A stretch of DNA of 64,000 nt, taken from Streptomyces hawaiiensis. Its GTDB lineage: Bacteria; Actinomycetota; Actinomycetes; Streptomycetales; Streptomycetaceae. Shown here one piece after another: positions 1-64,000 of the stretch (positions are counted from its first letter, which is position 1; the number at the start of each line of letters is the position of its first letter). A program made the position numbers and the translations under genes. Where the stretch lies: assembly GCF_004803895.1 (NCBI RefSeq), contig NZ_CP021978.1, positions 1,860,001 through 1,924,000 of the forward strand, given 5' to 3'. The notes under the pieces were generated by a model. That model was not told the DNA's origin. It made no database searches and saw only the letters and a list, made by a program, of their open reading frames with translations.

Positions 1-825
1 GGGCGGCCAGGGAATCGCCGGCCACTCCCCGCTGGGCTCGGGGTGGGTCCCCGAGGCCAGCAGCGCGGCGACTCGCGCGCGGGTGGCGTCGATCTCCGCG
101 CCGGTGATCAGCGGTTCGAGCCGCGCGGTGAGCGTCCCGCCCTCGGCCAGGCCCTTCCTGAGGCCTTCGAGGACGTCGGCGGCCTCCTGGGTGAGGGGCT
201 CTCCCGCCCATCCCCACAGCAGGGTCCGCAGCTTGTTCTCGGCGTTGAAGGTCACCCCGTGGTCGATGCCGAACAACCGCCCGTCCCCGGTGGGCAGCAG
301 GTGCCCGCCCTTGCGGTCGGCGTTGTTGATGACCGCGTCGAGGACCGCGAGCCGCCGCAGCCGTTCGTCGTCGGCGTGCACGAGCAGCGCGGTGCGCCCC
401 TGGCCGACCTCGGCGAAGCCGATCGCCTTCCAGCCCGGCTCGGGTTCCTCGCCGTCGACCAGGGCGAGCAGTTCCGCCTCGGGCGCCACCTCGACCCACA
501 GCTGGCACATGCCCTCGCCGTAGGGGCCGTCGCGCAGCACGGTGGGCGGCACGAGGCCCCAGCCGGTCGCCTCGCAGACCTCGTACGCGGCGACCTCGCG
601 CTGGGCCAGCGTCCCGTCCGGGAAGTCCCACAGGGGCCGCTCCCCCGCGACCGGCTTGTAGACACAGGCCGCGTCCTCGCCGTCGTACGACACCGTGCAG
701 TACAGGGCCGCGTTGGAGGCCTCACGGATGCGTCCGCGCACGGTCAGTTCGCCCCGGGCGAGCAGCTCGGCGGCGTCCGGTGGAGGTGTCACGCTCCGCG
801 GCGGTATCCGTTCTGGCGCGGACAT
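1..825 (-). CDS. SCO1664-family kinase-like protein, 3' end cut by window edge
   Basis: The reading frame stays open for 275 codons from an ATG at 825 to the window edge, so the C-terminus is missing. The start is preceded by GGAAGGA six bases upstream and lies inside the end of the DUF3090 gene (37-base overlap), which implies translational coupling. I recognise it as the conserved actinobacterial SCO1664 family. The motifs NNADRKGGHLL followed by FGIDHGVTF resemble the catalytic N/D and D-x-G positions of PI3/PI4-kinase or HipA-like folds; that resemblance is my inference and activity is unknown. From memory the next gene in relatives is mshC of mycothiol synthesis. Family confidence is high, function low. 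Confidence 0.85.
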   Translation of the reverse strand, partial: MSAPERIPPRSVTPPPDAAELLARGELTVRGRIREASNAALYCTVSYDGEDAACVYKPVAGERPLWDFPDGTLAQREVAAYEVCEATGWGLVPPTVLRDGPYGEGMCQLWVEVAPEAELLALVDGEEPEPGWKAIGFAEVGQGRTALLVHADDERLRRLAVLDAVINNADRKGGHLLPTGDGRLFGIDHGVTFNAENKLRTLLWGWAGEPLTQEAADVLEGLRKGLAEGGTLTARLEPLITGAEIDATRARVAALLASGTHPEPSGEWPAIPWPP

Positions 826-1376
826 ACGTGTCCTTCCGGGTCGAGCGGGAGGCTGCACAGCGGGCACGGCGGCCGCCCGGCGTTGACGACGTCGAGAGCG
901 CGCTTGGCGAAGGCCCTGGCCTGCGCGCCGGTGAGCCGGACCCGCAGCATCGGGGGCCCGTTCTCCTCGTCCTGGAGCAGCTGCTCCTCGGCCTCGGCGA
1001 GGTCCTCCTCGGATTCCGCGTCGAGCTCCACGAGCGCCTGCGCCTCGACGATCATGAGCTGCTCGTCGCCGTCCCAGGCGAGCGCCATGGTGCCGACCCG
1101 GAACTCCTCCTCGATGGGGGTGTCCAGCGGGGCGGTGTCGGTGTCCGACGGTGCGACGGCGGGGACGTGGGCGCTGCCGCCGCTACGGCGTACGACCTCG
1201 TCGAGCAGTTCGTCCATGCGTTCGGCGAGCGCGGCGACCTGGGTCTTCTCCAGGGCCACGCTGGTCACCCGGGAGCCGGCGGAGGCCTGGAGGAAGAACG
1301 AACGGCGCCCGGGCAGTCCGACCGTACCGGCTACGAAACGCTCCGGATGGTCGTAGAGGAACACCTGACGGGACAC
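789..1376 (-). CDS. DUF3090 family protein
   Basis: A 195-residue protein beginning VSRQVFLYDHPERFVAGTVG, the typical DUF3090 N-terminus, so the GTG at 1376 is preferred over an upstream ATG. The C-terminal tail has CPLCSLPLDPEGHVC, a C-x2-C plus C arrangement that could bind zinc. The middle is acidic. It sits between the histidine phosphatase (upstream) and the SCO1664-family gene (downstream, overlapping), a trio that is conserved in actinobacteria. No biochemical role is known to me. Confidence 0.9.
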   Translation of the reverse strand: MSRQVFLYDHPERFVAGTVGLPGRRSFFLQASAGSRVTSVALEKTQVAALAERMDELLDEVVRRSGGSAHVPAVAPSDTDTAPLDTPIEEEFRVGTMALAWDGDEQLMIVEAQALVELDAESEEDLAEAEEQLLQDEENGPPMLRVRLTGAQARAFAKRALDVVNAGRPPCPLCSLPLDPEGHVCPRQNGYRRGA

Positions 1377-1454
1377 GTCCTGTCTCCATTGGAATCGTGG
1401 GAACCGTGTGACCACGGCACTGCTGCGACCGCTTCACCCTACTGCGGCGAACGA

Positions 1455-2141
1455 TCACGGTGCGCCCGCACCACCCCCGACTTCGGCCTCGCCGCCCGGC
1501 GGTTCCTCGCGCGGCACGAGGGTCGTGAAGTCGCCGGTGTCGCCGAGCCGGACGAGAAACGGACGCAGTCGTGTGTAGCGGATCGCGGTGATGGAACACG
1601 GTTCGACGGAAATCCGCTGGAAGAGGTCCAGGTGAAGTCCGAGTGCGTCCGCGACGAGCGACTTGATGATGTCGCCGTGCGAGCACATCAGGTAGACGGC
1701 GTCGGCTCCGTGGTCGCGCTCCACGCGCGCGTTCCACTCGCGTACGGCCTCGGCGGCGCGCGTCTGCATGGCCCGCATGGACTCCCCGCCGGGGAACGCC
1801 GCCGCGGAGGGGTGCGCCTGCACCACCTCCATCAGGGGCTCGTCCGTCAGCTCGGCGAGCTTGCGGCCGGACCAGTCGCCGTAGTGGCACTCGCCGATGC
1901 GCTCGTCGGTGTGCGGGCTCAGGTCCGGCCGGGCCTCGAGCAGCGGCCGGATGGTTTCCCGGCAGCGTTGGAGCGGGCTGGTGACGATTTCGGCGAGGGG
2001 CAGTTCGGCCAGCCGCCCGGGGAGCGCGGCGGCCTGCGCGGCGCCGCGCTCGTCGAGGGCGACACCGGGCGTCCAGCCGGCGAGCAGTCCCTCTGTATTG
2101 GCGGTGGAGCGTCCGTGCCTGACCAGGATCAGCGTGGGCAT
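1455..2141 (-). CDS. Histidine phosphatase family protein (MSMEG_4193-type phosphomutase-like)
   Basis: A 228-residue protein starting MPTLILVRHGRST, which carries the RHG phosphohistidine motif at residues 8-10; the second catalytic histidine is probably in MCSHGDIIKSL. The ATG at 2141 is chosen because the RHG motif of this family lies within the first ten residues; a longer frame adds 27 unrelated residues. It is the first gene of the minus-strand unit with DUF3090 and the SCO1664-family gene. The family is annotated as a putative phosphomutase or phosphatase; the substrate is unknown. Divergent from corA, 61 bases away. Confidence 0.9.
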   Translation of the reverse strand: MPTLILVRHGRSTANTEGLLAGWTPGVALDERGAAQAAALPGRLAELPLAEIVTSPLQRCRETIRPLLEARPDLSPHTDERIGECHYGDWSGRKLAELTDEPLMEVVQAHPSAAAFPGGESMRAMQTRAAEAVREWNARVERDHGADAVYLMCSHGDIIKSLVADALGLHLDLFQRISVEPCSITAIRYTRLRPFLVRLGDTGDFTTLVPREEPPGGEAEVGGGAGAP

Positions 2142-2202
2142 GCGGTCCAGCGTAGGCGCACGCGCGCGTACGGTGTTGTTCGAGTGACGGGAGACTCGCT
2201 TC

Positions 2203-3198
2203 GTGATCGTCGACTGTGCCATCTACCGCGAGGGACAGCGGACGGAAGGGCCCGAGGACCTCTCCGACGCCCTGGGTGAGGCCCGCACGGCGGGCGGGTT
2301 CGTGTGGATCGGGCTGCACGAGCCGACGGAAGGCGAATTCGACCATGTGACCCGGGAATTCGGGCTGCACCCGCTGGCCGTCGAGGACGCCCTCAAGGCC
2401 CACCAGCGACCCAAGCTGGAGGTGTACGACGACTCGCTCTTCGTGGTGCTCAAGCCGGTGGCGTACGAGCCGCAGAGCGACACCGTCTCCTCCGGCGAGA
2501 TCATGATCTTCCTGGGCGACTCGTTCGTGGTGACCGTCCGGCACGGCGAGGGCTCCCCGCTCAAGGCCGTGCGCCACCGGCTGGAGCAGGAGCCGGAGCT
2601 GCTCGTCAAAGGCCCCACGGCCGTGCTGTACGCGGTCGCCGACGCCACGGTCGACCACTATCTGGACGTGGCGACCGAGTTGCAGACCGACCTGGAGGGG
2701 CTGGAGGCCGAGGTGTTCTCGCCGGACGGCGGGGGCTCACGGAACACGGCGTCCCGGATCTACGACTTCAAGAGGCAGGTCCTGGAGTTCCGCCGGGCGA
2801 CCGGCCCGCTGGCCCCGCCGATGAGCCGGCTGGCGGGCACGGCGTCGTCCGGGGTGACCGTGCCGTTCGTGGACGACCGGGCCCGGCCGTTCTTCCGCGA
2901 CGTCAGCGACCACCTCACGCGCGTGAACGAGTCCGTGGAGAACCTGGACCGGCTGGTGTCGGACATTCTCTCGGCGCACCTGGCGCAGATGAGCGTCCGG
3001 CAGAACGACGACATGCGGAAGATCTCCGCGTGGGCGGCCATGGCCGCGATCCCCACGATGCTCGCGGGGATCTACGGCATGAACTTCGAGCACATGCCCG
3101 AGCTGCGCTGGGTCTGGTCCTATCCGGCGCTGCTGGTGCTGATGGCCGGGCTGGAGGTGATGGTGTTCCGGCTGTTCAAGCGCCGGGGCTGGCTGTAG
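2203..3198 (+). CDS. corA: CorA family magnesium/cobalt transporter
   Basis: A 331-residue protein with a long cytoplasmic N-terminal domain, a helical stalk (about residues 190-265), and two C-terminal membrane helices. The loop between them has YGMNFEHMPEL, which contains the GMN signature of CorA channels at the pore mouth. It ends in basic residues (FKRRGWL), as is usual for the family. Start is GTG at 2203 with GGGAGA upstream. The gene is convergent with the ferritin-like gene, whose stop is only 11 bases away. Role: Mg2+ (or Co2+) uptake through the cytoplasmic membrane. Confidence 0.95.
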   Translation: MIVDCAIYREGQRTEGPEDLSDALGEARTAGGFVWIGLHEPTEGEFDHVTREFGLHPLAVEDALKAHQRPKLEVYDDSLFVVLKPVAYEPQSDTVSSGEIMIFLGDSFVVTVRHGEGSPLKAVRHRLEQEPELLVKGPTAVLYAVADATVDHYLDVATELQTDLEGLEAEVFSPDGGGSRNTASRIYDFKRQVLEFRRATGPLAPPMSRLAGTASSGVTVPFVDDRARPFFRDVSDHLTRVNESVENLDRLVSDILSAHLAQMSVRQNDDMRKISAWAAMAAIPTMLAGIYGMNFEHMPELRWVWSYPALLVLMAGLEVMVFRLFKRRGWL

Positions 3199-3209
3199 AG
3201 CGAGCCGGC

Positions 3210-3998
3210 TCAGGCGAACTCGGGTTCCGGCGACGCGGGACCGCCGAGGGCGTTGCGGCGCTCGGGCGCCGTCAGCGACACCATCCGGCGCCAGCCGCCC
3301 ATGCGTTCGTACGCGTACATCGCGTGGATGCCCGCCGCGAGCACCGCCGACTTGGCCTTGGACCAGCCGAGGATGCGGCCCATGTGCGCCATGACGGCGA
3401 GGCTGACGTCCCGGTAGATCCGGATCTCGGCGTGCGCGCACTCGCGCAGGGTGCGCTGGATGGCCCGGCCGTGGCCCGCGTGGGCGAAGCGCAGCAGTTC
3501 CTCGTGGCAGTAGGCGAGGTGGTTGTCCTCGTCGTGGGAGATCTGCTTGACCGCGCGGCCGATGCCGGGGTGGTCGGCGAAGTGCTTGCGGAGCAGGTCC
3601 ATCTGCTCGGAGGCGCGCTGCTCGGTGACCCTGCTGTGCGAGAGGTAGGTGACGATGTCCTGGACCGTGAGCCGCTCGTCGCGCTTGAGCTGCTCGTGGG
3701 CGAGGCCGATGCCGTTCTTCTCCAGGAGCATGGTGTAGTCGGTCTCCGGCGGGACCGGGACGGGGTCGAGGCCGCGCTTCTTCATCAGCGCGTTGAAGAT
3801 CCGGCCGTGCTTGTCCTCGTCGGCGCCGTGCCGGCTGATCTTGGGGGCGAGTTCACGTTCGGTCTCGGGCACGAGCGCGGCGATACGGGCGTTCTCCCAG
3901 CCGCCCTGGGACTCACCGCTCGCGGCGATGGAGCAGAACAGGGCGAAGGACTCGTCGTTGTCGAGGATCTCCTGGAACAGACTCTTGGCCGAAAGCAT
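3210..3998 (-). CDS. Ferritin-like domain protein
   Basis: A 262-residue all-helical protein. Carboxylate/histidine pairs ADEDKHGRIF and SHDEDNHLAYCHEEL look like ExxH-type di-metal ligands of ferritin-like or rubrerythrin-like folds. The ATG at 3998 has GGAGAGG upstream at good spacing; a frame extension to 4238 lacks such a site and reads as low-complexity sequence. Metal binding is likely, but whether it is an oxidase, hydroxylase or storage protein is not determinable. A 24-base palindrome lies about 140 bases upstream (4135-4158). Confidence 0.85.
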   Translation of the reverse strand: MLSAKSLFQEILDNDESFALFCSIAASGESQGGWENARIAALVPETERELAPKISRHGADEDKHGRIFNALMKKRGLDPVPVPPETDYTMLLEKNGIGLAHEQLKRDERLTVQDIVTYLSHSRVTEQRASEQMDLLRKHFADHPGIGRAVKQISHDEDNHLAYCHEELLRFAHAGHGRAIQRTLRECAHAEIRIYRDVSLAVMAHMGRILGWSKAKSAVLAAGIHAMYAYERMGGWRRMVSLTAPERRNALGGPASPEPEFA

Positions 3999-4134
3999 CG
4001 TGGGCACCTCTCCCGCGCGCGCGTGGGCGTACTGCGGCATTCCGCAGGTTTCCGCGAAGACCGAGTCAAGTGCGGGGTGGAGGGCAGTGCAACAGGTGTG
4101 AGGGACAACTCCGCCGAATGGAGGACCCGGGGAC

Positions 4135-4158
4135 GTGTGTGCCGGGTCCGGCACACAC
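4135..4158. promoter_or_regulatory. 24-base palindrome upstream of ferritin-like gene
   Basis: Arms GTGTGTGCCGG and CCGGCACACAC are perfectly complementary over 11 bases with a 2-base centre. The near-zero spacer makes a stable RNA hairpin less likely and a dimeric-repressor operator more likely. It lies about 137 bases upstream of the ferritin-like start codon. Confidence 0.45.
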
Positions 4159-4272
4159 GCTCCGCCGTAACCCCCGGGGGCCCGGCGCGTTGTTCCGCGT
4201 GACGGCCGTGGCGGGGAAGACCCCCGAGCCCCCACCACGGCCGCTGAAACCTCTCGGGCCCGTCCGATGATC

Positions 4273-4301
4273 GCCGCCGCCCGCCCTTCGGGCTGGCGGC
4301 G
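4273..4301 (-). terminator. Candidate terminator of LLM oxidoreductase gene
   Basis: A G+C hairpin with a TTCG loop (arms CGCCGCCCGCCC and GGGCTGGCGGCG, with mismatches) about 160 bases beyond the LLM stop. There is no T-tract, as is common in Streptomyces. Confidence 0.35.
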
Positions 4302-4462
4302 CGGCGTCCGGTGCGTGGTGAGGGGGTGCCCCCTCCTCGCGGAGCTTGGCGGAGTGCCGGGCGTCGGGGGCAGGCGCCACTTTCACAACAGGCCCTGCGG
4401 CGTCCGGCGCGGCGAGTGGGCGCACCCCGCGTCGCGCGGCAGGCGGACTTTGCGGGGAGCCC

Positions 4463-5518
4463 CTAGGCGAGCCCGGCGCGTTCCAGGGCCTCCGTGCCGG
4501 CCCTCAGGGACGCGAGCCGCTCGTCGAGCGTGAAGCCCGCGGGCGCGAGGGACAGGGTGGTGACTCCGGCCGCGGCATAGGCCTTCATCCGGTCCGCGAT
4601 CCGGTCGACGGAACCGAGCAGGGTCGTCTTGTCGATCAGGTCGTGCGGCACGGCGGCCGCGGCGCCCTGCTTGTCGCCGGAGAGGTACTTGCTCTGGATC
4701 TCGGCGGCTTCCTGCTCGTAGCCCATGCGCTGGGCGAGCTGGTTGTAGAAGTTCTGCTTGGGACTGCCCATGCCGCCGACGTACAGCGCAGTGTAGGGGC
4801 GGAAGGTGTCGGCGAGCGTGGCCACGTCCTTGTCGTCGCCGACGGCGAGCGGCAGGGTCGGGCAGACGTCGAACCCGTCGAGGGTCTTGCCGGCCTTCTC
4901 TCGCCCGGCGCGCAGGTGCTTGATCGTCGTGTCCTCGAGGTGCTCGGCGGACGGGAAGATCAGCAGAGCGCCGTCGGCGATCTCGCCGGTCTGCTCGAGG
5001 TTCTTCGGGCCGATCGCGGCGATGTACAGCGGGATGTGCTCGCGCTGCGGGTGCACGGTCAGCTTGATCGGCTTGCCCGGGCCGCCGGGCAGGGGCAGCG
5101 TCCAGTGCTGTCCCTCGTAGGACAGACGCTCGCGGGTCATGGCCTTGCGGACGATCTCGACGTACTCGCGGGTGCGGGCGAGCGGCTTGTCGAACTTGAC
5201 GCCGTACCAGCCCTCGGAGACCTGCGGGCCGGAGACGCCGAGGCCGAGGCGGAAGCGGCCGCCGGAAAGGGAGTCGAGGGTGGCTGCCGTCATGGCCGTC
5301 ATCGCGGGCTGGCGGGCCGGGATCTGGAAGATGGCGGAGCCGACGTCGATGCGCTCGGTCTGGGCGGCGACCCAGCTCAGTACGGTGGCGGCGTCGGAGC
5401 CGTAGGCCTCGGCGGCCCAGCAGACGGCGTATCCGAGCCGGTCGGCCTCCTGGGCGACGGCCAGGTTGTCCGCGTCCATTCCGGCACCCCAGTAGCCGAG
5501 GTTGATACCGAGCTGCAT
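4463..5518 (-). CDS. LLM class F420-dependent oxidoreductase
   Basis: A 351-residue luciferase-like monooxygenase-fold protein starting MQLGINLGYWGAG. It has the barrel motif LSGGRFRLGLGVSGPQVSEGWYG, typical of actinobacterial F420-dependent enzymes, and C-terminal ERIADRMKAYAAAGVTTL-like flavin/F420-barrel sequence. It probably uses reduced F420 for hydride transfer to an unknown substrate in the cytosol. It is monocistronic, divergent from pectate lyase. A perfect 14-base palindrome lies 12 bases upstream of the start codon, so repression is likely. Confidence 0.9.
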   Translation of the reverse strand: MQLGINLGYWGAGMDADNLAVAQEADRLGYAVCWAAEAYGSDAATVLSWVAAQTERIDVGSAIFQIPARQPAMTAMTAATLDSLSGGRFRLGLGVSGPQVSEGWYGVKFDKPLARTREYVEIVRKAMTRERLSYEGQHWTLPLPGGPGKPIKLTVHPQREHIPLYIAAIGPKNLEQTGEIADGALLIFPSAEHLEDTTIKHLRAGREKAGKTLDGFDVCPTLPLAVGDDKDVATLADTFRPYTALYVGGMGSPKQNFYNQLAQRMGYEQEAAEIQSKYLSGDKQGAAAAVPHDLIDKTTLLGSVDRIADRMKAYAAAGVTTLSLAPAGFTLDERLASLRAGTEALERAGLA

Positions 5519-5529
5519 GCCACATCCCC

Positions 5530-5543
5530 TTACTGATCAGTAA
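5530..5543. promoter_or_regulatory. Palindromic operator upstream of LLM oxidoreductase
   Basis: TTACTGATCAGTAA is a perfect 14-base palindrome, AT-rich against a very G+C-rich background. It is 12-25 bases upstream of the LLM start codon, where a bound repressor would block transcription or the leader. The form fits TetR-type operators; the regulator is not identifiable here. Confidence 0.6.
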
Positions 5544-5677
5544 CGTGCCTTGTGCGGGCACCTTAGCGCGGGCGCGGGGGCGCGGTACACGGCCACACCC
5601 CGATCTGCCTTTCAGATGCGTGAACAAAAATCAAGGACGCGACCATTGACGCGTGCACGGCAAGTTCGTACTTTCGC

Positions 5678-5693
5678 TGGAAAGCGCTTTCCA
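5678..5693. promoter_or_regulatory. LacI-family operator upstream of pectate lyase
   Basis: TGGAAAGCGCTTTCCA is a perfect 16-base palindrome with the central CG of LacI/GalR-family operators. It lies 36-51 bases upstream of the pectate lyase start. Streptomyces glycoside-degrading genes are commonly controlled by such sites (for example CebR), so induction by pectin fragments is a reasonable inference. Confidence 0.7.
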
Positions 5694-5728
5694 TCACCCA
5701 CCTTCCGCAGACGAACGGAGAGGCAAGG

Positions 5729-6832
5729 ATGAAGCGAGCACTCCCCCTGAGGCTCCACGCGGCACTGGCCACGATGGCCCTCGCCGCCGCGACCGGCACG
5801 CTGGTGTCGATGCCCGAGGCATCGGCGGCGACCGGCAGCGCCACCGGCTACGCGGCCCAGAACGGAGGAACCACCGGCGGCGCCGGAGGCCGGACGGTCC
5901 GGGCGACGACGGGAACGGCGATACACCAGGCCCTGTGCGGCCGGGCGAGCACGAGCACCCCGATCATCATCGAGGTCGCGGGAACCATCAACCACGCCAA
6001 CACCAAGAAGGTCTCCGGCAGCGGCTGCGACACCGCCGACGGCGTGATCGAGCTCAAGAAGGTCAGCAACGTGACCGTCGTCGGAGTCGGCAGTGGCGCC
6101 GTCTTCGACCAACTGGGCATCCACATCCGCGAATCGAAGAACATCATCATCCAGAACGTGACCGTCCGGAACGTCAAGAAGTCGGGCTCCCCCACGTCCA
6201 ACGGCGGGGATGCCATCGGTATCGAGCGCAACGTCCGCAACGTCTGGATCGACCACACCACCCTGGAGGCCTCGGGCGGCGAGTCGGAGGGCTTCGACGG
6301 CCTGTTCGACCTCAAGGACAACACCCAGTACGTGACCCTGTCCTACAGCGTCCTGCGCAACTCCGGCCGGGGCGGCCTGGTCGGGAACAGCGAGAGCGAC
6401 CGGTCGAACGGCTACATCACGTACCACCACAACCGGTACGAGAACATCGACTCGCGCGCCCCGCTGCTGCGCGGCGGCATCGCGCACATCTACAACAACC
6501 ACTACGTGCGCCTCAACGAGTCCGGCATCAACTCCCGGGCCGGCGCCCGCGCCAAGGTGGACAACAACTACTTCGAGGACTCCAAGGACGTCCTCGGCAC
6601 CTTCTACACCGACCAGGCCGGCTATTGGCAGGTCGGCGGCAACATCTTCGACAACGTGACCTGGTCCAGCCCCGGCAGCGAGAACCGTCCGGCCGGCCCC
6701 GACCCGAAGTCGAACACCACCGTCACCCTCCCGTACTCGTTCACTGCGGACGCCGCCGGCTGCGTGCCGGCCATCGTGAACCGAACGGCGGGCGCCGGCA
6801 AGGGCCTTCAGGTCTCGGACGGCAAGTGCTAG
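5729..6832 (+). CDS. Secreted pectate lyase, polysaccharide lyase family 1
   Basis: A 367-residue protein with a Sec signal (basic MKR, hydrophobic stretch, cleavage near PEASAA around residue 35). The body is a PL1 parallel beta-helix: NVWIDHTTL (the conserved vWiDH element), acidic calcium-binding positions in SEGFDGLFD, and RAPLLRGG carrying the R-x-P-x-x-R catalytic arginine motif. It ends in a Cys that may pair with an upstream Cys. It would cleave polygalacturonate by beta-elimination outside the cell. Start ATG is supported by GGAGAGG upstream. Likely controlled through the LacI-type palindrome at 5678-5693. Confidence 0.93.
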   Translation: MKRALPLRLHAALATMALAAATGTLVSMPEASAATGSATGYAAQNGGTTGGAGGRTVRATTGTAIHQALCGRASTSTPIIIEVAGTINHANTKKVSGSGCDTADGVIELKKVSNVTVVGVGSGAVFDQLGIHIRESKNIIIQNVTVRNVKKSGSPTSNGGDAIGIERNVRNVWIDHTTLEASGGESEGFDGLFDLKDNTQYVTLSYSVLRNSGRGGLVGNSESDRSNGYITYHHNRYENIDSRAPLLRGGIAHIYNNHYVRLNESGINSRAGARAKVDNNYFEDSKDVLGTFYTDQAGYWQVGGNIFDNVTWSSPGSENRPAGPDPKSNTTVTLPYSFTADAAGCVPAIVNRTAGAGKGLQVSDGKC

Positions 6833-6889
6833 CAATCGGTGGTCCGCAGCCACCCACACCGTAGGTTCTGGCCAGTAATCTCGGCGTTC

Positions 6890-7876
6890 ATGGAGCAGAG
6901 GCATCTCGGCCACACCGGCCTTCGTGTGTCCCGGATCGGGCTCGGCACCCTGACCTGGGGGCGGGACACCGACGAGCACGACGCCGCGGACCTGATGAAG
7001 TCGTTCTGGGAAGCGGGCGGGACCCTCGTCGACACCGCGGACGTGTACGGCGACGGTGAGGCCGAGTACCTGCTCGGCAGGCTCATGGACGGGCTGGTGC
7101 CCCGTCGTGATCTGATCATCTCGACCAAGGCCGGCAGCGTGCCGGACCCCGACCGCCGCTTCGACTGCTCCCGCGGCCATCTGCTCTCCGCGCTGGACGG
7201 TTCGCTCTCCCGGCTCGGCACCGAGTACGTCGACCTGTGGCATGTGCACGCGTTCGACCCGGACACCCCGCTGGAGGAGACGCTCCAGGCTCTCGACCTG
7301 GCAGTCTCCAGCGGGCGTGCCCGCTATGCCGCCGTCTCCAACTTCTGCGGCTGGCAGCTGGCCAGGGCCGCGACCTGGCAGTTGGCGGCCCCCGGAACCC
7401 GGACCCGGCTGGCCGGTGCGCAGCTGGAGTACTCCCTGCTCCAGCGTGGCGTCGAGCGCGAGGTGCTGCCGGCCGCGCTCGATCTGGGCATAGGCCTGCT
7501 GCCGTCCTCGCCGCTCGGGCGCGGGGTGCTGACGGGCAAGTACCGGGGCGACGCGATGCCGCCGGACTCGCGCGGTGCGTCGGAGCACCTCGCGCCGTTC
7601 GTCGCGCCGTACCTCGACGACACGGCGAGCCGCATCGTGGACGCCGTGGCGACCGCGGCCGACGGGCTGGCGGTGACGCCGCTCCAGGTGGCCCTGGCGT
7701 GGGTCCGCGACCGGCCCGGCGTGACCGCCCCGATCGTCGGCGCGCGCAACGCGCAGCAGCTCACGGCGGCATTGTCAGTGGAGACCCTTAGTCTTCCTGA
7801 CGAGATCTGCCGGGCGCTCGACGATGTGTCGGCGCCCGTGCACCGCTATCCCGATCACGACTGGAGCACGCTGTGA
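6890..7876 (+). CDS. Aldo/keto reductase
   Basis: A 328-residue TIM-barrel oxidoreductase starting MEQRHLGHTGLRVSRIGLGT. The catalytic tetrad is visible: Asp and Tyr in DTADVYGDGE, Lys in STKAG, His in LWHVHAFD. The C-terminal NADPH-binding portion is PIVGARNAQQL. A TAATCT box at 6876-6881 lies eight bases before the ATG and there is no ribosome site, so the mRNA is probably leaderless. The stop overlaps the GTG of the next gene (GTGA), so the two are translationally coupled. Substrate unknown. Confidence 0.92.
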   Translation: MEQRHLGHTGLRVSRIGLGTLTWGRDTDEHDAADLMKSFWEAGGTLVDTADVYGDGEAEYLLGRLMDGLVPRRDLIISTKAGSVPDPDRRFDCSRGHLLSALDGSLSRLGTEYVDLWHVHAFDPDTPLEETLQALDLAVSSGRARYAAVSNFCGWQLARAATWQLAAPGTRTRLAGAQLEYSLLQRGVEREVLPAALDLGIGLLPSSPLGRGVLTGKYRGDAMPPDSRGASEHLAPFVAPYLDDTASRIVDAVATAADGLAVTPLQVALAWVRDRPGVTAPIVGARNAQQLTAALSVETLSLPDEICRALDDVSAPVHRYPDHDWSTL

Positions 7877-10317
7877 GCACGGAGCCCGAGACCACGGAGG
7901 ACGCCGAGCCGGGGACGCCGGGCGCCGACAGCACACCGGGGCCGGCCGACAGGGCGGGGAGTGGTGCGGCCGACACCGAGCAGGCGCCCGACACCGAGGG
8001 CGGTGACGCCGGCGCCGGGCAGGCATCGGACGCCGAGAGCGCTGAAGCCGGCGACGCGCAGGCATCGGACGCCGAGAGCACTGAAGCCGGCACCGAACAC
8101 GCGTCCAAGGCCGAGAGCACTGAAGCCGGAGCCGGGCAGGCATCCGACGCCCAGAGCACTGAAACCGGAGCCGAGCAGGCATCGGACGCCGAGAGCACTG
8201 AAACCGGCGACGCGCAGGCATCCGACGCCCAGAGCACTGAAACCGGAGCCGGGCAGGTGTCCGAGGCCGAGGCCGAGCTGCGGGCTCAGCAGGCCGAGCG
8301 GGAGCGCATCGAGCAGCGCAAGGCCGAGAAGAAGGCACCCATCGCGAGCGGTACCAAGCTGAGCGGCAAAGCCGCCGATCTGCTCGCGGCCGTACGGGCC
8401 GTCGAGAGCGGCGAGAAGCCGGTGGCCGCGGTGTTCGAAGAGCCCCGGCCCGCCCCCCGGCGCTCCGCCCCCGAGCCGGAACGGCGGCCGCAGCCCGTGG
8501 CACCCGAGCCTGTCGCGACCTCGGCGGCACCCGCGCCGGAGGCGGTCCGAGCCGTGCGGCAGGTGCTCGCCGAGGGCGGCGCGCCGGAAGCGCTCGCGCC
8601 GCAGATCGCCGCCGCACTGGGCGAGGGTGCGGACGAACAGCTGCGCACCGACCCCTGGCAGTTGCTGCGGATCGCAGGCGTGCGACCCGAGCAGGCCGAC
8701 GGTTTCGCCCGGGCCCTGCTCGGCGCCGAGTGCGGCCCGGACGACGAGCGGCGGGGCCGGGCCCTCACCGGCTGGCTCCTGGAGCAGGCGGCGCTGGCCG
8801 GGCACACCGCCCTGGAGATGCCGGCGCTCCTCGCGGCCCTGGCCCAGCGGGGCGTGCCGGAACCCGCCGGCGCCGTGCAGGACGCGATCGCGGAGGGTGA
8901 GGCACTGGTCTTCCAGGACGCCCTGGAGGTGAAGGCCGGTGCCCCGGCCCGGAGCGACGAGGAAGGCGCGGAGGAGGACGAGGAGCGGCCGGTCCGTGTC
9001 CTGGTCGGGCTGGAGCGGTACGCGCTGGCGGAGGAGAGCCTGGCCGACGGCCTGGCCAGGCTGGTCAACTCGGTGCCCAAGCAGGACGGTTCGGCCGAGG
9101 ACTGGGAGCGGGCCGCCGCCGCGGCCCAGAGGTCGACGGCGGAGCTGATCCGCGCGGTCGCCGGGCAGGGCCTGGTGCTGCACACCGGCGGCGAGGCGTC
9201 CCTGGCCGAGCCCGCGGCCCTGCTGAACGCCGCGCGGTCCTTCGGGCTGCGGGCCTGGGCGGCCACACACGGCCCGATCGGCCGCAACCGTTTCGCGGCG
9301 CTGCTGCGACGGTCCGGCCAGGCGGCGGACGTCTCCGCGCGAGCTGAGGAGGCTCCCGCCGACTCCCCCGTCGCCACCGTCTCCGGATTGCTCGCCGGCC
9401 TCGAAGGGCCCGGCCGGGACGCGGACGGGGCCCTCGATCTCGATCTGCTCGTCGTGCTCGACGCGCCCCAGCTGGATGTCGAGGCGGCGGCTCTGCTGAC
9501 GGAGTCGCTGCCGGACGGGGCACGGCTGGTGCTGGCCGGGGATCCGGCGGTGCTGTGGTCCGTGGGGCCGGGGCGGGTGTTCGCGGACCTGCTCGCGGCG
9601 CGGATCTGCCCCCAAGTGGCCTCGCGGCGGCCGGATCAGGGGCCGTTGGGCGAGCTGGTCTCCGGAATCGGCATCGGCGAGCTGAACCAGGTCGAGGCCC
9701 CCGGCAAGGAGGTCGTGATCGTGCCCGTGCGGGACGCGGGCGAGGCCGTGCACCGGACGGTGCAGCTCGTCGTGGACTCGGTGCCGCGGGCGATCGGCGT
9801 ACCGGCCGAGGAGACCCAGGTGATCACCCCCGGGCACGGCGGGGCCGTCGGGACGCGTGCGCTCAACGCGGCGCTGAAGGAACGGCTCAACCCGGGCCCG
9901 GGCCGCTTCGGCGGCTTCGACCCCGGGGACCGGATCGTCTACTCCCCCGTGCCGGGGCGTGCGCTGCAGGGTCGTGTGGTGACGGCGGACGGCGAGGGGC
10001 TGCACCTGTCGTGCGAGGGCGAGAACGTCGTCGTACCGAAGGAGCGGGTGGAGCAGTCCGTGCGGCACGGGTGGGCGCTGACCGCGCACCAGGCCGTGGG
10101 GAGCCGGTGGCCCGCGGTGGTCGTGGTGCTGCCGGGAGATGCGTCCCAGGCTCTCAGCCGGCCGTGGGTGTACACGGCGTTCGGGCGGGCCGACCGGCAT
10201 CTGTCCGTGGTGCACGGCGTGGAGCAGGCGCTTCCCCGGGCCGTGGCCGAGATTCCCGCGAAGCCGCGGACGACCCGGCTTCCGGTGCTGCTCGCGCCGC
10301 AGATCAGCGGCACGTGA
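7873..10317 (+). CDS. Helix-hairpin-helix protein, degenerate RecD2-like helicase
   Basis: An 814-residue protein. Residues 1-127 are acidic and disordered, with six 13-residue repeats. About residues 220-360 resemble the helix-hairpin-helix region that precedes the motor in RecD2. The C-terminal half keeps RecD-type motif III (VLAGDPAVLWSVGPGRVFAD, about 553-572), motif V (TAHQAVGSRWP, about 737) and motif VI (WVYTAFGRADRHLSVV, about 765). Motif I has become LHTGGEASLAEP with no GKT/S, and motif II is VVLDAPQLD instead of DE. ATP hydrolysis is therefore doubtful; a structural or DNA-binding role is more likely. Coupled to the aldo/keto reductase by GTGA overlap. Confidence 0.85.
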   Translation: MSTEPETTEDAEPGTPGADSTPGPADRAGSGAADTEQAPDTEGGDAGAGQASDAESAEAGDAQASDAESTEAGTEHASKAESTEAGAGQASDAQSTETGAEQASDAESTETGDAQASDAQSTETGAGQVSEAEAELRAQQAERERIEQRKAEKKAPIASGTKLSGKAADLLAAVRAVESGEKPVAAVFEEPRPAPRRSAPEPERRPQPVAPEPVATSAAPAPEAVRAVRQVLAEGGAPEALAPQIAAALGEGADEQLRTDPWQLLRIAGVRPEQADGFARALLGAECGPDDERRGRALTGWLLEQAALAGHTALEMPALLAALAQRGVPEPAGAVQDAIAEGEALVFQDALEVKAGAPARSDEEGAEEDEERPVRVLVGLERYALAEESLADGLARLVNSVPKQDGSAEDWERAAAAAQRSTAELIRAVAGQGLVLHTGGEASLAEPAALLNAARSFGLRAWAATHGPIGRNRFAALLRRSGQAADVSARAEEAPADSPVATVSGLLAGLEGPGRDADGALDLDLLVVLDAPQLDVEAAALLTESLPDGARLVLAGDPAVLWSVGPGRVFADLLAARICPQVASRRPDQGPLGELVSGIGIGELNQVEAPGKEVVIVPVRDAGEAVHRTVQLVVDSVPRAIGVPAEETQVITPGHGGAVGTRALNAALKERLNPGPGRFGGFDPGDRIVYSPVPGRALQGRVVTADGEGLHLSCEGENVVVPKERVEQSVRHGWALTAHQAVGSRWPAVVVVLPGDASQALSRPWVYTAFGRADRHLSVVHGVEQALPRAVAEIPAKPRTTRLPVLLAPQISGT
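8020..8253 (+). repeat. Six 39-base tandem repeats encoding QASDAES.EAG units
   Basis: Six consecutive 13-codon units (consensus QASDAESTEAGAx) in the N-terminal linker of the helix-hairpin-helix gene. Copies differ by a few substitutions (Glu/Gln, Ala/Thr, one His-Lys variant) and keep frame, as expected of a variable in-frame tandem repeat. Confidence 0.85.
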
Positions 10318-10322
10318 GAGGA

Positions 10323-10356
10323 GTGGTGGTCATGGGCCGGGGCCCATGACCACCAC
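10323..10356. terminator. Bidirectional terminator between convergent genes
   Basis: Perfect 16-base arms GTGGTGGTCATGGGCC and GGCCCATGACCACCAC with a 2-base centre, located in the 63 bases between the convergent ends of the helix-hairpin-helix gene and the acidic-protein gene. It serves both strands. Confidence 0.8.
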
Positions 10357-10380
10357 CCCCGTGGTCGCCGGCGTGCGCGC

Positions 10381-11082
10381 TCAGCGGCGGTCCGCGTCCA
10401 GCGGTTCCAGGTCCTCGTCCTCGTCCAGGTCGCCCTCGAGCTCGTCCCCGTCTCCGTCATCGTCGACGTCGACGTCGTCGATCTCCTCGTCGAAGACGGC
10501 ACTGACGTCGAAGCGGCAGACCACCTGCTGCGGGTCGACCTGCTCGAACGGTGCCTCCAGCCACTCGCCGGGCTCGGCCGGGTCGTCCGCCGCCGTCACC
10601 CAGAGTGTGGAGTCGCCCTCCTCCAGCCCGAACTCCTTGTGCCGGGAGGCGATCTCGTCGGGCTCGAACTCGCCGAACAGCAGCCCGAGCGCGCCGTGCA
10701 CCGTCCCGGAGGCCTGAGCGCCGTCCTCACCCTCCGCCGCCTCGATCCGCTGTGCCTGAGCCAGCAGCCGCTGCGGTTCGGCGACGGCGTAGTCGCGGCG
10801 GATCAGTACGCTCAGCGCGTTCGGTTCCTCGGGACCCGTGTACGGGGGCAGCGCGTCCTCCGCACCGGGGATCTCGAAGGGCGTGACCTCGTCGTAGCGG
10901 TCATAGAGCAGTTCGTCGTACACCTCTGCGGCCGCGGCCAGCTGGTTGAAAGCCTCGTAGACAGCCGGGTCGTCCTCTCCCGACCTGCGTTCGACCGCGG
11001 CCAGGTGGCGGTCGAGCGCGGTCTTGACCGCCTCGGCGGCGGCGCGTACCTCGGCAGCGGTGGACTGCGCAGCATCAGACAT
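10381..11082 (-). CDS. Conserved acidic protein of unknown function
   Basis: A 233-residue protein starting MSDAAQSTAAEVRAAAEAVK. The first 60 residues are helical; the middle is a compact domain (LLFGEFEPDEIASRHKEFGL, then a beta-rich VTAADDPAEPGEWL part); the last 35 residues are almost all Asp/Glu. No signal peptide or membrane segment. TAGCGT lies seven bases before the ATG, suggesting a leaderless mRNA. It is divergent from DUF5703 with 47 bases between. I do not recognise the family beyond its conservation next to chpC in Streptomyces. Confidence 0.8.
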   Translation of the reverse strand: MSDAAQSTAAEVRAAAEAVKTALDRHLAAVERRSGEDDPAVYEAFNQLAAAAEVYDELLYDRYDEVTPFEIPGAEDALPPYTGPEEPNALSVLIRRDYAVAEPQRLLAQAQRIEAAEGEDGAQASGTVHGALGLLFGEFEPDEIASRHKEFGLEEGDSTLWVTAADDPAEPGEWLEAPFEQVDPQQVVCRFDVSAVFDEEIDDVDVDDDGDGDELEGDLDEDEDLEPLDADRR

Positions 11083-11129
11083 AGTGCAGACGCTATCCGT
11101 ACCAGGCCCCAGCCCGCACAATAGATGCG

Positions 11130-11318
11130 ATGCCGGAATACGAATTTGTCGACGTGTACGTTCCGCGCGGGGTCTCCCGCAAGGAAACGGCACGTCTGCT
11201 GACGGACCACGCGGAGTACGGACACTGGGAGTTGCACCGTCTGAGCCTGCTGCGCGACGGCAGCCGCAAGGTGCGGTTGCGTCGGCGGATCATCCGCCAG
11301 GTGCGGGCCACGTGGTGA
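11130..11318 (+). CDS. DUF5703 family small protein
   Basis: A 62-residue protein (MPEYEFVDVYVPRGVSRKET..., ending RQVRATW) that matches the DUF5703 family of small actinobacterial proteins. It is rich in Arg and Glu, with no signal or membrane segment. CACAAT lies seven bases before the ATG and there is no clear ribosome site, so it may be leaderless. Function unknown. Convergent with the long chaplin gene; separated by a strong terminator. Confidence 0.85.
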   Translation: MPEYEFVDVYVPRGVSRKETARLLTDHAEYGHWELHRLSLLRDGSRKVRLRRRIIRQVRATW

Positions 11319-11352
11319 GCGGAGACGGGCACGGGAAGAAGGCACATGACGC

Positions 11353-11387
11353 AGCGGGCCCCGCATCGGCGGGGCCCGCTCCGTTTT
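11353..11387. terminator. Bidirectional terminator between DUF5703 and chaplin gene
   Basis: Twelve-base perfect arms AGCGGGCCCCGC and GCGGGGCCCGCT with an ATCG loop, followed by CCGTTTT: a rare canonical hairpin plus T-run in this window. Confidence 0.85.
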
Positions 11388-11396
11388 GCGGGGGGA

Positions 11397-12452
11397 TCAG
11401 GCCGAGGCGCGCGCCTTGCGGTAGAGGATCGCGCCCGCGAGCAGCGCGCCCGCGCCGGCCGGAAGGGCGAGGCCGAGGGGCAGGTCGCTGCCGGTGCTGG
11501 CGAGCTGGGCGTCGCCCTCGGGCTGGGTGACGAACTGGCCGCCCGGCTTGTTGCCGTGCGAGGAGCCGCCCGAGGTCTCGCCATCGGTGGAGGGCGGGGT
11601 GCCCGGGGTGCCGGGGTGGCCGGGCTCACCGGGGTTGCCGGGGTGACCAGGAGTGCCGGGGTCACCCGGGTTGCCGGGGTGACCAGGGTCACCCGGATGT
11701 CCGGGGTTCCCCGGGTCGCCCGGGTCACCGGGGTTCCCCGGATGGCCGGGGTCGCCCGGCTGGCCCGGGTTCTCGTGGCCGCCGCCGGGCGGGGTGCCGT
11801 GGTGGCCGCCGCCACCGTTCGAGCAGTCGTTGCCCGTGCTGGGGTTGCCGATGCCGATGACGTCGACGCTGTTGCCGCAGACGTTCACCGGCACGTGGAC
11901 CGGCGCCTGGACGTGGTTGCCGGAGCCGACGCCGGGTGAGTCGGTGGCGTGTCCGTCCGCGTGCGAGCCGCCGTGACCGCCGTGTCCCCCCGACGACGGT
12001 CCGCCGCCCCCGTTGGCACACGAATTGCCCAGCGACGGGTTGAGCACACCGATGACGTCGACGCTGTTGCCGCAGACGTTCACCGGCACGTGGACCGGCG
12101 CCTGGACGTGGTTGCCGGAGCCGACGCCGGGTGAGTCGGTGGCGTGTCCGTCCACGTGCGAGCCGCCCTTGCCGCCGTGTTCGCCGTATCCCCCCGACGA
12201 CGATCCACCGCCCTGGTTGGCGCACGAGTTGCCCACCGAAGGGTTGAGCACACCGACGACGTTGACCGTGTTCCCGCACACGTTGACCGGCGCGTGCACC
12301 GGCGCCTGCACCGAGTTTCCGGAGAGCACGCCGGGCGAGCCCGACGCCGAACCCTGGGCGCCCGAGTCGGCGTGAGCGGAGCCGCCCGCGGCGGCGATCA
12401 CGCCGGTCGCGGCCGCCACGGTCATCAGACCCTTGCGGGTAGCCTGTCGCAT
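11397..12452 (-). CDS. chpC: Long chaplin, cell-wall anchored, three chaplin domains and collagen-like stalk
   Basis: A 351-residue protein: signal peptide to about residue 29, chaplin domains at about 39-79, 107-147 and 172-212 (each with SPGV..GN, VNVCGN and a second Cys in GN[SD]C), nineteen uninterrupted X-Pro-Gly triplets at 228-284, a Ser/Gly linker, the sorting signal LASTG at 317-321, a hydrophobic helix and a basic tail (YRKARASA). Class E sortase would anchor it to peptidoglycan, where chaplins assemble amyloid-like hydrophobic fibrils on aerial hyphae. Position next to chpH matches S. coelicolor chpC, but long chaplins known to me have two chaplin domains and no collagen-like stretch. 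Confidence 0.9.
   Translation of the reverse strand: MRQATRKGLMTVAAATGVIAAAGGSAHADSGAQGSASGSPGVLSGNSVQAPVHAPVNVCGNTVNVVGVLNPSVGNSCANQGGGSSSGGYGEHGGKGGSHVDGHATDSPGVGSGNHVQAPVHVPVNVCGNSVDVIGVLNPSLGNSCANGGGGPSSGGHGGHGGSHADGHATDSPGVGSGNHVQAPVHVPVNVCGNSVDVIGIGNPSTGNDCSNGGGGHHGTPPGGGHENPGQPGDPGHPGNPGDPGDPGNPGHPGDPGHPGNPGDPGTPGHPGNPGEPGHPGTPGTPPSTDGETSGGSSHGNKPGGQFVTQPEGDAQLASTGSDLPLGLALPAGAGALLAGAILYRKARASA
11601..11771 (-). repeat. Collagen-like (X-Pro-Gly)19 coding repeat
   Basis: 171 bases encoding 19 consecutive X-P-G triplets (X = N, Q, D, H, T, E) between the third chaplin domain and the sorting signal. Charged and His residues occupy the X position throughout. The DNA is a run of near-identical 9-base units and is prone to slippage. 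Confidence 0.9.
11856..12165 (-). repeat. 195-base direct duplication of a chaplin module
   Basis: The segment beginning at 11856 recurs 195 bases later at 12051. The first 103 bases are identical, then one mismatch, then identity again. The unit is one chaplin domain plus its Gly-rich linker (65 codons), so domains 2 and 3 arose by recent in-frame duplication; domain 1 is more divergent. Confidence 0.85.
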
Positions 12453-12513
12453 TGCTGAATACCTGCCTTCGACCCTGTCTCGAATTCTTCTCGAATTCCG
12501 CGAAAGAAGCGTT

Positions 12514-12548
12514 CGGTCCCGGAGCGCATGGCTCGCGCTCCGGGACCG
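12514..12548 (-). terminator. Terminator downstream of chpH
   Basis: Perfect 14-base arms CGGTCCCGGAGCGC and GCGCTCCGGGACCG around a 7-base loop, 35 bases beyond the chpH stop. It separates chpH from the long chaplin gene. Confidence 0.75.
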
Positions 12549-12582
12549 ATGGCTTTGGACTCCCCTCAGTGAGGGGGACGCA

Positions 12583-12816
12583 TCACTTGTTGATGCAGGT
12601 GTTGCCGAAGGCGGGGTTCAGCAGCCCGATCACGGAGACCGTGTTGCCGCAGACGTTCACCGGGACGTGAACGGGCACCTGAACAACGTTGCCGGACAGG
12701 ACGCCCGGGGAGTGCACGGCGGCACCCTGAGCACCCGAGTCGGCGACGGCCAGGCCCGCGCCCGCGAGAACCAGCCCACCGGTGGCAGCCGCAGCAGCGA
12801 CGACCTTCTTGATCAT
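12583..12816 (-). CDS. chpH: Short chaplin ChpH
   Basis: A 77-residue secreted protein: signal MIKKVVAAAAATGGLVLAG..., mature part beginning near DSGAQGAAVHSPGVLSG, one chaplin domain with the Cys pair (VNVCGN and GNTCINK). Length and sequence match ChpH of S. coelicolor. Start ATG at 12816 is fixed by AGGAGGAAT immediately upstream. Short chaplins form amyloid fibrils at air-water interfaces, lower surface tension and coat aerial hyphae together with rodlins. Usually expressed during aerial growth; I see no unambiguous developmental sigma site. Confidence 0.96.
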   Translation of the reverse strand: MIKKVVAAAAATGGLVLAGAGLAVADSGAQGAAVHSPGVLSGNVVQVPVHVPVNVCGNTVSVIGLLNPAFGNTCINK

Positions 12817-12966
12817 TATTCCTCCTAGTTGGCAAAGCGACCCATCTTGCGATCGCATTACCTGTAACGAGGCTGGAGTAATGAGGCTACGAGCTTATGG
12901 TCGCATTCACTCTTCCCAGTCGATTCCGTACGCGCGACCGAATATCACCGTTTCGCAGGGGTGGTT

Positions 12967-14292
12967 TCAGGACGCGTCGATGAAGCGGTCGAGCACCCGC
13001 ACGCCGAACTGCAGTCCCTCCACCGGCACCCGCTCGTCCACGCCGTGGAACATGCCGGCGAAGTCCAGCTCCGGCGGCAGCTTCAGCGGCACGAAGCCGA
13101 ACCCGCGGATGCCCAGGTCGTCGAAGGACTTCGCGTCCGTACCGCCGGAGAGCATGTAGGGGACCGCCTTGGCGGTCGGGTCCTCGGCCAGCAGCGCGGA
13201 CTGCATCGCCGCCACGAGCGCCCCGTCGAAGGTGGTCTCCACGGCCTTGTCGGCGTGGACGTCCTCGCGCCGCACCTTCGGGCCGAGGATCCGGTCGAGG
13301 TCGGCGAGGAACTCCTCCTCGTGTCCGGGCAGGAACCGTCCGTCGACGTGCGCGGTCGCCTCGCCCGGGATGACGTTGACCTTGTAACCGGCTCCGAGCT
13401 GCGTGGGGTTGGCCGTGTTGCTCAGGGTCGCGCCGATGAGCTTGGCGATGCCGCCGAGCTTCGCGAGGGTCGACTCCATGTCCTCCGGGTCGAGCTCGGT
13501 GCCGAACGCGTCACCGAGCTCGTCGAGGAAGGCGCGGGTGGTCTTGGTGACCCGGACCGGGAACTTGTGCCGGCCCAGCCGGGCGACGGCCTCCGACAGC
13601 TCGGTGATCGCGTTGTCCCGGTGGATCATCGACCCGTGCCCGGCCGTGCCGGCCACGGTGAGCTTCATCCAGTGCATGCCCTTCTCGGCCGTCTGGATCA
13701 GGTAGAGCCGCCGCTGCTCGCTCACGGTGAACGAGAATCCGCCCACCTCGCTGATCGCCTCGGTGACGCCCTCGAACAGGTCGGGGTGGTTGCGGACGAG
13801 GTGCTTGGCGCCGTACGTGCCGCCGGCCTCCTCGTCGGCGAGGAACGCGAGCACGATGTCGCGCGGGGGCTTGCGCCCGCTGCGCAGCCGGTCGCGGACG
13901 ACCGCGAGGGTCATCGCGTCCATGTCCTTCATGTCGACGGCCCCGCGGCCCCACACGCAGCCGTCGGCGACCTCGCCGGAGAAGGGGTGGTGGGTCCAGT
14001 CGTCCGCGTTGGCCGGGACGACGTCGGTGTGGCCGTGGATGAGGAGCGCGGGCCGGGAGGGGTCCTCGCCCTCGATCCGGGCCACCGTGGAGGCGCGGCC
14101 CGGGTGGGACTCGAAGATCTGGGGGTCGAGCCCGACCTCGGCGAGCTTCTCGGCGACGTACTCAGCCGCCTTGCGCTCGCCCGGACCCGAGTGGTCGCCG
14201 TAGTTGCTGGTGTCGATCTGGATCAGCTCGCGGCAGAGGTCCACGACCTCGTCCTCGCCGGTGACGCTCCTGGCCGTGTCCGTCTCGCTCAC
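12967..14292 (-). CDS. M20 family metallopeptidase / dipeptidase
   Basis: A 441-residue M20/M25/M40 family enzyme. Metal and catalytic motifs: HGHTDVVP, GRGAVDMKD, and LADEEAGG with the general-base Glu-Glu; the dimerisation domain has GTAGHGSMIH. GTG start at 14292 with GGGAGGAAG upstream. It is expected to be a cytosolic di-zinc amidohydrolase on peptides or N-acyl amino acids; the exact substrate is not evident. It has the same neighbour (chpH) in other streptomycetes. Confidence 0.92.
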   Translation of the reverse strand: MSETDTARSVTGEDEVVDLCRELIQIDTSNYGDHSGPGERKAAEYVAEKLAEVGLDPQIFESHPGRASTVARIEGEDPSRPALLIHGHTDVVPANADDWTHHPFSGEVADGCVWGRGAVDMKDMDAMTLAVVRDRLRSGRKPPRDIVLAFLADEEAGGTYGAKHLVRNHPDLFEGVTEAISEVGGFSFTVSEQRRLYLIQTAEKGMHWMKLTVAGTAGHGSMIHRDNAITELSEAVARLGRHKFPVRVTKTTRAFLDELGDAFGTELDPEDMESTLAKLGGIAKLIGATLSNTANPTQLGAGYKVNVIPGEATAHVDGRFLPGHEEEFLADLDRILGPKVRREDVHADKAVETTFDGALVAAMQSALLAEDPTAKAVPYMLSGGTDAKSFDDLGIRGFGFVPLKLPPELDFAGMFHGVDERVPVEGLQFGVRVLDRFIDAS

Positions 14293-14439
14293 GTGCTTCC
14301 TCCCGGTGTCACTGCTGGTGGGTCCCCCTCATCCTCTCTCTCCACGGCCCGCTCCCCAAGGGCCCTGCCGGCCCGTCACACGCCGTTCACGCCCTCTCGG
14401 GGTGCGGACGGGGGTGATCGGCCACCCCTGAAAGCCTGG

Positions 14440-14445
14440 TAATGT
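14440..14445 (+). promoter_or_regulatory. Candidate -10 box of tRNA-Leu
   Basis: TAATGT about 42 bases upstream of the tRNA, in a short AT-richer stretch (GGTAATGTTTACG). No convincing -35 hexamer was found, so this is tentative. Confidence 0.35.
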
Positions 14446-14487
14446 TTACGTCGTCGCCGCGGGGAGAACCCGCGCGACAGACACCTT

Positions 14488-14572
14488 GTCCGGGTGGCGG
14501 AATGGCAGACGCGCTAGCTTGAGGTGCTAGTGCCCTTTATCGGGCGTGGGGGTTCAAGTCCCCCCTCGGACA
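14488..14572 (+). tRNA. tRNA-Leu (anticodon GAG)
   Basis: An 85-base class II tRNA. Acceptor arms GTCCGGG and CTCGGAC pair (one G-T), the D region is GGCGGAATGGCAGACGCGC, anticodon stem CTAGC/GCTAG with loop TTGAGGT gives anticodon GAG, a long variable arm follows (GCCC/GGGC), and the T arm is GGGGG-TTCAAGT-CCCCC. Discriminator A; CCA is not encoded. Confidence 0.96.
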
Positions 14573-14581
14573 CATGAAACT

Positions 14582-14611
14582 GAGGGCCGTGACCGCGAGG
14601 TCGCGGCCCTC
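14582..14611 (+). terminator. Hairpin after tRNA-Leu
   Basis: Arms GAGGGCCGTGACC and GGTCGCGGCCCTC (one G-T pair) around a GCGA loop, 10 bases beyond the tRNA. It probably ends the tRNA transcript; the downstream YchJ gene starts 25 bases later. Confidence 0.65.
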
Positions 14612-14635
14612 GGTCGTTGCCGCGGAGAGGTGACC

Positions 14636-15010
14636 ATGACCAGGCGTTCCTGCCCCTGCGGGCTCCCCCAGGCCTACGAGGCATGCTGCGGCCGGTTCCA
14701 CTCCGCCGCCGCTGCCGCGCCGACCGCCGAGGCGCTGATGCGGTCGCGGTACTGCGCCTTCGTGAAGGGGGACGCCGGGTATCTGCTGCGGACGTGGCAT
14801 CCGCGGACGCGGCCCGGGACGCTGGAGCTGGATCCGGGGACGCGGTGGACCGGGCTGGAGATCCTGGGGACGGGCGACGGGTCCGCGTTCCACTCCACCG
14901 GGACCGTGGAGTTCCGGGCGTCGTACCGGGGCGGTTCGCTGCACGAGCGGAGCGGTTTCGAGCGGGTCGACGGGGCCTGGGTCTACATCGCCGGGGAGTT
15001 CTTGGCGTAG
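14636..15010 (+). CDS. YchJ family protein (UPF0225) with SEC-C-like zinc motif
   Basis: A 124-residue protein starting MTRRSCPCGLPQAYEACCGR, a Cys-rich SEC-C type motif (C-P-C-G ... CC) at residues 6-18, followed by the NTF2-like YchJ domain (ALMRSRYCAFVKGDAGYLLRTWH and the conserved HERSGFERVDGAWVYIAG). ATG start with GAGAGG upstream. Family function is not established. Convergent with gntR; their stops are six bases apart. Confidence 0.9.
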   Translation: MTRRSCPCGLPQAYEACCGRFHSAAAAAPTAEALMRSRYCAFVKGDAGYLLRTWHPRTRPGTLELDPGTRWTGLEILGTGDGSAFHSTGTVEFRASYRGGSLHERSGFERVDGAWVYIAGEFLA

Positions 15011-15016
15011 CGGGGG

Positions 15017-15718
15017 CTACGGCGCCAGGATGTCGAGTTCCTGGAGGGCGCCGACCGTGATCTCGCGGGTCAGCTCCTCCGCGCGGGCGGCGTCGCCCGC
15101 CCGGACCGCTTCGGCGACCTGGACGTGCAGGGTGACGGCGGCCGGGTCGGGGTCCTCGAACATCACGTCGTGCTGGGTGCGGCCCGTCAGGACCTCGGCG
15201 ACGACGTCGCCGAGGCGGGCGAACATCTCGTTGCCGGAGGCGTCCAGGATGACGCGGTGGAAGGCGACGTCGTGGAGGAGGTACCCCTCCAGTTTGTGAC
15301 CGCGTGAGTGGGCGACCATGCCGAGGGCGCACTCGGTGAGTGCGGCGCACTGCTCGGACGTGGCGTGCCGGGCGGCGAGGCCGGCCGCGACGGGTTCGAT
15401 CGCCGAGCGCAGCACCGTGAGGGAACGCAGCTGTCCAGGGCGGTCGGCGCCGGCCAGCCGCCAGCGGATGACCTGCGGGTCGTAGACGTTCCACTCGGAC
15501 TTCGGGCGGACCGTCACGCCGACGCGGCGGCGGGACTCGACCAGGTACATGGACTCCAGGACGCGGACCGCCTCGCGCATCACGGAGCGCGACACGTCGA
15601 AACGCTGGGCGAGTTCGTCGGTGCGCAGGACGCTGCCCGGGGGGTACTCACCCGCCGTGATCTCGGGGCCGAGGGTGTCCAGTACATGGCCGTGCAGCCC
15701 CCGGCCCGGTGTGCTCAT
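15017..15718 (-). CDS. gntR: GntR/FadR family regulator of the gluconate operon
   Basis: A 233-residue FadR-subfamily regulator: N-terminal winged helix (GSVLRTDELAQRFDVSRSVMREAVRVLE, about residues 28-55) and a C-terminal FCD ligand domain with metal-binding His residues (HDVAFHRVIL, HVQVAEA). It is divergent from gntK with 138 bases between, the usual arrangement of an operon repressor. By position and family it is the gluconate-responsive repressor of gntK-gntP-idnO-idnD, as in S. coelicolor. Confidence 0.88.
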   Translation of the reverse strand: MSTPGRGLHGHVLDTLGPEITAGEYPPGSVLRTDELAQRFDVSRSVMREAVRVLESMYLVESRRRVGVTVRPKSEWNVYDPQVIRWRLAGADRPGQLRSLTVLRSAIEPVAAGLAARHATSEQCAALTECALGMVAHSRGHKLEGYLLHDVAFHRVILDASGNEMFARLGDVVAEVLTGRTQHDVMFEDPDPAAVTLHVQVAEAVRAGDAARAEELTREITVGALQELDILAP

Positions 15719-15752
15719 GCACTCAGCGTACGGGGTAGATCACGGAGACGAA

Positions 15753-15830
15753 AAGTCAGACTTATTGAGCACGACCTCTTGAATTCGTCGTACCTAATGG
15801 GTTTCAGTTGCGTCGACATCACGTGTCGAC
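15753..15830. promoter_or_regulatory. gntR-gntK control region
   Basis: Three dyads lie here. AAGTCAGACTT (15753-15763) is a perfect odd palindrome with the GT-N3-AC core of FadR-type operators. GTCGTAC at 15787-15793 has the same GT-N3-AC core. GTCGACA / TGTCGAC (15812-15818 and 15824-15830) is a 7-base inverted repeat with a 5-base centre, 27 bases before the gntK start. The first two are the best GntR candidates. Confidence 0.5.
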
Positions 15831-15856
15831 CTCGGACAGCAGACAGTGAGGCAGCG

Positions 15857-16375
15857 ATGAACACCCCCCATGTCGTCGTGGTCATGGGCGTAGCGGGCAC
15901 CGGCAAGACCACCATCGGTCCCCTGCTCGCGGCCCGGCTCGGCGTTCCGTACGCCGAGGGCGACGACTTCCACCCGCCGGCCAACATCGCCAAGATGTCG
16001 GCCGGTACCCCGCTCACCGACGACGACCGTCTGCCCTGGCTCGACGCCATCGGCAAGTGGGCGCACGGGCGGGCCGGGCTCGGCGGGGTGGTCAGCTGCT
16101 CGGCACTGAAGCGGTCGTACCGCGACCGGCTGCGGGCCGCCGCGCCCGGCGTGGTCTTCGTGCACCTCTCGGGTGACCGCGCGCTGATCGAGGACCGGAT
16201 GTCGCACCGGCAGGGGCACTTCATGCCCACGGCGCTGCTCGACTCCCAGTTCGCCACGCTCCAGCCCCTCGCGGCGGACGAGGCGGGGGTCACGGTGGAC
16301 GTCACGGGCGGCCCGGAGGAGATCACCGAACGGGCGGCGCACGCCCTGCGGGACCTCCCCGAGCCCGCCCAGTAG
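15857..16375 (+). CDS. gntK: Gluconokinase
   Basis: A 172-residue P-loop kinase with Walker A GVAGTGKTT at about residues 11-19, the gluconate kinase motif EGDDFHPPANIAKMSAGTPL and the RQGHFMP lid region. It phosphorylates D-gluconate to 6-phosphogluconate for the pentose phosphate pathway. ATG at 15857 is preferred (GAGG upstream); an open frame extends far upstream but has no family similarity. First gene of the gluconate/idonate operon. Confidence 0.95.
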   Translation: MNTPHVVVVMGVAGTGKTTIGPLLAARLGVPYAEGDDFHPPANIAKMSAGTPLTDDDRLPWLDAIGKWAHGRAGLGGVVSCSALKRSYRDRLRAAAPGVVFVHLSGDRALIEDRMSHRQGHFMPTALLDSQFATLQPLAADEAGVTVDVTGGPEEITERAAHALRDLPEPAQ

Positions 16376-16385
16376 CCCCTGGCGG

Positions 16386-16417
16386 TTTCCCCTTCCCCTC
16401 CCCCTCCCCTTCTCCCC
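16386..16417 (+). other. 32-base pure pyrimidine tract between gntK and gntP
   Basis: An uninterrupted C/T run (TTTCCCCTTCCCCTCC... pattern) in the 60-base gntK-gntP spacer. It could be an unstructured mRNA spacer; no other role is evident. Confidence 0.6.
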
Positions 16418-16435
16418 AACGCAAGGGAACCCACC

Positions 16436-17833
16436 GTGACCAGACTCAGCGTCGAGATGCTGGCAGCGGACGCACCCGAGCCGATCACCTCGGCCGGCCA
16501 CGCTCAGCTGGGCATCGCCGTCCTGGCGGGCATCGCCGTCATCGTCCTGCTCATCACCAAGTTCAAGCTGCACGCCTTCCTGTCGCTGACGATCGGGTCG
16601 CTGGCGCTCGGCGCGATCGCCGGGGCGCCGCTGGACAAGGTGCTTCTCAGCTTCAGCACCGGCCTCGGCTCCACGGTCGCCGGCGTCGGTGTGCTGATCG
16701 CCCTCGGGGCGATCCTCGGCAAGATGCTCGCCGACTCCGGCGGCGCCGACCAGATCGTCGACACCATCCTCGAGAAGGCCGGCGGGCGGTCGATGCCGTG
16801 GGCGATGGTGCTGATCGCGTCCGTGATCGGGCTGCCGCTGTTCTTCGAGGTCGGCATCGTGCTGCTGATCCCCGTGGTGCTGATGGTCGCCAAGCGCGGC
16901 AACTACTCGCTGATGCGCATCGGCATCCCGGCGCTCGCGGGCCTGTCCGTGATGCACGGCCTGGTGCCGCCGCACCCCGGTCCGCTGGTCGCGATCGACG
17001 CCGTCGGAGCCGACCTCGGCGTGACGCTGGGGCTCGGCGTCCTCGTCGCCATCCCCACGGTGATCATCGCCGGGCCGGTGTTCTCGAAGTACGCGGCCCG
17101 CTGGGTCGACGTCCCGGCCCCCGAGAAGATGATCCCGCAGCGCGCCTCCGAGGAGCTCGACAAGCGTCCCGGCTTCGGTGCCACGCTCTTCACCGTGCTG
17201 CTGCCGGTGCTCCTCATGCTGGCCAAGGCGCTGGTCGACATCGTCGTGGACGACCCCGAGAACCCGGTGCAGCGGGTCTTCGACGTCATCGGCGCCCCGA
17301 TGATCGCCCTGCTCGCCTCGGTGCTGGTCGGCATCTTCACACTGCTGCGGCCCGCGGGGTTCTCCAAGGAGCGGATCTCGCCGCTCGTCGAGAAGAGCCT
17401 CATGCCGATCGCGGGCATCCTGCTGATCGTCGGCGCGGGTGGCGGCTTCAAGCAGACGCTGATCGACACCGGGGTGGGCCGGATGGTCCTCGACATCTCC
17501 GAGGACTGGTCCATCCCCGCGCTGCTGCTGGCCTGGCTGATCGCGGTGGTGATCCGCCTCGCGACCGGTTCGGCGACGGTGGCCACGGTCTCGGCCGCCG
17601 GTCTGGTCGCCCCGCTCGCGGCCGACATGTCGACCACGCACGCCGCCCTGCTCGTCCTGGCCATAGGCGCCGGCTCGCTCTTCTTCAGCCATGTCAACGA
17701 CGCCGGGTTCTGGATGGTGAAGGAGTACTTCGGCCTCAGCGTCGGCCAGAACATCAAGACCTGGTCCGTCATGGAGACGATCATCTCGGTCGTCGCCGGC
17801 GCTCTCGTCCTGCTGTTGTCCCTCGTGATCTAG
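16436..17833 (+). CDS. gntP: Gluconate:H+ symporter, GntP family
   Basis: A 465-residue membrane protein with about 12-14 hydrophobic segments. Family signatures are GLPLFFEVGIVLLIPV and LSVMHGLVPPHPGPL, the conserved GntP substrate-pore motif, and SHVNDAGFWMVKEYFGL. It imports gluconate (and possibly idonate) for GntK. GTG start at 16436 after AAGGGAA. It is followed 13 bases later by the SDR gene. Confidence 0.95.
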   Translation: MTRLSVEMLAADAPEPITSAGHAQLGIAVLAGIAVIVLLITKFKLHAFLSLTIGSLALGAIAGAPLDKVLLSFSTGLGSTVAGVGVLIALGAILGKMLADSGGADQIVDTILEKAGGRSMPWAMVLIASVIGLPLFFEVGIVLLIPVVLMVAKRGNYSLMRIGIPALAGLSVMHGLVPPHPGPLVAIDAVGADLGVTLGLGVLVAIPTVIIAGPVFSKYAARWVDVPAPEKMIPQRASEELDKRPGFGATLFTVLLPVLLMLAKALVDIVVDDPENPVQRVFDVIGAPMIALLASVLVGIFTLLRPAGFSKERISPLVEKSLMPIAGILLIVGAGGGFKQTLIDTGVGRMVLDISEDWSIPALLLAWLIAVVIRLATGSATVATVSAAGLVAPLAADMSTTHAALLVLAIGAGSLFFSHVNDAGFWMVKEYFGLSVGQNIKTWSVMETIISVVAGALVLLLSLVI

Positions 17834-17846
17834 GAGTGCCACGGCG

Positions 17847-18611
17847 ATGACGGCTCACCCTCTCTTCGACATCGGCGGTCGTACGGCGCTGGTCACCGGC
17901 TCCAGCCGGGGCATCGGACTCGCCCTCGCGCGCGGTCTGGCGGAGGCCGGCTGCACGGTCGTCCTGAACGGCCGCGACAAGGACCGGCTCGCCGAGGCCG
18001 CCGCCGGGCTGCCCGGTGACCGGGTGCACACGGTCGCGTTCGATGTGACCGACGGATCCTCGGTGGCCTCGGGGGTCGCCGAGGTCGAGGAGCGGGTGGG
18101 CCCGCTCGACATCCTCGTCAACAACGCGGGCATGCAACTGCGTGCCCCGCTGCTGGAGTTCGGCGAGTCCGACTGGCACCGGATCCTGGACACCAACCTG
18201 ACCAGTGCCTTCCTGGTCGGCCGTGAGGCGGCGCGCCGGATGACGGAACGCGGCCACGGGAAGATCATCAACATCTGCTCGCTGCAGAGCGAGGTGGTGC
18301 GGCCCGGGATCGCGCCGTACGCCGCCACCAAGGGCGCGCTGAAGATGCTCACCAAGGGCATGTGCGCGGACTGGGGCCCGCACGGGGTGCAGGTCAACGG
18401 GCTCGGCCCGGGCTACATCGAGACCGGGCTGACCCGGCCGCTGGTTGAGGACGAGGAGTTCAGCGCCTGGGTGCGGCGGCGCACCCCGGCCGGGCGCTGG
18501 GGACGGACGCGGGACCTGGTGGGCGGGGTGCTGTTCCTCGCCTCCCCCGCGGCGGACTTCGTCAGCGGGCAGGTTCTGTATGTCGACGGCGGTATGACGA
18601 GCGTGCTGTGA
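17847..18611 (+). CDS. idnO: SDR oxidoreductase, probable gluconate 5-dehydrogenase
   Basis: A 254-residue short-chain dehydrogenase. NAD(P) motif TGSSRGIGLALARGL, NNAG motif, catalytic Ser in ICSLQSE and YAATK; C-terminal FVSGQVLYVDGGMTS. In gluconate/idonate operons this enzyme interconverts 5-keto-D-gluconate and D-gluconate. The assignment to gluconate 5-dehydrogenase follows from similarity and operon context. Start ATG with AGGAG overlapping the gntP stop. Confidence 0.88.
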   Translation: MTAHPLFDIGGRTALVTGSSRGIGLALARGLAEAGCTVVLNGRDKDRLAEAAAGLPGDRVHTVAFDVTDGSSVASGVAEVEERVGPLDILVNNAGMQLRAPLLEFGESDWHRILDTNLTSAFLVGREAARRMTERGHGKIINICSLQSEVVRPGIAPYAATKGALKMLTKGMCADWGPHGVQVNGLGPGYIETGLTRPLVEDEEFSAWVRRRTPAGRWGRTRDLVGGVLFLASPAADFVSGQVLYVDGGMTSVL

Positions 18612-18628
18612 CCTGCCGGGAGGCTGTG

Positions 18629-19660
18629 ATGCTGGGTTGTGTGATCCACGGTCAGCGCGATCTGCGGGTGGCGGAGTTGCCGGCGCCGGAGCCCGGGCCG
18701 GGGCAGGCGCTGGTCGCCGTCCGGTACGGCGGGGTGTGCGGGTCCGATCTGCACTACTGGCGGCACGGCGGGGTCGGTGACTTCCGGCTGCGGGAGCCGA
18801 TGGTACTCGGGCACGAGGTCGTGGGGACCGTCGTGGAGTACGGTGCCGGCGCGTCGGGACCGGCACCGGGTAGCGCCGTCGCCGTGCATCCGGCCACCCC
18901 GTGCGGGGTCTGCCCGGAGTGCGCGGCCGGGCGGCGAAACGTCTGCCGGGATACGCGCTATCTCGGGAGTGCGGCCCGGTTTCCCCATGTTCAGGGGGGT
19001 TTCGCGGCTCAGGTGGTCGTGCCGTGTGGGCAGGTGCGGGCGCTGCCGGACGGGCTGGAGCTGCGGCGGGCCGCGCTGGCCGAGCCCTTGTCGGTCGCCC
19101 TGCACGCGGTGCGGCGGGCCGGGGAGGTGGCGGGGCGGCATGTGCTGGTGACGGGTGCCGGGCCCATCGGGTGTCTGGTGGTCGCGGCGGCGAAGGCGGC
19201 CGGGGCCGGGCACGTCACCGTCACGGATCTGCTGCCCGAGGCGCTCGCGTACGGGCGGATCGCCGGGGCCGGGACGGTCGTGCGGGCCGATGATCCCGAC
19301 GACCGGGGCCGGCCGGACGAGGTTGATGTGGCCGTCGAGGCGTCCGGGGTGGCGGCGGGGCTCGACACCTGTCTGCGGCTGGTGCGGCGGGGTGGGGTCG
19401 TCGTGCAGCTGGGGATGTTGCCCGCGGGGCACAGTCCGTTCGCGGGGAATCTGGTGGTGAGCCGGGAGATCGAGCTGCGGGGGGCGTTCCGCTTCGACCG
19501 TGAGTTCGATGACGCGTTGGCGTTGCTGGCCGGGGAGCCGGCGTTCGACGGGCTGATCAGTGCGGTGGTTCCCGTGGGGGAGGCCGAGTCCGCGTTTGCG
19601 CTGGCCGCTGATCGGAGTCGGTCCTGCAAGGTGCTGTTGGATTTCGCCCTCGCGCCGTGA
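18629..19660 (+). CDS. idnD: Zinc-dependent dehydrogenase, probable L-idonate 5-dehydrogenase
   Basis: A 343-residue MDR-family enzyme. Catalytic zinc ligands Cys in GVCGSDLHYW and His in GHEVVG; structural zinc cysteines in CGVCPECAAGRRNVC; Rossmann motif VTGAGPIGCLV. It would oxidise L-idonate to 5-ketogluconate, feeding IdnO and GntK. A GTG at 18608 overlaps the upstream stop, but GGGAGG at 18618 sits correctly for ATG 18629. Last gene of the operon. Confidence 0.87.
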   Translation: MLGCVIHGQRDLRVAELPAPEPGPGQALVAVRYGGVCGSDLHYWRHGGVGDFRLREPMVLGHEVVGTVVEYGAGASGPAPGSAVAVHPATPCGVCPECAAGRRNVCRDTRYLGSAARFPHVQGGFAAQVVVPCGQVRALPDGLELRRAALAEPLSVALHAVRRAGEVAGRHVLVTGAGPIGCLVVAAAKAAGAGHVTVTDLLPEALAYGRIAGAGTVVRADDPDDRGRPDEVDVAVEASGVAAGLDTCLRLVRRGGVVVQLGMLPAGHSPFAGNLVVSREIELRGAFRFDREFDDALALLAGEPAFDGLISAVVPVGEAESAFALAADRSRSCKVLLDFALAP

Positions 19661-19664
19661 CGGG

Positions 19665-19692
19665 TCTCGCGGTTCCCCGCGCCCCTGAGACT
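19665..19692. repeat. Dispersed Streptomyces intergenic repeat fragment
   Basis: CGCGGTTCCCCGCGCCCCTG between the convergent idnD and cytochrome b genes. The motif (reverse complement beginning AGGGGCGCGGGGAACCGCG) recurs widely in Streptomyces intergenic regions, to my knowledge, and is related to the element at 33134-33203. Confidence 0.5.
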
Positions 19693-20315
19693 TACGGGCG
19701 CCACAAGGGGTGCTCTTGGTCTGCCCAGGCTTTGGTGACCTTGCCCGTGCGCATGCCCCTTCTGGACTCCGGGTCCGCCAGGGCCATGCCGATGTGGCCG
19801 GCCACGACGATGCCGAGGGTGAGGGCCAGCCAGTCGTGGACGAAGGTCGCGCTGGTGCGCCAGAGGATGGGGGTGAGGTGGGTGAACCACATCATCAGGC
19901 CCGTGGCGAGCATGACCAGCGTGGCGCCGGCGATCCAGGCCGCGTAGAGCTTCTGGCCGGCGTTGAACTTGGCCGCGGGGCGGGACGCTTGGCGTCTGTC
20001 GCGGTGCAGGACCGCGCGCAGCCAGGTGCGGTCGTGCGGGCCGAAGCGGTTGAGGCGGCCGAGGTCGGCGCGGAAGGCGCGGGAGGCGAGGCCGGCCAGG
20101 ACGGGGACGGGCAGGGCGAGGCCGGACCACTGGTGCAGGGTGACGACCAGGGCGCGGCGGCCGACGAGTTCGGCGAGCTGCGGGACGTAGAGGCAGGCCG
20201 CCGTGAGGACGCAGATGCCCATCAGCGCGGCCGTGGTGCGGTGGGTCCAGCGCTGCAGGGTGGTGAAGCGGCGCACTTGGAGCGTGGCCGGCGGTGTGTC
20301 AGCTCGTAGGGTCAT
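19692..20315 (-). CDS. Cytochrome b561-type membrane protein
   Basis: A 207-residue protein with four to five hydrophobic helices (MGICVLTAACLYVP, GLALPVPVLAGLA, AAWIAGATLVMLATGLMMWF, FVHDWLALTLGIVVAGHIGMAL). Histidines in LQRWTHRTTAA, VTLHQWSG, FVHDWL and VAGHIGMA could bind two hemes. It overlaps the upstream molybdenum oxidoreductase gene by 17 bases, so it is its likely membrane electron-transfer partner. Confidence 0.85.
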   Translation of the reverse strand: MTLRADTPPATLQVRRFTTLQRWTHRTTAALMGICVLTAACLYVPQLAELVGRRALVVTLHQWSGLALPVPVLAGLASRAFRADLGRLNRFGPHDRTWLRAVLHRDRRQASRPAAKFNAGQKLYAAWIAGATLVMLATGLMMWFTHLTPILWRTSATFVHDWLALTLGIVVAGHIGMALADPESRRGMRTGKVTKAWADQEHPLWRP

Positions 20316-21048
20316 CGTCGCGTCCGTTCGAGCGGCCCACCCAGGCGTCGACGTCGTAGCCGCGCTCCTCCCAGTAGCCCGGCCGGACCTCGTCGGTGAC
20401 GGTGATGCCGGAGAGCCACTTGGCGGACTTGTAGAAGTACATGGGTGCCACGTAGAGGCGGACCGGGCCGCCGTGGGAGTGGCCGAGGTCCTTGTCCTGC
20501 ATGCGCAGGGCCACCAGGACGTCCGCGCGGCGGGCCTGGTCGAGGGTGAGGCTCTCGGTGTACGTGCCGTCGAAGCAGGTGAAGCGGATGGCCTTGGCCG
20601 TGGGGCGCACCCGGGCGGCGTCCAGGAGCCTGGACAGGCGTACGCCCTCGAAGGGGGTGTCGGGGACGCGCCAGCCCGTGACGCACTGGACGTCGCGGAC
20701 CATGCGGGTCTGGGGCAGGGCCTTGAGGTCGTCGAGGGTGTAGGTGGTGGGGCGGTCGACCAGGCCGTCCAGGGTGAGGCGGTAGCTGTCGGCGTTCTTG
20801 CGCGGGACGGACGAGGCGACCGAGTAGTAGCGGAAGCCGCCGCCGTTGGGGAGCAGGCCGGTCAGGCCCGTGGGGTCCTTGTCGGCCGCGCCGCCGAGGA
20901 AGCCCTCCAGGCCGCGTTGCAGCGGGGGCGCGGCGACCACGCCGACGGCACCCAGGGCAAGGGTGCCGAGGAAGACGCGGCGGCCGATCGGGGTGCCCCG
21001 CTCTTCGGGGTGGTCGTCGTTCACACCCTTGGGTACGTCCTCGTTCAC
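20299..21048 (-). CDS. Tat-exported molybdopterin-dependent oxidoreductase (sulfite-oxidase fold)
   Basis: A 249-residue protein with a twin-arginine signal (GRRVFLGTLALGAVGVVAAPP) and the sulfite-oxidase/MsrP-type Moco domain; the molybdenum-ligating Cys is in VRDVQCVTGWRVPDTPFEGV. It resembles YedY/MsrP but its substrate may be other than methionine sulfoxide. It would act outside the membrane and take electrons from, or give them to, the cytochrome b encoded by the next, overlapping gene. GTG start at 21048; another GTG at 21024 is possible. Confidence 0.87.
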   Translation of the reverse strand: MNEDVPKGVNDDHPEERGTPIGRRVFLGTLALGAVGVVAAPPLQRGLEGFLGGAADKDPTGLTGLLPNGGGFRYYSVASSVPRKNADSYRLTLDGLVDRPTTYTLDDLKALPQTRMVRDVQCVTGWRVPDTPFEGVRLSRLLDAARVRPTAKAIRFTCFDGTYTESLTLDQARRADVLVALRMQDKDLGHSHGGPVRLYVAPMYFYKSAKWLSGITVTDEVRPGYWEERGYDVDAWVGRSNGRDDDPTS

Positions 21049-21135
21049 GTACTCATTCGAACACCCGCGGCCCCGGGAGGACAGGGTTCGCGGGTGCTCG
21101 TCAGACTTCCGTAACGACTTCTTACGCGGGCCGCC

Positions 21136-22671
21136 TCAGGAGGAGGCCGCCTTGTCCAGCTGGAACGCCTCGTTGCCGAGGCCGATCCGGGCGTGCTTCT
21201 CGGGGGCGCGGGCGCGCAGCACCAGGCCGAGGACCACGCCGGCGAGCGCGGCGAGGCCGATGATGCCGGGCAGCACCCAGCTCAGCGACGAGTCGGGGCC
21301 GGCGCCGACCAGCACCTCGAAGTCCTTCACCGTGTAGCCGGCGATCACCAGCAGGGCGATGCCCGCCAGCGCGGACGTGACCAGCCGCCAGGCCTGGGCG
21401 CCCGCGGCGCCGCGGCGGACGAAGAAGACGATGACGGACAGGGACGCCGTCGCCATCAGCACGATCACGCCGAGGGCGCCGATGTTGCCGAACCAGGTGA
21501 ACAGGTGCAGAACGGGCGCGGTCGGGTCGCCGGCCGGCTTGTCGTCGGCGATCGCGAAGGCGACCACGACCACGACGGCCACGACGGTCTGGAGCAGCGA
21601 GCCGGTGCCCGGGGCGCCGCTGCTGCCGCTGGTGCGGCCGAAGGCGGCGGGCAGCAGCCCCTCGCGGCCCATGGCGAAGGCGTAGCGGGCGACGACGTTG
21701 TGGAAGCTGAGCAGCGCGGCGAACATGCCGGTGACGAACAGGATGTGCAGGACGTCCGTGAAGGTACCGCCGAGGCGGGAGTCAGTGAGGAAGAACAGCA
21801 GTCCGGCACTCTGCTTCTGGGACGTGCCGACGATGGCGGAGGGCCCGGTGGCGACGGTGAGGGCCCAGGAGCTCAGCGCGAAGAAGACGGCGACCCCGCC
21901 GACGGCGAGGAACATCACGCGCGGTACCAGGACGTGCGGGCGGCTGGTCTCCTCGGCGTACACCGGGGCCTGCTCGAAGCCGAGGAACGCGGCGATGCAG
22001 AAGCACAGCGCGGTGCCGACACCGGCGCCGGTGAGGGTGTCGGGGTTGAAGGCGTGCAGCGAGAGACCTTCCTTCCCGGGGTCGGCGATGGCGGCCACGT
22101 CGAAGACCACGACCAGGAGCACCTCGATGACCAGCAGCACGCCGAGCACGCGGGCGTTGACGTCGATCTTGAGCCAGCCCAGCAGCCCGACGGCGAGCCC
22201 GGCCACGAGCGCCGGTATCCACCAGGCGATGTCCAGGTCGGCGTAGGTGGCGAGGAGTCCGGAGACCTCGAAGCCGAAGATGCCGTAGATGCCGACCTGG
22301 AGCGCGTTGTAGGCGACGAGCGCCACCAGGGCGGCGCCCGCGCCGGCGGTGCCGCCGAGGCCCCGGGAGATGTACGCGTAGAAGGCGCCCGCGTTGTGGA
22401 CGTGGCGGCTCATCTCGGCGTATCCGACGCTGAAGAGGATCAGGACGACGCCGAGGACGACGAAGAGCAGCGGCTGGCCGACGATACCCATCACCGCGAA
22501 TGTCGTGGGCATGACACCGGCGACGACCATGAGGGGGGCGGTCGCGGCGAGGACGGAGAGCAGCAGTCCCCCGGTGCCGAGCCGGTTGGCGCGCAGAGCG
22601 CGCTCCTGCCCCTTGAACGTACTGATGCCGCCGGAGGCGGATGTGCTCGTTCTCGAACTGTCCGTGGTCAT
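21136..22671 (-). CDS. APC family amino acid permease
   Basis: A 511-residue protein with about 12 membrane helices. Typical APC sequences include RANRLGTGGLLLSVLAATAPL near the N-terminus, the EMSRHVHNAGAFYAYISRGLGG segment and FLGFEQAPVYAEETSRP. Cytoplasmic-membrane uptake of an amino acid or amine; substrate unresolved. It starts 34 bases after the stop of the TPR-like gene and may share its transcript. Confidence 0.92.
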   Translation of the reverse strand: MTTDSSRTSTSASGGISTFKGQERALRANRLGTGGLLLSVLAATAPLMVVAGVMPTTFAVMGIVGQPLLFVVLGVVLILFSVGYAEMSRHVHNAGAFYAYISRGLGGTAGAGAALVALVAYNALQVGIYGIFGFEVSGLLATYADLDIAWWIPALVAGLAVGLLGWLKIDVNARVLGVLLVIEVLLVVVFDVAAIADPGKEGLSLHAFNPDTLTGAGVGTALCFCIAAFLGFEQAPVYAEETSRPHVLVPRVMFLAVGGVAVFFALSSWALTVATGPSAIVGTSQKQSAGLLFFLTDSRLGGTFTDVLHILFVTGMFAALLSFHNVVARYAFAMGREGLLPAAFGRTSGSSGAPGTGSLLQTVVAVVVVVAFAIADDKPAGDPTAPVLHLFTWFGNIGALGVIVLMATASLSVIVFFVRRGAAGAQAWRLVTSALAGIALLVIAGYTVKDFEVLVGAGPDSSLSWVLPGIIGLAALAGVVLGLVLRARAPEKHARIGLGNEAFQLDKAASS

Positions 22672-22705
22672 CGGGGGAGCGTCCTCACTCTTCGGGTCGG
22701 GGGTG

Positions 22706-23698
22706 TCAGGCCGTGCCGAGCGCGCCGGCGCGGGCGGCGGCGAAAGCGGTGTGCGGGTCGCGGTCCGGGTACGACCAGGGCGCCGGGGTGGCGTGGCGGC
22801 CGATCCGGTGGAACAGGGCGGCGGCCTCGGCGCCCCGCCCCTCGCAGAACTTGGCGTGGGCGAGGAAGTTCAGGTCGATCAGCCGCCGCGGGTGCCCTTC
22901 CAGCTCCCACTCCAGCCACCAGTCGAATGCGGCCTTCATGACCTGCCGGGCGCGGCGGCCCGTCCAGTGGCCGGAGGCGGCCGGGTCGGCGGGTCCGTGC
23001 CCGGCGGCGGCCAGCACGCGGTAGCGCTCGGCGTGCGCGATGACCGGAAGGATCGCGAGCGGGGAGTCGGCGGGGGCCTGCTCGGCGGCCCAGTTGGCGA
23101 AGTCGTAGACCTCGTGCAGCGGGTCCGGGCCGGCCTCGGCGCGGCGGCCGGCGAGCCGGGCGACCATCAGATGGTGGGCATGGTGGTGGTCGGCGTACCG
23201 GCCGCGGACCGCCTCGAAGCCACGGACCACGTCCTGGTCGCCGCCGACCGCGCACTCCAGCATGAGCAGGCCGAGCCAGGGGGTGGGGTCGGCGGGGGCA
23301 CGGGCCGCGGCGGCCTGGCAGGCCTCGCGGGCGCGGTCCGGCTTGGCCTTGCCGTGCAGGGCGCGCCGGACCTGGGCGAGGGCGAGCAGCACGGAGGCGT
23401 CGGCGGACTCGGGTTCGGCGAGCAGCCACTCCCGGGCCCATGCCGCGCAGGAGGACTCGAGCGCGAGGACGGTGACGCGATGGCCGCGCCGGTCCCAGTC
23501 GTCCCCGGTGTGAACCAGGAGGGAACGGGCATTCTGCCAGCGGCCCTGCGCCAGTGCGGCGCGGGCGGCCATGAGGTCGGCGTCGTCGAGAGCCTCGTCG
23601 AAGGCCTGAGACGCACGTCTGCGGCCACGGCCGAGGGGAGGCGGGGGTGGGGACACCGCGGGAACTTCCTCACGCGCTCTTCTGGTGTTTCGGCTCAC
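22706..23698 (-). CDS. TPR-like protein of unknown function
   Basis: A 330-residue soluble protein rich in Ala, Arg and Trp. Helical segments (ARAALAQGRWQNARSLLV, LLALAQVRRALHGKAKP, ACQAAAARAPADPTPWLGLL) look like degenerate tetratricopeptide repeats; the C-terminal part has KAAFDWWLEWELEGHPRRL and LAHAKFCEGRGAEAAALFHRIG. No signal or membrane segment. GTG start at 23698; a later in-frame GTG (about 23656) could also be used. It precedes the APC permease on the same strand. Family not named by me. Confidence 0.8.
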   Translation of the reverse strand: MSRNTRRAREEVPAVSPPPPPLGRGRRRASQAFDEALDDADLMAARAALAQGRWQNARSLLVHTGDDWDRRGHRVTVLALESSCAAWAREWLLAEPESADASVLLALAQVRRALHGKAKPDRAREACQAAAARAPADPTPWLGLLMLECAVGGDQDVVRGFEAVRGRYADHHHAHHLMVARLAGRRAEAGPDPLHEVYDFANWAAEQAPADSPLAILPVIAHAERYRVLAAAGHGPADPAASGHWTGRRARQVMKAAFDWWLEWELEGHPRRLIDLNFLAHAKFCEGRGAEAAALFHRIGRHATPAPWSYPDRDPHTAFAAARAGALGTA

Positions 23699-24021
23699 GG
23701 CGGCAGAGGGAGCGCGGATGTGCGCTTTGCCATGAACTGATCACGCACAGCCAACCCTCAGCCAATGGTCGTCGTCAAGGGTCGCCGGAGCGTTACACGC
23801 GTCAACTGCCGTTAGTTGTGAGGGTTTTGTGATCCAAGGGGCGCGGGGGGCCGGTGGGTTCGTGATCCGATTCTTCCCTTTTGCCCTTTGTGGCGTACGC
23901 CATAGCGTGGGCTGCCACCGCCGCCGACGATGGCATGACGTACGGGCGCGCCGGGCGGAGCCGGCCGGTACAGTCGGCCCTTACGCAACCGTGACCCGAC
24001 CTGACGATCGAGGTACACCGC
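23699..24021. other. 323-base divergent intergenic region
   Basis: Lies between the TPR-like gene (minus) and the DMT transporter (plus). It holds a fragment resembling the dispersed GGGGCGCGGGG repeat (about 23838-23850), a perfect 12-base palindrome TGGCGTACGCCA (23891-23902) immediately followed by TAGCGT (23903-23908), a possible plus-strand -10, and an AT-richer stretch at 23800-23832. No gene is supported. Confidence 0.5.
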
Positions 24022-24927
24022 GTGTCGGTTCTAGTTCTGGCGCTCGCCCTGGGCGCCGCCTGCTGTCTGGGCTTCGGCTTCGTCCTCCAGCAGAACGCGG
24101 CTCAGCGGGCCCCGCTGAGCGACTTCCTCTCCTTCCGGCTGCTGATCGACCTCGTGAAGGTGCCGCGCTGGCTCGGCGGCATCGCGCTGATGGTGGTCGG
24201 CATGGGACTGGGCGCCGCCGCGCTGGGGCAGGGTGAGCTGTCGCTGGTGGAGCCGCTGCTGGCGACGAACCTGCTCTTCGCGCTCGCACTCTCCCGCAAG
24301 CAGACCCGGCAGCCGCTGGGCCGCCAGGGCTGGGCGGGCCTCTTGCTGCTGGCGGGCGGGGTGACCGCGTTCATCGTGGCCGGTCAGCCGGAGGGCGGCG
24401 CCGCGACGGCCGATCCGGTGCGGCAGTGGCTGATCATCGGAGTCATGATCGGGCTCGCGCTGGTGCTCACGACGCACGGCAGGCGGTCCCGGCTGAGTTC
24501 CGGTCCGGTCCTGCTGGCCCTGGCCGCCGGACTGCTCTACGGCGTGCAGGACGCGCTGACCCGGGTCAGCGGGCAGAAGGCCGCGCAGGGCGGCATCGCC
24601 GAGTTGCTCACCGGCTGGGAGCCGTACGCGGTGCTCGCGCTGGGCGTCACGGGGCTGGTCCTCGTGCAGAGCGCGTTCGAGACCGCGTCCCTGCGCAAGT
24701 CGCTGCCCGCCCTGACCGCGGCGCAGCCGCTCGCCGGGATCGTCTGCGGCGTCGGCTTCCTCGGCGACCGGCTGCGCACCGACGCGGTGGCCCTGAGCTG
24801 GGAGGCCGGTGGTCTGCTCGCGGTGGTCGCCGGGATCGTGCTGCTGGGGCTGCATCCGGCGATGCCGCAGGGGGCGCCGGAGCGGGCACGGGTGGCCGCG
24901 CCCGCGGTGAGCCCGGCCTCGCCCTGA
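24022..24927 (+). CDS. DMT superfamily transporter
   Basis: A 301-residue protein with about nine or ten hydrophobic helices arranged as two EamA/DMT-type halves (SLVEPLLATNLLFALALSRK and ALTAAQPLAGIVCGVGFLGD are the repeated end-of-helix motifs). GTG start with GAGG upstream. Substrate unknown; the family includes metabolite and drug exporters. A GTG-starting, monocistronic-looking gene followed by NUDIX. Confidence 0.88.
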   Translation: MSVLVLALALGAACCLGFGFVLQQNAAQRAPLSDFLSFRLLIDLVKVPRWLGGIALMVVGMGLGAAALGQGELSLVEPLLATNLLFALALSRKQTRQPLGRQGWAGLLLLAGGVTAFIVAGQPEGGAATADPVRQWLIIGVMIGLALVLTTHGRRSRLSSGPVLLALAAGLLYGVQDALTRVSGQKAAQGGIAELLTGWEPYAVLALGVTGLVLVQSAFETASLRKSLPALTAAQPLAGIVCGVGFLGDRLRTDAVALSWEAGGLLAVVAGIVLLGLHPAMPQGAPERARVAAPAVSPASP

Positions 24928-24972
24928 CGGACCCCGCCCCGCCGGGGGCGCGTGCCCTGCTTGGATGGGGGC

Positions 24973-25488
24973 ATGAGCGCTGCTGACGAGATCCTCGACA
25001 TCGTCGACGAGAACGACCAGGTCATCGGGCAGTTCCCCCGCGGTGAGGTCTATGCCCGGGGGCTGCGCCATCGCTGCGTGTTCATCCAGGCCCGGGACGC
25101 CGAGGGCCGCGTCTTCGTGCACCGGCGCACCCCGACCAAGCTGGTCTTCCCCTCCCTCTACGACATGTTCGTCGGCGGAGTCGTCGGCGCGGGCGAGTCC
25201 TACGAGACGGCGGCCCTGCGCGAGGCCGAGGAGGAACTGGGCGTGAGCGGCCTGCCGCAGCCACGGCACCTCTTCACGTTCCTCTACGACGACGGCTCCG
25301 GCCGGAGCTGGTGGTCGGCGGTCCACGAGGTCCGCTGCGACCTGCCCGTGCGGCCGCAGGCCGAGGAGGTGGCCTGGCACGACTTCCTGCCCGAGGCCGA
25401 GATCGAGCGGCGCCTGGGCGACTGGGAGTGGGTGCCGGACGGGCTGGCGGCGTACGAGCGGCTCAAGGCGTTCCGGTCGGCAGGCTGA
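24973..25488 (+). CDS. NUDIX hydrolase (YfcD-like)
   Basis: A 171-residue protein. The Nudix box is GGVVGAGESYETAALREAEEELGV (positions about 76-99), with the REAEEEL metal-binding core complete. The N-terminal DEILDIVDENDQVIG and CVFIQARDAEGRVFVHRRT segments match the YfcD/isopentenyl-diphosphate-isomerase-like subgroup. Likely hydrolyses a nucleoside diphosphate derivative; substrate not known. ATG at 24973 is chosen over an upstream in-frame ATG that adds seven unconserved residues. Confidence 0.9.
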   Translation: MSAADEILDIVDENDQVIGQFPRGEVYARGLRHRCVFIQARDAEGRVFVHRRTPTKLVFPSLYDMFVGGVVGAGESYETAALREAEEELGVSGLPQPRHLFTFLYDDGSGRSWWSAVHEVRCDLPVRPQAEEVAWHDFLPEAEIERRLGDWEWVPDGLAAYERLKAFRSAG

Positions 25489-25526
25489 CGCGGGGCCGGA
25501 CCGGGCTCCCGGGTAGGGTCGCGCAT

Positions 25527-25919
25527 GTGATCGAGTTGGTACGGAACGTCCGGTTGTGGTTCGCGCCCGCGGAGGTCCGGGAGGACGGCGAGACGCCCGA
25601 CTACCGGTTCTCGCTGGCCAACGAACGTACCTTCCTGGCCTGGCTGCGCACCGCGCTGGCGCTGATCGGCGGCGGCTTCGCCGTGGACCAGTTCCTGCCG
25701 GACCTGCGGTGGGCCTGGCGGGCGGGGCTGGCGCTCGCGCTGCTGGCCGCGGGCGTGCTGTGCTCGCTGCGGGCCGTCAACCACTGGGTCCGCTGCGAGC
25801 GGGCCATGCGCCGGGGCGAGGATCTGCCGGTGTCCCGGTTCCCGGCACTGCTGAGCCTCGTCGTCGCGGTCGTGGCCGTCGCCATGGTCGTGGTGGTGCT
25901 CGTGGGGTGGGAGGGGTGA
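25527..25919 (+). CDS. DUF202 (YidH-type) membrane protein
   Basis: A 130-residue protein with the DUF202 N-terminal motif (SLANERTFLAWLRTALALIGGGFAVDQ) and three hydrophobic helices, the last being LLSLVVAVVAVAMVVVVLV. TAGGGT lies seven bases before the GTG start, so the mRNA is probably leaderless. The stop TGA overlaps a GTG that opens into the truncated DUF202 fragment. Function of the family is unknown. Confidence 0.9.
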   Translation: MIELVRNVRLWFAPAEVREDGETPDYRFSLANERTFLAWLRTALALIGGGFAVDQFLPDLRWAWRAGLALALLAAGVLCSLRAVNHWVRCERAMRRGEDLPVSRFPALLSLVVAVVAVAMVVVVLVGWEG

Positions 25920-26080
25920 GCGCGGCGGCCGCCAGGGGGCGAGCAGTGAGCGCTCCGGCCGCCCGGCGGCACGACCCCGACCGCGACCCCGGCCTCCAGC
26001 CCGAGCGGACCCGGCTCGCCCGGCGGCGCACGACACCGCCGGGCACCACCCCCGCCGTGCTCACGGAGTACGAGCAGTGA
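25916..26080 (+). pseudogene. Truncated copy of the second DUF202 gene
   Basis: A 44-codon frame from GTG 25946 (or 54 codons from GTG 25916, overlapping the previous stop) whose first 30 residues, MSAPAARRHDPDRDPGLQPE onward, equal the start of the downstream DUF202 gene. It then runs into unrelated PPGTTPAVLTEYEQ and stops on the GTGA that starts the full gene. It lacks all membrane helices. It may be dead, or may act only to couple translation of the two DUF202 genes. Confidence 0.7.
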
Positions 26081-26179
26081 GCGCCCCGGCCGCCCGGCGG
26101 CACGACCCCGACCGCGACCCCGGCCTCCAGCCCGAGCGGACCCGGCTCGCCTGGCGGCGTACGACGCTGTCGGGCACCG
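25941..26179 (+). repeat. 131-base-offset tandem partial duplication
   Basis: About 107 bases starting GAGCAGTGAGCGC at 25941 recur at 26072 with only a handful of differences. The period of 131 is not a multiple of three. The second copy continues into the intact DUF202 gene; the first does not. Confidence 0.85.
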
Positions 26180-26412
26180 TAGTCGCCGTGCTCGCGGTGA
26201 AGACCGTGCTGCACGGCGGGGCGTCGGCGGTCGGGATCGTCGCGGGCGCCCTGTGCTGTGTGCTTTGGCTGGGCGTCCTGAGCGTCGCCCACCGGCGTAT
26301 CCGCACCCTCGCGGCCACCGCGAGCCCTGCCGCGTTCGCGCCCCGGCACGCGGCGCTCGCGGTGCTGTGCACGGTGGCGATGGCGGTGTGCGGGACCGCC
26401 CTCGTTCTCTAG
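26077..26412 (+). CDS. DUF202 family membrane protein
   Basis: A 111-residue protein: QPERTRLAWRRTTLSGTVVAVL is the DUF202 signature, followed by three hydrophobic segments (VVAVLAVKTVLHGG, GIVAGALCCVLWLGVLSV, HAALAVLCTVAMAVCGTALVL). GTG start overlaps the stop of the truncated copy. It forms a unit with the DUF202 gene at 25527, and paired DUF202 genes are common in actinobacteria. Convergent with the quinone reductase gene. Confidence 0.88.
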   Translation: MSAPAARRHDPDRDPGLQPERTRLAWRRTTLSGTVVAVLAVKTVLHGGASAVGIVAGALCCVLWLGVLSVAHRRIRTLAATASPAAFAPRHAALAVLCTVAMAVCGTALVL

Positions 26413-26434
26413 GGCACCCCGGTCCCTCACTTCC

Positions 26435-27379
26435 TCACTCGCCGTCGCTCTCCCAGTCCACCGTCACGACGATCTTGCCCCGGGTGCGGCCCTCCTGGTT
26501 CAGCCGGTGCGCGTCCGCCGCCCGCTCCAGGGGGAACGTCTCGTCGACGTGCACGCTCACCACGCCCTGCTCCGCCAGGTCGGCCAGGCGCTGGAGGTCC
26601 TGCGCGTCGGGGCGGACGAAGTAGTAACGGCCGCCGTAGTTCACGACCTCGTTGTCGGCGATCGACACCAGACGGCCCTCGGGAGCCAGCAGGTTCGCCG
26701 ACACCTTCAGCGCGTCGCCGCCGACGGTGTCGAACACCGCGTCCACACCCTCGGGCGCCAGCCCCCGCACCCGCTCGCCCAGGCCCTCGCCGTACACCAC
26801 CGGTTCGCCGCCGAGGCCGCGCACGAAGTCGTGATTGGTCTCGCTCGCCGTACCGATCACCCGGGCACCCAGGTGGATGCCGAGCTGCACGGCGATCGAG
26901 CCGACGCCGCCGGCCGCGGCATGCACGAGGACGGTCTCGCCCCGCTTGACCTGGAGCACCTTGATCAGCACCTGGTAGGCGGTGAGCCCGACCAGCGGCA
27001 GCCCGGCCGCCTCCTCGAAGGAGAGGTTGCGCGGTTTGCGGGCGAGGGTGCGCAGGGGTGCGGCCACGTACTCGGCGAAGGTGCCGCGGGAGAGGAAGTC
27101 CTCACGCACGTACCCGATGACCTCGTCCCCGACGTCGAACTCCGAGACGGCCACACCGGGCCGTACGACGACGCCCGAGACGTCCCAGCCGGGCACCACG
27201 GGGAACACGGGGGCGAGGATGCCGTCGAGGTACCCCTCACGGGCCTTCCAGTCGACGGGGTTCACGGATGCCGCCCGTACCTTCACCAGCACAGCGTCGG
27301 GGCCGACCTTCGGGTCGCGCACCTCCCCGAACGCCAGCACCTCGGGACCGCCGTACCGTGAGTAGCTGATGGCCTTCAT
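26435..27379 (-). CDS. NADPH:quinone reductase-like zinc-independent dehydrogenase
   Basis: A 314-residue MDR-family protein starting MKAISYSRYGGPEVLAFGEV. The nucleotide motif is VHAAAGGVGSIAVQLG. It lacks the zinc-ligand Cys/His set of alcohol dehydrogenases, so it belongs with quinone/enal reductases. ATG at 27379 has GGAAGGTC upstream. Divergent from the phosphotransferase gene with 199 bases between, which include a TetR-type operator (27521-27538). Physiological substrate unknown. Confidence 0.9.
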   Translation of the reverse strand: MKAISYSRYGGPEVLAFGEVRDPKVGPDAVLVKVRAASVNPVDWKAREGYLDGILAPVFPVVPGWDVSGVVVRPGVAVSEFDVGDEVIGYVREDFLSRGTFAEYVAAPLRTLARKPRNLSFEEAAGLPLVGLTAYQVLIKVLQVKRGETVLVHAAAGGVGSIAVQLGIHLGARVIGTASETNHDFVRGLGGEPVVYGEGLGERVRGLAPEGVDAVFDTVGGDALKVSANLLAPEGRLVSIADNEVVNYGGRYYFVRPDAQDLQRLADLAEQGVVSVHVDETFPLERAADAHRLNQEGRTRGKIVVTVDWESDGE

Positions 27380-27520
27380 GGCTCTGACCTTCCGGGGTCG
27401 TCGCGGGGCACGCAAGCCGGATGGCCTGAACGAACCGGCCGAAACCTCCCCTGCCGACTCGCGGGAGGAGCCGTCGGCCTATCGTGGCTCCGATCACGTT
27501 TCGGTCCCGCTCTGGACGAC

Positions 27521-27538
27521 ATACCGACCGGTCGGCAT
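27521..27538. promoter_or_regulatory. TetR-type operator, CATACCGACCGGT class (site A)
   Basis: ATACCGACCGGTCGGCAT, an inverted repeat with a perfect 12-base core (CCGACCGGTCGG), 41-58 bases upstream of the phosphotransferase start. With the preceding AC it shares ACATACCGACCGGT exactly with the site at 33098-33115. Confidence 0.7.
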
Positions 27539-27578
27539 CATGAGTCGGGAACTGTTCACCTGCCCGGAGGAGCGATCC

Positions 27579-28613
27579 ATGAGCCCCGACCATCCGCCCG
27601 GACTCGATCTCGACCGGTTGCGCGGCCTGCTCGACCGCGAGCGGCCCGGCCTGGTGAAGGGTCCGCTGTCCGGCCGGCTGATCGAGGGCGGACGGTCGAA
27701 CCTAACCTACGCCGTCGCCGACGGCACCTCCCGGTGGGTCGTGAGACGGCCCCCGCTCGGCCATGTCCTGGCCACCGCGCACGACATGAAGCGCGAGCAC
27801 CGGGTGATCAGCGCGCTGTACCCGACCGCCGTGCCGGTTCCGGAGCCGGTGCTGCTGTGCGAGGACGAGGAGGTGCTCGGCTCGCCGTTCTACGTCATGG
27901 AGTTCGTCGACGGCACCCCCTACCGCACCGCCGACCAGCTGGCCCCGCTCGGTCCGGAGCGGACCCGGGGCGCGGTGCTGAACCTCGTCGACACGCTGGT
28001 GGAGCTGCACGCGGTCGACCCGGGCGAGGTGGGTCTCGCGGACTTCGGCCGGCCCGAGGGCTTCCTGGACCGGCAGCTGCGGCGCTGGGGCAAGCAACTG
28101 GACGCCTCCCGCAACCGCGACCTGGACGGCATCGACGAGCTGCACGCCGCCCTCGGGCGCGAGCTGCCCCGCTCCCCCGCCCCGGCCGTGGTGCACGGCG
28201 ACTACCGGCTCGACAACGTGCTGATCGGCGAGGACGACTCGATCCGGGCGATCCTCGACTGGGAGATGTCGACGCTGGGCGACCCGCTCACCGACCTCGG
28301 CCTGCTGGTGATGTACAGCATGCCGCTCGGCATGCCCGACTCCCCCGTCTCGACGACCGCCGAGGCCCCCGGGCATCCGGCACCGTCCGAACTCATCGAG
28401 CGGTACGCCGCGCGCTCGGGGCGCGACGTCTCCGCGGTCTCCTGGTACACGGCGTTCGCCTGGTTCAAGCTCGCCGTGATCCTCGAGGGCATCCACTACC
28501 GCTACACGCTGGGCCAGACGGTCGGCCGCGGCTTCGACCGCATCGGCGATCTCGTTCCCGTCTTCGTCCGGCACGGACTGACCACGCTCCACGAAGGCCT
28601 CCAGGAGGGCTGA
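27579..28613 (+). CDS. Phosphotransferase family protein (ACAD10/11-type kinase)
   Basis: A 344-residue aminoglycoside-phosphotransferase-fold protein. Motifs: GGRSNLTYAVADG (nucleotide loop), catalytic loop VHGDYRLDNVLI and metal-binding ILDWEMSTLGDPLTDLGLL. Such kinases next to acyl-CoA dehydrogenases resemble the human ACAD10/11 pairing, where 4-hydroxyacyl-CoA is phosphorylated before elimination; that role is an inference from context. ATG at 27579 follows GGAGGAG. The next gene starts five bases after its stop. Confidence 0.9.
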   Translation: MSPDHPPGLDLDRLRGLLDRERPGLVKGPLSGRLIEGGRSNLTYAVADGTSRWVVRRPPLGHVLATAHDMKREHRVISALYPTAVPVPEPVLLCEDEEVLGSPFYVMEFVDGTPYRTADQLAPLGPERTRGAVLNLVDTLVELHAVDPGEVGLADFGRPEGFLDRQLRRWGKQLDASRNRDLDGIDELHAALGRELPRSPAPAVVHGDYRLDNVLIGEDDSIRAILDWEMSTLGDPLTDLGLLVMYSMPLGMPDSPVSTTAEAPGHPAPSELIERYAARSGRDVSAVSWYTAFAWFKLAVILEGIHYRYTLGQTVGRGFDRIGDLVPVFVRHGLTTLHEGLQEG

Positions 28614-28618
28614 TCCAC

Positions 28619-29833
28619 ATGGACTTCGCTTTCGACGCGCGCACCGAAGAGCTGCGTGCCAAACTCCTCGCCTTCATGGACGAGTACGTGTACCCGGCCG
28701 AGGCCGTCGCGGAGGAGCAGCGCGCCCGGCTCGGCTCGCCGTGGCAGACCCCGGCGGTGGTCGAGGAACTCAAGGCCGAGGCCCGCAGGCAGGGCCTGTG
28801 GAACCTGTTCCTGCCGGACTCCGAGTACGGGGCCGGGCTCACCAACCTCCAGTACGCGCCGCTCGCCGAGATCATGGGCCGCTCACCGCAGCTGGCTCCG
28901 ACGGTGACGAACTGCACGGCGCCCGACACCGGGAACATGGAGGTGCTGGCCCAGTTCGGCGACGATCAGCAGCGCAAGCAGTGGCTGGAGCCGCTGCTCG
29001 CGGGTGAGATCCGCTCGGCGTTCGCCATGACCGAGCCGGAGGTGGCCTCCTCGGACGCCACCAACATCACCACGCGGATCGAGCGGGACGGCGACGAGTA
29101 CGTCATCACCGGCCGCAAGTGGTACATCTCCGGGGCGATGAACCCGGACTGCAAGATCTTCATCGTGATGGGCAAGACCGACCCGGACGGGGCGGACATC
29201 CGCCGCCAGCAGTCCATGGTGCTGGTCCCCCGCGACACCCCGGGCGTCACGATCCGGCGCGCGATGCGGGTGTTCGGCTACGAGGACCACCACCACGGCG
29301 GGCACGCCGAGGTGGTCTTCGACCACGCGCGCGTGCCGGTGCCGAACCTGGTCGGTGAGGAGGGCGGCGGTTTCGCGATCGCCCAGGCGCGGCTCGGGCC
29401 GGGGCGCATCCACCACTGCATGCGGCTGATCGGCATGGCGGAGCGGGCGATCGAGCTGATGTGCCGGCGGGCCGTGTCCCGGACCGCGTTCGGCAAGGAG
29501 CTGGCGCAGCAGGGTGTGGTCCACAACTGGATCGCGGACGCGCGGGTGACGGTGGAGCAGTTGCGGCTGCTGGTGCTGAAGACGGCGTGGCTGATGGACA
29601 CGGTGGGCAACCGGGGGGCGCACACCGAGATCCAGTCCATCAAGATCGCTACGCCTCGGGCGGTGGTGGAGATCCTCGACCGGGCGATTCAGTTGCACGG
29701 GGCGGGTGGGGTGAGCCAGGACTTCCCGCTGGCGGAGCTGTACGCGGCGGCGCGGACGCTGATGATCGCGGACGGGCCGGACGAGGTGCACCAGCGGTCG
29801 CTGGCGCGGCGGGAGTTGAAGCGGTACGTGTGA
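28619..29833 (+). CDS. Acyl-CoA dehydrogenase (ACAD10/11-like)
   Basis: A 404-residue flavoprotein. FAMTEPEVASSDATN is the ACAD signature; the central and C-terminal domains contain ARLGPGRIHHCMRLIGMAERA and AIQLHGAGGVSQDFPL. Its length and the EDHHHGGHAEVVFD segment fit the ACAD10/11 subfamily. It follows the phosphotransferase by five bases with a ribosome site inside the end of that gene, so they are co-translated. Likely substrate: a branched or hydroxylated acyl-CoA. Confidence 0.92.
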   Translation: MDFAFDARTEELRAKLLAFMDEYVYPAEAVAEEQRARLGSPWQTPAVVEELKAEARRQGLWNLFLPDSEYGAGLTNLQYAPLAEIMGRSPQLAPTVTNCTAPDTGNMEVLAQFGDDQQRKQWLEPLLAGEIRSAFAMTEPEVASSDATNITTRIERDGDEYVITGRKWYISGAMNPDCKIFIVMGKTDPDGADIRRQQSMVLVPRDTPGVTIRRAMRVFGYEDHHHGGHAEVVFDHARVPVPNLVGEEGGGFAIAQARLGPGRIHHCMRLIGMAERAIELMCRRAVSRTAFGKELAQQGVVHNWIADARVTVEQLRLLVLKTAWLMDTVGNRGAHTEIQSIKIATPRAVVEILDRAIQLHGAGGVSQDFPLAELYAAARTLMIADGPDEVHQRSLARRELKRYV

Positions 29834-29839
29834 CGCGGC

Positions 29840-29874
29840 GGGGCGGCGGGAGGGTTTTTCGCCCCCGCCGCCCC
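29840..29874 (+). terminator. Terminator downstream of acyl-CoA dehydrogenase
   Basis: Arms GGGGCGGCGGG and CCCGCCGCCCC (11 bases) with a 13-base loop containing GGTTTTTCG, seven bases beyond the stop codon. Confidence 0.7.
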
Positions 29875-29890
29875 TACCCGTCCCATCACC

Positions 29891-29986
29891 AGGGGCTCCG
29901 CCCCTTCGACCCCGCTGGGGGCTGCGCCCCCAGACCCCCCTTCGGCCTGAACGGCCTCGTCCTCAAGCGCCGGACGGGCTGGGTCG
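29891..29986. repeat. Dispersed Streptomyces intergenic repeat block
   Basis: GGGGCTCCGCCCC, then GGGGGCTGCGCCCCC, then CGGCCTCGTCCTCAAGCGCC followed by GGACGGGCTG. These hairpin-rich units are known to me as a recurrent REP-like element found between many Streptomyces genes. They lie between the acyl-CoA dehydrogenase and the convergent TetR gene. Confidence 0.65.
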
Positions 29987-30005
29987 GGCCAGCCCAAGTC
30001 AATGT

Positions 30006-30608
30006 TTACGGACGCAGGGCTCGCAGCAGCAGGTCCGCCAGGTGGTCGGCCACCTGCTGGGGGCTCATCGGGCCCTCCGGGCGGTACCACGTCGACAGGT
30101 GGTGGACGGACCCGAAGTGGTAGTCCACGACCAGGTCCGCGGGAGTCGCCGTGGAGAAGACGCCCGACTGCTGGCCCTCCTCGACCAGCGCGCGGAAGCG
30201 TTCGTGGTAGCGGCGGCGTTCGGCGCGGACCTGCTTGTTCTTCTCGGGGCTGAGGTGGTGCATCGACCGCCAGAAGATCATCGCGTCGTCGAGGTTGTCG
30301 ATGGTCGTCACCACGACGTCCGCGGCCGCGGCCCGCAGCCGCTTCTCGACCGGCTCGTCGGCGCCCGCGACGGCGTCCAGTCTCTCCTGCTGGATGCGCA
30401 GCACGCGCCCGTACACCTCGTGCAGCAGGTCGTCCTTGGAGCCGAAGTAGTGGTACAGCGCTCCCTTGGTGACTCCGGCCGCCTCGACGATCTCCTGCAC
30501 CGAGGTGCGGTCGTAGCCCTGCTCGGCGAAGAGCCGGGTGGCGGCGGCCAGGAGCCGCTGAGGCACGGGCGTGCCGTCCGAGTCCGTGGTCCTGGGCACT
30601 GCCGCCAC
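30006..30608 (-). CDS. TetR family regulator of acyl-CoA genes
   Basis: A 200-residue TetR regulator: helix-turn-helix at about residues 15-60 (RLFAEQGYDRTSVQEIVEAAGVTKGALYHYFGSKDDLLHEV), C-terminal ligand domain with FWRSMHHLSPEKNKQVRAERRRYHERF. GTG start at 30608 preceded by AAAGG. It is the last gene of the SDR-ligase-tetR unit (20 bases after the ligase). By position it probably binds the palindromes at 27521 and 33098 and responds to an acyl-CoA. Confidence 0.88.
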   Translation of the reverse strand: MAAVPRTTDSDGTPVPQRLLAAATRLFAEQGYDRTSVQEIVEAAGVTKGALYHYFGSKDDLLHEVYGRVLRIQQERLDAVAGADEPVEKRLRAAAADVVVTTIDNLDDAMIFWRSMHHLSPEKNKQVRAERRRYHERFRALVEEGQQSGVFSTATPADLVVDYHFGSVHHLSTWYRPEGPMSPQQVADHLADLLLRALRP

Positions 30609-30627
30609 CTGCCTTTCCGTTCTGCTG

Positions 30628-32292
30628 TCAGTTGCCTTGCGTACGGGAACGAAGCTCCCGACGGAGGATCTTCCCACTGGCCGTCTTCGGCAAGTCCGGC
30701 AGGATCTCCACCTGGCGCGGATATTTGTAGGCGGCCAGTCTCTCCTTGCAGTAGGCGGCGAGTGCATCCGGGTCCGTGTCGGCGTCCGGACGCAGGCTGA
30801 TGTAGGCCTTGACGGTCTCCCCGCGGTACCCGTCGGGCACCCCCACGACGGCGGCCTCGCGCACCGCCGGGTGCGTGTAGAGGACGTCCTCGACCTCGCG
30901 CGGCCACACCTTGAAGCCCGACGCGTTGATCATGTCCTTCTTGCGGTCGACGACGTACAGCCAGCCCCGCTCGTCCATGAAGCCGATGTCGCCGGTGCGC
31001 AGTTCGGCACCGGGGAACGTGGCGGCGGTGGCGTCGGGGCGGCGCCAGTAGCCCGGCACGACCTGCGGCCCGGCGACGACGATCTCGCCCTGCTTGCCGA
31101 AGGGGACTTCCTCACCGGCGTCGTCGACGATCCGGACGACCGTGTCGGGGCCCGGCAGTCCCACGGCGAGGGTTCCGGACACCGGGTCTACCGGTGCTTC
31201 CAGGCCGGGCGGCACCGAGGCGCAGGGGGCGGTGCACTCGGTCAGCCCGTAGCCGTTGCGAATGTACGGCCCGAAACCGGCCCGGAACTTCTCCACCAGC
31301 GCGGGCGGCAGCGGGGCGCCGCCGGAGGAGATCACCCGGAAGGAGGAGAAGTGGTCGCGGGTGACGGAGGGGTGGGCGGCCAGCGCCATGAAGGCCGTGG
31401 ACGGCCCGACGGTGTAGTGCGGGCGGTGCTCGGCGAACGCGTCCAGCACCACGCCGGACTCGAAGCGGTAGGCCAGCACGAGCGTGCCCCCGCTGTTCAG
31501 GCAGGCGCCGAACTGGCAGACCATGCCGGTGATGTGGAACAGCGGCGCCAGCGCGAAGTACACCGGCCGCTCGGGCAGCCCCAGCCCGGTCCGCTGCCGC
31601 TCGGCGTTGTACATGATGTTGCGGTGCGTGTTGGTGGCGCCCTTGGGCGTGCCGCTCGTGCCCGAGGTGTAGCTGATCAGCGCGATCCCGGAGGGGTCGG
31701 GGTCCCGGTCCCCGGGCGGCTTGTGCCCGGCCCGCGCGACGGTCACCAGGTCGTCGGCGTCCGGGGCCTGCGGCAGGCGCTCGAAGGTCAGCACGCGCGC
31801 GTCGCCGCGGCTCTGGAAGTCCAGCTCGCATCCGGTGAGCACGATCCGCACCGGCGAGTCCGCCGCCGTCTCGCGCAGATACGACTCCCAGGCCCGGTCC
31901 GAGCAGATCAGCGCGGCGACCTCACCGTCCCGCAGGACGTGGGAGACCTCACCCGACTTGTACATCGGGTTGACGGGCACGACGACCGCGCCCGCCTTCC
32001 ACGCGCCCAGCAGCGCGAGCACGAAGTGCGGGGAGTTCTGCAGCAGCACCGCGACCCGGTCGCCGGGTTCCAGGCCGCGCGCCGCGAGGTGCCCGGCGAC
32101 GGAGTCGCTGAGCTCGTCGACCTCCCGGTAGGTCAGGCGGCCGTCGAAGTAGGCCAGGAAGTCGCTGCCGGGCGTCTGGGCCACGGCCCGGCGCAGGGCG
32201 TGCACGAGGGAGTCGTCGGGGCTGATCGCGCCCCTCTGGGCGTCGCTGAGCAGGTCGAGCCAGGGCTTGGCCGCGTAGCGGGACTCGGTCAC
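30628..32292 (-). CDS. AMP-binding acyl-CoA synthetase
   Basis: A 554-residue adenylate-forming ligase. P-loop-like motif LISYTSGTSGTPKGA, GYGLTE motif, TGDIGFMDERGWLYVVDRKKDMI, and the catalytic Lys near the end in LPKTASGKILRREL. It activates a carboxylic acid to acyl-CoA with ATP. GTG start at 32292 overlaps the SDR stop (GTGA), so the two are coupled. Substrate chain type is not predictable from motifs alone. Confidence 0.93.
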   Translation of the reverse strand: MTESRYAAKPWLDLLSDAQRGAISPDDSLVHALRRAVAQTPGSDFLAYFDGRLTYREVDELSDSVAGHLAARGLEPGDRVAVLLQNSPHFVLALLGAWKAGAVVVPVNPMYKSGEVSHVLRDGEVAALICSDRAWESYLRETAADSPVRIVLTGCELDFQSRGDARVLTFERLPQAPDADDLVTVARAGHKPPGDRDPDPSGIALISYTSGTSGTPKGATNTHRNIMYNAERQRTGLGLPERPVYFALAPLFHITGMVCQFGACLNSGGTLVLAYRFESGVVLDAFAEHRPHYTVGPSTAFMALAAHPSVTRDHFSSFRVISSGGAPLPPALVEKFRAGFGPYIRNGYGLTECTAPCASVPPGLEAPVDPVSGTLAVGLPGPDTVVRIVDDAGEEVPFGKQGEIVVAGPQVVPGYWRRPDATAATFPGAELRTGDIGFMDERGWLYVVDRKKDMINASGFKVWPREVEDVLYTHPAVREAAVVGVPDGYRGETVKAYISLRPDADTDPDALAAYCKERLAAYKYPRQVEILPDLPKTASGKILRRELRSRTQGN

Positions 32293-33062
32293 CGGGACTC
32301 CTCCCACTGCTGCTGGATGCGGTTCATGCCGGACAGCCACCGGTCCGGGTCACCGGCCCGGGCCTGACAGTAGGCGGCGACCTGGGGGTGCGGCAGGATC
32401 AGGAACCGGTCCTCCGCCACGCCCTTGAGCAGGGCGTCCGCCACGGCCTCCGGCTCGATCGCGGTCGGCTGGAGCACCAGGTCGCCCGCGCTGCCGGTGG
32501 CGGCCAGCATGTCGGTGCGGACGCCCTGCGGGCAGATGGCGTGGACCTTCACGCCCCGGTGCCGGTACGTCAGCGACAGCCACTCGGCGAAGGCGAGCGC
32601 CCCGTGCTTGGTGACGGCGTAGGGAGCGGCCCCGATCATGGTGAGCAACCCGGCGGCGGACACGGTGGAGACGAACCGGCCGCTGCCGCGCTCCAGCCAG
32701 CCGGGCAGCAGGGCGTGGGCGGCCCGGACATGCGCCATCACGTTCACGTCCCAGGAGGCGGCCCAGGCCATGTCGTCCAACGGTCCGTCGGCGGCCCCGC
32801 CCTCGAAGGCGACACCTGCGTTGGCGCAGTACACGTCGACGGTCCCGCCGAGTGCGTCCCGGGCGTCGTCGACGATGGCCGAGGCGTCGCCGGGCAGGGC
32901 GATGCCACCGACCTCGTCCGCGACCTGCTTGGCCCGCTCGGCGTCGAGGTCGTTGACCACGACCCGGGCCCCTTCCGCGGCGAACCGCCGGGCGAGCGCG
33001 GCGCCGATCCCGCCACCGGCCCCCGTGACAACGACTCCGGCCTCTTGAAAGGCTCCCATCAT
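32289..33062 (-). CDS. SDR family oxidoreductase
   Basis: A 257-residue short-chain dehydrogenase: VTGAGGGIGAALARRF cofactor motif, CANAG, catalytic Ser/Tyr/Lys in STVSAAGLLTMIGAAPYAVTKHGAL. First gene of the SDR-ligase-tetR unit. Two adjacent ATG codons (33062, 33059) follow GAGGAG; the second has slightly better spacing. Likely oxidises or reduces a hydroxyacyl intermediate. Operator (site B) lies 36-53 bases upstream. Confidence 0.9.
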   Translation of the reverse strand: MMGAFQEAGVVVTGAGGGIGAALARRFAAEGARVVVNDLDAERAKQVADEVGGIALPGDASAIVDDARDALGGTVDVYCANAGVAFEGGAADGPLDDMAWAASWDVNVMAHVRAAHALLPGWLERGSGRFVSTVSAAGLLTMIGAAPYAVTKHGALAFAEWLSLTYRHRGVKVHAICPQGVRTDMLAATGSAGDLVLQPTAIEPEAVADALLKGVAEDRFLILPHPQVAAYCQARAGDPDRWLSGMNRIQQQWEESR

Positions 33063-33097
33063 CGGTCTCCTCAGTCGCGGCTCTGCAGTGGCGCCAG

Positions 33098-33115
33098 ACT
33101 AACCGGTCGGTATGT
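33098..33115. promoter_or_regulatory. TetR-type operator, CATACCGACCGGT class (site B)
   Basis: On the minus strand it reads ACATACCGACCGGTTAGT, upstream of the SDR gene. It shares 14 contiguous bases with site A (27519-27532) and is very like site D at 47587. The arms are imperfect on the downstream side. Confidence 0.65.
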
Positions 33116-33133
33116 TTCAAGGAAGGGGGTGGC

Positions 33134-33203
33134 GCAGCACCCTAAGGGGCGCGGGGCTGTACCGATTTGCGGCTCCGCCGCGTGGGCGCAACCAGCCACC
33201 ACG
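33134..33203. repeat. Dispersed Streptomyces intergenic repeat
   Basis: CCTAAGGGGCGCGGGGCTGT, then CGGCTCCGCCGCGTGGGCGC, then CCAGCCACCACG. This arrangement recurs, to my knowledge, in hundreds of Streptomyces intergenic regions. It lies between the SDR promoter and the NamZ-like gene. Confidence 0.65.
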
Positions 33204-33237
33204 AAAGCGGCCCGGAACGGATCACGGAGGTCACCCC

Positions 33238-34467
33238 ATGCGCCTTTCCAGACGGACCTTACTCACAGCGACCACTGCGGCAGCCGCGTCGCTCACCCCC
33301 ACCACAGCCGAAGCCCGGCCTCACCGGCGAACCGGTTTCGAGAACCTCGCCGCGTCCGGTTACGAACCCCTGCGCGGACAGCGCATCGGCATCGTCACCA
33401 ACCCCACCGGCATCACCCGCGACGTCCGGCACATCGTCGACGTCATGCACGCGGACGCCCGAGTGGATCTCAGGGCCGTCTTCGGCCCTGAACACGGCTT
33501 CCGCGGCACCGCCCAGGCCGGCGGCTCCGAAGGCCGCTACGACGACCCGGCGACCGGCCTGCCCGTCTACGACACGTATCTCAAGAGCGGCCGGCCGCTC
33601 GCGGACATCTTCACCGCGTCCGGCGTCGACACGGTCGTCTTCGACATCCAGGACGTCGGCGCCCGCTTCTACACGTACATCTGGACGCTGTACGACTGCA
33701 TGGAGGCCGCCCTGCTCGCCGGCAAGCGGTTCGTGGTCCTGGACCGGCCGAACCCGGTGACGGGTCGGGCGGCCCTCGGCCCGGTCCTGCACAAGGAGTT
33801 CGCCACGTTCGTCGGACGGCAGCCCATCGCCCAGGCCCACGGGATGACCGTCGCCGAGCTGGCGCGGCTGTTCAACCAGGAGTTCCTGACCGAGCCGGTG
33901 CCGCTGGAGACCGTGACGATGTCGGGCTGGAAGCGCTCGCAGTTCTACGACGCCTGCGGGCTGCCCTGGGTGCCGCCGAGCCCCAACATGCCGACGCCTC
34001 AGACGGCACTGGTGTACTCGGGGACGTGCCTGTTCGAGGGCACGAACCTGTCGGAGGGGCGCGGCACGACCCGCCCGTTCGAACTGCTGGGCGCGGAGGG
34101 AGTCGACCGGCGCTGGGCAGCCGCGGCGAACGAACTCGCCCTGCCCGGGGTACGGTTCAGGGAGGCGTACTTCTCGCCCGCCTTCTCGAAGTTCCAGGGC
34201 AGGACGATCGGCGGTGTACAGCTCCATGTGCACGACCGGGCGGCGTTCGATCCCGTACGGACGGGGATCGCCCTGCTCGTGACCGCCAAGCAGGTCTGGA
34301 GCGGTTTCGCCTGGCGCCCGGACCACTGGATCGACAAGCTCACCGGCTCCACGCGCGTACGGACGATGATCGACGCGGGTGCGGACACCGACGAGGTGGT
34401 GGCCGGGTGGCAGGAGGATCTCGCGGCGTTCCGCGCGATGCGGCGGACGTACCTCCTCTACCGCTGA
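33238..34467 (+). CDS. DUF1343 / NamZ-type exo-beta-N-acetylmuramidase, exported
   Basis: A 409-residue protein with an export signal carrying a twin Arg (MRLSRRTLLTATTAAAASL, cleavage near AEARP), suggesting Tat or Sec. The body matches DUF1343: GIVTNPTGITRDVRHIVDVM, FGPEHGFRG, FDIQDVGARFYTYIWTLYD, DRPNPV and FEGTNLSEGRGTTRPFELLGA. Characterised members (NamZ) release MurNAc from the non-reducing end of peptidoglycan fragments. ATG at 33238 follows ACGGAGG. Probably acts in wall turnover outside the membrane. Confidence 0.9.
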   Translation: MRLSRRTLLTATTAAAASLTPTTAEARPHRRTGFENLAASGYEPLRGQRIGIVTNPTGITRDVRHIVDVMHADARVDLRAVFGPEHGFRGTAQAGGSEGRYDDPATGLPVYDTYLKSGRPLADIFTASGVDTVVFDIQDVGARFYTYIWTLYDCMEAALLAGKRFVVLDRPNPVTGRAALGPVLHKEFATFVGRQPIAQAHGMTVAELARLFNQEFLTEPVPLETVTMSGWKRSQFYDACGLPWVPPSPNMPTPQTALVYSGTCLFEGTNLSEGRGTTRPFELLGAEGVDRRWAAAANELALPGVRFREAYFSPAFSKFQGRTIGGVQLHVHDRAAFDPVRTGIALLVTAKQVWSGFAWRPDHWIDKLTGSTRVRTMIDAGADTDEVVAGWQEDLAAFRAMRRTYLLYR

Positions 34468-34559
34468 GCCGAATGCGCCCGTGACGTATGGCCAAGCTCC
34501 TCCGTTGGCAGGACGATGCGCCCACATCGTGGCGTCACCCGGGGAGCAGGGGGCCTGTC

Positions 34560-35876
34560 ATGGCGGATCCGGCGATGAGTGTGACTCCCTACTGGGAGCT
34601 GGCCTTCGACGCGGACGGGGACCCGGAGGGCCGCCGGCGCGACCGGCTGCTCGCCGGGGTGACCGAGCGCGGCGTGCGCGATCTGATCGTCTTCGCGCAC
34701 GGCTGGAACACCGACCGCTCGGGCGCGACCCGCCTCTACGACCGCTTCTTCGCGCCCGTGCCGCGGCTGGCCCCGGCGGCCCGGATCGGGTACGTCGGCG
34801 TGCTGTGGCCGGCGATGCGGTTCTCCGACGAGCCGATCCCGGACTTCCCGCGGGCCGTGGCGGCCGAGCCGCCGAGGCGCCCGGTGCTGGACAAGGACAC
34901 GCGCCACGCCCTGCTGGAGACCTTCCCGGGCCGGGCGATCCTGGTCGACCAGATCGCCCGGCTGCTGGAGCAGCAGCCGCCGGAGGAGGCCGAGCTGGAG
35001 GAGTTCGGGCGGCTGGTGCGGACGCTGGTGGAGGTGGTGGCTCCGGGGCCGCAGGCGCTGTTCGCGGCGGACACGGTGGCGGAGGGCGTGCCGCAGAGCG
35101 AGCCGGAGATGTTCGCCGGGTCGTCGGCGGCGGCCTGCGAGGACTTCGCGCGGGCGCTGGCGGAACTGGAGGCGCCCGGGGCGCAGCGGGGGTTCAGGAT
35201 CCCCAACCCCTGGGACGGTGCGCACGAACTGCTGCGGCAGGCGACGTACTACGCGATGAAGCGGCGCGCCGGGACGGTCGGGGAACGGGGGCTGGGCCGG
35301 GTCGTCGGACAGCTCGCGAAAGCGGCTCCGGGCGTGCGCGTACACCTGGTCGGGCACAGCTTCGGCGCGCGGCTGGTGTCGTTCGCGCTGCGGGGTCTTC
35401 CCGAGGGCGTGCGCACGGTGAAGTCGCTGACGCTGCTCCAAGGGGCGTTCTCGCACTACGCGTTCGCGGCCCGGCTGCCGCACGACGCCCGCGCGGGAGG
35501 GGTGCTCCAGGGACAGCACAACCGCGTCGACGGTCCCCTGGTGTGCTGCCACTCCCGGCACGACGCGGCTCTCGGCACGATGTATCCACTGGCCTCGCGG
35601 ATGGCGGGCGACAGCCGCTCGGCCGGCGGACTGGACATGGGGCGGGCCCTGGGCGCCAAGTGGGGCGCGATGGGCTACGGCGGGGTGCGGGCGGTGCCGG
35701 GCACGCGCGCGTACACCCTGGCCGAGGCCCTGGAGGCGAAACTGCCCGCTTCGGGGTGCGTGAACGTCGACGCGGCGGCGGTGGTCAGACGCGGTGGCCC
35801 GCCGGCCGGTGCGCACAGCGACATCCTGCACGCGGAACTGGCCCGGCTGGTGCTGGCGGCGGGTCGCGTTCGCTGA
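34560..35876 (+). CDS. Alpha/beta hydrolase-fold protein
   Basis: A 438-residue soluble protein. DLIVFAHGWNTD is the strand-turn before an oxyanion region and VHLVGHSFGARLV the nucleophile elbow (G-H-S-F-G). Possible acid and His residues are in the C-terminal part (CCHSRHDAALG). A long helical insertion (about residues 95-215) separates the two. Database entries sometimes call such proteins serine-threonine kinases, but no kinase motif is visible. ATG at 34560 is preferred; 34575 is possible. Substrate unknown; convergent with the penicillin acylase gene. Confidence 0.8.
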   Translation: MADPAMSVTPYWELAFDADGDPEGRRRDRLLAGVTERGVRDLIVFAHGWNTDRSGATRLYDRFFAPVPRLAPAARIGYVGVLWPAMRFSDEPIPDFPRAVAAEPPRRPVLDKDTRHALLETFPGRAILVDQIARLLEQQPPEEAELEEFGRLVRTLVEVVAPGPQALFAADTVAEGVPQSEPEMFAGSSAAACEDFARALAELEAPGAQRGFRIPNPWDGAHELLRQATYYAMKRRAGTVGERGLGRVVGQLAKAAPGVRVHLVGHSFGARLVSFALRGLPEGVRTVKSLTLLQGAFSHYAFAARLPHDARAGGVLQGQHNRVDGPLVCCHSRHDAALGTMYPLASRMAGDSRSAGGLDMGRALGAKWGAMGYGGVRAVPGTRAYTLAEALEAKLPASGCVNVDAAAVVRRGGPPAGAHSDILHAELARLVLAAGRVR

Positions 35877-35895
35877 CCCGCCGCCGCGTGGCGCG

Positions 35896-38694
35896 TCACC
35901 GGTGTGAGGTGAACTCCACGACCTGCTGGTAGGTCGGCCGGTTCTGCCAGCTGATCTTGCCGTGCTTGATGCCGCCGAGGGTGCGGTGGTTGATCGAGTC
36001 GGCACACCACTGGTCGCCCGCCGCGCACACGTCGTCGCCGGGGTAGACCTGGGCGGCGGTCTTGCCCGCCGCCTCCTTCAGCGTGCTGACGAGGGTGTCC
36101 CGGCAGGCGCCGAGACTGCCGTCACCGCAGTACTCGCGAGCCAGCGGCCCCTTCACCTGTTCACCGAGGACGGCCCGGAGGTCCTTGTCGACGTAGCTCC
36201 ACCAGCCGTACTGGAAGGAGCTGCCCGCGTGCGAGCCGGTCGGGCCGTGCGCGGCCGAGGGGGACTCGTCGACGGGGAGGCCGGCCGTGACGGCCGTGTA
36301 CAGCTCGCTGCCGAGGCCCGGTTCGAACTGGGCCTTGACCAGCAGGGGCCACCAGGCGTCCAGGATGCGGATCGCGTCGGCGTCGGCGTACTTCTTGGAT
36401 CCGGCGGCGGTCTCCGTGCGCTTGCCTCCGGCGGCGGCCCAGGCCTGGAGTTTGCTCACGGCGGCCGCGGCGGCGGGGTCGCCGACGGGCGAGCTGGTGA
36501 CGACCTTCAGGAGCTCGGGCAGGACGTCCTCGGCCCGCAGGTCCGCCAGTCCGGCGTCGGCCATGGCCTTCACCAGGGCGGCCCGGGTCACCCCGCCCTG
36601 CTGGACGAGCTTCTTCACCCGGTCATCCAGGAGGTTGCCGCGGTGCACGGGACCGTTGCCCCAGGGCGCGGTCGTGTAGTCCCTGGCCTGCTTGTTGTTC
36701 CAGGAGACGTAGTAGTCCTGGTCGGTGGAGTGAGGGTGGGCGGAGGGCGGGGTGTAGTCGGCCGTGTTGGTCGCCGGGTCCCAGCCGCGCCACTCGTACG
36801 CCGGCCGCGCCCACGCCGGGAACTCGGCGTCGACGCCGCTCGCGCGGACCGGGTTGTCACCGCTGTTGTAGTACGCGGTGTGCTCGGAGTCGGCGTAGAA
36901 CCAGTTGAAGGTGTAGTTGATGTGCTGCACGGCCTTCTGGAAGGAGTCCGGGCCCTTGACGTAGCCCGGGTCGTTCAGCATCTGGAAGCCGATGATGGAG
37001 TCGGCCTCGTGCATGAAGGACGAGCGCAGGGTGGTGTAGGCGACCCGTTTGCCGCCGACTGTCGCGCGGTACTCGACGGGGCCGTACTTCGTGCGCCAGA
37101 CGCGCATGGTGTACGAGCCGGCCGCGGTGCCGTCGGCGACCGTGGGCTTCCAGGCGTTCTTCTGCTCGATCTTCTCCATCGGCGTGCAGGTGCCGCGGTA
37201 GAGGTAGTGGTAGTCGTCCTGGCACAGTTCGACGGCGTAGGAGTCGATGATGTCCTGGCCGGAGGTCGTGGCGCTCCACGCGTAGTCCTGGCCGCGGCCG
37301 AGTTCGACGTACATGCTCAGGCCGGCGAAGGAGGCGCCGCGGGCGCTGATGCCCGGGCCCTGGATCTCCTGGAGCAGGAGCAGCTGAGGGGCGAAGTAGC
37401 CGGTCTGCGGGCCGAACACGGCGACGGGGTGGCCACTGGCCGTGTGTTTGCCGCTGACCACGAGGGCGTTGGACATGCCGCGCCTGGCCGACGACGTGGC
37501 CGCCTTCGCGGCGTCACCCGACGCGCCGGTCGCACCGGCCGTGGTGGCGCTGCCGGTGCGGTCGTACACGAGCGGCTCCGGTTCCACGGAGCCGGCGTCG
37601 GGCAGGGCAGTGCCCTGCGGGTCGGCGGGCTTGGTCCCGTACGGGAAGCTGCCGTCGTGCTGGGTGAGGACGGCCTCCGGGTCGTTGCGCATCCGGAAGG
37701 ACTCCCAGACCTTGGTGCCCTCGGTGACGCCGTACTTCTCCTGGGCGGCCAGCAGCGAGAGGGCGTTGTTGACCTCGCCGCCTCCGCCGGAGCCGAACAG
37801 CGCGCCGATGACGGAGGCCAGCGCGACCAAATCGGTGATCTTGAAGTGCTCGATGGTCCCGGCGTTGGTGACTGAGTCCTTGTGCCCGGTGAGCACGTAC
37901 TCCCCGGGGAAGGAGCGGCCGCTGTCGGAGGCGTCGATGTAGGAGTTGATGCCGTCGAGGTAGGCCTTGGCATCGGCGAGGGCCTGCTGTCCCCGCTCCC
38001 CGTTGGTGGCGACGGCGTTGTCGATCTGCGCCTGCAGTTCGGCCTCGGTGTACGGGGCGTGCCGCCAGAACTGCTGCTCCAGACCCTGGTTGGAGGGCGC
38101 GCCGCCCGCGAAGGAGGTCACCTGACCGCGCCCGACGTGCCGGAAGACGTCCATCAGCCACAGCCGGTCCTGGGCTGCCGCATAGCCGACGCCGAACTCC
38201 GTGCCGTATCTGGTGGTTCCGGTGATGTGCGGCACACCGGTCTTCTTGTCCCGGACGATCGTCACGTCACCGCGTCCGGCGGGTTTGACGCTGGAGGCGA
38301 CCTGATCGGCGGGGACCCCGAAGGACGCGTCGTTGAAGAAGTCGTTGATCTTGTCGTTGGTGAGGCCGGAGTAGCCCTTGGCGAGCCCGGCGTAGGGCCC
38401 GAGCTGGTCCTCGGCGTGCTCGGGCTGGGTGCCGAAGGCCTGGTTGAGGAGGATCTGGGCGAGGGTGGCATTGCCGTTCTGGCCGGGCGGGAGGATGTCC
38501 GAACACTGGTTGCCGCAGTGGTCGTTCGCGGCGGCCGTGGCCTGCGCGGTCGCTGTTTCCGAGGCGGCGGCCGGGGCAAGCGGCGACAAACAACCTGCGA
38601 TCAGGGCGCATACCGATGCTGTCTTCAGGAACCCGGGGATTCCGCTGGGAGTTCTCATTCTGTCGAGAACGGTGCGTGGGTCACGCCGTGGCAT
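35896..38694 (-). CDS. Secreted penicillin acylase family Ntn-hydrolase
   Basis: A 932-residue precursor with a signal segment (FLKTASVCALIAGCLSPLAPAAA, residues 22-44). The predicted nucleophile is Ser408 in RRGMSNALVVSGKHTASGHP, directly after the self-cleavage point that separates alpha and beta subunits; residues before it form a Ser/Ala-rich spacer peptide. The beta chain starts SNALVVSG, as in the penicillin G acylase family. Relatives cleave penicillins, acyl-homoserine lactones or lipopeptide tails. ATG at 38694 has GGAGGAG at correct distance. Monocistronic, divergent from the zinc-ribbon gene. Confidence 0.92.
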   Translation of the reverse strand: MPRRDPRTVLDRMRTPSGIPGFLKTASVCALIAGCLSPLAPAAASETATAQATAAANDHCGNQCSDILPPGQNGNATLAQILLNQAFGTQPEHAEDQLGPYAGLAKGYSGLTNDKINDFFNDASFGVPADQVASSVKPAGRGDVTIVRDKKTGVPHITGTTRYGTEFGVGYAAAQDRLWLMDVFRHVGRGQVTSFAGGAPSNQGLEQQFWRHAPYTEAELQAQIDNAVATNGERGQQALADAKAYLDGINSYIDASDSGRSFPGEYVLTGHKDSVTNAGTIEHFKITDLVALASVIGALFGSGGGGEVNNALSLLAAQEKYGVTEGTKVWESFRMRNDPEAVLTQHDGSFPYGTKPADPQGTALPDAGSVEPEPLVYDRTGSATTAGATGASGDAAKAATSSARRGMSNALVVSGKHTASGHPVAVFGPQTGYFAPQLLLLQEIQGPGISARGASFAGLSMYVELGRGQDYAWSATTSGQDIIDSYAVELCQDDYHYLYRGTCTPMEKIEQKNAWKPTVADGTAAGSYTMRVWRTKYGPVEYRATVGGKRVAYTTLRSSFMHEADSIIGFQMLNDPGYVKGPDSFQKAVQHINYTFNWFYADSEHTAYYNSGDNPVRASGVDAEFPAWARPAYEWRGWDPATNTADYTPPSAHPHSTDQDYYVSWNNKQARDYTTAPWGNGPVHRGNLLDDRVKKLVQQGGVTRAALVKAMADAGLADLRAEDVLPELLKVVTSSPVGDPAAAAAVSKLQAWAAAGGKRTETAAGSKKYADADAIRILDAWWPLLVKAQFEPGLGSELYTAVTAGLPVDESPSAAHGPTGSHAGSSFQYGWWSYVDKDLRAVLGEQVKGPLAREYCGDGSLGACRDTLVSTLKEAAGKTAAQVYPGDDVCAAGDQWCADSINHRTLGGIKHGKISWQNRPTYQQVVEFTSHR

Positions 38695-38851
38695 GGGGGG
38701 CTCCTCCCGACGGGGGTGGGCCGGATGTTACCGCCGGTATCCCCCGGCTTGAAGATGAACAAGCGTCACTTTTTGAAGTCAGCACAACAGGCACACGAAA
38801 CACGGCAGTCGACACGCGAGCCTCTTCGGGCCGCTTATGGAGGCCATTTGA

Positions 38852-38869
38852 AATCGGATGGAGCCGATT
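38852..38869. promoter_or_regulatory. Inverted repeat between penicillin acylase and zinc-ribbon genes
   Basis: AATCGG and CCGATT around ATGGAG, in an AT-richer part of the 264-base divergent spacer. It may be an operator for either gene. Confidence 0.3.
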
Positions 38870-38958
38870 CGCTTGTCGATACGTCTATTCGGCGACGTCC
38901 GTACGACGACGCCGAAGTGACCGGATTACAGGTGCAGGTGTGACGGAGGTGCAGGACG

Positions 38959-39561
38959 ATGGCCGGTTTCCGAAGTCTGGCGAGACAGGTCCGCGATCCG
39001 CGGTGCGATCTGGCCTTGCGGCGCTATTCGCTGCGCAAGTGCCTTGAGAGGTTCGCCCCTTACGGACACAGGGCGACCTGGGACCATCTCTGCTCCCGGG
39101 CGGGGTTCGGTCCCGAGGACCGCTCCCCCGATCCGGTGCGGCTCGTGGCCGCACTGGACGAACTGGAGGAGGCGCGGGCGGTCTGGCTGGCCTACGAGGT
39201 CGAGTTCGCCGAGCGCCGCAAGAAGGAGAAGCACGACGGACTGCGCAGGCCGGGCAGTGTGGACGACTGGCACCGGCTGACCTGGGGCGGCTTCGGTGTG
39301 GCGTGGTGCGACGATCCGGCGGTCCATCCCCGTGAACCGCTGGCCGAGGTGCTGCGCCGGCTGATCGCCGCGCTGGAGCGCGAGCCGGGCTCGGCCTGCC
39401 CGGTGTGCGGCGGTGAGCAGCTCGTCTGGAGGTACGACCTGGACCACGAACCCTCGTCCGGTCCGGTCTGCGCGGACTGCGGAATCCTGGTGCCGCGTCC
39501 GGTGCTCACGCCCGAGTCCCTGGCGTACGCCAGGCGGGCGAGGTTGTTGGTGTCGGCTTGA
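38959..39561 (+). CDS. Zinc-ribbon protein of unknown function
   Basis: A 200-residue soluble protein. Helical N-terminal part (RCDLALRRYSLRKCLERFAPYGH), then a C-terminal zinc ribbon: CPVCGGEQLVWRYDLDHE followed by CADCGILVPRPV, giving two C-x2-C knuckles at about residues 154-157 and 178-181. No signal peptide. ATG follows ACGGAGGTGCAGG. It might be nucleic-acid binding, but I do not recognise the family. Confidence 0.8.
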   Translation: MAGFRSLARQVRDPRCDLALRRYSLRKCLERFAPYGHRATWDHLCSRAGFGPEDRSPDPVRLVAALDELEEARAVWLAYEVEFAERRKKEKHDGLRRPGSVDDWHRLTWGGFGVAWCDDPAVHPREPLAEVLRRLIAALEREPGSACPVCGGEQLVWRYDLDHEPSSGPVCADCGILVPRPVLTPESLAYARRARLLVSA

Positions 39562-39636
39562 CGGATGCGGGTGCGCGGGGGGTGCGCCGGGGATGCCGTA
39601 CCCCCACTGTCGGTGGTGACTGGCACCATCGGCGGC

Positions 39637-40404
39637 ATGATGCAGGTGTGCCTGAACGGTTCGCGGACGGCCGCTGACGGTGTGGCCGTGCCGCTGACAC
39701 CCGAGTCGCTGGCCGACTCGGCCGCCGAGGCCGTCGCCGCCGGTGCGACGGACATTCACGTCCATCCCAAGACGCCGTGCGGGCGGGACACGTTGTCGCC
39801 GCGGGTGCTCGCGATGACGCTGCCGGTGATCCGGGCGCGGGTGCCGGTGCCGCTCGGTGTGACCACGGGCGCGTGGGCGGAGCCCGACCCGGCCGCCCGG
39901 CTGGAGCGGATCCGTGAGTGGACCGTGCTGCCCGACCACGCCTCGGTCAACTGGCACGAACCGGGCGCGGAGGAGACGGCCGCGCTGCTCATGGAGCTCG
40001 GAGTGGGCGTCGAGGCCGGCATCTGGTCCGGGACGGACGGCGCCGAGCGGTTCGCGGCCTCTCCGCTCGGACCGAAGGTGCTGAGGGTTCTGGCGGAGGT
40101 GACGGACACGGACCCGCTGGGCGCCGTCTCCTGCGCGCGAGCGCTGCTGTCCGGCATCGGGGCCGCCCACGGACGGCCGGTCCTGCTGCACGGCGAGGAC
40201 GGGGGCGCCTGGCCGGTGCTGCGGCTCGCGGGCCGGCTCGGCCTGGCCACGCGCGTCGGGCTGGAGGACGTCCTGGTCCTGCCCGGCGGGCAACGGGCGG
40301 GGTCGAACGCGCAACTGGTCGCGGCCGGGCTGACGGAGTACGGGGCGGGCCGGGCAGGCGCTACCCGCGACCGCTGCGGTCGACCATCAGGCGGGAACCC
40401 GTGA
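39637..40404 (+). CDS. BKACE family 3-keto-5-aminohexanoate cleavage-type enzyme
   Basis: A 255-residue TIM-barrel protein (DUF849/BKACE). Zinc ligands are expected in [11 protein letters not shown] (His-Val-His) and [12 protein letters not shown] (Glu); the terminal strand [11 protein letters not shown] matches the family. These enzymes condense beta-keto acids with acetyl-CoA. It is slightly short for the family. Two ATG codons (39637, 39640) are possible. Its 3' end overlaps the convergent soxR gene by 44 bases. Confidence 0.85.
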
Positions 40405-40828
40405 GGCGTTCACCGAAGACGTCGTCCGGGTTGGACAGGACGCAGGTGTCGAGGGAGAGGCAGCCGCAGCCGATGCAGTCGGCGAGGTGATCCCTGAGGC
40501 GGTTCAGCTGCTTGATGCGTTCTTCCAGTTCGGTGCGCCAGACCTCGGAGAGGTGCGCCCAGTCCTCCCGGGTGGGCGTGCGCTCCTCGGGGAGTTCCGC
40601 GAGCGCGTCGCGGATCGTCGCCAGGGGGATGCCGACCCGTTGCGCGGCCCGGATGAAGGCGACCCGGCGGAGCGTGTCACGGGAGTAGCGGCGCTGGTTG
40701 CCCGAGGTCCGGCGACTGCTGATCAGGCCCTTGGACTCGTAGAAGTGCAGGGCGGAAACGGCGGCGCCGCTCCGCGCCGCGAGCTGGCCGACGGTGAGCT
40801 CATGGATCTTCTCTGGAATCTGAGGCAC
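40361..40828 (-). CDS. soxR: Redox-sensing transcriptional activator SoxR
   Basis: A 155-residue MerR-family regulator: DNA-binding helices ([25 protein letters not shown]), dimerisation helix and the [2Fe-2S] motif [15 protein letters not shown] (C-x2-C-x-C-x5-C) at about residues 119-133. In S. coelicolor SoxR senses redox-active antibiotics such as actinorhodin and activates detoxification genes. TAGGGT lies seven bases before the GTG start, so the mRNA is probably leaderless. Divergent from the MaoC gene. Confidence 0.95.
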
Positions 40829-40850
40829 CCCTCGAACCCTACCGAGTCCG

Positions 40851-40893
40851 TTGACACAGCCCCTACGGCCGACCATGCTAAGCAGTCGCTTAG
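40851..40893 (+). promoter_or_regulatory. MaoC promoter with overlapping operator
   Basis: TTGACA (40851-40856), exactly 17 bases, then CATGCT (40874-40879). CTAAGCAGTCGCTTAG (40878-40893), perfect 6-base arms with a 4-base centre, overlaps the -10 and the start site. A related sequence precedes the TetR gene at 41417-42052, so that protein is the probable repressor. Confidence 0.75.
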
Positions 40894-40937
40894 ACATATG
40901 AGCGGCAGACCCCCTGCACACGAGAGGCCTGGAAGAC

Positions 40938-41399
40938 ATGGCAGAGCCGAGGATCTTCACGTCCGTCGACGACCTGAAGTCGGCGGTGGGCGAACAACTG
41001 GGGTACACCGACTGGCTCGACATCGACCAGAAGCGGATCGACCTCTTCGCGGAGGCCACCGGCGACCACCAGTGGATCCACGTCGACCCGGAGAAGGCCG
41101 CCGCGGGCCCCTTCGGCACCACCATCGCGCACGGCTATCTGACCCTGTCGCTGCTGCCCCTCTTCGGACCGCAGCTGATCGCCGTCGAGGACGTGAAGAT
41201 GGGCGTCAACTACGGCACGAACAAGGTGCGTTTCCCCGCCCCGGTCCCCGTCGGCTCCCGTCTGCGCGCCACCGCGACGATCAGCGCGGTCGACGAGGTG
41301 CCCGGTGGCGTCCAGGTGGCCGTCGCCTTCAGCGTCGAACGCGAGGGCGGCGACAAGCCGGTCTGCGTCGCCGAGTCCGTGGCGCGCTACTACTTCTGA
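40938..41399 (+). CDS. MaoC family dehydratase
   Basis: A 153-residue hot-dog-fold protein. The R-hydratase motif is [33 protein letters not shown], with catalytic Asp and His (D-x4-H). It probably hydrates enoyl-CoA to (R)-3-hydroxyacyl-CoA. Start ATG at 40938. Strong promoter and operator precede it. The gene stands alone between soxR and a convergent TetR gene. Confidence 0.92.
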
Positions 41400-41416
41400 G
41401 GCGGGACTCCCGGACC

Positions 41417-42052
41417 TCAGGCCGCCGGGACCTGGGCCCCGACCATCCGCAGCACGAGGTCGGCGTACAGCTCGCCGACCTGCTCCGGCGTACGGGGCCC
41501 GTCGACGTTGAACCACCGCGCCACGTCGATGCAGAGCGACAGCACGGCCAGCGTCGTGCCGTGCACGTCGATGACCTCGAACTCGCCCGACCGCGCGCCC
41601 TCCTCGATGATCCCGCGCACCTCGCCGTCGACCTTGCGGCGCAGCGCGAGGATCTCGGCGCGGGCGTCGGGCCCGAGCGATTCGAGTTCGTACTGCACGA
41701 CCCGCGCGGTGGTACGCCCGCCCGCGTGCCAGCGCACGAAGGAGCTCACCGCGTCGGCGAGCCGCTCGGTGGGGCTGCCCTCGCGGCGGGCCGCCGTCCG
41801 CAGGATCTCCAGGGCCTTCTCGTGCCCGATCCTGCTGATGCGGTGCAGCAGCTCTTCCTTGGTCTTGTAGTGGATGTAGAGCGCGGCCGGGCTCATCCCG
41901 GCGCGGCCCGCGATGTCACGGGTCGTCGTGGCGTGGTAGCCACGCTCGGCGAAGGCCTCCACCGCGGCGACCAGCAGCCGCCGCGCCGCGTCGGGCGTGA
42001 CCTCGCCCCACGCCTGCGCCTCGCCGCCGGCCGTCTCCTCCGCCGTACTCAT
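41417..42052 (-). CDS. TetR family regulator
   Basis: A 211-residue TetR protein; helix-turn-helix in ARRLLVAAVEAFAERGYHATTTRDIAGRAGMSPAALYIHYKTKEELL (about residues 20-65), followed by a fatty-acyl-type C-terminal domain (MVQYELESLGPDARAEI-like). The upstream sequence CTAAGCGCTCGCTCAC (read on the minus strand, 42098-42113) resembles the operator of the neighbouring MaoC gene, so autoregulation and MaoC control are inferred. Confidence 0.9.
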   Translation of the reverse strand: MSTAEETAGGEAQAWGEVTPDAARRLLVAAVEAFAERGYHATTTRDIAGRAGMSPAALYIHYKTKEELLHRISRIGHEKALEILRTAARREGSPTERLADAVSSFVRWHAGGRTTARVVQYELESLGPDARAEILALRRKVDGEVRGIIEEGARSGEFEVIDVHGTTLAVLSLCIDVARWFNVDGPRTPEQVGELYADLVLRMVGAQVPAA

Positions 42053-42097
42053 CGATCGCCCCTCTCCACTGGCAGGAGCAACACCATACCGCCGAAG

Positions 42098-42113
42098 GTG
42101 AGCGAGCGCTTAG
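42098..42113. promoter_or_regulatory. Operator-like repeat upstream of TetR gene
   Basis: On the minus strand CTAAGCGCTCGCTCAC, matching 12 of 16 positions of the MaoC operator CTAAGCAGTCGCTTAG. It lies 46-61 bases upstream of the TetR start codon. Confidence 0.6.
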
Positions 42114-42122
42114 TGTGGCCGC

Positions 42123-42368
42123 TCAGCGCTTCTCGAAGGGGGCGTACGAAGGGACCGCCCCCTCCTGCCGGTCCCGGATCACCTTGGCCAGGGTGAAGGA
42201 GGAGGTGACCAGGTACAGGACGGCGATGGCGAGGAAGGCCCGCACCCAGGCGTCGGCGCTCAGCTGGTAGATGCCGATGGCGGTGGCCGCCATGGCGACG
42301 GCGAAGGAGGCGACGGCCTGGCCGTAGAAGGCGGCCGTGTTCTGCTGCTTGCCCGGTGTGTCACTCAT
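42123..42368 (-). CDS. YiaA/YiaB-type small membrane protein
   Basis: An 81-residue protein with two hydrophobic helices (YGQAVASFAVAMAATAIGIYQL and RAFLAIAVLYLVTSSFTLAKVI) and a charged C-terminal tail, matching the two-helix YiaAB domain. ATG at 42368 has GATGCT seven bases upstream and no ribosome site. Role unknown. Confidence 0.8.
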   Translation of the reverse strand: MSDTPGKQQNTAAFYGQAVASFAVAMAATAIGIYQLSADAWVRAFLAIAVLYLVTSSFTLAKVIRDRQEGAVPSYAPFEKR

Positions 42369-42428
42369 GGGGGAAAGCATCGGCGGACGTGGCCCGCGCC
42401 ACATCCGCCGAAGTACTCAGACGCGTAC

Positions 42429-43583
42429 TCAGAACGCCGAGACCCCCGTCAGCGCCCGCCCGATGACCAGCTTCTGGATCTGGCTGGTGCCCTCGTAGAG
42501 GGTCATCACGCGGGCGTCACGCAGCAGCTTGCCCGCCGGGTACTCGTCGATGTACCCGTAGCCGCCGAAGACCTGGAGCGCGTTGTTCGCGGCACGGACG
42601 GCGGCCTCCGAGGCGAACAGCTTGGCCTTGGACGACTCGACGGCGAAGGGCTGCCCCCGGTCGATCAGGTCGGCGACCCGCCAGGTCAGCAGCCGGGCGG
42701 CGTCGACGTCCAGGGCGATGTCGCTGAGCAGCTCCTGGACGAGCTGGTGGTGGGCGATGGTCCTGCCGAACTGCTCGCGCTCCCCGGCGTACCGCACGGC
42801 GACGTCGAGGGCGGCCTGAGCTATGCCGACGCAGCCCGCGGCGACCGACATCCGGCCCTTGGCGAGAGCCGACATGGCGATCGAGAAGCCCTTGCCCTCC
42901 TCCCCGAGCAGGGCGGAGGCCGGTACGCGCACGTCCTGCAGGGCGAGTTCGGCGGTGGCCTGGCCGCGCAGCCCGAGCTTGCCGTGGATGGTGCGGCGGG
43001 TCAGGCCGGGGGCGTCGGCGGGGACGAGGAAGGCGGAGACGCCCTTGTGGCCGGGTGCGTCCGTGGAGCGGGCGAAGAGCAGGACGACGTCGGCCCAGGT
43101 GCCGTTGGTGATGAACATCTTGGTGCCGTTGAGGACGTAGTCGTCGCCGTCCCGTACCGCCCGGGTCGCCAGGTTGCCCGCGTCCGAGCCGGTGCCCGGC
43201 TCGGTCAGACCGAAGCAGCCGACCGACGCGCCGGAGGTCAGTCCGGGCAGCCAGCGCCGCTTCTGCTCCTCGCTCCCGAAGGCGGCGACGGTCTTGGCCA
43301 CGAGCCCGAGGGAGACGGAGACGATGCCGCGCACGGACGAGTCGCCCCGGCCCAGTTCCTCCGTGACCAGGCAGTACGCCAGATGGTCGCCGCCGGAGCC
43401 GCCGTACTCCTCGTCGATCGTCAGACCCAGGAAGCCGACCTCGCCGAGCTTCTCGACGATCGCCCGGTCGACCTCTTCGGCGCGGTCCCAGGCGACGACG
43501 TGCGGGGTGATCTCGCGCTCCACGAAGTCCCGCGCGAGCTGCCGGACCGCGCTCTGCTCCTCACTGAGCTCCAGATTCACCAC
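42429..43583 (-). CDS. Acyl-CoA dehydrogenase
   Basis: A 384-residue flavoprotein: GLTEPGTGSDAGN (FAD/substrate motif), catalytic Glu in VMTLYEGTSQIQKLVIGR, and the conserved FGGYGYIDEYPAGKLLRDAR. Standard length for short/branched-chain ACADs. GTG start at 43583 (or 43580). Divergent from a TetR gene with a shared 19-base operator between them, so acyl-CoA-responsive repression is likely. Confidence 0.95.
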   Translation of the reverse strand: MVNLELSEEQSAVRQLARDFVEREITPHVVAWDRAEEVDRAIVEKLGEVGFLGLTIDEEYGGSGGDHLAYCLVTEELGRGDSSVRGIVSVSLGLVAKTVAAFGSEEQKRRWLPGLTSGASVGCFGLTEPGTGSDAGNLATRAVRDGDDYVLNGTKMFITNGTWADVVLLFARSTDAPGHKGVSAFLVPADAPGLTRRTIHGKLGLRGQATAELALQDVRVPASALLGEEGKGFSIAMSALAKGRMSVAAGCVGIAQAALDVAVRYAGEREQFGRTIAHHQLVQELLSDIALDVDAARLLTWRVADLIDRGQPFAVESSKAKLFASEAAVRAANNALQVFGGYGYIDEYPAGKLLRDARVMTLYEGTSQIQKLVIGRALTGVSAF

Positions 43584-43611
43584 AGGTCACCCCATTGAAA
43601 GCCGTACATTT

Positions 43612-43630
43612 AAATTAGCACTGCTAGTTT
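43612..43630. promoter_or_regulatory. TetR operator between acyl-CoA dehydrogenase and tetR
   Basis: AAATTAGCACTGCTAGTTT, 9-base arms around one central base with a single mismatched pair. It lies 29-47 bases upstream of the dehydrogenase start and just before the tetR promoter. It closely resembles the site at 50275-50293. Confidence 0.75.
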
Positions 43631-43656
43631 CTCTGTGCAGCCCTACTATGTGCGCC

Positions 43657-44298
43657 ATGGCCCGACCGCGCAAGCCCTTGCTCAGCACCGACCGGATCGT
43701 CGAGACGGCCCGCGCGCTCGTGGACGCGGAGGGTCTGGCCGCCGTCTCCACACGGCGGCTGGCCGCCGAACTGGGGGTCAGCGGGCCCTCGCTGTACAAC
43801 CACTTCCGCACCAAGGACGAGATCCTGGAGGCGGTCGCCGACTCGGTGAGCGGCCAGGTGGACCTGTCGATGTTCCAGGACGGCCGGGACTGGCGGACCG
43901 CGCTGCACGACTGGGCCGTCTCCTACCGGGCCGCGTTGCGCGACCACCCGAACATCGTCCCGGTGCTGGCCCGCGGCCCCGGCCGCCGCCCGGCCGGACT
44001 GCGCCTCGCGGACGCCGTCTACGGCGCGATGGTCGCCGCGGGCTGGCCGCCGGCGCAGGCCACGTCCATCGGCGCGCTGATGCGCTACTTCGTGATGGGC
44101 TCCGCGCTCGGCTCCTTCGCCGGGGGCTTCGTGGACGACGCGAGCGCCTACGACCCCGCCGACTACCCGCATCTCCAGCAGGCCCACCTCCTCGCCGAGC
44201 AGCAGGAGAAGATCGACGAGCGCGCCTTCGAGACCGGGCTGACGGCCCTGCTGGACGGACTGGCGCAGCAGTACGAACAGGTGCGCCGCACGGCGTAG
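43657..44298 (+). CDS. TetR family regulator
   Basis: A 213-residue TetR protein starting MARPRKPLLSTDRIVETARA; helix-turn-helix VSTRRLAAELGVSGPSLYNHFRTKDEIL. The C-terminal part has a TetR_C-like core (TALHDWAVSYRAALRDHPN, IGALMRYFVMGSALGSFAGGF). TACTAT lies seven bases before the ATG, so the mRNA is probably leaderless. Presumed to repress the divergent acyl-CoA dehydrogenase and itself. Confidence 0.92.
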   Translation: MARPRKPLLSTDRIVETARALVDAEGLAAVSTRRLAAELGVSGPSLYNHFRTKDEILEAVADSVSGQVDLSMFQDGRDWRTALHDWAVSYRAALRDHPNIVPVLARGPGRRPAGLRLADAVYGAMVAAGWPPAQATSIGALMRYFVMGSALGSFAGGFVDDASAYDPADYPHLQQAHLLAEQQEKIDERAFETGLTALLDGLAQQYEQVRRTA

Positions 44299-44344
44299 CG
44301 ATACTTCGGCGGGGACCGAACCGTCCGTGTTCCATGCTGGAGGC

Positions 44345-45055
44345 ATGACGACGAGGGACCCGCAGGCCACGGCCCTGGCCCGGCTCGCCGCGCTGTTCGC
44401 GGACGAGACCCGGGCCGCGTGCCTGCTGGCGCTGCTGGACGGACGGGCCTGGACCGCGAGCGAGCTGGCGCGGCACGCGGGGGTCGCCGCGTCGACGCTG
44501 AGCGAGCACCTGGGCCGGCTCGTCGCGGGCGGGCTGCTCGCCGAGGAGCGGCAGGGCCGGCACCGGTACGTCCGGCTCGCCGACGCCCGCGTCGCGCAGC
44601 TGGTGGAGGACCTGGCCGCCCAGGTCTCGCCGGGCACGGCCGTACGGCCGCGGAATCTGCGGGAGTCGAGCGCCGGCTCGGCGATGGCCCGGGGACGCAC
44701 CTGCTACGACCATCTCGCCGGGCGGCTCGGCATCGCGGTCACCGACGCGCTGACGACCCGCGGGCTGCTGCAGCAGGAGAGGGGGTTCGCGCTCACCGAC
44801 GCCGGACTGGCCTGGTTCGAGGCGGCCGGGATCGGCCTCGAACGGCGGGGCCGGCGTCCGCTGGTCCGGGCCTGTCTCGACTGGACCGAACGCCGTCCTC
44901 ATCTCGCGGGCGTGGCGGGCGCGGCCCTGTGCCGGCACGCCCTGGACGCGGGGTGGTGCGTGCGCATCGGCTCGGAGCGGGCCGTGAAGGTGACGGCGGC
45001 CGGTGAACGCGCCCTCCTCGATCTGCTGGGCGTGGAGGCGGCGGCGCTGCGCTGA
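44345..45055 (+). CDS. ArsR/winged-helix family regulator
   Basis: A 236-residue protein with an N-terminal ArsR-like winged helix (LARLAALFADETRAACLLALLDGRAWTASELARHAGVAASTLSEHLGRLVAGGLLAEERQGRHRYVRL) and a longer C-terminal domain ending LDLLGVEAAALR. The usual ArsR metal-binding Cys box is absent (no ELCVC-like motif), so it is not an arsenic sensor. ATG at 44345 has GGAGG nearby. Possibly controls the EamA transporter downstream. Confidence 0.87.
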   Translation: MTTRDPQATALARLAALFADETRAACLLALLDGRAWTASELARHAGVAASTLSEHLGRLVAGGLLAEERQGRHRYVRLADARVAQLVEDLAAQVSPGTAVRPRNLRESSAGSAMARGRTCYDHLAGRLGIAVTDALTTRGLLQQERGFALTDAGLAWFEAAGIGLERRGRRPLVRACLDWTERRPHLAGVAGAALCRHALDAGWCVRIGSERAVKVTAAGERALLDLLGVEAAALR

Positions 45056-45197
45056 GGCCGTCTGCGGCCCGCTCGGGTGGCTGAACGGCGCAGTCCCTCC
45101 CCGCGGACCTGATCCGAACGACAGGCCCTGGCCGCGTCCGGTGCCCCGTCCGAAATACGCGAGCTTCCGGGTCCCTCCCCCACCTAGCCTCAGGAGC

Positions 45198-46169
45198 ATG
45201 ATGTCGAACACCTCCCCCTCCCGTCCCGCCCGCCGGGCGGAACTGCTGGCCGCCGGTGCGGCTGCGGTCACCGTCGTGCTGTGGGCGTCCGCCTTCGTCT
45301 CGATCCGCAGCGCGGGTGACGCGTACTCGCCGGGCGCGCTGGCGCTCGGGCGGCTGCTGGCCGGAGCGCTGACGCTGGGGGCGATCTGCCTGCTGCGGCG
45401 GGAGGGGGTGCCGCCACGCTCGGCCTGGCGCGGGATCGCGATATCGGGGCTGCTGTGGTTCGGCTTCTACATGGTCGCCCTCAACTGGGGCGAGCAGCAG
45501 GTCGACGCCGGCACGGCCGCCCTGGTCGTGAACACCGGGCCGATCCTCATCGCGCTGCTCGGTTCCCGGCTGCTCGGCGACCCGATGCCGCCGCGGCTGC
45601 TGGCGGGGATGGCGGTGTCGTTCGCCGGTGCGGTGACCGTGGGGTTGTCGATGTCCGGCGAGGGCGGTTCCTCGATGCTCGGGGTGGCGTTGTGCCTGCT
45701 GGCGGCCATCGCGTACGCCGGTGGTGTCGTGGCGCAGAAGCCGGCGCTGGGCACGGCCAGCCCGTTGCAGGTGACGACGTACGGCTGCCTGGTCGGCGCG
45801 GTGCTGTGCCTGCCGTTCGCGGGGCAGCTCGTCCAGGAGGCCGCCGACGCTCCGGCCTCCGCGACGCTGAACATGGTCTACCTGGGCGTCTTCCCGACCG
45901 CCCTCGCCTTCACCACGTGGGCGTACGCGCTGTCCCGGACGACCGCGAGCCGGATGGGCGCGACGACGTACGCGGCGCCCGCGCTGGTCGTCCTGATGTC
46001 CTGGCTGTTCCTGGGCGAGGTGCCCGGGCTGCTCACGCTGGTGGGCGGTGTGCTGTGCCTGGCGGGTGTGGCGGTGTCCCGGTCGCGGCCGCGGGCGGCG
46101 GCTCGGGCCGGGGCTCCGGGAGCGGTTCCGGAGCCCCGGCCCGAAGAGGCCACGGACTCAGCTCGCTGA
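45198..46169 (+). CDS. EamA family transporter
   Basis: A 323-residue protein with ten hydrophobic helices in two EamA repeats (AVTVVLWASAFVSIRSAGD; LVVNTGPILIALLGSRLLGD; LAFTTWAYALSRTTASRMGATTY; VVLMSWLFLGEVPGLLTLVGG). TAGCCT lies seven bases before ATG 45198, consistent with a leaderless mRNA; AGGAG would serve ATG 45201. Metabolite export, substrate unknown. Its end overlaps the convergent MFS gene by 12 bases. Confidence 0.9.
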   Translation: MMSNTSPSRPARRAELLAAGAAAVTVVLWASAFVSIRSAGDAYSPGALALGRLLAGALTLGAICLLRREGVPPRSAWRGIAISGLLWFGFYMVALNWGEQQVDAGTAALVVNTGPILIALLGSRLLGDPMPPRLLAGMAVSFAGAVTVGLSMSGEGGSSMLGVALCLLAAIAYAGGVVAQKPALGTASPLQVTTYGCLVGAVLCLPFAGQLVQEAADAPASATLNMVYLGVFPTALAFTTWAYALSRTTASRMGATTYAAPALVVLMSWLFLGEVPGLLTLVGGVLCLAGVAVSRSRPRAAARAGAPGAVPEPRPEEATDSAR

Positions 46170-47525
46170 CTCGGCCTCCGCCTCGGCCTCGGGCGCGCTC
46201 TCCGCTTCCGCCCTACGCGCCCGGTCCGCGAGGACCTTGATGGAGACCAGGGCGATCACCGAGAGCGCGATGATGTAGCCGGACACGGCCATGGACGTGC
46301 CGGTCGCCTCCAGCAGCAGCACCATGACGAAGGGGGCGAGCCCGCCGCCGGCGACGGCCGCGATCTGGTAGCCGAGGGAGGCGCCGGTGTAGCGCATCTC
46401 GGGCGTGAACAGCTCGGCGAACAGGGCGGCCTGGGGGCCGTACATGATGCTCAGGAAGCAGCTGGCGACGAACGTGCCGACCGCGAGCCACAGCAGCGAG
46501 CCGGTGTCGATCAGCAGAAAGAGCGGTACGGCCCACAGGGCGATGCCGGCCGCGCCGAAGGCGTAGATCCGGATGCGGCCGATGCGGTCGGAGAGCGCGG
46601 CGGCGGCCGGGATCAGCACGAGCTGGGTGAGGCTGACGCAGAGCGAGACGGTGAGCACCGCGCCCTTGTCCATGTCCAGCTCGCGGGTCGTGTAGTCGAG
46701 GACGCCGGTGATGAGGATGTAGAAGGTGGCGGTGTTCACGGCGAAGGAGCCGCCGGCCAGGAAGACCGTGCCCAGGTGGCCGCGCATGATCGTGCGCAGC
46801 GGCGAGTTCTGCTCGGACTTCTCCTTCTCGCCGAGCGCCCGTTCGGCCTCCCGGAACGCCGGGGTCTCCTCGACGCGGGTGTGGATGTACCAGGCGAGGA
46901 CGAGGACCAGCAGGCCGGCCAGGAACGGCACGCGCCAGGCCCAGGCCGCGAACGCCGAGTCAGTGGTGAGGGCGCCGGCCAGCAGGAAGACGGTGTTGGC
47001 GGTGACCACGCCGATGGGGACGCCGAGCTGGACGACGCTGCCGTAGACACCGCGCTTGCCCTCGGGGGCGTACTCGGTGGCCAGGAGCATCGCGCCGCCC
47101 CACTGCGCGCCGACGGCGACGCCCTGGGCGACGCGGAGCAGGACGAGCAGGATCGGGGCGGCCACGCCGATCGTGTCGTACGTGGGCAGCAGGCCGATGC
47201 CGGTGGTGGCCACGCCCATCAGGGTGAGCGCGAGGACGAGCATCGGCTTGCGGCCGCGCTTGTCGCCGAGGTGGCCCGCGACGATGCCACCGATGGGCCG
47301 GGCGAGGAAGCCGACGGCGAAGGTGGCGAACGAGGCGAGGACGCCTGCCGTGGAGCTGCCGGCGGGGAAGTAGAGATCGCCGAGCACGAGGGCGGCGGCG
47401 ATGCCGAAGACGAAGTAGTCGTACCACTCGACGGCCGAGGCGAGCGCCGCCGCGGTGGCCACCTTGCGGCGGTTGCCGACGGCGGGCGTGGTCGTGACGG
47501 GCTGAGCGGAAGGTGCTGTGTCCAT
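46158..47525 (-). CDS. MFS transporter, metabolite:H+ symporter type
   Basis: A 455-residue protein with 12 helices. VEWYDYFVFG and GHLGDKRGRKPMLVLALTLMG are the MHS-subfamily motifs (as in ProP, KgtP, ShiA). The C-terminal tail is a run of Ala-Glu-Ser repeats. It likely imports an organic acid. ATG at 47525 is chosen; a GTG nine bases upstream is possible. Operator D at 47587-47608 precedes it. Confidence 0.92.
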   Translation of the reverse strand: MDTAPSAQPVTTTPAVGNRRKVATAAALASAVEWYDYFVFGIAAALVLGDLYFPAGSSTAGVLASFATFAVGFLARPIGGIVAGHLGDKRGRKPMLVLALTLMGVATTGIGLLPTYDTIGVAAPILLVLLRVAQGVAVGAQWGGAMLLATEYAPEGKRGVYGSVVQLGVPIGVVTANTVFLLAGALTTDSAFAAWAWRVPFLAGLLVLVLAWYIHTRVEETPAFREAERALGEKEKSEQNSPLRTIMRGHLGTVFLAGGSFAVNTATFYILITGVLDYTTRELDMDKGAVLTVSLCVSLTQLVLIPAAAALSDRIGRIRIYAFGAAGIALWAVPLFLLIDTGSLLWLAVGTFVASCFLSIMYGPQAALFAELFTPEMRYTGASLGYQIAAVAGGGLAPFVMVLLLEATGTSMAVSGYIIALSVIALVSIKVLADRARRAEAESAPEAEAEAESAS

Positions 47526-47586
47526 GCGGTGCACGCTCCGGGGGGTGCGGGGGACGGAACGGGGGGTGGCTTGAGTTCCGGGGAAC

Positions 47587-47608
47587 GTACTGACCGGACG
47601 GTATGTAC
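47587..47608. promoter_or_regulatory. TetR-type operator, CATACCGnCCGGT class (site D)
   Basis: On the minus strand it reads GTACATACCGTCCGGTCAGT followed by AC, with GTAC at both ends. It is 62 bases upstream of the MFS gene and matches site B (ACATACCGACCGGTTAGT) in 16 of 18 positions. Confidence 0.6.
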
Positions 47609-47690
47609 GTCAACGGATCACGCACCAGGACTTTTGCCTGTACTGGGCATCGACTAGGGGGCATCCACCGCGGATCCGGGCATGCCGACG

Positions 47691-47717
47691 GCCCCGGCCT
47701 CGCGAGGAGGCCGGGGC
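47691..47717 (-). terminator. Terminator of alcohol dehydrogenase gene
   Basis: Perfect 11-base arms GCCCCGGCCTC and GAGGCCGGGGC around GCGAG, 16 bases beyond the dehydrogenase stop. Confidence 0.8.
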
Positions 47718-47732
47718 ACCGGGAAGATCGGG

Positions 47733-48815
47733 CTAGAAGACGACCAGTGACCGGCCGCCCTTGCCCGCCAGCATGTTCTCGAAGGCCGCCGGGATGCCGT
47801 CCAGGGAGATGCGTTCCGTCACCAGTGCGCTCAGGTCGAGGCGGCCCGCCCGGATGTGTTCGGCCAGGACCGGGAGGTCCTGAGCCGGGTCGGAGTTGCC
47901 GTAGACGCAGCCGGAGAGGGTGCGGCCCCAGTGGAAGATCTCCAGGGCGTTGAAGGTGACCTGCTGGTCCTTGCCGCCGATGCCGACGACCGTGGTGCGG
48001 CCGCCGCGGCGGGTGGAGTCCCAGGCCGCGCGGATGCTGACCGCGCGGCCCGCGCACTCCACGGCGACGTCGACACCCTGCTTGCCGGTGAGGCCGCGGA
48101 TCTCGCGGGCCGTGGCGTCGGAGGCGACGACGTAGTCGGTGGCGCCGGCCGCCCTGGCCAGCTCCTCCTTCCCGGCCGACACGTCCACCGCGACGATCTT
48201 CGAGGCGCCCGCGATCCGGGCGGCCTGGAGGGCGGCGAGGCCCACTCCCCCGACGCCGAACACCGCGACCGTCTCGCCCTGCCGGACGCGGGCCGAGTGG
48301 TGGACGGCGCCGTAGCCGGTGAGGACCGCGCAGCCGAGCAGGGCCGCGTCGGTGAGCGGGACGCCGTCCGGGACGGGCAGGACGCAGGAGGCGGAGACGA
48401 CCGTCTCCTCGGCGAACGCGGCGACGTTCAGGCCGGGATGGAGGTCGATCCCCTCGGTGGTACGGGCGTAGACGTCGGCGGCACCGCCCAGGGCGTTGGC
48501 GCACAGCCAGACCTCGCCGAGCGAGCAGGCGTGGCAGGCGCCGCAGGACGGGGCCCAGTTGAGGACGACGCCGTCGCCCGGTGCGATGTGAGCGACGCCC
48601 TCGCCGACGGCGACGACCGTGCCGGCGCCCTCGTGGCCGAGGACGGCGGGGACGGGCACCCGCATGGTGCCGTCGGACAGGGACAGGTCGGAGTGGCATA
48701 CCCCGGCGGCGGCGAGCCGGACGCGGACCTGGCCGGGTCCGGGGTCGGGCAGGTCGATGCCGGTGATCTCCAGCGGGGAGCCGACGGCGGGCAGGACGGC
48801 GGCGCGGACAGCCAT
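47733..48815 (-). CDS. Zinc-dependent alcohol dehydrogenase
   Basis: A 360-residue MDR enzyme: catalytic zinc Cys/His in GVCHSDLSLSDG and LGHEGAGTV, structural Cys in SCGACHACSLGEVWLC, Rossmann motif VFGVGGVGLAAL. It is close to the S-(hydroxymethyl)mycothiol/aryl-alcohol dehydrogenase class III group. It follows the aldehyde dehydrogenase gene (31 bases between) on the same strand, so an alcohol would be oxidised through aldehyde to acid. Confidence 0.92.
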   Translation of the reverse strand: MAVRAAVLPAVGSPLEITGIDLPDPGPGQVRVRLAAAGVCHSDLSLSDGTMRVPVPAVLGHEGAGTVVAVGEGVAHIAPGDGVVLNWAPSCGACHACSLGEVWLCANALGGAADVYARTTEGIDLHPGLNVAAFAEETVVSASCVLPVPDGVPLTDAALLGCAVLTGYGAVHHSARVRQGETVAVFGVGGVGLAALQAARIAGASKIVAVDVSAGKEELARAAGATDYVVASDATAREIRGLTGKQGVDVAVECAGRAVSIRAAWDSTRRGGRTTVVGIGGKDQQVTFNALEIFHWGRTLSGCVYGNSDPAQDLPVLAEHIRAGRLDLSALVTERISLDGIPAAFENMLAGKGGRSLVVF

Positions 48816-48846
48816 GACGGAAGGGACTCCCTGACTCGAACGGGGT

Positions 48847-50235
48847 CTAGAACTGGAGGGACTTGGTCTGGAGGTACTCGGCCAGGCCGTGCACGCCGAG
48901 TTCGCGGCCGACGCCGGACTGCTTGTAGCCGCCGAAGGGGGCGAGCGGGTTGAAGCGGCCGCCGTTGATATCGACCTGGCCTGTCTCCATCCGGCGCGCG
49001 AAGGCCACCGCCTCGGCCTCGTCCCCGGCCCAGACGGCGCCGGCCAGGCCGTAGACCGTGCCGTTGGCGATGCGCAGGGCGTCCTCCTCGTCCTCGTACC
49101 TCAGGATCGACAGGACCGGGCCGAAGATCTCCTCCTGCGCGATGGTCATGTCCTCGGTGACGTCGGCGAAGACGGTCGGGCTGACGAAGTAGCCCTGCTC
49201 GCGCGGGGCTTCGGGGCCGCCGGCGACCAGGCGGGCGCCCTCGGCGACGCCCTTCTCGATGTAGCCGCGCACCCGGTCCCGCTGCCCCGCGTTGACGACC
49301 GGGCCGATGCGGTCGCCGTACTTGGCGGCGGCCTCCGCGGCGAGCCCGACCGCCTCGTCGTACTGGTCGCGGTGGACCAGCATCCGCGTCCAGGCGCTGC
49401 ACGTCTGCCCGGAGTTGGACATGACGTTGGCGACGCCGACGTTGACCGCCTTGGCCAGGTCGGCGGTCGGGAGGATGACGTTGGCGGACTTGCCGCCCAG
49501 TTCGAGGGCGACCTTCTTGACCTGCCCGGCGGCGATCGCGGCGATCTGCCGGCCCACGGCGGTGGAGCCGGTGAAGGACACCAGGTCGACGCCGGGGTGC
49601 TCGGCGAGGGCCTGGCCGGCGACCGGGCCGAGACCGGTGACCAGGTTGAAGACGCCCGCCGGGAGCCCGGCCTCGTGCACCGCGCCGGCGAAGAGGCGGG
49701 CGACCAGAGGGGTGTCCTCGGCGGGCTTCACCACGACCGTGCAGCCGGCCGCCAGGGCCGGGGCGACCTTGGCGACGATCTGGTGCAGCGGGTAGTTCCA
49801 GGGCGTGATGGCGGCCACGACACCGACCGGCTCCTGGTGCACGACCGAGTTGCCGGTCTTCTCCTCGAAGGCGTAGGCCGCCGCCAGCTCGGCGTACGAG
49901 CCGGCCACCGCGATCGGCACGCCCGCGTGGACGGCCTGCGAGAACTTCAGCGGCGAGCCGAGTTCGGCCGTGACGGTCTCGGCGATCTCGTCCGCGCGCG
50001 CCACGAGCACGTCCCGCAGGGCGGACAGACGCGCCGCGCGCTCGGCGGGCGGGGTCGCGGCCCACTCCGGCAGGGCGGCGCGAGCGGCGCGTACGGCGCA
50101 GTCGACGTCTTCGGCGGTGCCCGCGGGAACCGTGCCGATGACCTGCTCGTCGACCGGGTTCACGACCTCGATCACGTCCTGGCCGGCGGCGGGGCGCCAG
50201 GCACCCTGGATGTACATGCCGTCGTGTGCCTTCAT
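48847..50235 (-). CDS. Aldehyde dehydrogenase family protein
   Basis: A 462-residue NAD(P)-dependent aldehyde dehydrogenase. NPWNYP-like [22 protein letters not shown], catalytic Glu in [11 protein letters not shown] and catalytic Cys in [18 protein letters not shown] at 50235 has GGAGGAAG upstream; the longer frame is rejected. Cotranscribed with the zinc alcohol dehydrogenase. A TetR-type palindrome lies 40 bases upstream. Confidence 0.95.
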
Positions 50236-50274
50236 CGCGCTTCCTCCGGGGCGGGGCGTCATCGTCCGGAACAT

Positions 50275-50293
50275 AAACTAGCGGCGATAGTTT
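50275..50293. promoter_or_regulatory. TetR-type operator upstream of aldehyde dehydrogenase
   Basis: AAACTAGCGGCGATAGTTT: arms AAACTA and TAGTTT are perfect, the inner positions are nearly so. It differs from AAATTAGCACTGCTAGTTT (43612-43630) at only four positions, and its layout is the same. Confidence 0.65.
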
Positions 50294-50360
50294 TCCGGCG
50301 CCAGACGTCCCGGGGTCCGGGTCGTCACAGCACGGCCTGTTCGCCCTGGTGTGCGGCTCC

Positions 50361-51701
50361 TCAGTCCCCCAGGTCGGGCAGGCGGGCCGGGTGCGGGCAG
50401 ATGCGGTCGCCCTGCCGGTCGAAGACGAAGAGGTGGGCGAGGTCGACCAGGAGCGGCACCTGCATGCCGTGGCGGAGGGCGAGGTCGGGGGTGGTGCGGA
50501 CGATGAGGTCGCCGGGCAGGCGGGGCTCGGCGGACGGCTGCCGCACTTCGTCGTCCCGGGGGTCGTCCAGGGTCACGACGGGGCCCGCCCGCCCGGCCCC
50601 GGTCCGCTCCCGCAACCGCGTGAGGACCGAGCCGTCGCGGCGGCGCCGCCGGGCGGGGCGGCCGGGGCGGGGGCGCGGGGCCTCCAGTTCGGGGACGACG
50701 GCGGGGCTGGAGCCGGTGTTAAAGTGCACCAGGATCTCGTGCCCCTGGAACTCCACGTGCTCGACCAGGCCGGTGATCGGCACCTCGCCGGGGCGGGCCG
50801 CGCTGTGCTTGGCGATCCGGACGGCCTCGGAGCGCAGGCCGACGATGACCTCGCGGCCCTGCTGGACACGCAGGAGCTGGTGGTCCAGGGAGAGCGGCTC
50901 GGGCAGGCGCAGGAACTGCTTGCCCAGGCTGATGGTCATCGCCCCGTCGAGCGGAGCGCGCACCAGGCCGCGCAGCAGGTTGATGCGCGGGGTGCCGATG
51001 AACGCGGCGACGAAGACGTTGCGGGGCAGCGCGTAGACCGCGCGAGGGCTGTCGACCTGCTGGAGCACGCCGCCGCGCAGCACGGCGACCCGGTCGCCGA
51101 GCGACATGGCCTCGGCCTGGTCGTGGGTGACGTAGATCGTGGTGACGCCCAGCTCCTGGGTGAGCCGGGAGATCTCGGCCCGCAGATGGGTGCGGAGCTT
51201 GGCGTCGAGGTTGGACAGCGGCTCGTCCATCAGGAAGGCGGAGGGGTGGCGGGCGATGGCCCGGCCCATGGCCACGCGCTGACGCTCGCCGCCGGAGAGC
51301 TGGCCGGGCAGGCGGTCGAGGAGGTCCTCGATGCCGAGCATGCGGGCGGTGGCGTCGACGCGGGGGCGGGGGTCCGTGGCCGGGTCCTCGATGCGCAGCG
51401 GGAAGCCGATGTTGGCGCGGCTGGTCATGTTCGGGTAGAGGGCGAAGTTCTGGAAGACCATCGCCATGTCCCGGCCGGACGGCGGCAGGTCGTTGGCGTA
51501 CTCGCCGTCGAGCAGCAGCCGGCCCTCGTCGATCTCCTCCAGCCCGGCGATCATTCTGAGCACGGTCGACTTGCCGCAGCCGGACGGGCCGAGCAGCACG
51601 AGGAACTCGCCGGGCGAGATGTCCAGCGACAGCCGGTCCACCACGCGGGCGCCCCGCGTGTAGGCCTTGCTGACGTCGTGCAGGGAGATGGCGCGTGTCA
51701 T
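50361..51701 (-). CDS. ABC transporter ATP-binding protein, MsiK/UgpC type
   Basis: A 446-residue ATPase: Walker A GPSGCGKST, ABC signature LSGGERQR, Walker B FLMDEPLSNLD, switch His in YVTHDQ. The C-terminal OB/TOBE domain carries an Arg/Pro-rich insertion (RPRPGRPARRRRRDG and further to PSAEPRLPG), about 55 residues, not usual in MsiK. No permease or binding-protein genes adjoin, so it may serve distant sugar importers. ATG at 51701 is preferred over an upstream frame extension. Confidence 0.9.
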   Translation of the reverse strand: MTRAISLHDVSKAYTRGARVVDRLSLDISPGEFLVLLGPSGCGKSTVLRMIAGLEEIDEGRLLLDGEYANDLPPSGRDMAMVFQNFALYPNMTSRANIGFPLRIEDPATDPRPRVDATARMLGIEDLLDRLPGQLSGGERQRVAMGRAIARHPSAFLMDEPLSNLDAKLRTHLRAEISRLTQELGVTTIYVTHDQAEAMSLGDRVAVLRGGVLQQVDSPRAVYALPRNVFVAAFIGTPRINLLRGLVRAPLDGAMTISLGKQFLRLPEPLSLDHQLLRVQQGREVIVGLRSEAVRIAKHSAARPGEVPITGLVEHVEFQGHEILVHFNTGSSPAVVPELEAPRPRPGRPARRRRRDGSVLTRLRERTGAGRAGPVVTLDDPRDDEVRQPSAEPRLPGDLIVRTTPDLALRHGMQVPLLVDLAHLFVFDRQGDRICPHPARLPDLGD

Positions 51702-51748
51702 GGGGTGCCCCCGAGGGGTCATCAGGGCGCTGGTGCTCCGCGGTCGGA

Positions 51749-51773
51749 AGCCCCGTGCGGGTCGTACGGGGCT
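51749..51773 (-). terminator. Candidate terminator beyond class F sortase
   Basis: Arms AGCCCCGT and ACGGGGCT with a 9-base loop, between the sortase stop and the ABC ATPase start on the same strand. Confidence 0.4.
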
Positions 51774-51899
51774 GTGGGTCACGGAAGTTAACGGAATGTG
51801 TGCGGCCGGGGGAAGACACCGGGCGAGATCGGGGGCATCGGTCCATCTGGTGAGAAGGCGGACGGCCCGGTTTCGGCCTTCGGGCGGGACCTGCCCGGG

Positions 51900-53345
51900 T
51901 CAGCGGATGCCGGTGAGGTGGGCGAAGACGACCACGTTCCCGGAGTAGCCCTTCCTGCGGTCGTAGCTGCCGCCGCAGGTGATCAGACGCAGCTCGGGGC
52001 GGCCCCGGGCGCCGTACACCTCCTGGCTCGGGAAGTGCGCCTTCTCGTACGACTTGATCTTGTCGACCGTGTAGACGGCGATCCGTCCGTCGGCGCGGCG
52101 GGCCTTGACGATCCGGCCCCGTTTCAGCTCGGTCAGCCCCGCGAAGACGGCGGGCCCGCTGTCCGTGTCCAGATGTCCGACGGCCACGGCGGTGCCCTGC
52201 TCGCCGGGCGAGGCGCCGTGCCGGTACCAGCCGACGAGCTTGGGGTCGTCGTCCGGCGGTGCGGCGAGGCGGCGGTCGCGGTCGAGGCCGAGGTCCATGA
52301 CCGGGGCGTCGAGGCGGAGGTAGGGGATGAGGAGGCGGGTGGCCCGGGAGCGGGGCAGGGGGCGGAGGCCGGCCGGGGGGCGAGGCTTCCGGGTGACGGG
52401 GGTGACAGGCCGGGGAGCGGGGCGTGGGGCTGCGGGCTTGGGAGCGGGGCGCGGGGTGGCGGCTCCGGGCCGGTGGTGCGACGTGACGGGCCTGTCTTTG
52501 CGGAGCCCGGGGCGTGAGGGCTCGGGGGTGCGGGGCCTCTGGGTGCGGGGGCCGTTGGCGGCGGGGGCGTTGACGGCGGGGCCGGGTGTGCGGGCCCCGT
52601 TGACGGGCGGCCCGGGGGCGCGCCCGTTGCCGCGGGCCGCGGCCGGAGGGGATGCCTGTGCCCGGGGTGGGCCGGTGCGGGGGCCGGGGGCGGTGGAGTC
52701 GGCGGGCAGGGCGGCCGTGCCGGTGCCGGTGCCGGCCGGGTGGGCGGCCGTGGTGAAGTCCGGCGGGAGGGCCGTCACCGTCGCGCCGGGCTCTTCGCCC
52801 CGATCCCAGCAGACGCCGACCACCAGCACCAGCGAGACGGCCACCACGATCGTCCGCGTCAGCCGGTAGGCACGCCTGCGGTACCAGGGCCTACGGGGCC
52901 GCCGGGACCACGCCCCGGGGACGCCGGCGGCTGTGGTGTACCGCCCCGCCGGAACGGCGCCGGAGCCGGATCCGGAACCACGCCGGACCACCGGGGCCGC
53001 GGCGGACCCGGCCCCACGCCGCCCCGGCGACACACGGGCAGGACCGGCCCCGCCCCCGCGCCGCCCCGACGGCACGGCGGCAGAACCGGAGCCGGACCGG
53101 GTCCCGAGGCCGGCGGCAGCGCCCCGCCGCCCCACCGGAACCGCGACAGCCCCGGCCCCGCCCCCGCGCCGCCCCGACGGCACGTCGGCGGAACCGGAGC
53201 CGGTCCCACGCCGAACCGCCGAGGCGGCGCCGGGCCCGGCACCGCCTCCACGCCGCCTCACCGACCCGGCGTCGGACCCGAGCGCGCCCCCGCCCTGCCC
53301 GAGACGGGCGGAGCGATCCGTGGAACGTGGCCTACGCGGCGCCAT
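51900..53345 (-). CDS. Class F sortase with long Arg/Gly/Pro N-terminal region
   Basis: A 481-residue protein. Residues 1-155 are cytoplasmic low-complexity sequence rich in R, G, S, A and P. One membrane helix follows (RTIVVAVSLVLVVGVCW, about 164-180), then a 150-residue Pro/Ala/Arg-rich wall spacer and the sortase domain (RLLIPYLRLDAPVMDLGL onward). Catalytic His is in VAVGHLDTDSGP and Cys in RLITCGGSYDRRKGYSGNVVVFA. Class F enzymes are typical of actinobacteria and usually 200-260 residues. The start overlaps the end of the upstream partner gene by 14 bases. ATG at 53345. Confidence 0.88.
   Translation of the reverse strand: MAPRRPRSTDRSARLGQGGGALGSDAGSVRRRGGGAGPGAASAVRRGTGSGSADVPSGRRGGGAGAVAVPVGRRGAAAGLGTRSGSGSAAVPSGRRGGGAGPARVSPGRRGAGSAAAPVVRRGSGSGSGAVPAGRYTTAAGVPGAWSRRPRRPWYRRRAYRLTRTIVVAVSLVLVVGVCWDRGEEPGATVTALPPDFTTAAHPAGTGTGTAALPADSTAPGPRTGPPRAQASPPAAARGNGRAPGPPVNGARTPGPAVNAPAANGPRTQRPRTPEPSRPGLRKDRPVTSHHRPGAATPRPAPKPAAPRPAPRPVTPVTRKPRPPAGLRPLPRSRATRLLIPYLRLDAPVMDLGLDRDRRLAAPPDDDPKLVGWYRHGASPGEQGTAVAVGHLDTDSGPAVFAGLTELKRGRIVKARRADGRIAVYTVDKIKSYEKAHFPSQEVYGARGRPELRLITCGGSYDRRKGYSGNVVVFAHLTGIR
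52957..53215 (-). repeat. Imperfect tandem repeat in sortase N-terminal region
   Basis: Units containing CCCCCGCGCCGCCCCGACGG recur (about 53054 and 53165, 111 bases apart), with related GRRG-coding copies between, making a low-complexity GRRGGGAG-type peptide. Confidence 0.6.
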
Positions 53346-53919
53346 CGGGGCGGCGACGGAGCCGGAACCAGACCGTCCCGGCGACGGCGGCCAGGCCGAC
53401 CGCGGCCGCGCCGGTGACCGGCGTGAAGGCCTCACCGCGGGCAATGCCGCCACCGCCGGCGGGCGGGCCGCCGACCGGCGTCGTCGGCTTGGAGGTCGGG
53501 CAGTCGACCTTGAACACCTTGAACTTGCCGGCGCCGTGGGCCTGGTCGGTGAGCCACGTCAGCTTGTACTGCCCGTTGGGCAGGTCGACGGCCGCGGTAC
53601 GGCCCTGGCCGGTCGGGTCGGCCGTGAAGCTGCCGGTGCGCGTGGCCCCGCCCGGAACCTCCGGCTGGGTCTGGATGGTCCAGTTGACCTTCTCGCCCGA
53701 GTCGAAGTTGAACGCGGCGAGGTAGAAGTCGCAGACCTTCGGGTCGTTGCGCTGGTTGTCCGAGGCCGTCGTGCTGGCGTGGATCTTGACGTCTCCGTTG
53801 TCCCCCGGGACCGGAGCGGCGACGGCGGACACCCCGCTCAGGGTGGTCCCTGCGAGGGTGAGGGCGGCGAGGACGGCGGTACGGGTGCCGGCACGACGCG
53901 CGAGGGGTACGACGGGCAT
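53332..53919 (-). CDS. Secreted membrane-anchored protein, probable partner of class F sortase
   Basis: A 195-residue protein with a signal peptide (residues 1-32, ending near AVAAPV), an extracellular domain (VCDFYLAAFNFDSGEKVNW ... TSKPTTPVGG) with two Cys, and a C-terminal FTPVTG (165-170) followed by a hydrophobic helix and RLRRRPDGAA. That layout mimics a sorting signal (LPxTG-type) though the motif is atypical. ATG at 53919 is set by GGAGG seven bases upstream. It precedes the sortase gene in the same operon and overlaps it. Confidence 0.82.
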   Translation of the reverse strand: MPVVPLARRAGTRTAVLAALTLAGTTLSGVSAVAAPVPGDNGDVKIHASTTASDNQRNDPKVCDFYLAAFNFDSGEKVNWTIQTQPEVPGGATRTGSFTADPTGQGRTAAVDLPNGQYKLTWLTDQAHGAGKFKVFKVDCPTSKPTTPVGGPPAGGGGIARGEAFTPVTGAAAVGLAAVAGTVWFRLRRRPDGAA

Positions 53920-54019
53920 GAACATGCCTCCAAGTCAGATGATTTACATACAGACACCTCGTCACCTGACTCTCTGTCACCCCACCGCCGAAAAGGGCGC
54001 AGCACCGCCCTACGACGCG

Positions 54020-55342
54020 TCAGATATCGCTCTTCCGGCGCAGCGGCACCCCACACCTGAGGCGTCTTCGCGCCGCGCGGCCCGCACCGCCCGTCTCCGG
54101 CCCGACCGCAGGGCCTGGCTCGTCCGCCTCGCCCGTCTCGTCTACCTCGTCCGCCTCGCCCGCCTCCTCCGGCTCCCGCGGCGACCGGACGGCGACCCCG
54201 GACGACACCAGCAACAGCACTCCGAGCATCACGAACGGCGCCGCCACACCCACGACTCCGGCGATCAGCCCGGCCGCGGCGGGCGCGGCGACCTGGCCGA
54301 GCCGGTTGCCGGTCAGGCGCAGGGCCAGGGCCGTGGAACGTGCGTCGTCGGGGGCGGCCTGGACGACCGTCGTCATGGACAGCGGCTGACCGACCCCGAG
54401 GCAAAAGCCCAGCGCGACCAGCAGCAGCGCGAGCGCCCACACCGGCACCGGCAGGGCTATGCCCGCGCACAGCAGGGCCGCCAGCAGACAGGTGACGGTC
54501 AGCAGCAGGGTCCGGCCGAGCAGCCGCAGCAGGGGCGTCAGCACCAGGCGGCAGGCGATCGTCGCCGCCGCGCGCAGACTGAGCAGGATCCCGATCACGG
54601 ACGGCGCGATGCCCCGGTGCTCGCCGACCACCGGGAGGTAGGCGGTCAGGATGTCGGTCGCGGACAGCACTGCGAGGCTGATGAAGATGCCCGCGGGCAC
54701 CCCCCGGGTGCGCAGGATGCCCCGGACCGGGACCCGGTCACCCTTGTCCGCGCGGGACGTGGACGCCGTACGGCGATGCTCGATGCGCCACAGCGAGGTG
54801 AACGCGACCGCCGCCGTGGCGCCCGCCACGATCAGGGCGAGCGCGCTGCTGCCGGCCATGTCCTCGCCGCCGATCAGCGCGCCGGCGGCGACCGGGCCGA
54901 CCAGCTGGCCGAGGGCGGCGCCGATCGTGAAGTGGCCGAAGTTGCGGTCCTGTTCGTGGGGCGCGGACTGGCGGGCGACGAGGGACTGGGAGCCGATGAC
55001 GAAGCACAGGTGCCCGAGGCCCATCACCCCGCTCCACAGGGCCATCGTCCCCAGGGAGCCGGCGACGCCGCTCAGGGCGCAGCCGCCGGATATGAGGACC
55101 ACGCCGACCGGCAGCAGGGGCGCGCAGCGGCCGTGGTCGGTGCGGCGGCCCAGCGGCACGGCCGCGAACAGGGGCAGCAGCGCGTACACACCGGCGATCA
55201 CGCCGATCGCCCGCTCGTCCGCGCCCAGCGCGAGGGCCCGGTAGGAGACGGCGGGCCGGGCCATCGACACCGCCCCCTGCGCGAAGCTGAAGGCGATGAC
55301 GAGGCGGAGCAGCCAGCCGCGGTTCCCACCGGGCCTCACCAT
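54020..55342 (-). CDS. MFS transporter
   Basis: A 440-residue protein with 12 helices in the DHA/EmrD-like MFS layout (PLGRRTDHGRCAPLLPVGV is the A-motif region; SQSLVARQSAPHEQDRNFG loop). The C-terminus has an acidic segment (EEAGEADEVDETGEADE). ATG at 55342 is supported by GGAGGA just upstream, inside a longer frame beginning MEDV. Export of an unknown compound. Confidence 0.88.
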   Translation of the reverse strand: MVRPGGNRGWLLRLVIAFSFAQGAVSMARPAVSYRALALGADERAIGVIAGVYALLPLFAAVPLGRRTDHGRCAPLLPVGVVLISGGCALSGVAGSLGTMALWSGVMGLGHLCFVIGSQSLVARQSAPHEQDRNFGHFTIGAALGQLVGPVAAGALIGGEDMAGSSALALIVAGATAAVAFTSLWRIEHRRTASTSRADKGDRVPVRGILRTRGVPAGIFISLAVLSATDILTAYLPVVGEHRGIAPSVIGILLSLRAAATIACRLVLTPLLRLLGRTLLLTVTCLLAALLCAGIALPVPVWALALLLVALGFCLGVGQPLSMTTVVQAAPDDARSTALALRLTGNRLGQVAAPAAAGLIAGVVGVAAPFVMLGVLLLVSSGVAVRSPREPEEAGEADEVDETGEADEPGPAVGPETGGAGRAARRRLRCGVPLRRKSDI

Positions 55343-55363
55343 GACGTCCTCCATGAAAGCGGC

Positions 55364-56818
55364 TCAGATGATCCCGAACAGCATGCCCGCGCCGAGGATG
55401 ACGAGGCAGGTGAGGGCGGCCCACTTCACGACGAACTTGGTGTGGTCGCCGAAGTCGACCTTGGCCATGCCCACCAGGACGTAGACGGCCGGGACGAGCG
55501 GGCTGGACATGTGCAGCGGCTGGCCGACCAGGGAGGCGCGGGCCATCTCCAGCGGGGTGACCCCGTGCGCGGCACCCGCCTCGGCGAGGACGGGCAGGAC
55601 ACCGAAGTAGAAGCCGTCGTTCGACATGAAGTAGGTGAGCGGCAGGCTCAGGATGCCGGTGACGAGGGCCATGTGCGGGCCCATGCTGCCGGGGATGACG
55701 TCCACCATCCACTTGGCCATGTGGTCGACCATGCCGGTGCCCTGGAGGACGCCGGTGAAGACGGCGGCGGCGAAGACCATGCCGGAGACGTTCAGGACGT
55801 TGTCGGCGTGGGCGGCCAGGCGGGCCCGCTGGTCGGGGATGTTCGGGAAGTTCACCGAGAGGACGAGCGCGGCGCCGATCAGGAACAGCACCGGGATCGG
55901 CAGCCACTCCATGATCATGGCGGTGAGCAGGGCGACCGTGAGCAGCGCGTTGAACCAGTAGAGCTTGGGGCGCAGCGTGGCCCGGTTCGGGTCGAGGCCC
56001 TGGAAGCCGTCGTCGTCCGCGGATGCGGCGGAGTCCACAGCGTCCCCGGGAGCATCCGTGCCGGAGCCCGCACCACCCGTGGCGCCCGTGGCGGCAGCCG
56101 TGCCGCCCTTGCGCATCGAGACCTTGCCGTCGTCGGAGCCGCCGGAGCCGACGAGGACCGTCTCGGTCTCCTTCTCCTCCTCCAGGACGTCGTCCAGCGT
56201 CAGCACGCCCAGCCGCCGGCGCTCGCGCACACCGAGCACGTAGGAGAGGACGAAGACGAAGAGCAGGCCGACCAGGAGCGCCGGGATCATCGGGACGAAG
56301 ATGTCGCTGGCGTCGAGCTTCAGCGCGGTCGCTGCGCGGGCGGTGGGGCCGCCCCACGGGAGGGTGTTCATCACACCGTTGGCCATGGCGGCGACACCGG
56401 TCATCACGACCATGCTCATCTTCAGGCGCTTGTACAGCGGGTACATCGCCGAGACGGTGATCATGAAGGTCGTCGAGCCGTCGCCGTCCAGCGACACGAT
56501 CGCGGCGAGCACGGCGGTGCCGACGACGATCCGCATCGGGTCGGCTTTGCAGAATTTGAGAATGCCGCGGACGATCGGGTCGAAGAGACCGACATCGATC
56601 ATCACGCCGAAGTAGACGATCGCGAACATGAGCATCGCCGCGGTGGGGGCGAGGCTGGTCACGCCGTCGATGACGTAGTCGCCGAGCTTGGCGCCCTTGC
56701 CGACGAACACGCAGAACAGCGCGGGAATCAGCACGAGCGCCGCGATCGGCGACATCTTCTTCATCATGATCAGGACCAGGAAGGTCGCGATCATGGCGAA
56801 GCCGAGGATGGTCAGCAT
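55364..56818 (-). CDS. CitMHS family citrate-metal:H+ symporter
   Basis: A 484-residue protein with 11-12 helices starting MLTILGFAMIATFLVLIMM. Family motifs include GDGSTTFMITVSAMYPLYKRL and MSNDGFYFGVLPVLAEAGA. Imports citrate complexed with a divalent metal. A cytoplasmic loop (about residues 220-265) is charged and Gly-rich. TAGGTA lies seven bases before the ATG (leaderless likely). Interleaved inverted repeats precede it (56827-56891). Confidence 0.93.
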   Translation of the reverse strand: MLTILGFAMIATFLVLIMMKKMSPIAALVLIPALFCVFVGKGAKLGDYVIDGVTSLAPTAAMLMFAIVYFGVMIDVGLFDPIVRGILKFCKADPMRIVVGTAVLAAIVSLDGDGSTTFMITVSAMYPLYKRLKMSMVVMTGVAAMANGVMNTLPWGGPTARAATALKLDASDIFVPMIPALLVGLLFVFVLSYVLGVRERRRLGVLTLDDVLEEEKETETVLVGSGGSDDGKVSMRKGGTAAATGATGGAGSGTDAPGDAVDSAASADDDGFQGLDPNRATLRPKLYWFNALLTVALLTAMIMEWLPIPVLFLIGAALVLSVNFPNIPDQRARLAAHADNVLNVSGMVFAAAVFTGVLQGTGMVDHMAKWMVDVIPGSMGPHMALVTGILSLPLTYFMSNDGFYFGVLPVLAEAGAAHGVTPLEMARASLVGQPLHMSSPLVPAVYVLVGMAKVDFGDHTKFVVKWAALTCLVILGAGMLFGII

Positions 56819-56826
56819 GAGTGGAT

Positions 56827-56891
56827 ACCTAACGTTCGCCCTTGAACTCCCACCAGGGCCGGCGGTGTCCGAGACGTTAGGTGCGTTCAAG
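56827..56891. promoter_or_regulatory. Interleaved inverted repeats upstream of CitMHS gene
   Basis: ACCTAACGT (56827-56835) pairs with ACGTTAGGT (56874-56882), and CTTGAAC (56841-56847) pairs with GTTCAAG (56885-56891). The pairs interleave (A-B-A'-B'). They surround the probable promoter of the citrate transporter. Either a double operator or, if transcribed, a pseudoknot-like RNA. Confidence 0.55.
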
Positions 56892-56952
56892 CAGCGTTAA
56901 CAAGACGTTGACGTGCGAGCAATAAGCGCAAAACTGCTGGTCACAGCTTTGC

Positions 56953-59220
56953 TCAGGTCAGAGCGGTGAGCTTTTCGGTCACGGATGCGCCTTCCGGGGC
57001 CGTCGCGGGGGCCACCTCGACCGGCACTCCGTTGAGGACCGCGTTGCCCGACAGCGGGTCGAGGAGACGGCCGTCGAGGAGCTGGTTGACGTTGACGCCG
57101 GGGTCGGTGGAGGCGTGGCTGAGGCGGGTTCCGGGGCGGTTGTGGCCCCAGCCGTGCGGCAGGCTCACCACGCCCGGGCGGATCGTGTCGGTGGCCTCGG
57201 CGGGTGCGGTGACCTCTCCCCCGGCGCCCTTGACGCGCACGGCCGCCCCGTCCTCGACACCCAGCCGCTCGGCGTCCTCGGGGTGGATGTGCAGGGTGCA
57301 GCGGTTGGAGCCGCCGGTGAGGGCGGGCACGTTGTGCATCCAGCTGTTGTTGGAGCGCAGATGGCGGCGGCCGACCAGGACGAGCCCCTCGGGGCGTTCG
57401 GCCAGGGCCGCCCGCAGGCGGGGCAGGTCGTCCGCGATCGGGCCGGGCAGCAGCTCCACCCGGCCGCTGCGGGTCTTCAGGGGCTGCGGCAGGCGAGGCT
57501 CCAGGGGGCCGAGGTCGATGCCGTGCGGGTGCGCGAGCAGCTTCTCCAGACCGAGGCCGTCCGGTCGTACGCCGAAGCCGTCGCCGTAGGGGCCGAGGCG
57601 CAGCATCATGTCGAGCCGTCGCTCGGGGCCGGTGTCGCCGGTGAGCAGCGCGGCAAGCTCGCGGGGGTCGCGGCCGTGGACCGGGGAGTGCGGTTCCTTC
57701 ACGGCCTTGCCGAGGGTCTGGTCGATGACCATCTGGTCGACGGCGGCGGGGTCGGCTCCGTGCATGCCCGTGACGGCCAGGATGAGCCGGGCCAGGATCT
57801 CCGTCTCCGCCATGCGGCCGGGCTCCAGCGGGATGGCGGGGCGGGTGTAGCGGACCTGGTTGCGTACGGCGAGGGTGTTGAAGGCGAAGTCGTGGTGCGG
57901 GCTCTGGGAGGGCGGGGGCGGGGGCAGCACGACGTCGGCGTGGCGCGAGGTCTCGTTGAGGTACGGGTCGACGCTGACCATGAAGTCGAGGGAGTCGAGC
58001 GCCTTGTCGAGCCGGTCGCCGTCGGGTGCCGACAGCACGGGGTTGGCGGCGACGGCGATGAGCGCGCGCACCGGCTCGCCCTCTTCGGTGGCGGTGTCGA
58101 TCTCCTCCGCGAGGGCCGACAGGGGCAGTTCGCCCTTCGCCTCGGGGTGCCGGCTCACCCGGGAGTGCCAGCGTCCGAGGGCGAAGCCGCGGCCGGGTCC
58201 GGCAGGGCGCGGGGTCTTGTCGGTGGCGGCCTGCGGGAAGAGCGCGCCGCCGGGGCGGTCGAGGTTGCCGGTGAGGATGTTCAGGACGTCGACGAGCCAG
58301 CTGGCCAGGGTGCCGTGCGGGACGGTGCAGCTGCCGATGCGGCCGTATACGGCGGCGGTCGGGGCGGCGGCCAGGTCGCGGGCGAGGGCGCGGATGACGC
58401 CGGCCTCGACGTCGCAGGCCCCGGCGACCGCTTCGGGCGTGAACTCGCTCAGTTCCTGGGCCAGTTCCTCGATGCCCTGGACGTGTGGGGTCGGCTCGAC
58501 GAGGCCCTCGTCGAGGAGCACCCGCGCCATCGCCGCCAGCAGCAGCGCGTCGGTGCCGGGCCGGACGGCGATGTGCCGGTCGGCGAGCTTGGCGGTGCGG
58601 GTGCGCCGCGGGTCGATCACGACGAGGGTGCCGCCCCGGGCCTTGAGGGCCTTCAGCTTGCCCGGGAAGTCGGCGGCGGTGCACAGACTGCCGTTGGACT
58701 CCAGCGGGTTGGCGCCGATCAGGAGCAGATGGTCGGTGCGGTCGAGGTCGGGCACCGGGATGGCGTTCGCGTCGCCGAAGAGGAGGCCGCTGGAGACGTG
58801 CTTGGGCATCTGGTCGACCGTGGAGGCGGTGAAGACGCTGCGGGTGCCGAGCCCGGCGAGCAGGACGGGCGGGTAGAGGGCACCGGCCATGGTGTGCACG
58901 TTGGGATTGCCGAGGACGACCCCGACGGAGTTCGGGCCGTGGCGCTCGACGACGGGCCGGACGCCGGCGGCGACCGCGTCGAAGGCCTCCTCCCAGGTGG
59001 CCTCGCGCAGCTCGCCGTCCCGCCGCACGAGCGGTGTGCGCAGCCGGTCGGGGTCGGAGTCGACCGCCCCGAAGGAGGCGCCCTTGGGGCAGATGAACCC
59101 CTGGCTGAAGACGTCGTCGCGGTCCCCGCGGGCGTGGGTGACGCGCGTCCCCTCGATGGTGAGGGTCAGGCCGCAGGTGGCCTCGCACAGGGGGCAGATA
59201 CGCAGGGCGGTGCGGGACAC
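56953..59220 (-). CDS. Molybdopterin oxidoreductase, formate dehydrogenase-like
   Basis: A 755-residue DMSO-reductase superfamily protein. The N-terminal [4Fe-4S] site is CPLCEATCGL plus Cys in FICPKG; the molybdopterin domains follow (GANPLESNGSLCTAADFPGK, VSVDPYLNETSRHADVVLPP, SNNSWMHNVPALTGGSNRCTLHIHPEDAERLG). No Tat signal, so cytosolic. The Cys of SLCTAADF is not certain to be the Mo ligand. Downstream of, and on the same strand as, a TetR gene; no FdhB/FdhD gene adjoins. Substrate unknown. Confidence 0.88.
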   Translation of the reverse strand: MSRTALRICPLCEATCGLTLTIEGTRVTHARGDRDDVFSQGFICPKGASFGAVDSDPDRLRTPLVRRDGELREATWEEAFDAVAAGVRPVVERHGPNSVGVVLGNPNVHTMAGALYPPVLLAGLGTRSVFTASTVDQMPKHVSSGLLFGDANAIPVPDLDRTDHLLLIGANPLESNGSLCTAADFPGKLKALKARGGTLVVIDPRRTRTAKLADRHIAVRPGTDALLLAAMARVLLDEGLVEPTPHVQGIEELAQELSEFTPEAVAGACDVEAGVIRALARDLAAAPTAAVYGRIGSCTVPHGTLASWLVDVLNILTGNLDRPGGALFPQAATDKTPRPAGPGRGFALGRWHSRVSRHPEAKGELPLSALAEEIDTATEEGEPVRALIAVAANPVLSAPDGDRLDKALDSLDFMVSVDPYLNETSRHADVVLPPPPPSQSPHHDFAFNTLAVRNQVRYTRPAIPLEPGRMAETEILARLILAVTGMHGADPAAVDQMVIDQTLGKAVKEPHSPVHGRDPRELAALLTGDTGPERRLDMMLRLGPYGDGFGVRPDGLGLEKLLAHPHGIDLGPLEPRLPQPLKTRSGRVELLPGPIADDLPRLRAALAERPEGLVLVGRRHLRSNNSWMHNVPALTGGSNRCTLHIHPEDAERLGVEDGAAVRVKGAGGEVTAPAEATDTIRPGVVSLPHGWGHNRPGTRLSHASTDPGVNVNQLLDGRLLDPLSGNAVLNGVPVEVAPATAPEGASVTEKLTALT

Positions 59221-59274
59221 GGGTCCTCCCGGGGCGGCGGCTACGGTGACGCGCTGACGCGCTGACGCGCCCGA

Positions 59275-59292
59275 GCATACCGACCGGTATGC
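59275..59292. promoter_or_regulatory. TetR-type operator, CATACCGnCCGGT class (site C)
   Basis: GCATACCGACCGGTATGC: perfect 8-base arms GCATACCG and CGGTATGC around AC. It lies 55-72 bases upstream of the molybdopterin oxidoreductase start, in the spacer after the TetR gene. Confidence 0.8.
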
Positions 59293-59321
59293 CCGACGGG
59301 GAGGGCCTTACGGGATCGAGG

Positions 59322-59942
59322 TCAGTCGAGGGCCCGGGCCAGATAGCCGCGGAGCATCTCCCGGGCCTCGCCGATGATCCGCTCGTCCCCCTCCGGCGCG
59401 ACCCGGAACGCCAGGTGCACGAGGGTGTCGGCCGTCTCGACGGCGATGAGGAAGACGCGGCGCAGATCCTCGTCGGGCTCGCGGTCGAGGTAGCCGGAGA
59501 GCAGTTCGGTGAGGCGGTCGGCGACGCGGTGGTTGGGTTCGCCGTCGCGGGCGCCGACCGGGATCTGGTTGCCGAAGTCGACGAGGGAGAAGCCGGGCGC
59601 GGTGCGCTTCATCTCCAGGTACTCGTCGAGCACGGCGTCCATGGCCGTGCGCCAGCCGCCGTCCGCACCGGCCTGCCGCAGGCGCTGGGTGACGCGCTCG
59701 GAGTACCGCTCGAGGTTGCGCTGTGCCAGCGCGTCGACCATCTGGCGCTTGTTGCCGAAGAAGCGGTAGACCGAGCCGATCGGGACCGAGGCCCGCTGGG
59801 CGACGGCACGCGTGCTCAGGGCGTCGTAGCCGACCTCGTCGAGGAGGTCGGCGCAGGCGTCGAGGATCCTGGTCAGGCGTTCGGCGCTGCGCCGCTGCAC
59901 GGGCGCACGACGGAGCGATGTCGCGTGGGGCACGGGCTTCAT
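59322..59942 (-). CDS. TetR family regulator
   Basis: A 206-residue TetR protein. Helix-turn-helix LLDEVGYDALSTRAVAQRASVPIGSVYRFFGNKRQMVDAL (about residues 34-73); C-terminal domain with FLIAVETADTLVHLAFRV. ATG at 59942 has GGAAGGG upstream. It overlaps the upstream lipoprotein gene by four bases (ATGA) and precedes the oxidoreductase; operator C lies between, so it likely represses the oxidoreductase. Confidence 0.9.
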   Translation of the reverse strand: MKPVPHATSLRRAPVQRRSAERLTRILDACADLLDEVGYDALSTRAVAQRASVPIGSVYRFFGNKRQMVDALAQRNLERYSERVTQRLRQAGADGGWRTAMDAVLDEYLEMKRTAPGFSLVDFGNQIPVGARDGEPNHRVADRLTELLSGYLDREPDEDLRRVFLIAVETADTLVHLAFRVAPEGDERIIGEAREMLRGYLARALD

Positions 59943-60535
59943 GATGCCCTTCCGGGGCGGGCCGGTGAACCTCGCCCCCCGGTGTCCGCGCCCTGCGTCC
60001 GGGCCTTGCGCCGGGAGGCCGTGTCCGGCGTCGCCCCCGGGCCCGGCTCCGACGCGGTGATGTCGGCCGTGCTCTCCACGGGCTTGCCGTCCACCGCCCA
60101 CACGGTGCCGTCGTCGGCGTAGAGGCGGGCCGTGAGGCGGTGCGTGCCGCGCGGCACGAGGCGGGCGTCCAGGCGGTAGGCGGGGGCGCGGAGCCGGGCG
60201 ACGGGACGGCCGTCGACGAAGAGGCGCGCGAGGCCTCGCCCGGCGACCGCGCGGGCCGCCGCGCCGGCCGGCGAGAAGCGGAAGTTCCGCACGGTCAGGC
60301 GTACGTCCCAGCCACCGGCCGTGCCGGGCTGGACCTCGATTCCGACGTCGGGGGCGCCCTCCTGCCCGACGTCGCGATAGGGCCGCCCCTCATGGTCCCG
60401 GTCCTCCAGGATCTTGCCCACCGGCGTGGGCGACGCGTCGCCCTTCCGGGCATCGCCGGAGCCGCAGCCCGCGGATCCGGCCAGGAGGAGGACACAGAGC
60501 GCGAGCGCGGCGAGAGGTCTCCGTGTCCACGTCAT
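59939..60535 (-). CDS. Putative lipoprotein of unknown function
   Basis: A 198-residue protein: MTWTRRPLAALALCVLLLAGSAGC, a lipobox (LAGSAGC) at about residues 18-24, then an acidic/Gly linker (SGDARKGDASPTPVGK). The folded part has repeated beta segments (GGWDVRLTVRNFRFSPAG, RLDARLVPRGTHRLTARLYADDG). TACGCT lies seven bases before ATG 60535, so it is probably leaderless. First gene of the lipoprotein-tetR-oxidoreductase unit. Divergent from hmgA. Confidence 0.83.
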   Translation of the reverse strand: MTWTRRPLAALALCVLLLAGSAGCGSGDARKGDASPTPVGKILEDRDHEGRPYRDVGQEGAPDVGIEVQPGTAGGWDVRLTVRNFRFSPAGAAARAVAGRGLARLFVDGRPVARLRAPAYRLDARLVPRGTHRLTARLYADDGTVWAVDGKPVESTADITASEPGPGATPDTASRRKARTQGADTGGRGSPARPGRAS

Positions 60536-60602
60536 GTCCGGGAGCGTAGAACACACGTCCGGTCCGGCGGATCGTTCTCAAGTCGGGTTCGGGTCATCCG
60601 TC

Positions 60603-60652
60603 AAGAGGAGGGGCGCGCCCCTCTTGCGTCGGGGAAAACGCAATCCTACGGT
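60603..60652 (+). promoter_or_regulatory. hmgA promoter with overlapping palindrome
   Basis: TTGCGT (60624-60629), 17 bases, TACGGT (60647-60652): a good vegetative promoter, start site about 30 bases before the hmgA ATG. AGGGGCGCGCCCCT (60609-60622) with outer AAGAGG/CCTCTT (60603-60608, 60620-60625) forms a dyad ending on the -35. It could be a repressor site. Confidence 0.6.
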
Positions 60653-60688
60653 ACTGCATAGGAATCGAACGGCAAGGGAGCAGCGATC

Positions 60689-62035
60689 ATGGGCGATGGG
60701 GGTACCTCCCGCACGAGCGGGATCGAGCGTGGGGAAGCGCGGAAGACCGCCGAAGGGCTGACCTACCTCTCCGGCTTCGGCAACGAGCACAGCTCGGAGG
60801 CCGTCCCGGGGGCTTTGCCCGAGGGCCGCAACTCTCCCCAGCGGGCCCCGCTCGGGCTGTACGCGGAGCAGCTGAGCGGTTCGGCGTTCACCGAGCCGCG
60901 GGCGCACAACCGCCGCTCGTGGCTGTACCGGATCCGCCCTTCGGCCGCGCATCCGGCGTTCACCCGGGGCCACAACGGCTCGGTCCGCACCGCCCCCTTC
61001 ACCCAGACCGTGCCCGACCCCAACCGCCTGCGCTGGAACCCGCTGCCCGACCCGGCGCCCGAGACCGACTTCCTGGCGGGCCTGTGGACCCTCGGCGGCA
61101 ACGGCGACGCCACCCAGCGCACCGGCATCGCCGTGCACCTCTACACGGCCAACGCCTCGATGGACCGGGTGTTCAGCGACGCCGACGGCGAGCTGCTGAT
61201 CGTCCCGGAGCGCGGCGGGCTGCTGCTGCGCACCGAGTTCGGCCTGCTCCATGTGGAGCCGGGACATGTGGCGCTGATTCCGCGTGGGGTCCGCTTCCGT
61301 GTGGACCTCCTCGACGAGTCTGCCCGCGGGTATGTGTGCGAGAACTACGGCGCGCCCTTCCGCCTCCCCGACCTGGGCCCGATCGGCGCCAACGGGCTCG
61401 CCAACCCCCGGGACTTCCGCGCCCCGGTCGCCGCGTACGAGGACGTCGAGGGCCCGGCGGAGGTGGTGAACAAGTTCTGCGGCAACCTGTGGACGGCCAC
61501 CTACGACCACTCCCCCCTCGACGTGGTGGCCTGGCACGGCAACCATGTGCCCTACGTCTACGACCTGCGCCGCTTCAACGCGCTCGGCACCATCACCTAC
61601 GACCACCCGGACCCGTCGATCTTCACGGTGCTGACGTCCCCGTCGGACACCCCGGGGCTGGCCGGTGCCGACTTCGTGGTGTTCGCGCCGCGCTGGCTGG
61701 TGGGCGAGGACACGTTCCGCCCGCCGTACTTCCACCGGAACGTGATGAGCGAGTACATGGGCCTGATCGAGGGCGCCTACGACGCGAAGGCGGAAGGCTT
61801 CGTGCCGGGCGGCGGCTCGCTGCACAACATGATGTCGGCGCACGGCCCGGACCGGGAGACGTTCGACCGGGCGAGCGCCGCCGAGCTGAAGCCGCAGAAG
61901 ATCGACGACGGTCTGGCGTTCATGTTCGAGACGCGCTGGCCGCTCGCCCTGACCCCGCACGCGGCCCGCGCCGAACACCTCCAGCAGCGCTACGACGACG
62001 TCTGGCAGGGCCTGGAGCGGCACTTCCGCCCCTAG
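60689..62035 (+). CDS. hmgA: Homogentisate 1,2-dioxygenase
   Basis: A 448-residue cupin-fold dioxygenase, standard length. [19 protein letters not shown] at the N-terminus, and iron ligands in [18 protein letters not shown] (His, Glu) and [15 protein letters not shown] (His). It opens homogentisate to maleylacetoacetate in tyrosine/phenylalanine degradation. ATG with GGGAG upstream. Strong terminator follows. No fumarylacetoacetase adjoins. Confidence 0.97.
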
Positions 62036-62037
62036 GC

Positions 62038-62086
62038 GGGCTTCTGACGGATCTCCACGGCGTCGCCGGAGATCCGTCAGAAGCCC
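62038..62086 (+). terminator. Strong hmgA terminator
   Basis: 19-base perfect arms GGGCTTCTGACGGATCTCC and GGAGATCCGTCAGAAGCCC with an 11-base loop, starting three bases after the hmgA stop, followed by CCTTG. Confidence 0.92.
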
Positions 62087-62123
62087 CCTTGCACTGATCA
62101 TTTCCTACCGGTACGGATGGCCC

Positions 62124-62873
62124 GTGACCTCCTTCGCCCCGGACTCCATCGTCCTGAACCGCAAGCTGCCGCTCTGGTATCAGGTGTCGCAGTCGCTGCG
62201 CGCCTCGATCCTCGGCCGCTCGCCCCGGGACCCGCTGCGGCTGCCCACCGAGGAGCAGCTGGCCGGGCACTACGGCGTGAGCGTGCTGACGATGCGGCAG
62301 GCGCTGAAGGAGCTGGAGGACGAGGGGCTGATCACGCGCCACCGCCGGCGTGGCACGTTCATCGAGCCGCACGCGCGCCGGGGTTCCCCGGTGCGGCTGC
62401 TCGGCTCGGTGGACGCGATCGTGGCCCAGCAGTCCGGCATGACGACCGAACTGCTGGACCACGGCAGCGCGCCCGTGCCCGGCGAACTCGCCGAGTTCTT
62501 CCCGGAGGTGCGAGAGGTCTCGACGTACCACCGGCTGCGGAGTGACGAGAAGACCGGTGAGCCGACGAATCACGCCCGCAACTATGTGCGGCCCGAACTG
62601 GCCGCGCGGATCGACCTGGACGACCTCGTCCGGTGGCCCATGACCAAGGTGCTGCGGGACGTGGTGGGGGCGGACATCAGCCGCATCACGGACACGGTGG
62701 AGGCGCGGCTCGCCGACCCGGAGACCTCGAAGCTGCTCCAGGTCCCCCTGTTGAGCCCGATCCTGCACTACACGGGCGTGACGTATGACCCCGAAGGGCG
62801 GGCTCTGGATGTGGCCGTCATCCACTACCGGGGGGACCGGTTCTCCTTCACGGTGACCCTGGACGCCACCTGA
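62124..62873 (+). CDS. GntR family regulator, HutC subfamily
   Basis: A 249-residue regulator: winged helix (LPLWYQVSQSLRASILG ... LPTEEQLAGHYGVSVLTMRQALKELEDEGLITRHRRRGTFI, residues 14-80) and a C-terminal UTRA ligand domain (VPLLSPILHYTGVTYDPEGRALDVAVIHYRGDRFSF). GTG start at 62124 with TACGGA six bases upstream, so a leaderless mRNA. By position it may regulate hmgA or other aromatic amino acid genes; that is an inference. Confidence 0.9.
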   Translation: MTSFAPDSIVLNRKLPLWYQVSQSLRASILGRSPRDPLRLPTEEQLAGHYGVSVLTMRQALKELEDEGLITRHRRRGTFIEPHARRGSPVRLLGSVDAIVAQQSGMTTELLDHGSAPVPGELAEFFPEVREVSTYHRLRSDEKTGEPTNHARNYVRPELAARIDLDDLVRWPMTKVLRDVVGADISRITDTVEARLADPETSKLLQVPLLSPILHYTGVTYDPEGRALDVAVIHYRGDRFSFTVTLDAT

Positions 62874-62908
62874 CCCGCGTGTCGTCTGCAGGTCGTACGA
62901 TGCGGTGC

Positions 62909-64000
62909 GTGACGCACGACGACGCTCCGCCGCTGGCGGACCTCATGCCGTGGTCCGTCGCACCGCCGCGGCTCGGCCGGGGCTGGCCGGCGGCGCCCGA
63001 CGCGGCGTCCCTGAAGGCCCGCTGGGACGCCTTGGTGAAGGCCGAGGGGCCCGACCGCGAGGCCCTGTTCGAGCCGACCCGCTCGCGCACCCTGCACACG
63101 GCCGTCGGCCAGCTGCCCGGCCGGACCGGCAGCGGCACGGAGAAGCTGGTGCGCGTCTCGGGACCCTGCCCGGAGCCGGAGCGCGTCCTGCTCGCGCCCT
63201 ATGACGAGCAGTGGCTGATCCCCGACCAGCGGCTGATCGACGCGGCCCGCCCGGAGCTGTGGCGGGTGGCGGACGAGCGGCAGGTCTTCGTGGTGGAGGC
63301 GCCCGGGGCCACCCCGCCCCTGCTCGTCACCTCGCTGCTCCCGCTGCTGCGTCCTGGCCGCGTCCGCCCGCTCTTCCGGCGCCCGGGCGGCCGCGAGCCG
63401 AACCTGGCCCCCGGCCTGCTGGAGCACCTCGGCACCCGCCTGGGCAGCCCCCCGCAGCCGCTGGACGTACTGGCCTGGATCACGGCCACGGCCCGCCCGG
63501 ACCTCACCGTCCCGCTCACCGGGGACGCCGACGCGTGGGAGCGGGGTCTGGAGCTGGGCCACCGGACGCTGTGGCTGATGTGCCGCGACGGCGAACGCCC
63601 GAAACTGCCCGGCGGCCGCCGCCCCTACGTCCGCGCCCCGCTGCCCTCCCGGCCCGTGGAGCTGCACTACGACCGGGACGAGGAGGCCCTGTTCCTGGAC
63701 GAGGGCCGCATCTCCCCGGTGCCGCCGGAGGCCTGGGACTTCGAGGTGGGCGGAGTCCGCGTCCTTCAGCAGTGGTTCGCGAGCCGCGTCGCCGCCCCCG
63801 AGCCGGGCACACTGGCGGCGATCCGTCCCGCCACCTGGCCACAGACCTTCACGTCGGAGCTGCTGGAGCTGATCACCGTCCTCGCGCTCCTCGCCGGGTT
63901 GCGGCCCCTGGAAGAGCCGGAACTCCCCGAGCCGATCACGGCGACGGAGCTGCGCGAGGCGGGCGTCCTCCCGGTACCGAGCGCGGCCCGCCGCCCGGCG
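62909..64000 (+). CDS. Type ISP restriction/modification C-terminal specificity-domain protein, cut by window edge
   Basis: At least 364 residues, open at the right edge. VTHDDAPPLADLMPWSVAPPRLGRGWPAAP is the N-terminus and contains no methyltransferase motifs (no NPPY or SAM motif). ESGP-like segments, LAPYDEQWLIPDQRLIDAARPELWRV, LFRRPGGREPNLAPGLLEHL, GRISPVPPEAWDFEVGGVRVLQQWFA and TSELLELITVLALLAGL match the type ISP C-terminal specificity domain (LlaBIII-like). TACGAT seven bases before GTG 62909 supports a leaderless start. It is a stand-alone specificity protein, not a full restriction enzyme, as seen so far. Confidence 0.85.
   Translation, partial: MTHDDAPPLADLMPWSVAPPRLGRGWPAAPDAASLKARWDALVKAEGPDREALFEPTRSRTLHTAVGQLPGRTGSGTEKLVRVSGPCPEPERVLLAPYDEQWLIPDQRLIDAARPELWRVADERQVFVVEAPGATPPLLVTSLLPLLRPGRVRPLFRRPGGREPNLAPGLLEHLGTRLGSPPQPLDVLAWITATARPDLTVPLTGDADAWERGLELGHRTLWLMCRDGERPKLPGGRRPYVRAPLPSRPVELHYDRDEEALFLDEGRISPVPPEAWDFEVGGVRVLQQWFASRVAAPEPGTLAAIRPATWPQTFTSELLELITVLALLAGLRPLEEPELPEPITATELREAGVLPVPSAARRPA

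Follow-up and report, generated by a model that had tools for sequence, protein, structure and literature searches.

A Three-Domain ChpC Chaplin of Streptomyces hawaiiensis With an X-Pro-Gly Stalk, Probably a Form of a Rapidly Changing Proline-Rich Wall Spacer

The chpH–chpC Locus

The window, that is, the whole stretch of 64,000 nt of Streptomyces hawaiiensis DNA analyzed here, carries on its minus strand an open reading frame (ORF) of 351 amino acids with an ATG start (11397..12452), which, judging by Pfam matches and synteny, encodes the orthologue of ChpC, the long, wall-anchored chaplin of the chpH–chpC locus. Upstream of it are located a short chaplin with one PF03777 domain, the predicted chpH orthologue (12583..12858, minus strand), and then an M20 peptidase. 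The naming of ChpC is based on this gene order, with the short chaplin and the M20 peptidase as neighbors, and the naming of ChpH, on Pfam and on Streptomyces albus, where chpH and chpC have the consecutive locus tags XNR_5152 and XNR_5153 (PMC3937824) and hence adjoin each other as in the window. The features shared with the Streptomyces coelicolor ChpC are PF03777 domains, three GN motifs, two cysteines, and the LAXTG motif. A 16-pair hairpin, terminator-like by the scan criteria, lies between the two genes (12513..12549, minus strand), and may cut or tune the read-through from chpH to chpC; approximately as many are expected by chance (one found, 0.9 expected from shuffles). A scan for sigma-70 promoters yielded none.

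The protein consists of a signal-peptide-like start, three chaplin domains, a stalk, a tail, and the sorting signal, in this order, the start and the final LASTG...LYRKARASA part being judged by eye. PF03777 matches three stretches of the ORF (247.8 bits), all encoded on the minus strand: domain 1 with the core SPGV...CANQ (12213..12338), domain 2, which is a hybrid (12009..12134), and domain 3 (11814..11939). Three GN motifs and two cysteines, the features of a chaplin domain (PMC13251363), are present in each, with a fourth GN in domain 3, and Gly/Ser/His-rich spacers separate the domains. The stalk (11601..11771, minus strand; amino acids 228–284) comprises exactly 19 uninterrupted X-Pro-Gly triplets, with D, N, H, T, Q, or E as X, which in the collagen register read Gly-X-Pro, and it matches PF01391 (Collagen; amino acids 229–285) with 39.9 bits at a cut-off of 27.2. 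It is followed by a Gly/Ser/Thr-containing tail and by LASTG, a LAXTG-type sorting signal starting at amino acid 317 (11490..11504, minus strand), with a hydrophobic stretch and RKARASA behind it. Three chaplin domains, a sorting signal, and a 19-triplet stalk are what a sequence-only reading had described, and all of them stand; its placement of the stalk “between” these elements is made more precise, as the stalk follows all three domains and precedes the wall anchor. That reading had also taken ChpA–C to have two chaplin domains, in agreement with the descriptions of these proteins in S. coelicolor, which have two domains and approximately 225 amino acids (PMC5618241, PMC8166509), compared to three domains and 351 amino acids here. 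Since only about 225 residues are reported, their linkers are probably shorter, the comparison being one of reported lengths only.

No further domain capable of trimerization was found by Pfam in the ORF. In a single-chain AlphaFold model of poor quality, built with an alignment of 26 sequences, the mean pLDDT is 35, and the stalk has the highest values, 50–63; for ChpA–C, AlphaFold models with large disordered regions have been reported (PMC13251363).

The source genome has eleven chaplin domains in seven genes. Four of these genes encode short chaplins and three encode long ones, with three domains in the ChpC described here and two in each of the others, which lack an X-Pro-Gly stalk.

The Collagen-Like Match

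Chance or a wrong reading frame as the origin of the stalk was rejected, given the 351-amino-acid ORF, the Pfam matches, the tandem repeat seen in the stalk DNA, and the diversity of codon third bases. In the 19 units, third bases of the proline and glycine codons vary freely, the pairwise differences averaging 0.62 and 0.64, respectively, while the first two bases never differ, as follows from the definition of the run. An antisense PF01391 match (42.8 bits) contains two stops and was rejected as a gene; we attribute it to the CCNGG repeat, which reads Pro-Gly on both strands. Out of eight PF01391 matches in the source genome, only the chpC ORF and its antisense score about 40 bits or more, the rest reaching at most 25.4 bits. 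Two of the remaining six, both at one place (5897132–5897461), pass the cut-off only with their neighbors counted in. Four of the six weak loci, viewed in the frame of the longest glycine run, which may differ from the matched frame, comprise three Arg/Gly- or Ala/Ser-rich stretches and one without a clear run. Sequence matches of the stalk in PDB are collagens and repetitive fibrils, uninformative beyond the Gly-X-Y pattern, and a literature search with the entry codes of one such match retrieved nothing.

Long Chaplins and Their Linkers in Streptomyces

The M20 protein is present in all 159 Streptomyces genomes searched, the source genome among them. From the M20 matches listed, we hand-picked 120 other Streptomyces genomes, leaving out some short contigs, some assemblies in many pieces, and near-duplicates, and took the DNA beyond the M20 gene, so that neither the chaplin nor the stalk served as bait. 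A long chaplin frame lies in this DNA in 120 out of 120 genomes, usually preceded by one short chaplin; in three loci (L157, L159, L160) the HMM found the long chaplin alone, in L074 the contig ends before the sorting signal, and in L075 the domains lie in two frames. Such an apparent split of chpC is also seen in L056 and L058, and could stem either from a true frameshift or from a sequencing error, the gene being rich in repeats.

The linker, which separates the last chaplin domain from the sorting motif, is 37–243 amino acids long in these orthologues (median 91.5). Glycine at every third position for at least ten triplets is observed in 40 of the 120 orthologues and for at least 19 triplets in 20, so the stalk from the window is one among many, which does not support the view of its collagen-like segment as a peculiarity of this protein. 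Proline-every-third runs of at least ten triplets are still more frequent (68 of 120); at this length, proline runs without glycine runs occur in 31 orthologues, and the reverse, in three. Examples of linkers with proline, but not glycine, in every triplet are HHPGKPHEPGKP, NPEEPGNPEEPG, DTPDNPGTPDNPG, and TPETPVTPETP, and in many orthologues glycine is replaced by Asp, Glu, Asn, or Ser. The same tendency is seen after clustering of the chaplin parts at 80% identity, with proline-only runs (at least eight triplets) in 28 of 76 clusters and glycine-only runs in two. The proline fraction of the linker ranges from 0.11 to 0.46 (median 0.25, coefficient of variation 0.24; below 0.15 in five of 120), and the glycine fraction, from 0 to 0.46 (median 0.22, coefficient of variation 0.56). 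The GXY runs that the sequence-only reading proposed to look for in chaplin homologues are present in many of them; family-wide, glycine is less well kept than proline.

Between related species the linker changes in both type and length, and some linkers are Gly-His or Gly-Thr rich. Together with the tandem structure of the DNA, this would suit an origin as a mutational by-product, with GC-rich slippage expanding nine-base units and any hydrophilic linker tolerated, whatever its structure. This account is, however, unlikely: in 87 of the 120 linkers, at least 99% of shuffles with the same composition show a weaker proline period (for the glycine period this is true in 48), and in 76 stalks the third base of the proline codon is diverse (0.58), while the first two hardly vary (0.03), which suggests that the units are old and that proline has been held. 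For the glycine codon the respective values are 0.67, compared to 0.11 and 0.19; all these codon values are partly conditioned by the choice of segments.

The X position is occupied by N, H, T, E, or D in approximately 81% of 1585 triplets, and long HPG runs occur in some orthologues, as could be expected if a stalk rich in His and Asp were, beyond spacing, to bind metal ions or wall polymers at its surface. Yet the composition of X is not conserved between relatives, whose stalks may be nearly all NPG, EPG/NPG, or TPG, and we regard such a function as the least probable of the readings considered.

The linker of L186 has glycine at every third position over 31 triplets, alternating GGP, GDH, and GNP with proline often missing, and is, of all the linkers compared, the foremost candidate for a repeat driven by glycine.

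Proline and Glycine in the Repeat

The triplets allow for a direct comparison of the two residues. X-Pro-Gly segments were scored at period three with equal weights for proline and glycine, and losses were then counted inside the segments. Six or more intact triplets were present in 71 of the 120 linkers, whose segments contain 1137 intact triplets, 240 that lost glycine, 27 that lost proline, and ten that lost both. As events within tandem arrays are not independent and the raw losses are inflated by tandem spread, p-values mean little here, and counts of linkers and clusters are safer: glycine loss is found in 53 linkers and proline loss in 13. Family-wide, glycine is not more constrained than the other positions.

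The near clade behaves differently. In 14 hand-picked near relatives, 256 of 268 triplets are intact, five having lost glycine and seven, proline, so here the glycine register is kept as well as proline, and all 19 triplets of the window are intact.

These data bear on the possibility of a true collagen-like triple helix, with three ChpC chains zipped via Gly-X-Pro and nine chaplin domains carried on a rigid rod. It would account for 19 perfect triplets, for the PF01391 score above the cut-off, for PF01391 matches with an E-value of 0.001 or better in nine of 26 aligned long chaplins, and for the well-kept glycine of the near clade. The position of proline, on the other hand, argues against it. 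In the 40 glycine runs of at least ten triplets, proline occupies X in 0 of 741 triplets and Y in 694, and every proline of the stalk from the window is at Y and none at X, whereas characterized bacterial collagen-like proteins, as summarized in a review (PMC3707005), have over 30% proline at X and 5% at Y. Hence, despite passing the Pfam cut-off, the stalk lacks a feature of known bacterial collagens. The family-wide replacement of glycine, far exceeding that of proline, points in the same direction, as do the lack of a further trimerizing domain among Pfam matches, the chaplin domain itself being an amyloid unit, and PDB matches that say nothing beyond the repeat pattern. We consider the triple helix decidedly unlikely, and regard the stalk as most probably a variant of a rapidly changing, proline-rich spacer.

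The streptococcal collagen-like proteins Scl1 and Scl2 (PMC3707005) resemble the protein from the window in having glycine at every third position and a wall attachment domain. They differ in the N-terminal globular domain, which in Scl proteins aids assembly and has amyloid-type chaplin domains in its place here, and, as in bacterial collagens generally, in the position of proline, at Y and not X in the stalk, and in glycine, which across ChpC orthologues is not the best-kept position. A version limited to the X-Pro-Gly clade, in which Gly-X-Pro triple helices with proline at Y only would form wall-anchored trimers with six to nine chaplin domains nucleating amyloid, is given even less weight than the general one. 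More broadly, caution is due when a bacterial protein anchored to the wall matches a collagen model of Pfam, as such a match does not necessarily imply a triple helix.

The Additional Chaplin Domain

Domain 2 is identical to domain 3 over the first 86 of 126 aligned nucleotides and thereafter resembles domain 1: its last 36 nt have an identity of 0.83 to domain 1, compared to 0.56 to domain 3. The overall identity of domain 1 is 0.81 to domain 2 and 0.71 to domain 3. Domain 3 corresponds to the second domain in two-domain relatives, with a DNA identity of 0.915–0.961 in six near relatives. Such a mosaic is the product expected from unequal crossing-over between the first and the second domains of a two-domain gene, and we regard domain 2 as a recent hybrid formed within a two-domain chpC.

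According to the HMM, 116 of the 120 orthologues have two chaplin domains, L084 has three, and L075, L176, and L186 have one each. As the domain number varies among orthologues, we do not treat the presence of two domains, compared to three in the window, as defining for ChpC. The closest relatives among the matches listed (L068, L228, L229; M20 identity 97–98%) have two domains and glycine runs of 16–19 triplets, and two domains are also observed in all 13 additionally taken genomes, which include L228 and L229. Three or four domains are found in eight of 48 loci retrieved partly via the stalk peptide; for this reason these loci were not used for frequencies, but some of them are cited as examples or contribute to the near-clade set and to the 76 stalks. 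Given these eight loci, extra domains probably arose more than once. The comparison indicates that the number of chaplin domains changes by recombination. Having three domains and having the stalk do not depend on each other: the closest relatives combine two domains with the stalk, and in several relatives with three domains just 4–7 X-Pro-Gly units are consecutive. The long chaplin of L015 has four chaplin domains.

Linkers in Other Genera

The comparison was extended to 40 further loci, of which 15 other genera of the family supplied 39 and a different family of the order, one. A readable long chaplin with a sorting motif was identified in 36. Proline-every-third runs of at least ten triplets occur in four of them and glycine runs in three, one of these being a GG-rich stretch. 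The median proline and glycine fractions are 0.28 and 0.11, respectively. Many linkers contain proline-rich repeats such as KPPTT, TTKPP, and VTPP, while some are Gly/Thr-rich or acidic. The more general feature is thus a proline-bearing low-complexity linker, with X-Pro-Gly as one form of it.

Proposed Role of the Linker

Taken together, it is highly probable that this ChpC owes its extra domain to unequal crossing-over, and that its X-Pro-Gly stalk is an extended polyproline-II or disordered spacer passing through the wall. A proline-containing low-complexity stretch does lie between the chaplin domains and the sorting signal, and the approximately 100 residues separating the last domain from LASTG fit a wall-spanning spacer. 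By analogy with the characterized ChpC, the protein would be secreted, and a class E sortase would cut LASTG and join it to peptidoglycan; in S. coelicolor, ChpC is attached via LAXTG by the class E sortases SrtE1/2 (PMC5148588), and the source genome has nine sortase-family matches. The three chaplin domains would then join short chaplins in building the amyloid sheath of aerial hyphae; such co-assembly has been proposed for the domains of long chaplins, as a means of tethering the sheath (PMC5618241), and the additional domain would add one more amyloid-forming unit. The spacer would reach across the wall from the anchor and place the domains at the surface, and its sequence could drift freely as long as it stays extended, hydrophilic, and supplied with proline, mostly at every third residue; in the lineage of the window, glycine after each proline would give it the look of collagen. 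Several observations fit a plain spacer less well, namely, glycine kept as well as proline in the near clade, long glycine-every-third runs more regular than mere filler needs, glycine-only runs such as that of L186, and 11 of the 120 linkers with just 37–45 residues.

The interpretation offered by the sequence-only reading is hence retained in part: the protein is a long chaplin, and a stalk that keeps the amyloid domains at a distance from their anchor is the favored reading, with a proline-rich linker at the same place in orthologues, while an exceptional collagen segment and a triple helix are not supported, proline being better kept than glycine across orthologues and situated in long glycine runs at Y, never at X.

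A comparable arrangement is known for the staphylococcal adhesin SdrG, whose proline-rich wall-spanning domain bears the LPXTG motif (PMC7616799); the likeness consists in proline-rich sequence beside the sorting signal, whereas the protein family and the repeat are different, the Streptomyces version being often X-Pro-Gly. A literature search on wall-spanning proline-rich proteins retrieved nothing joining all the terms sought. Likewise, no link of chaplins to collagen was found among the matches listed, in a search whose coverage lacks most subscription papers. The one paper containing “chaplin”, “collagen-like”, and “Streptomyces” uses these terms for unrelated things; “three chaplin” in the passages retrieved refers to three proteins rather than three domains; and annotated collagen-like sequences in Streptomyces are mentioned in PMC4448552.

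ChpC, ChpE, and ChpH have been described as the minimal chaplin set, or as one that is always present (PMC3079736, PMC3937824, PMC8166509), and adding ChpH and ChpC to a ChpE-only strain restored, at a reduced rate, an aerial mycelium that was robust and sporulated (PMC3079736). As ChpC belongs to this minimal set, the way it joins the sheath to the wall matters. The comparison reveals a tether of widely differing length and type of repeat, in which proline at regular intervals is the commonest regular feature.

The window also contains a sortase-family gene (51900–53453, minus strand; PF04203 at 51915–52331) encoding a protein with a long Pro/Arg-rich N-terminal part.
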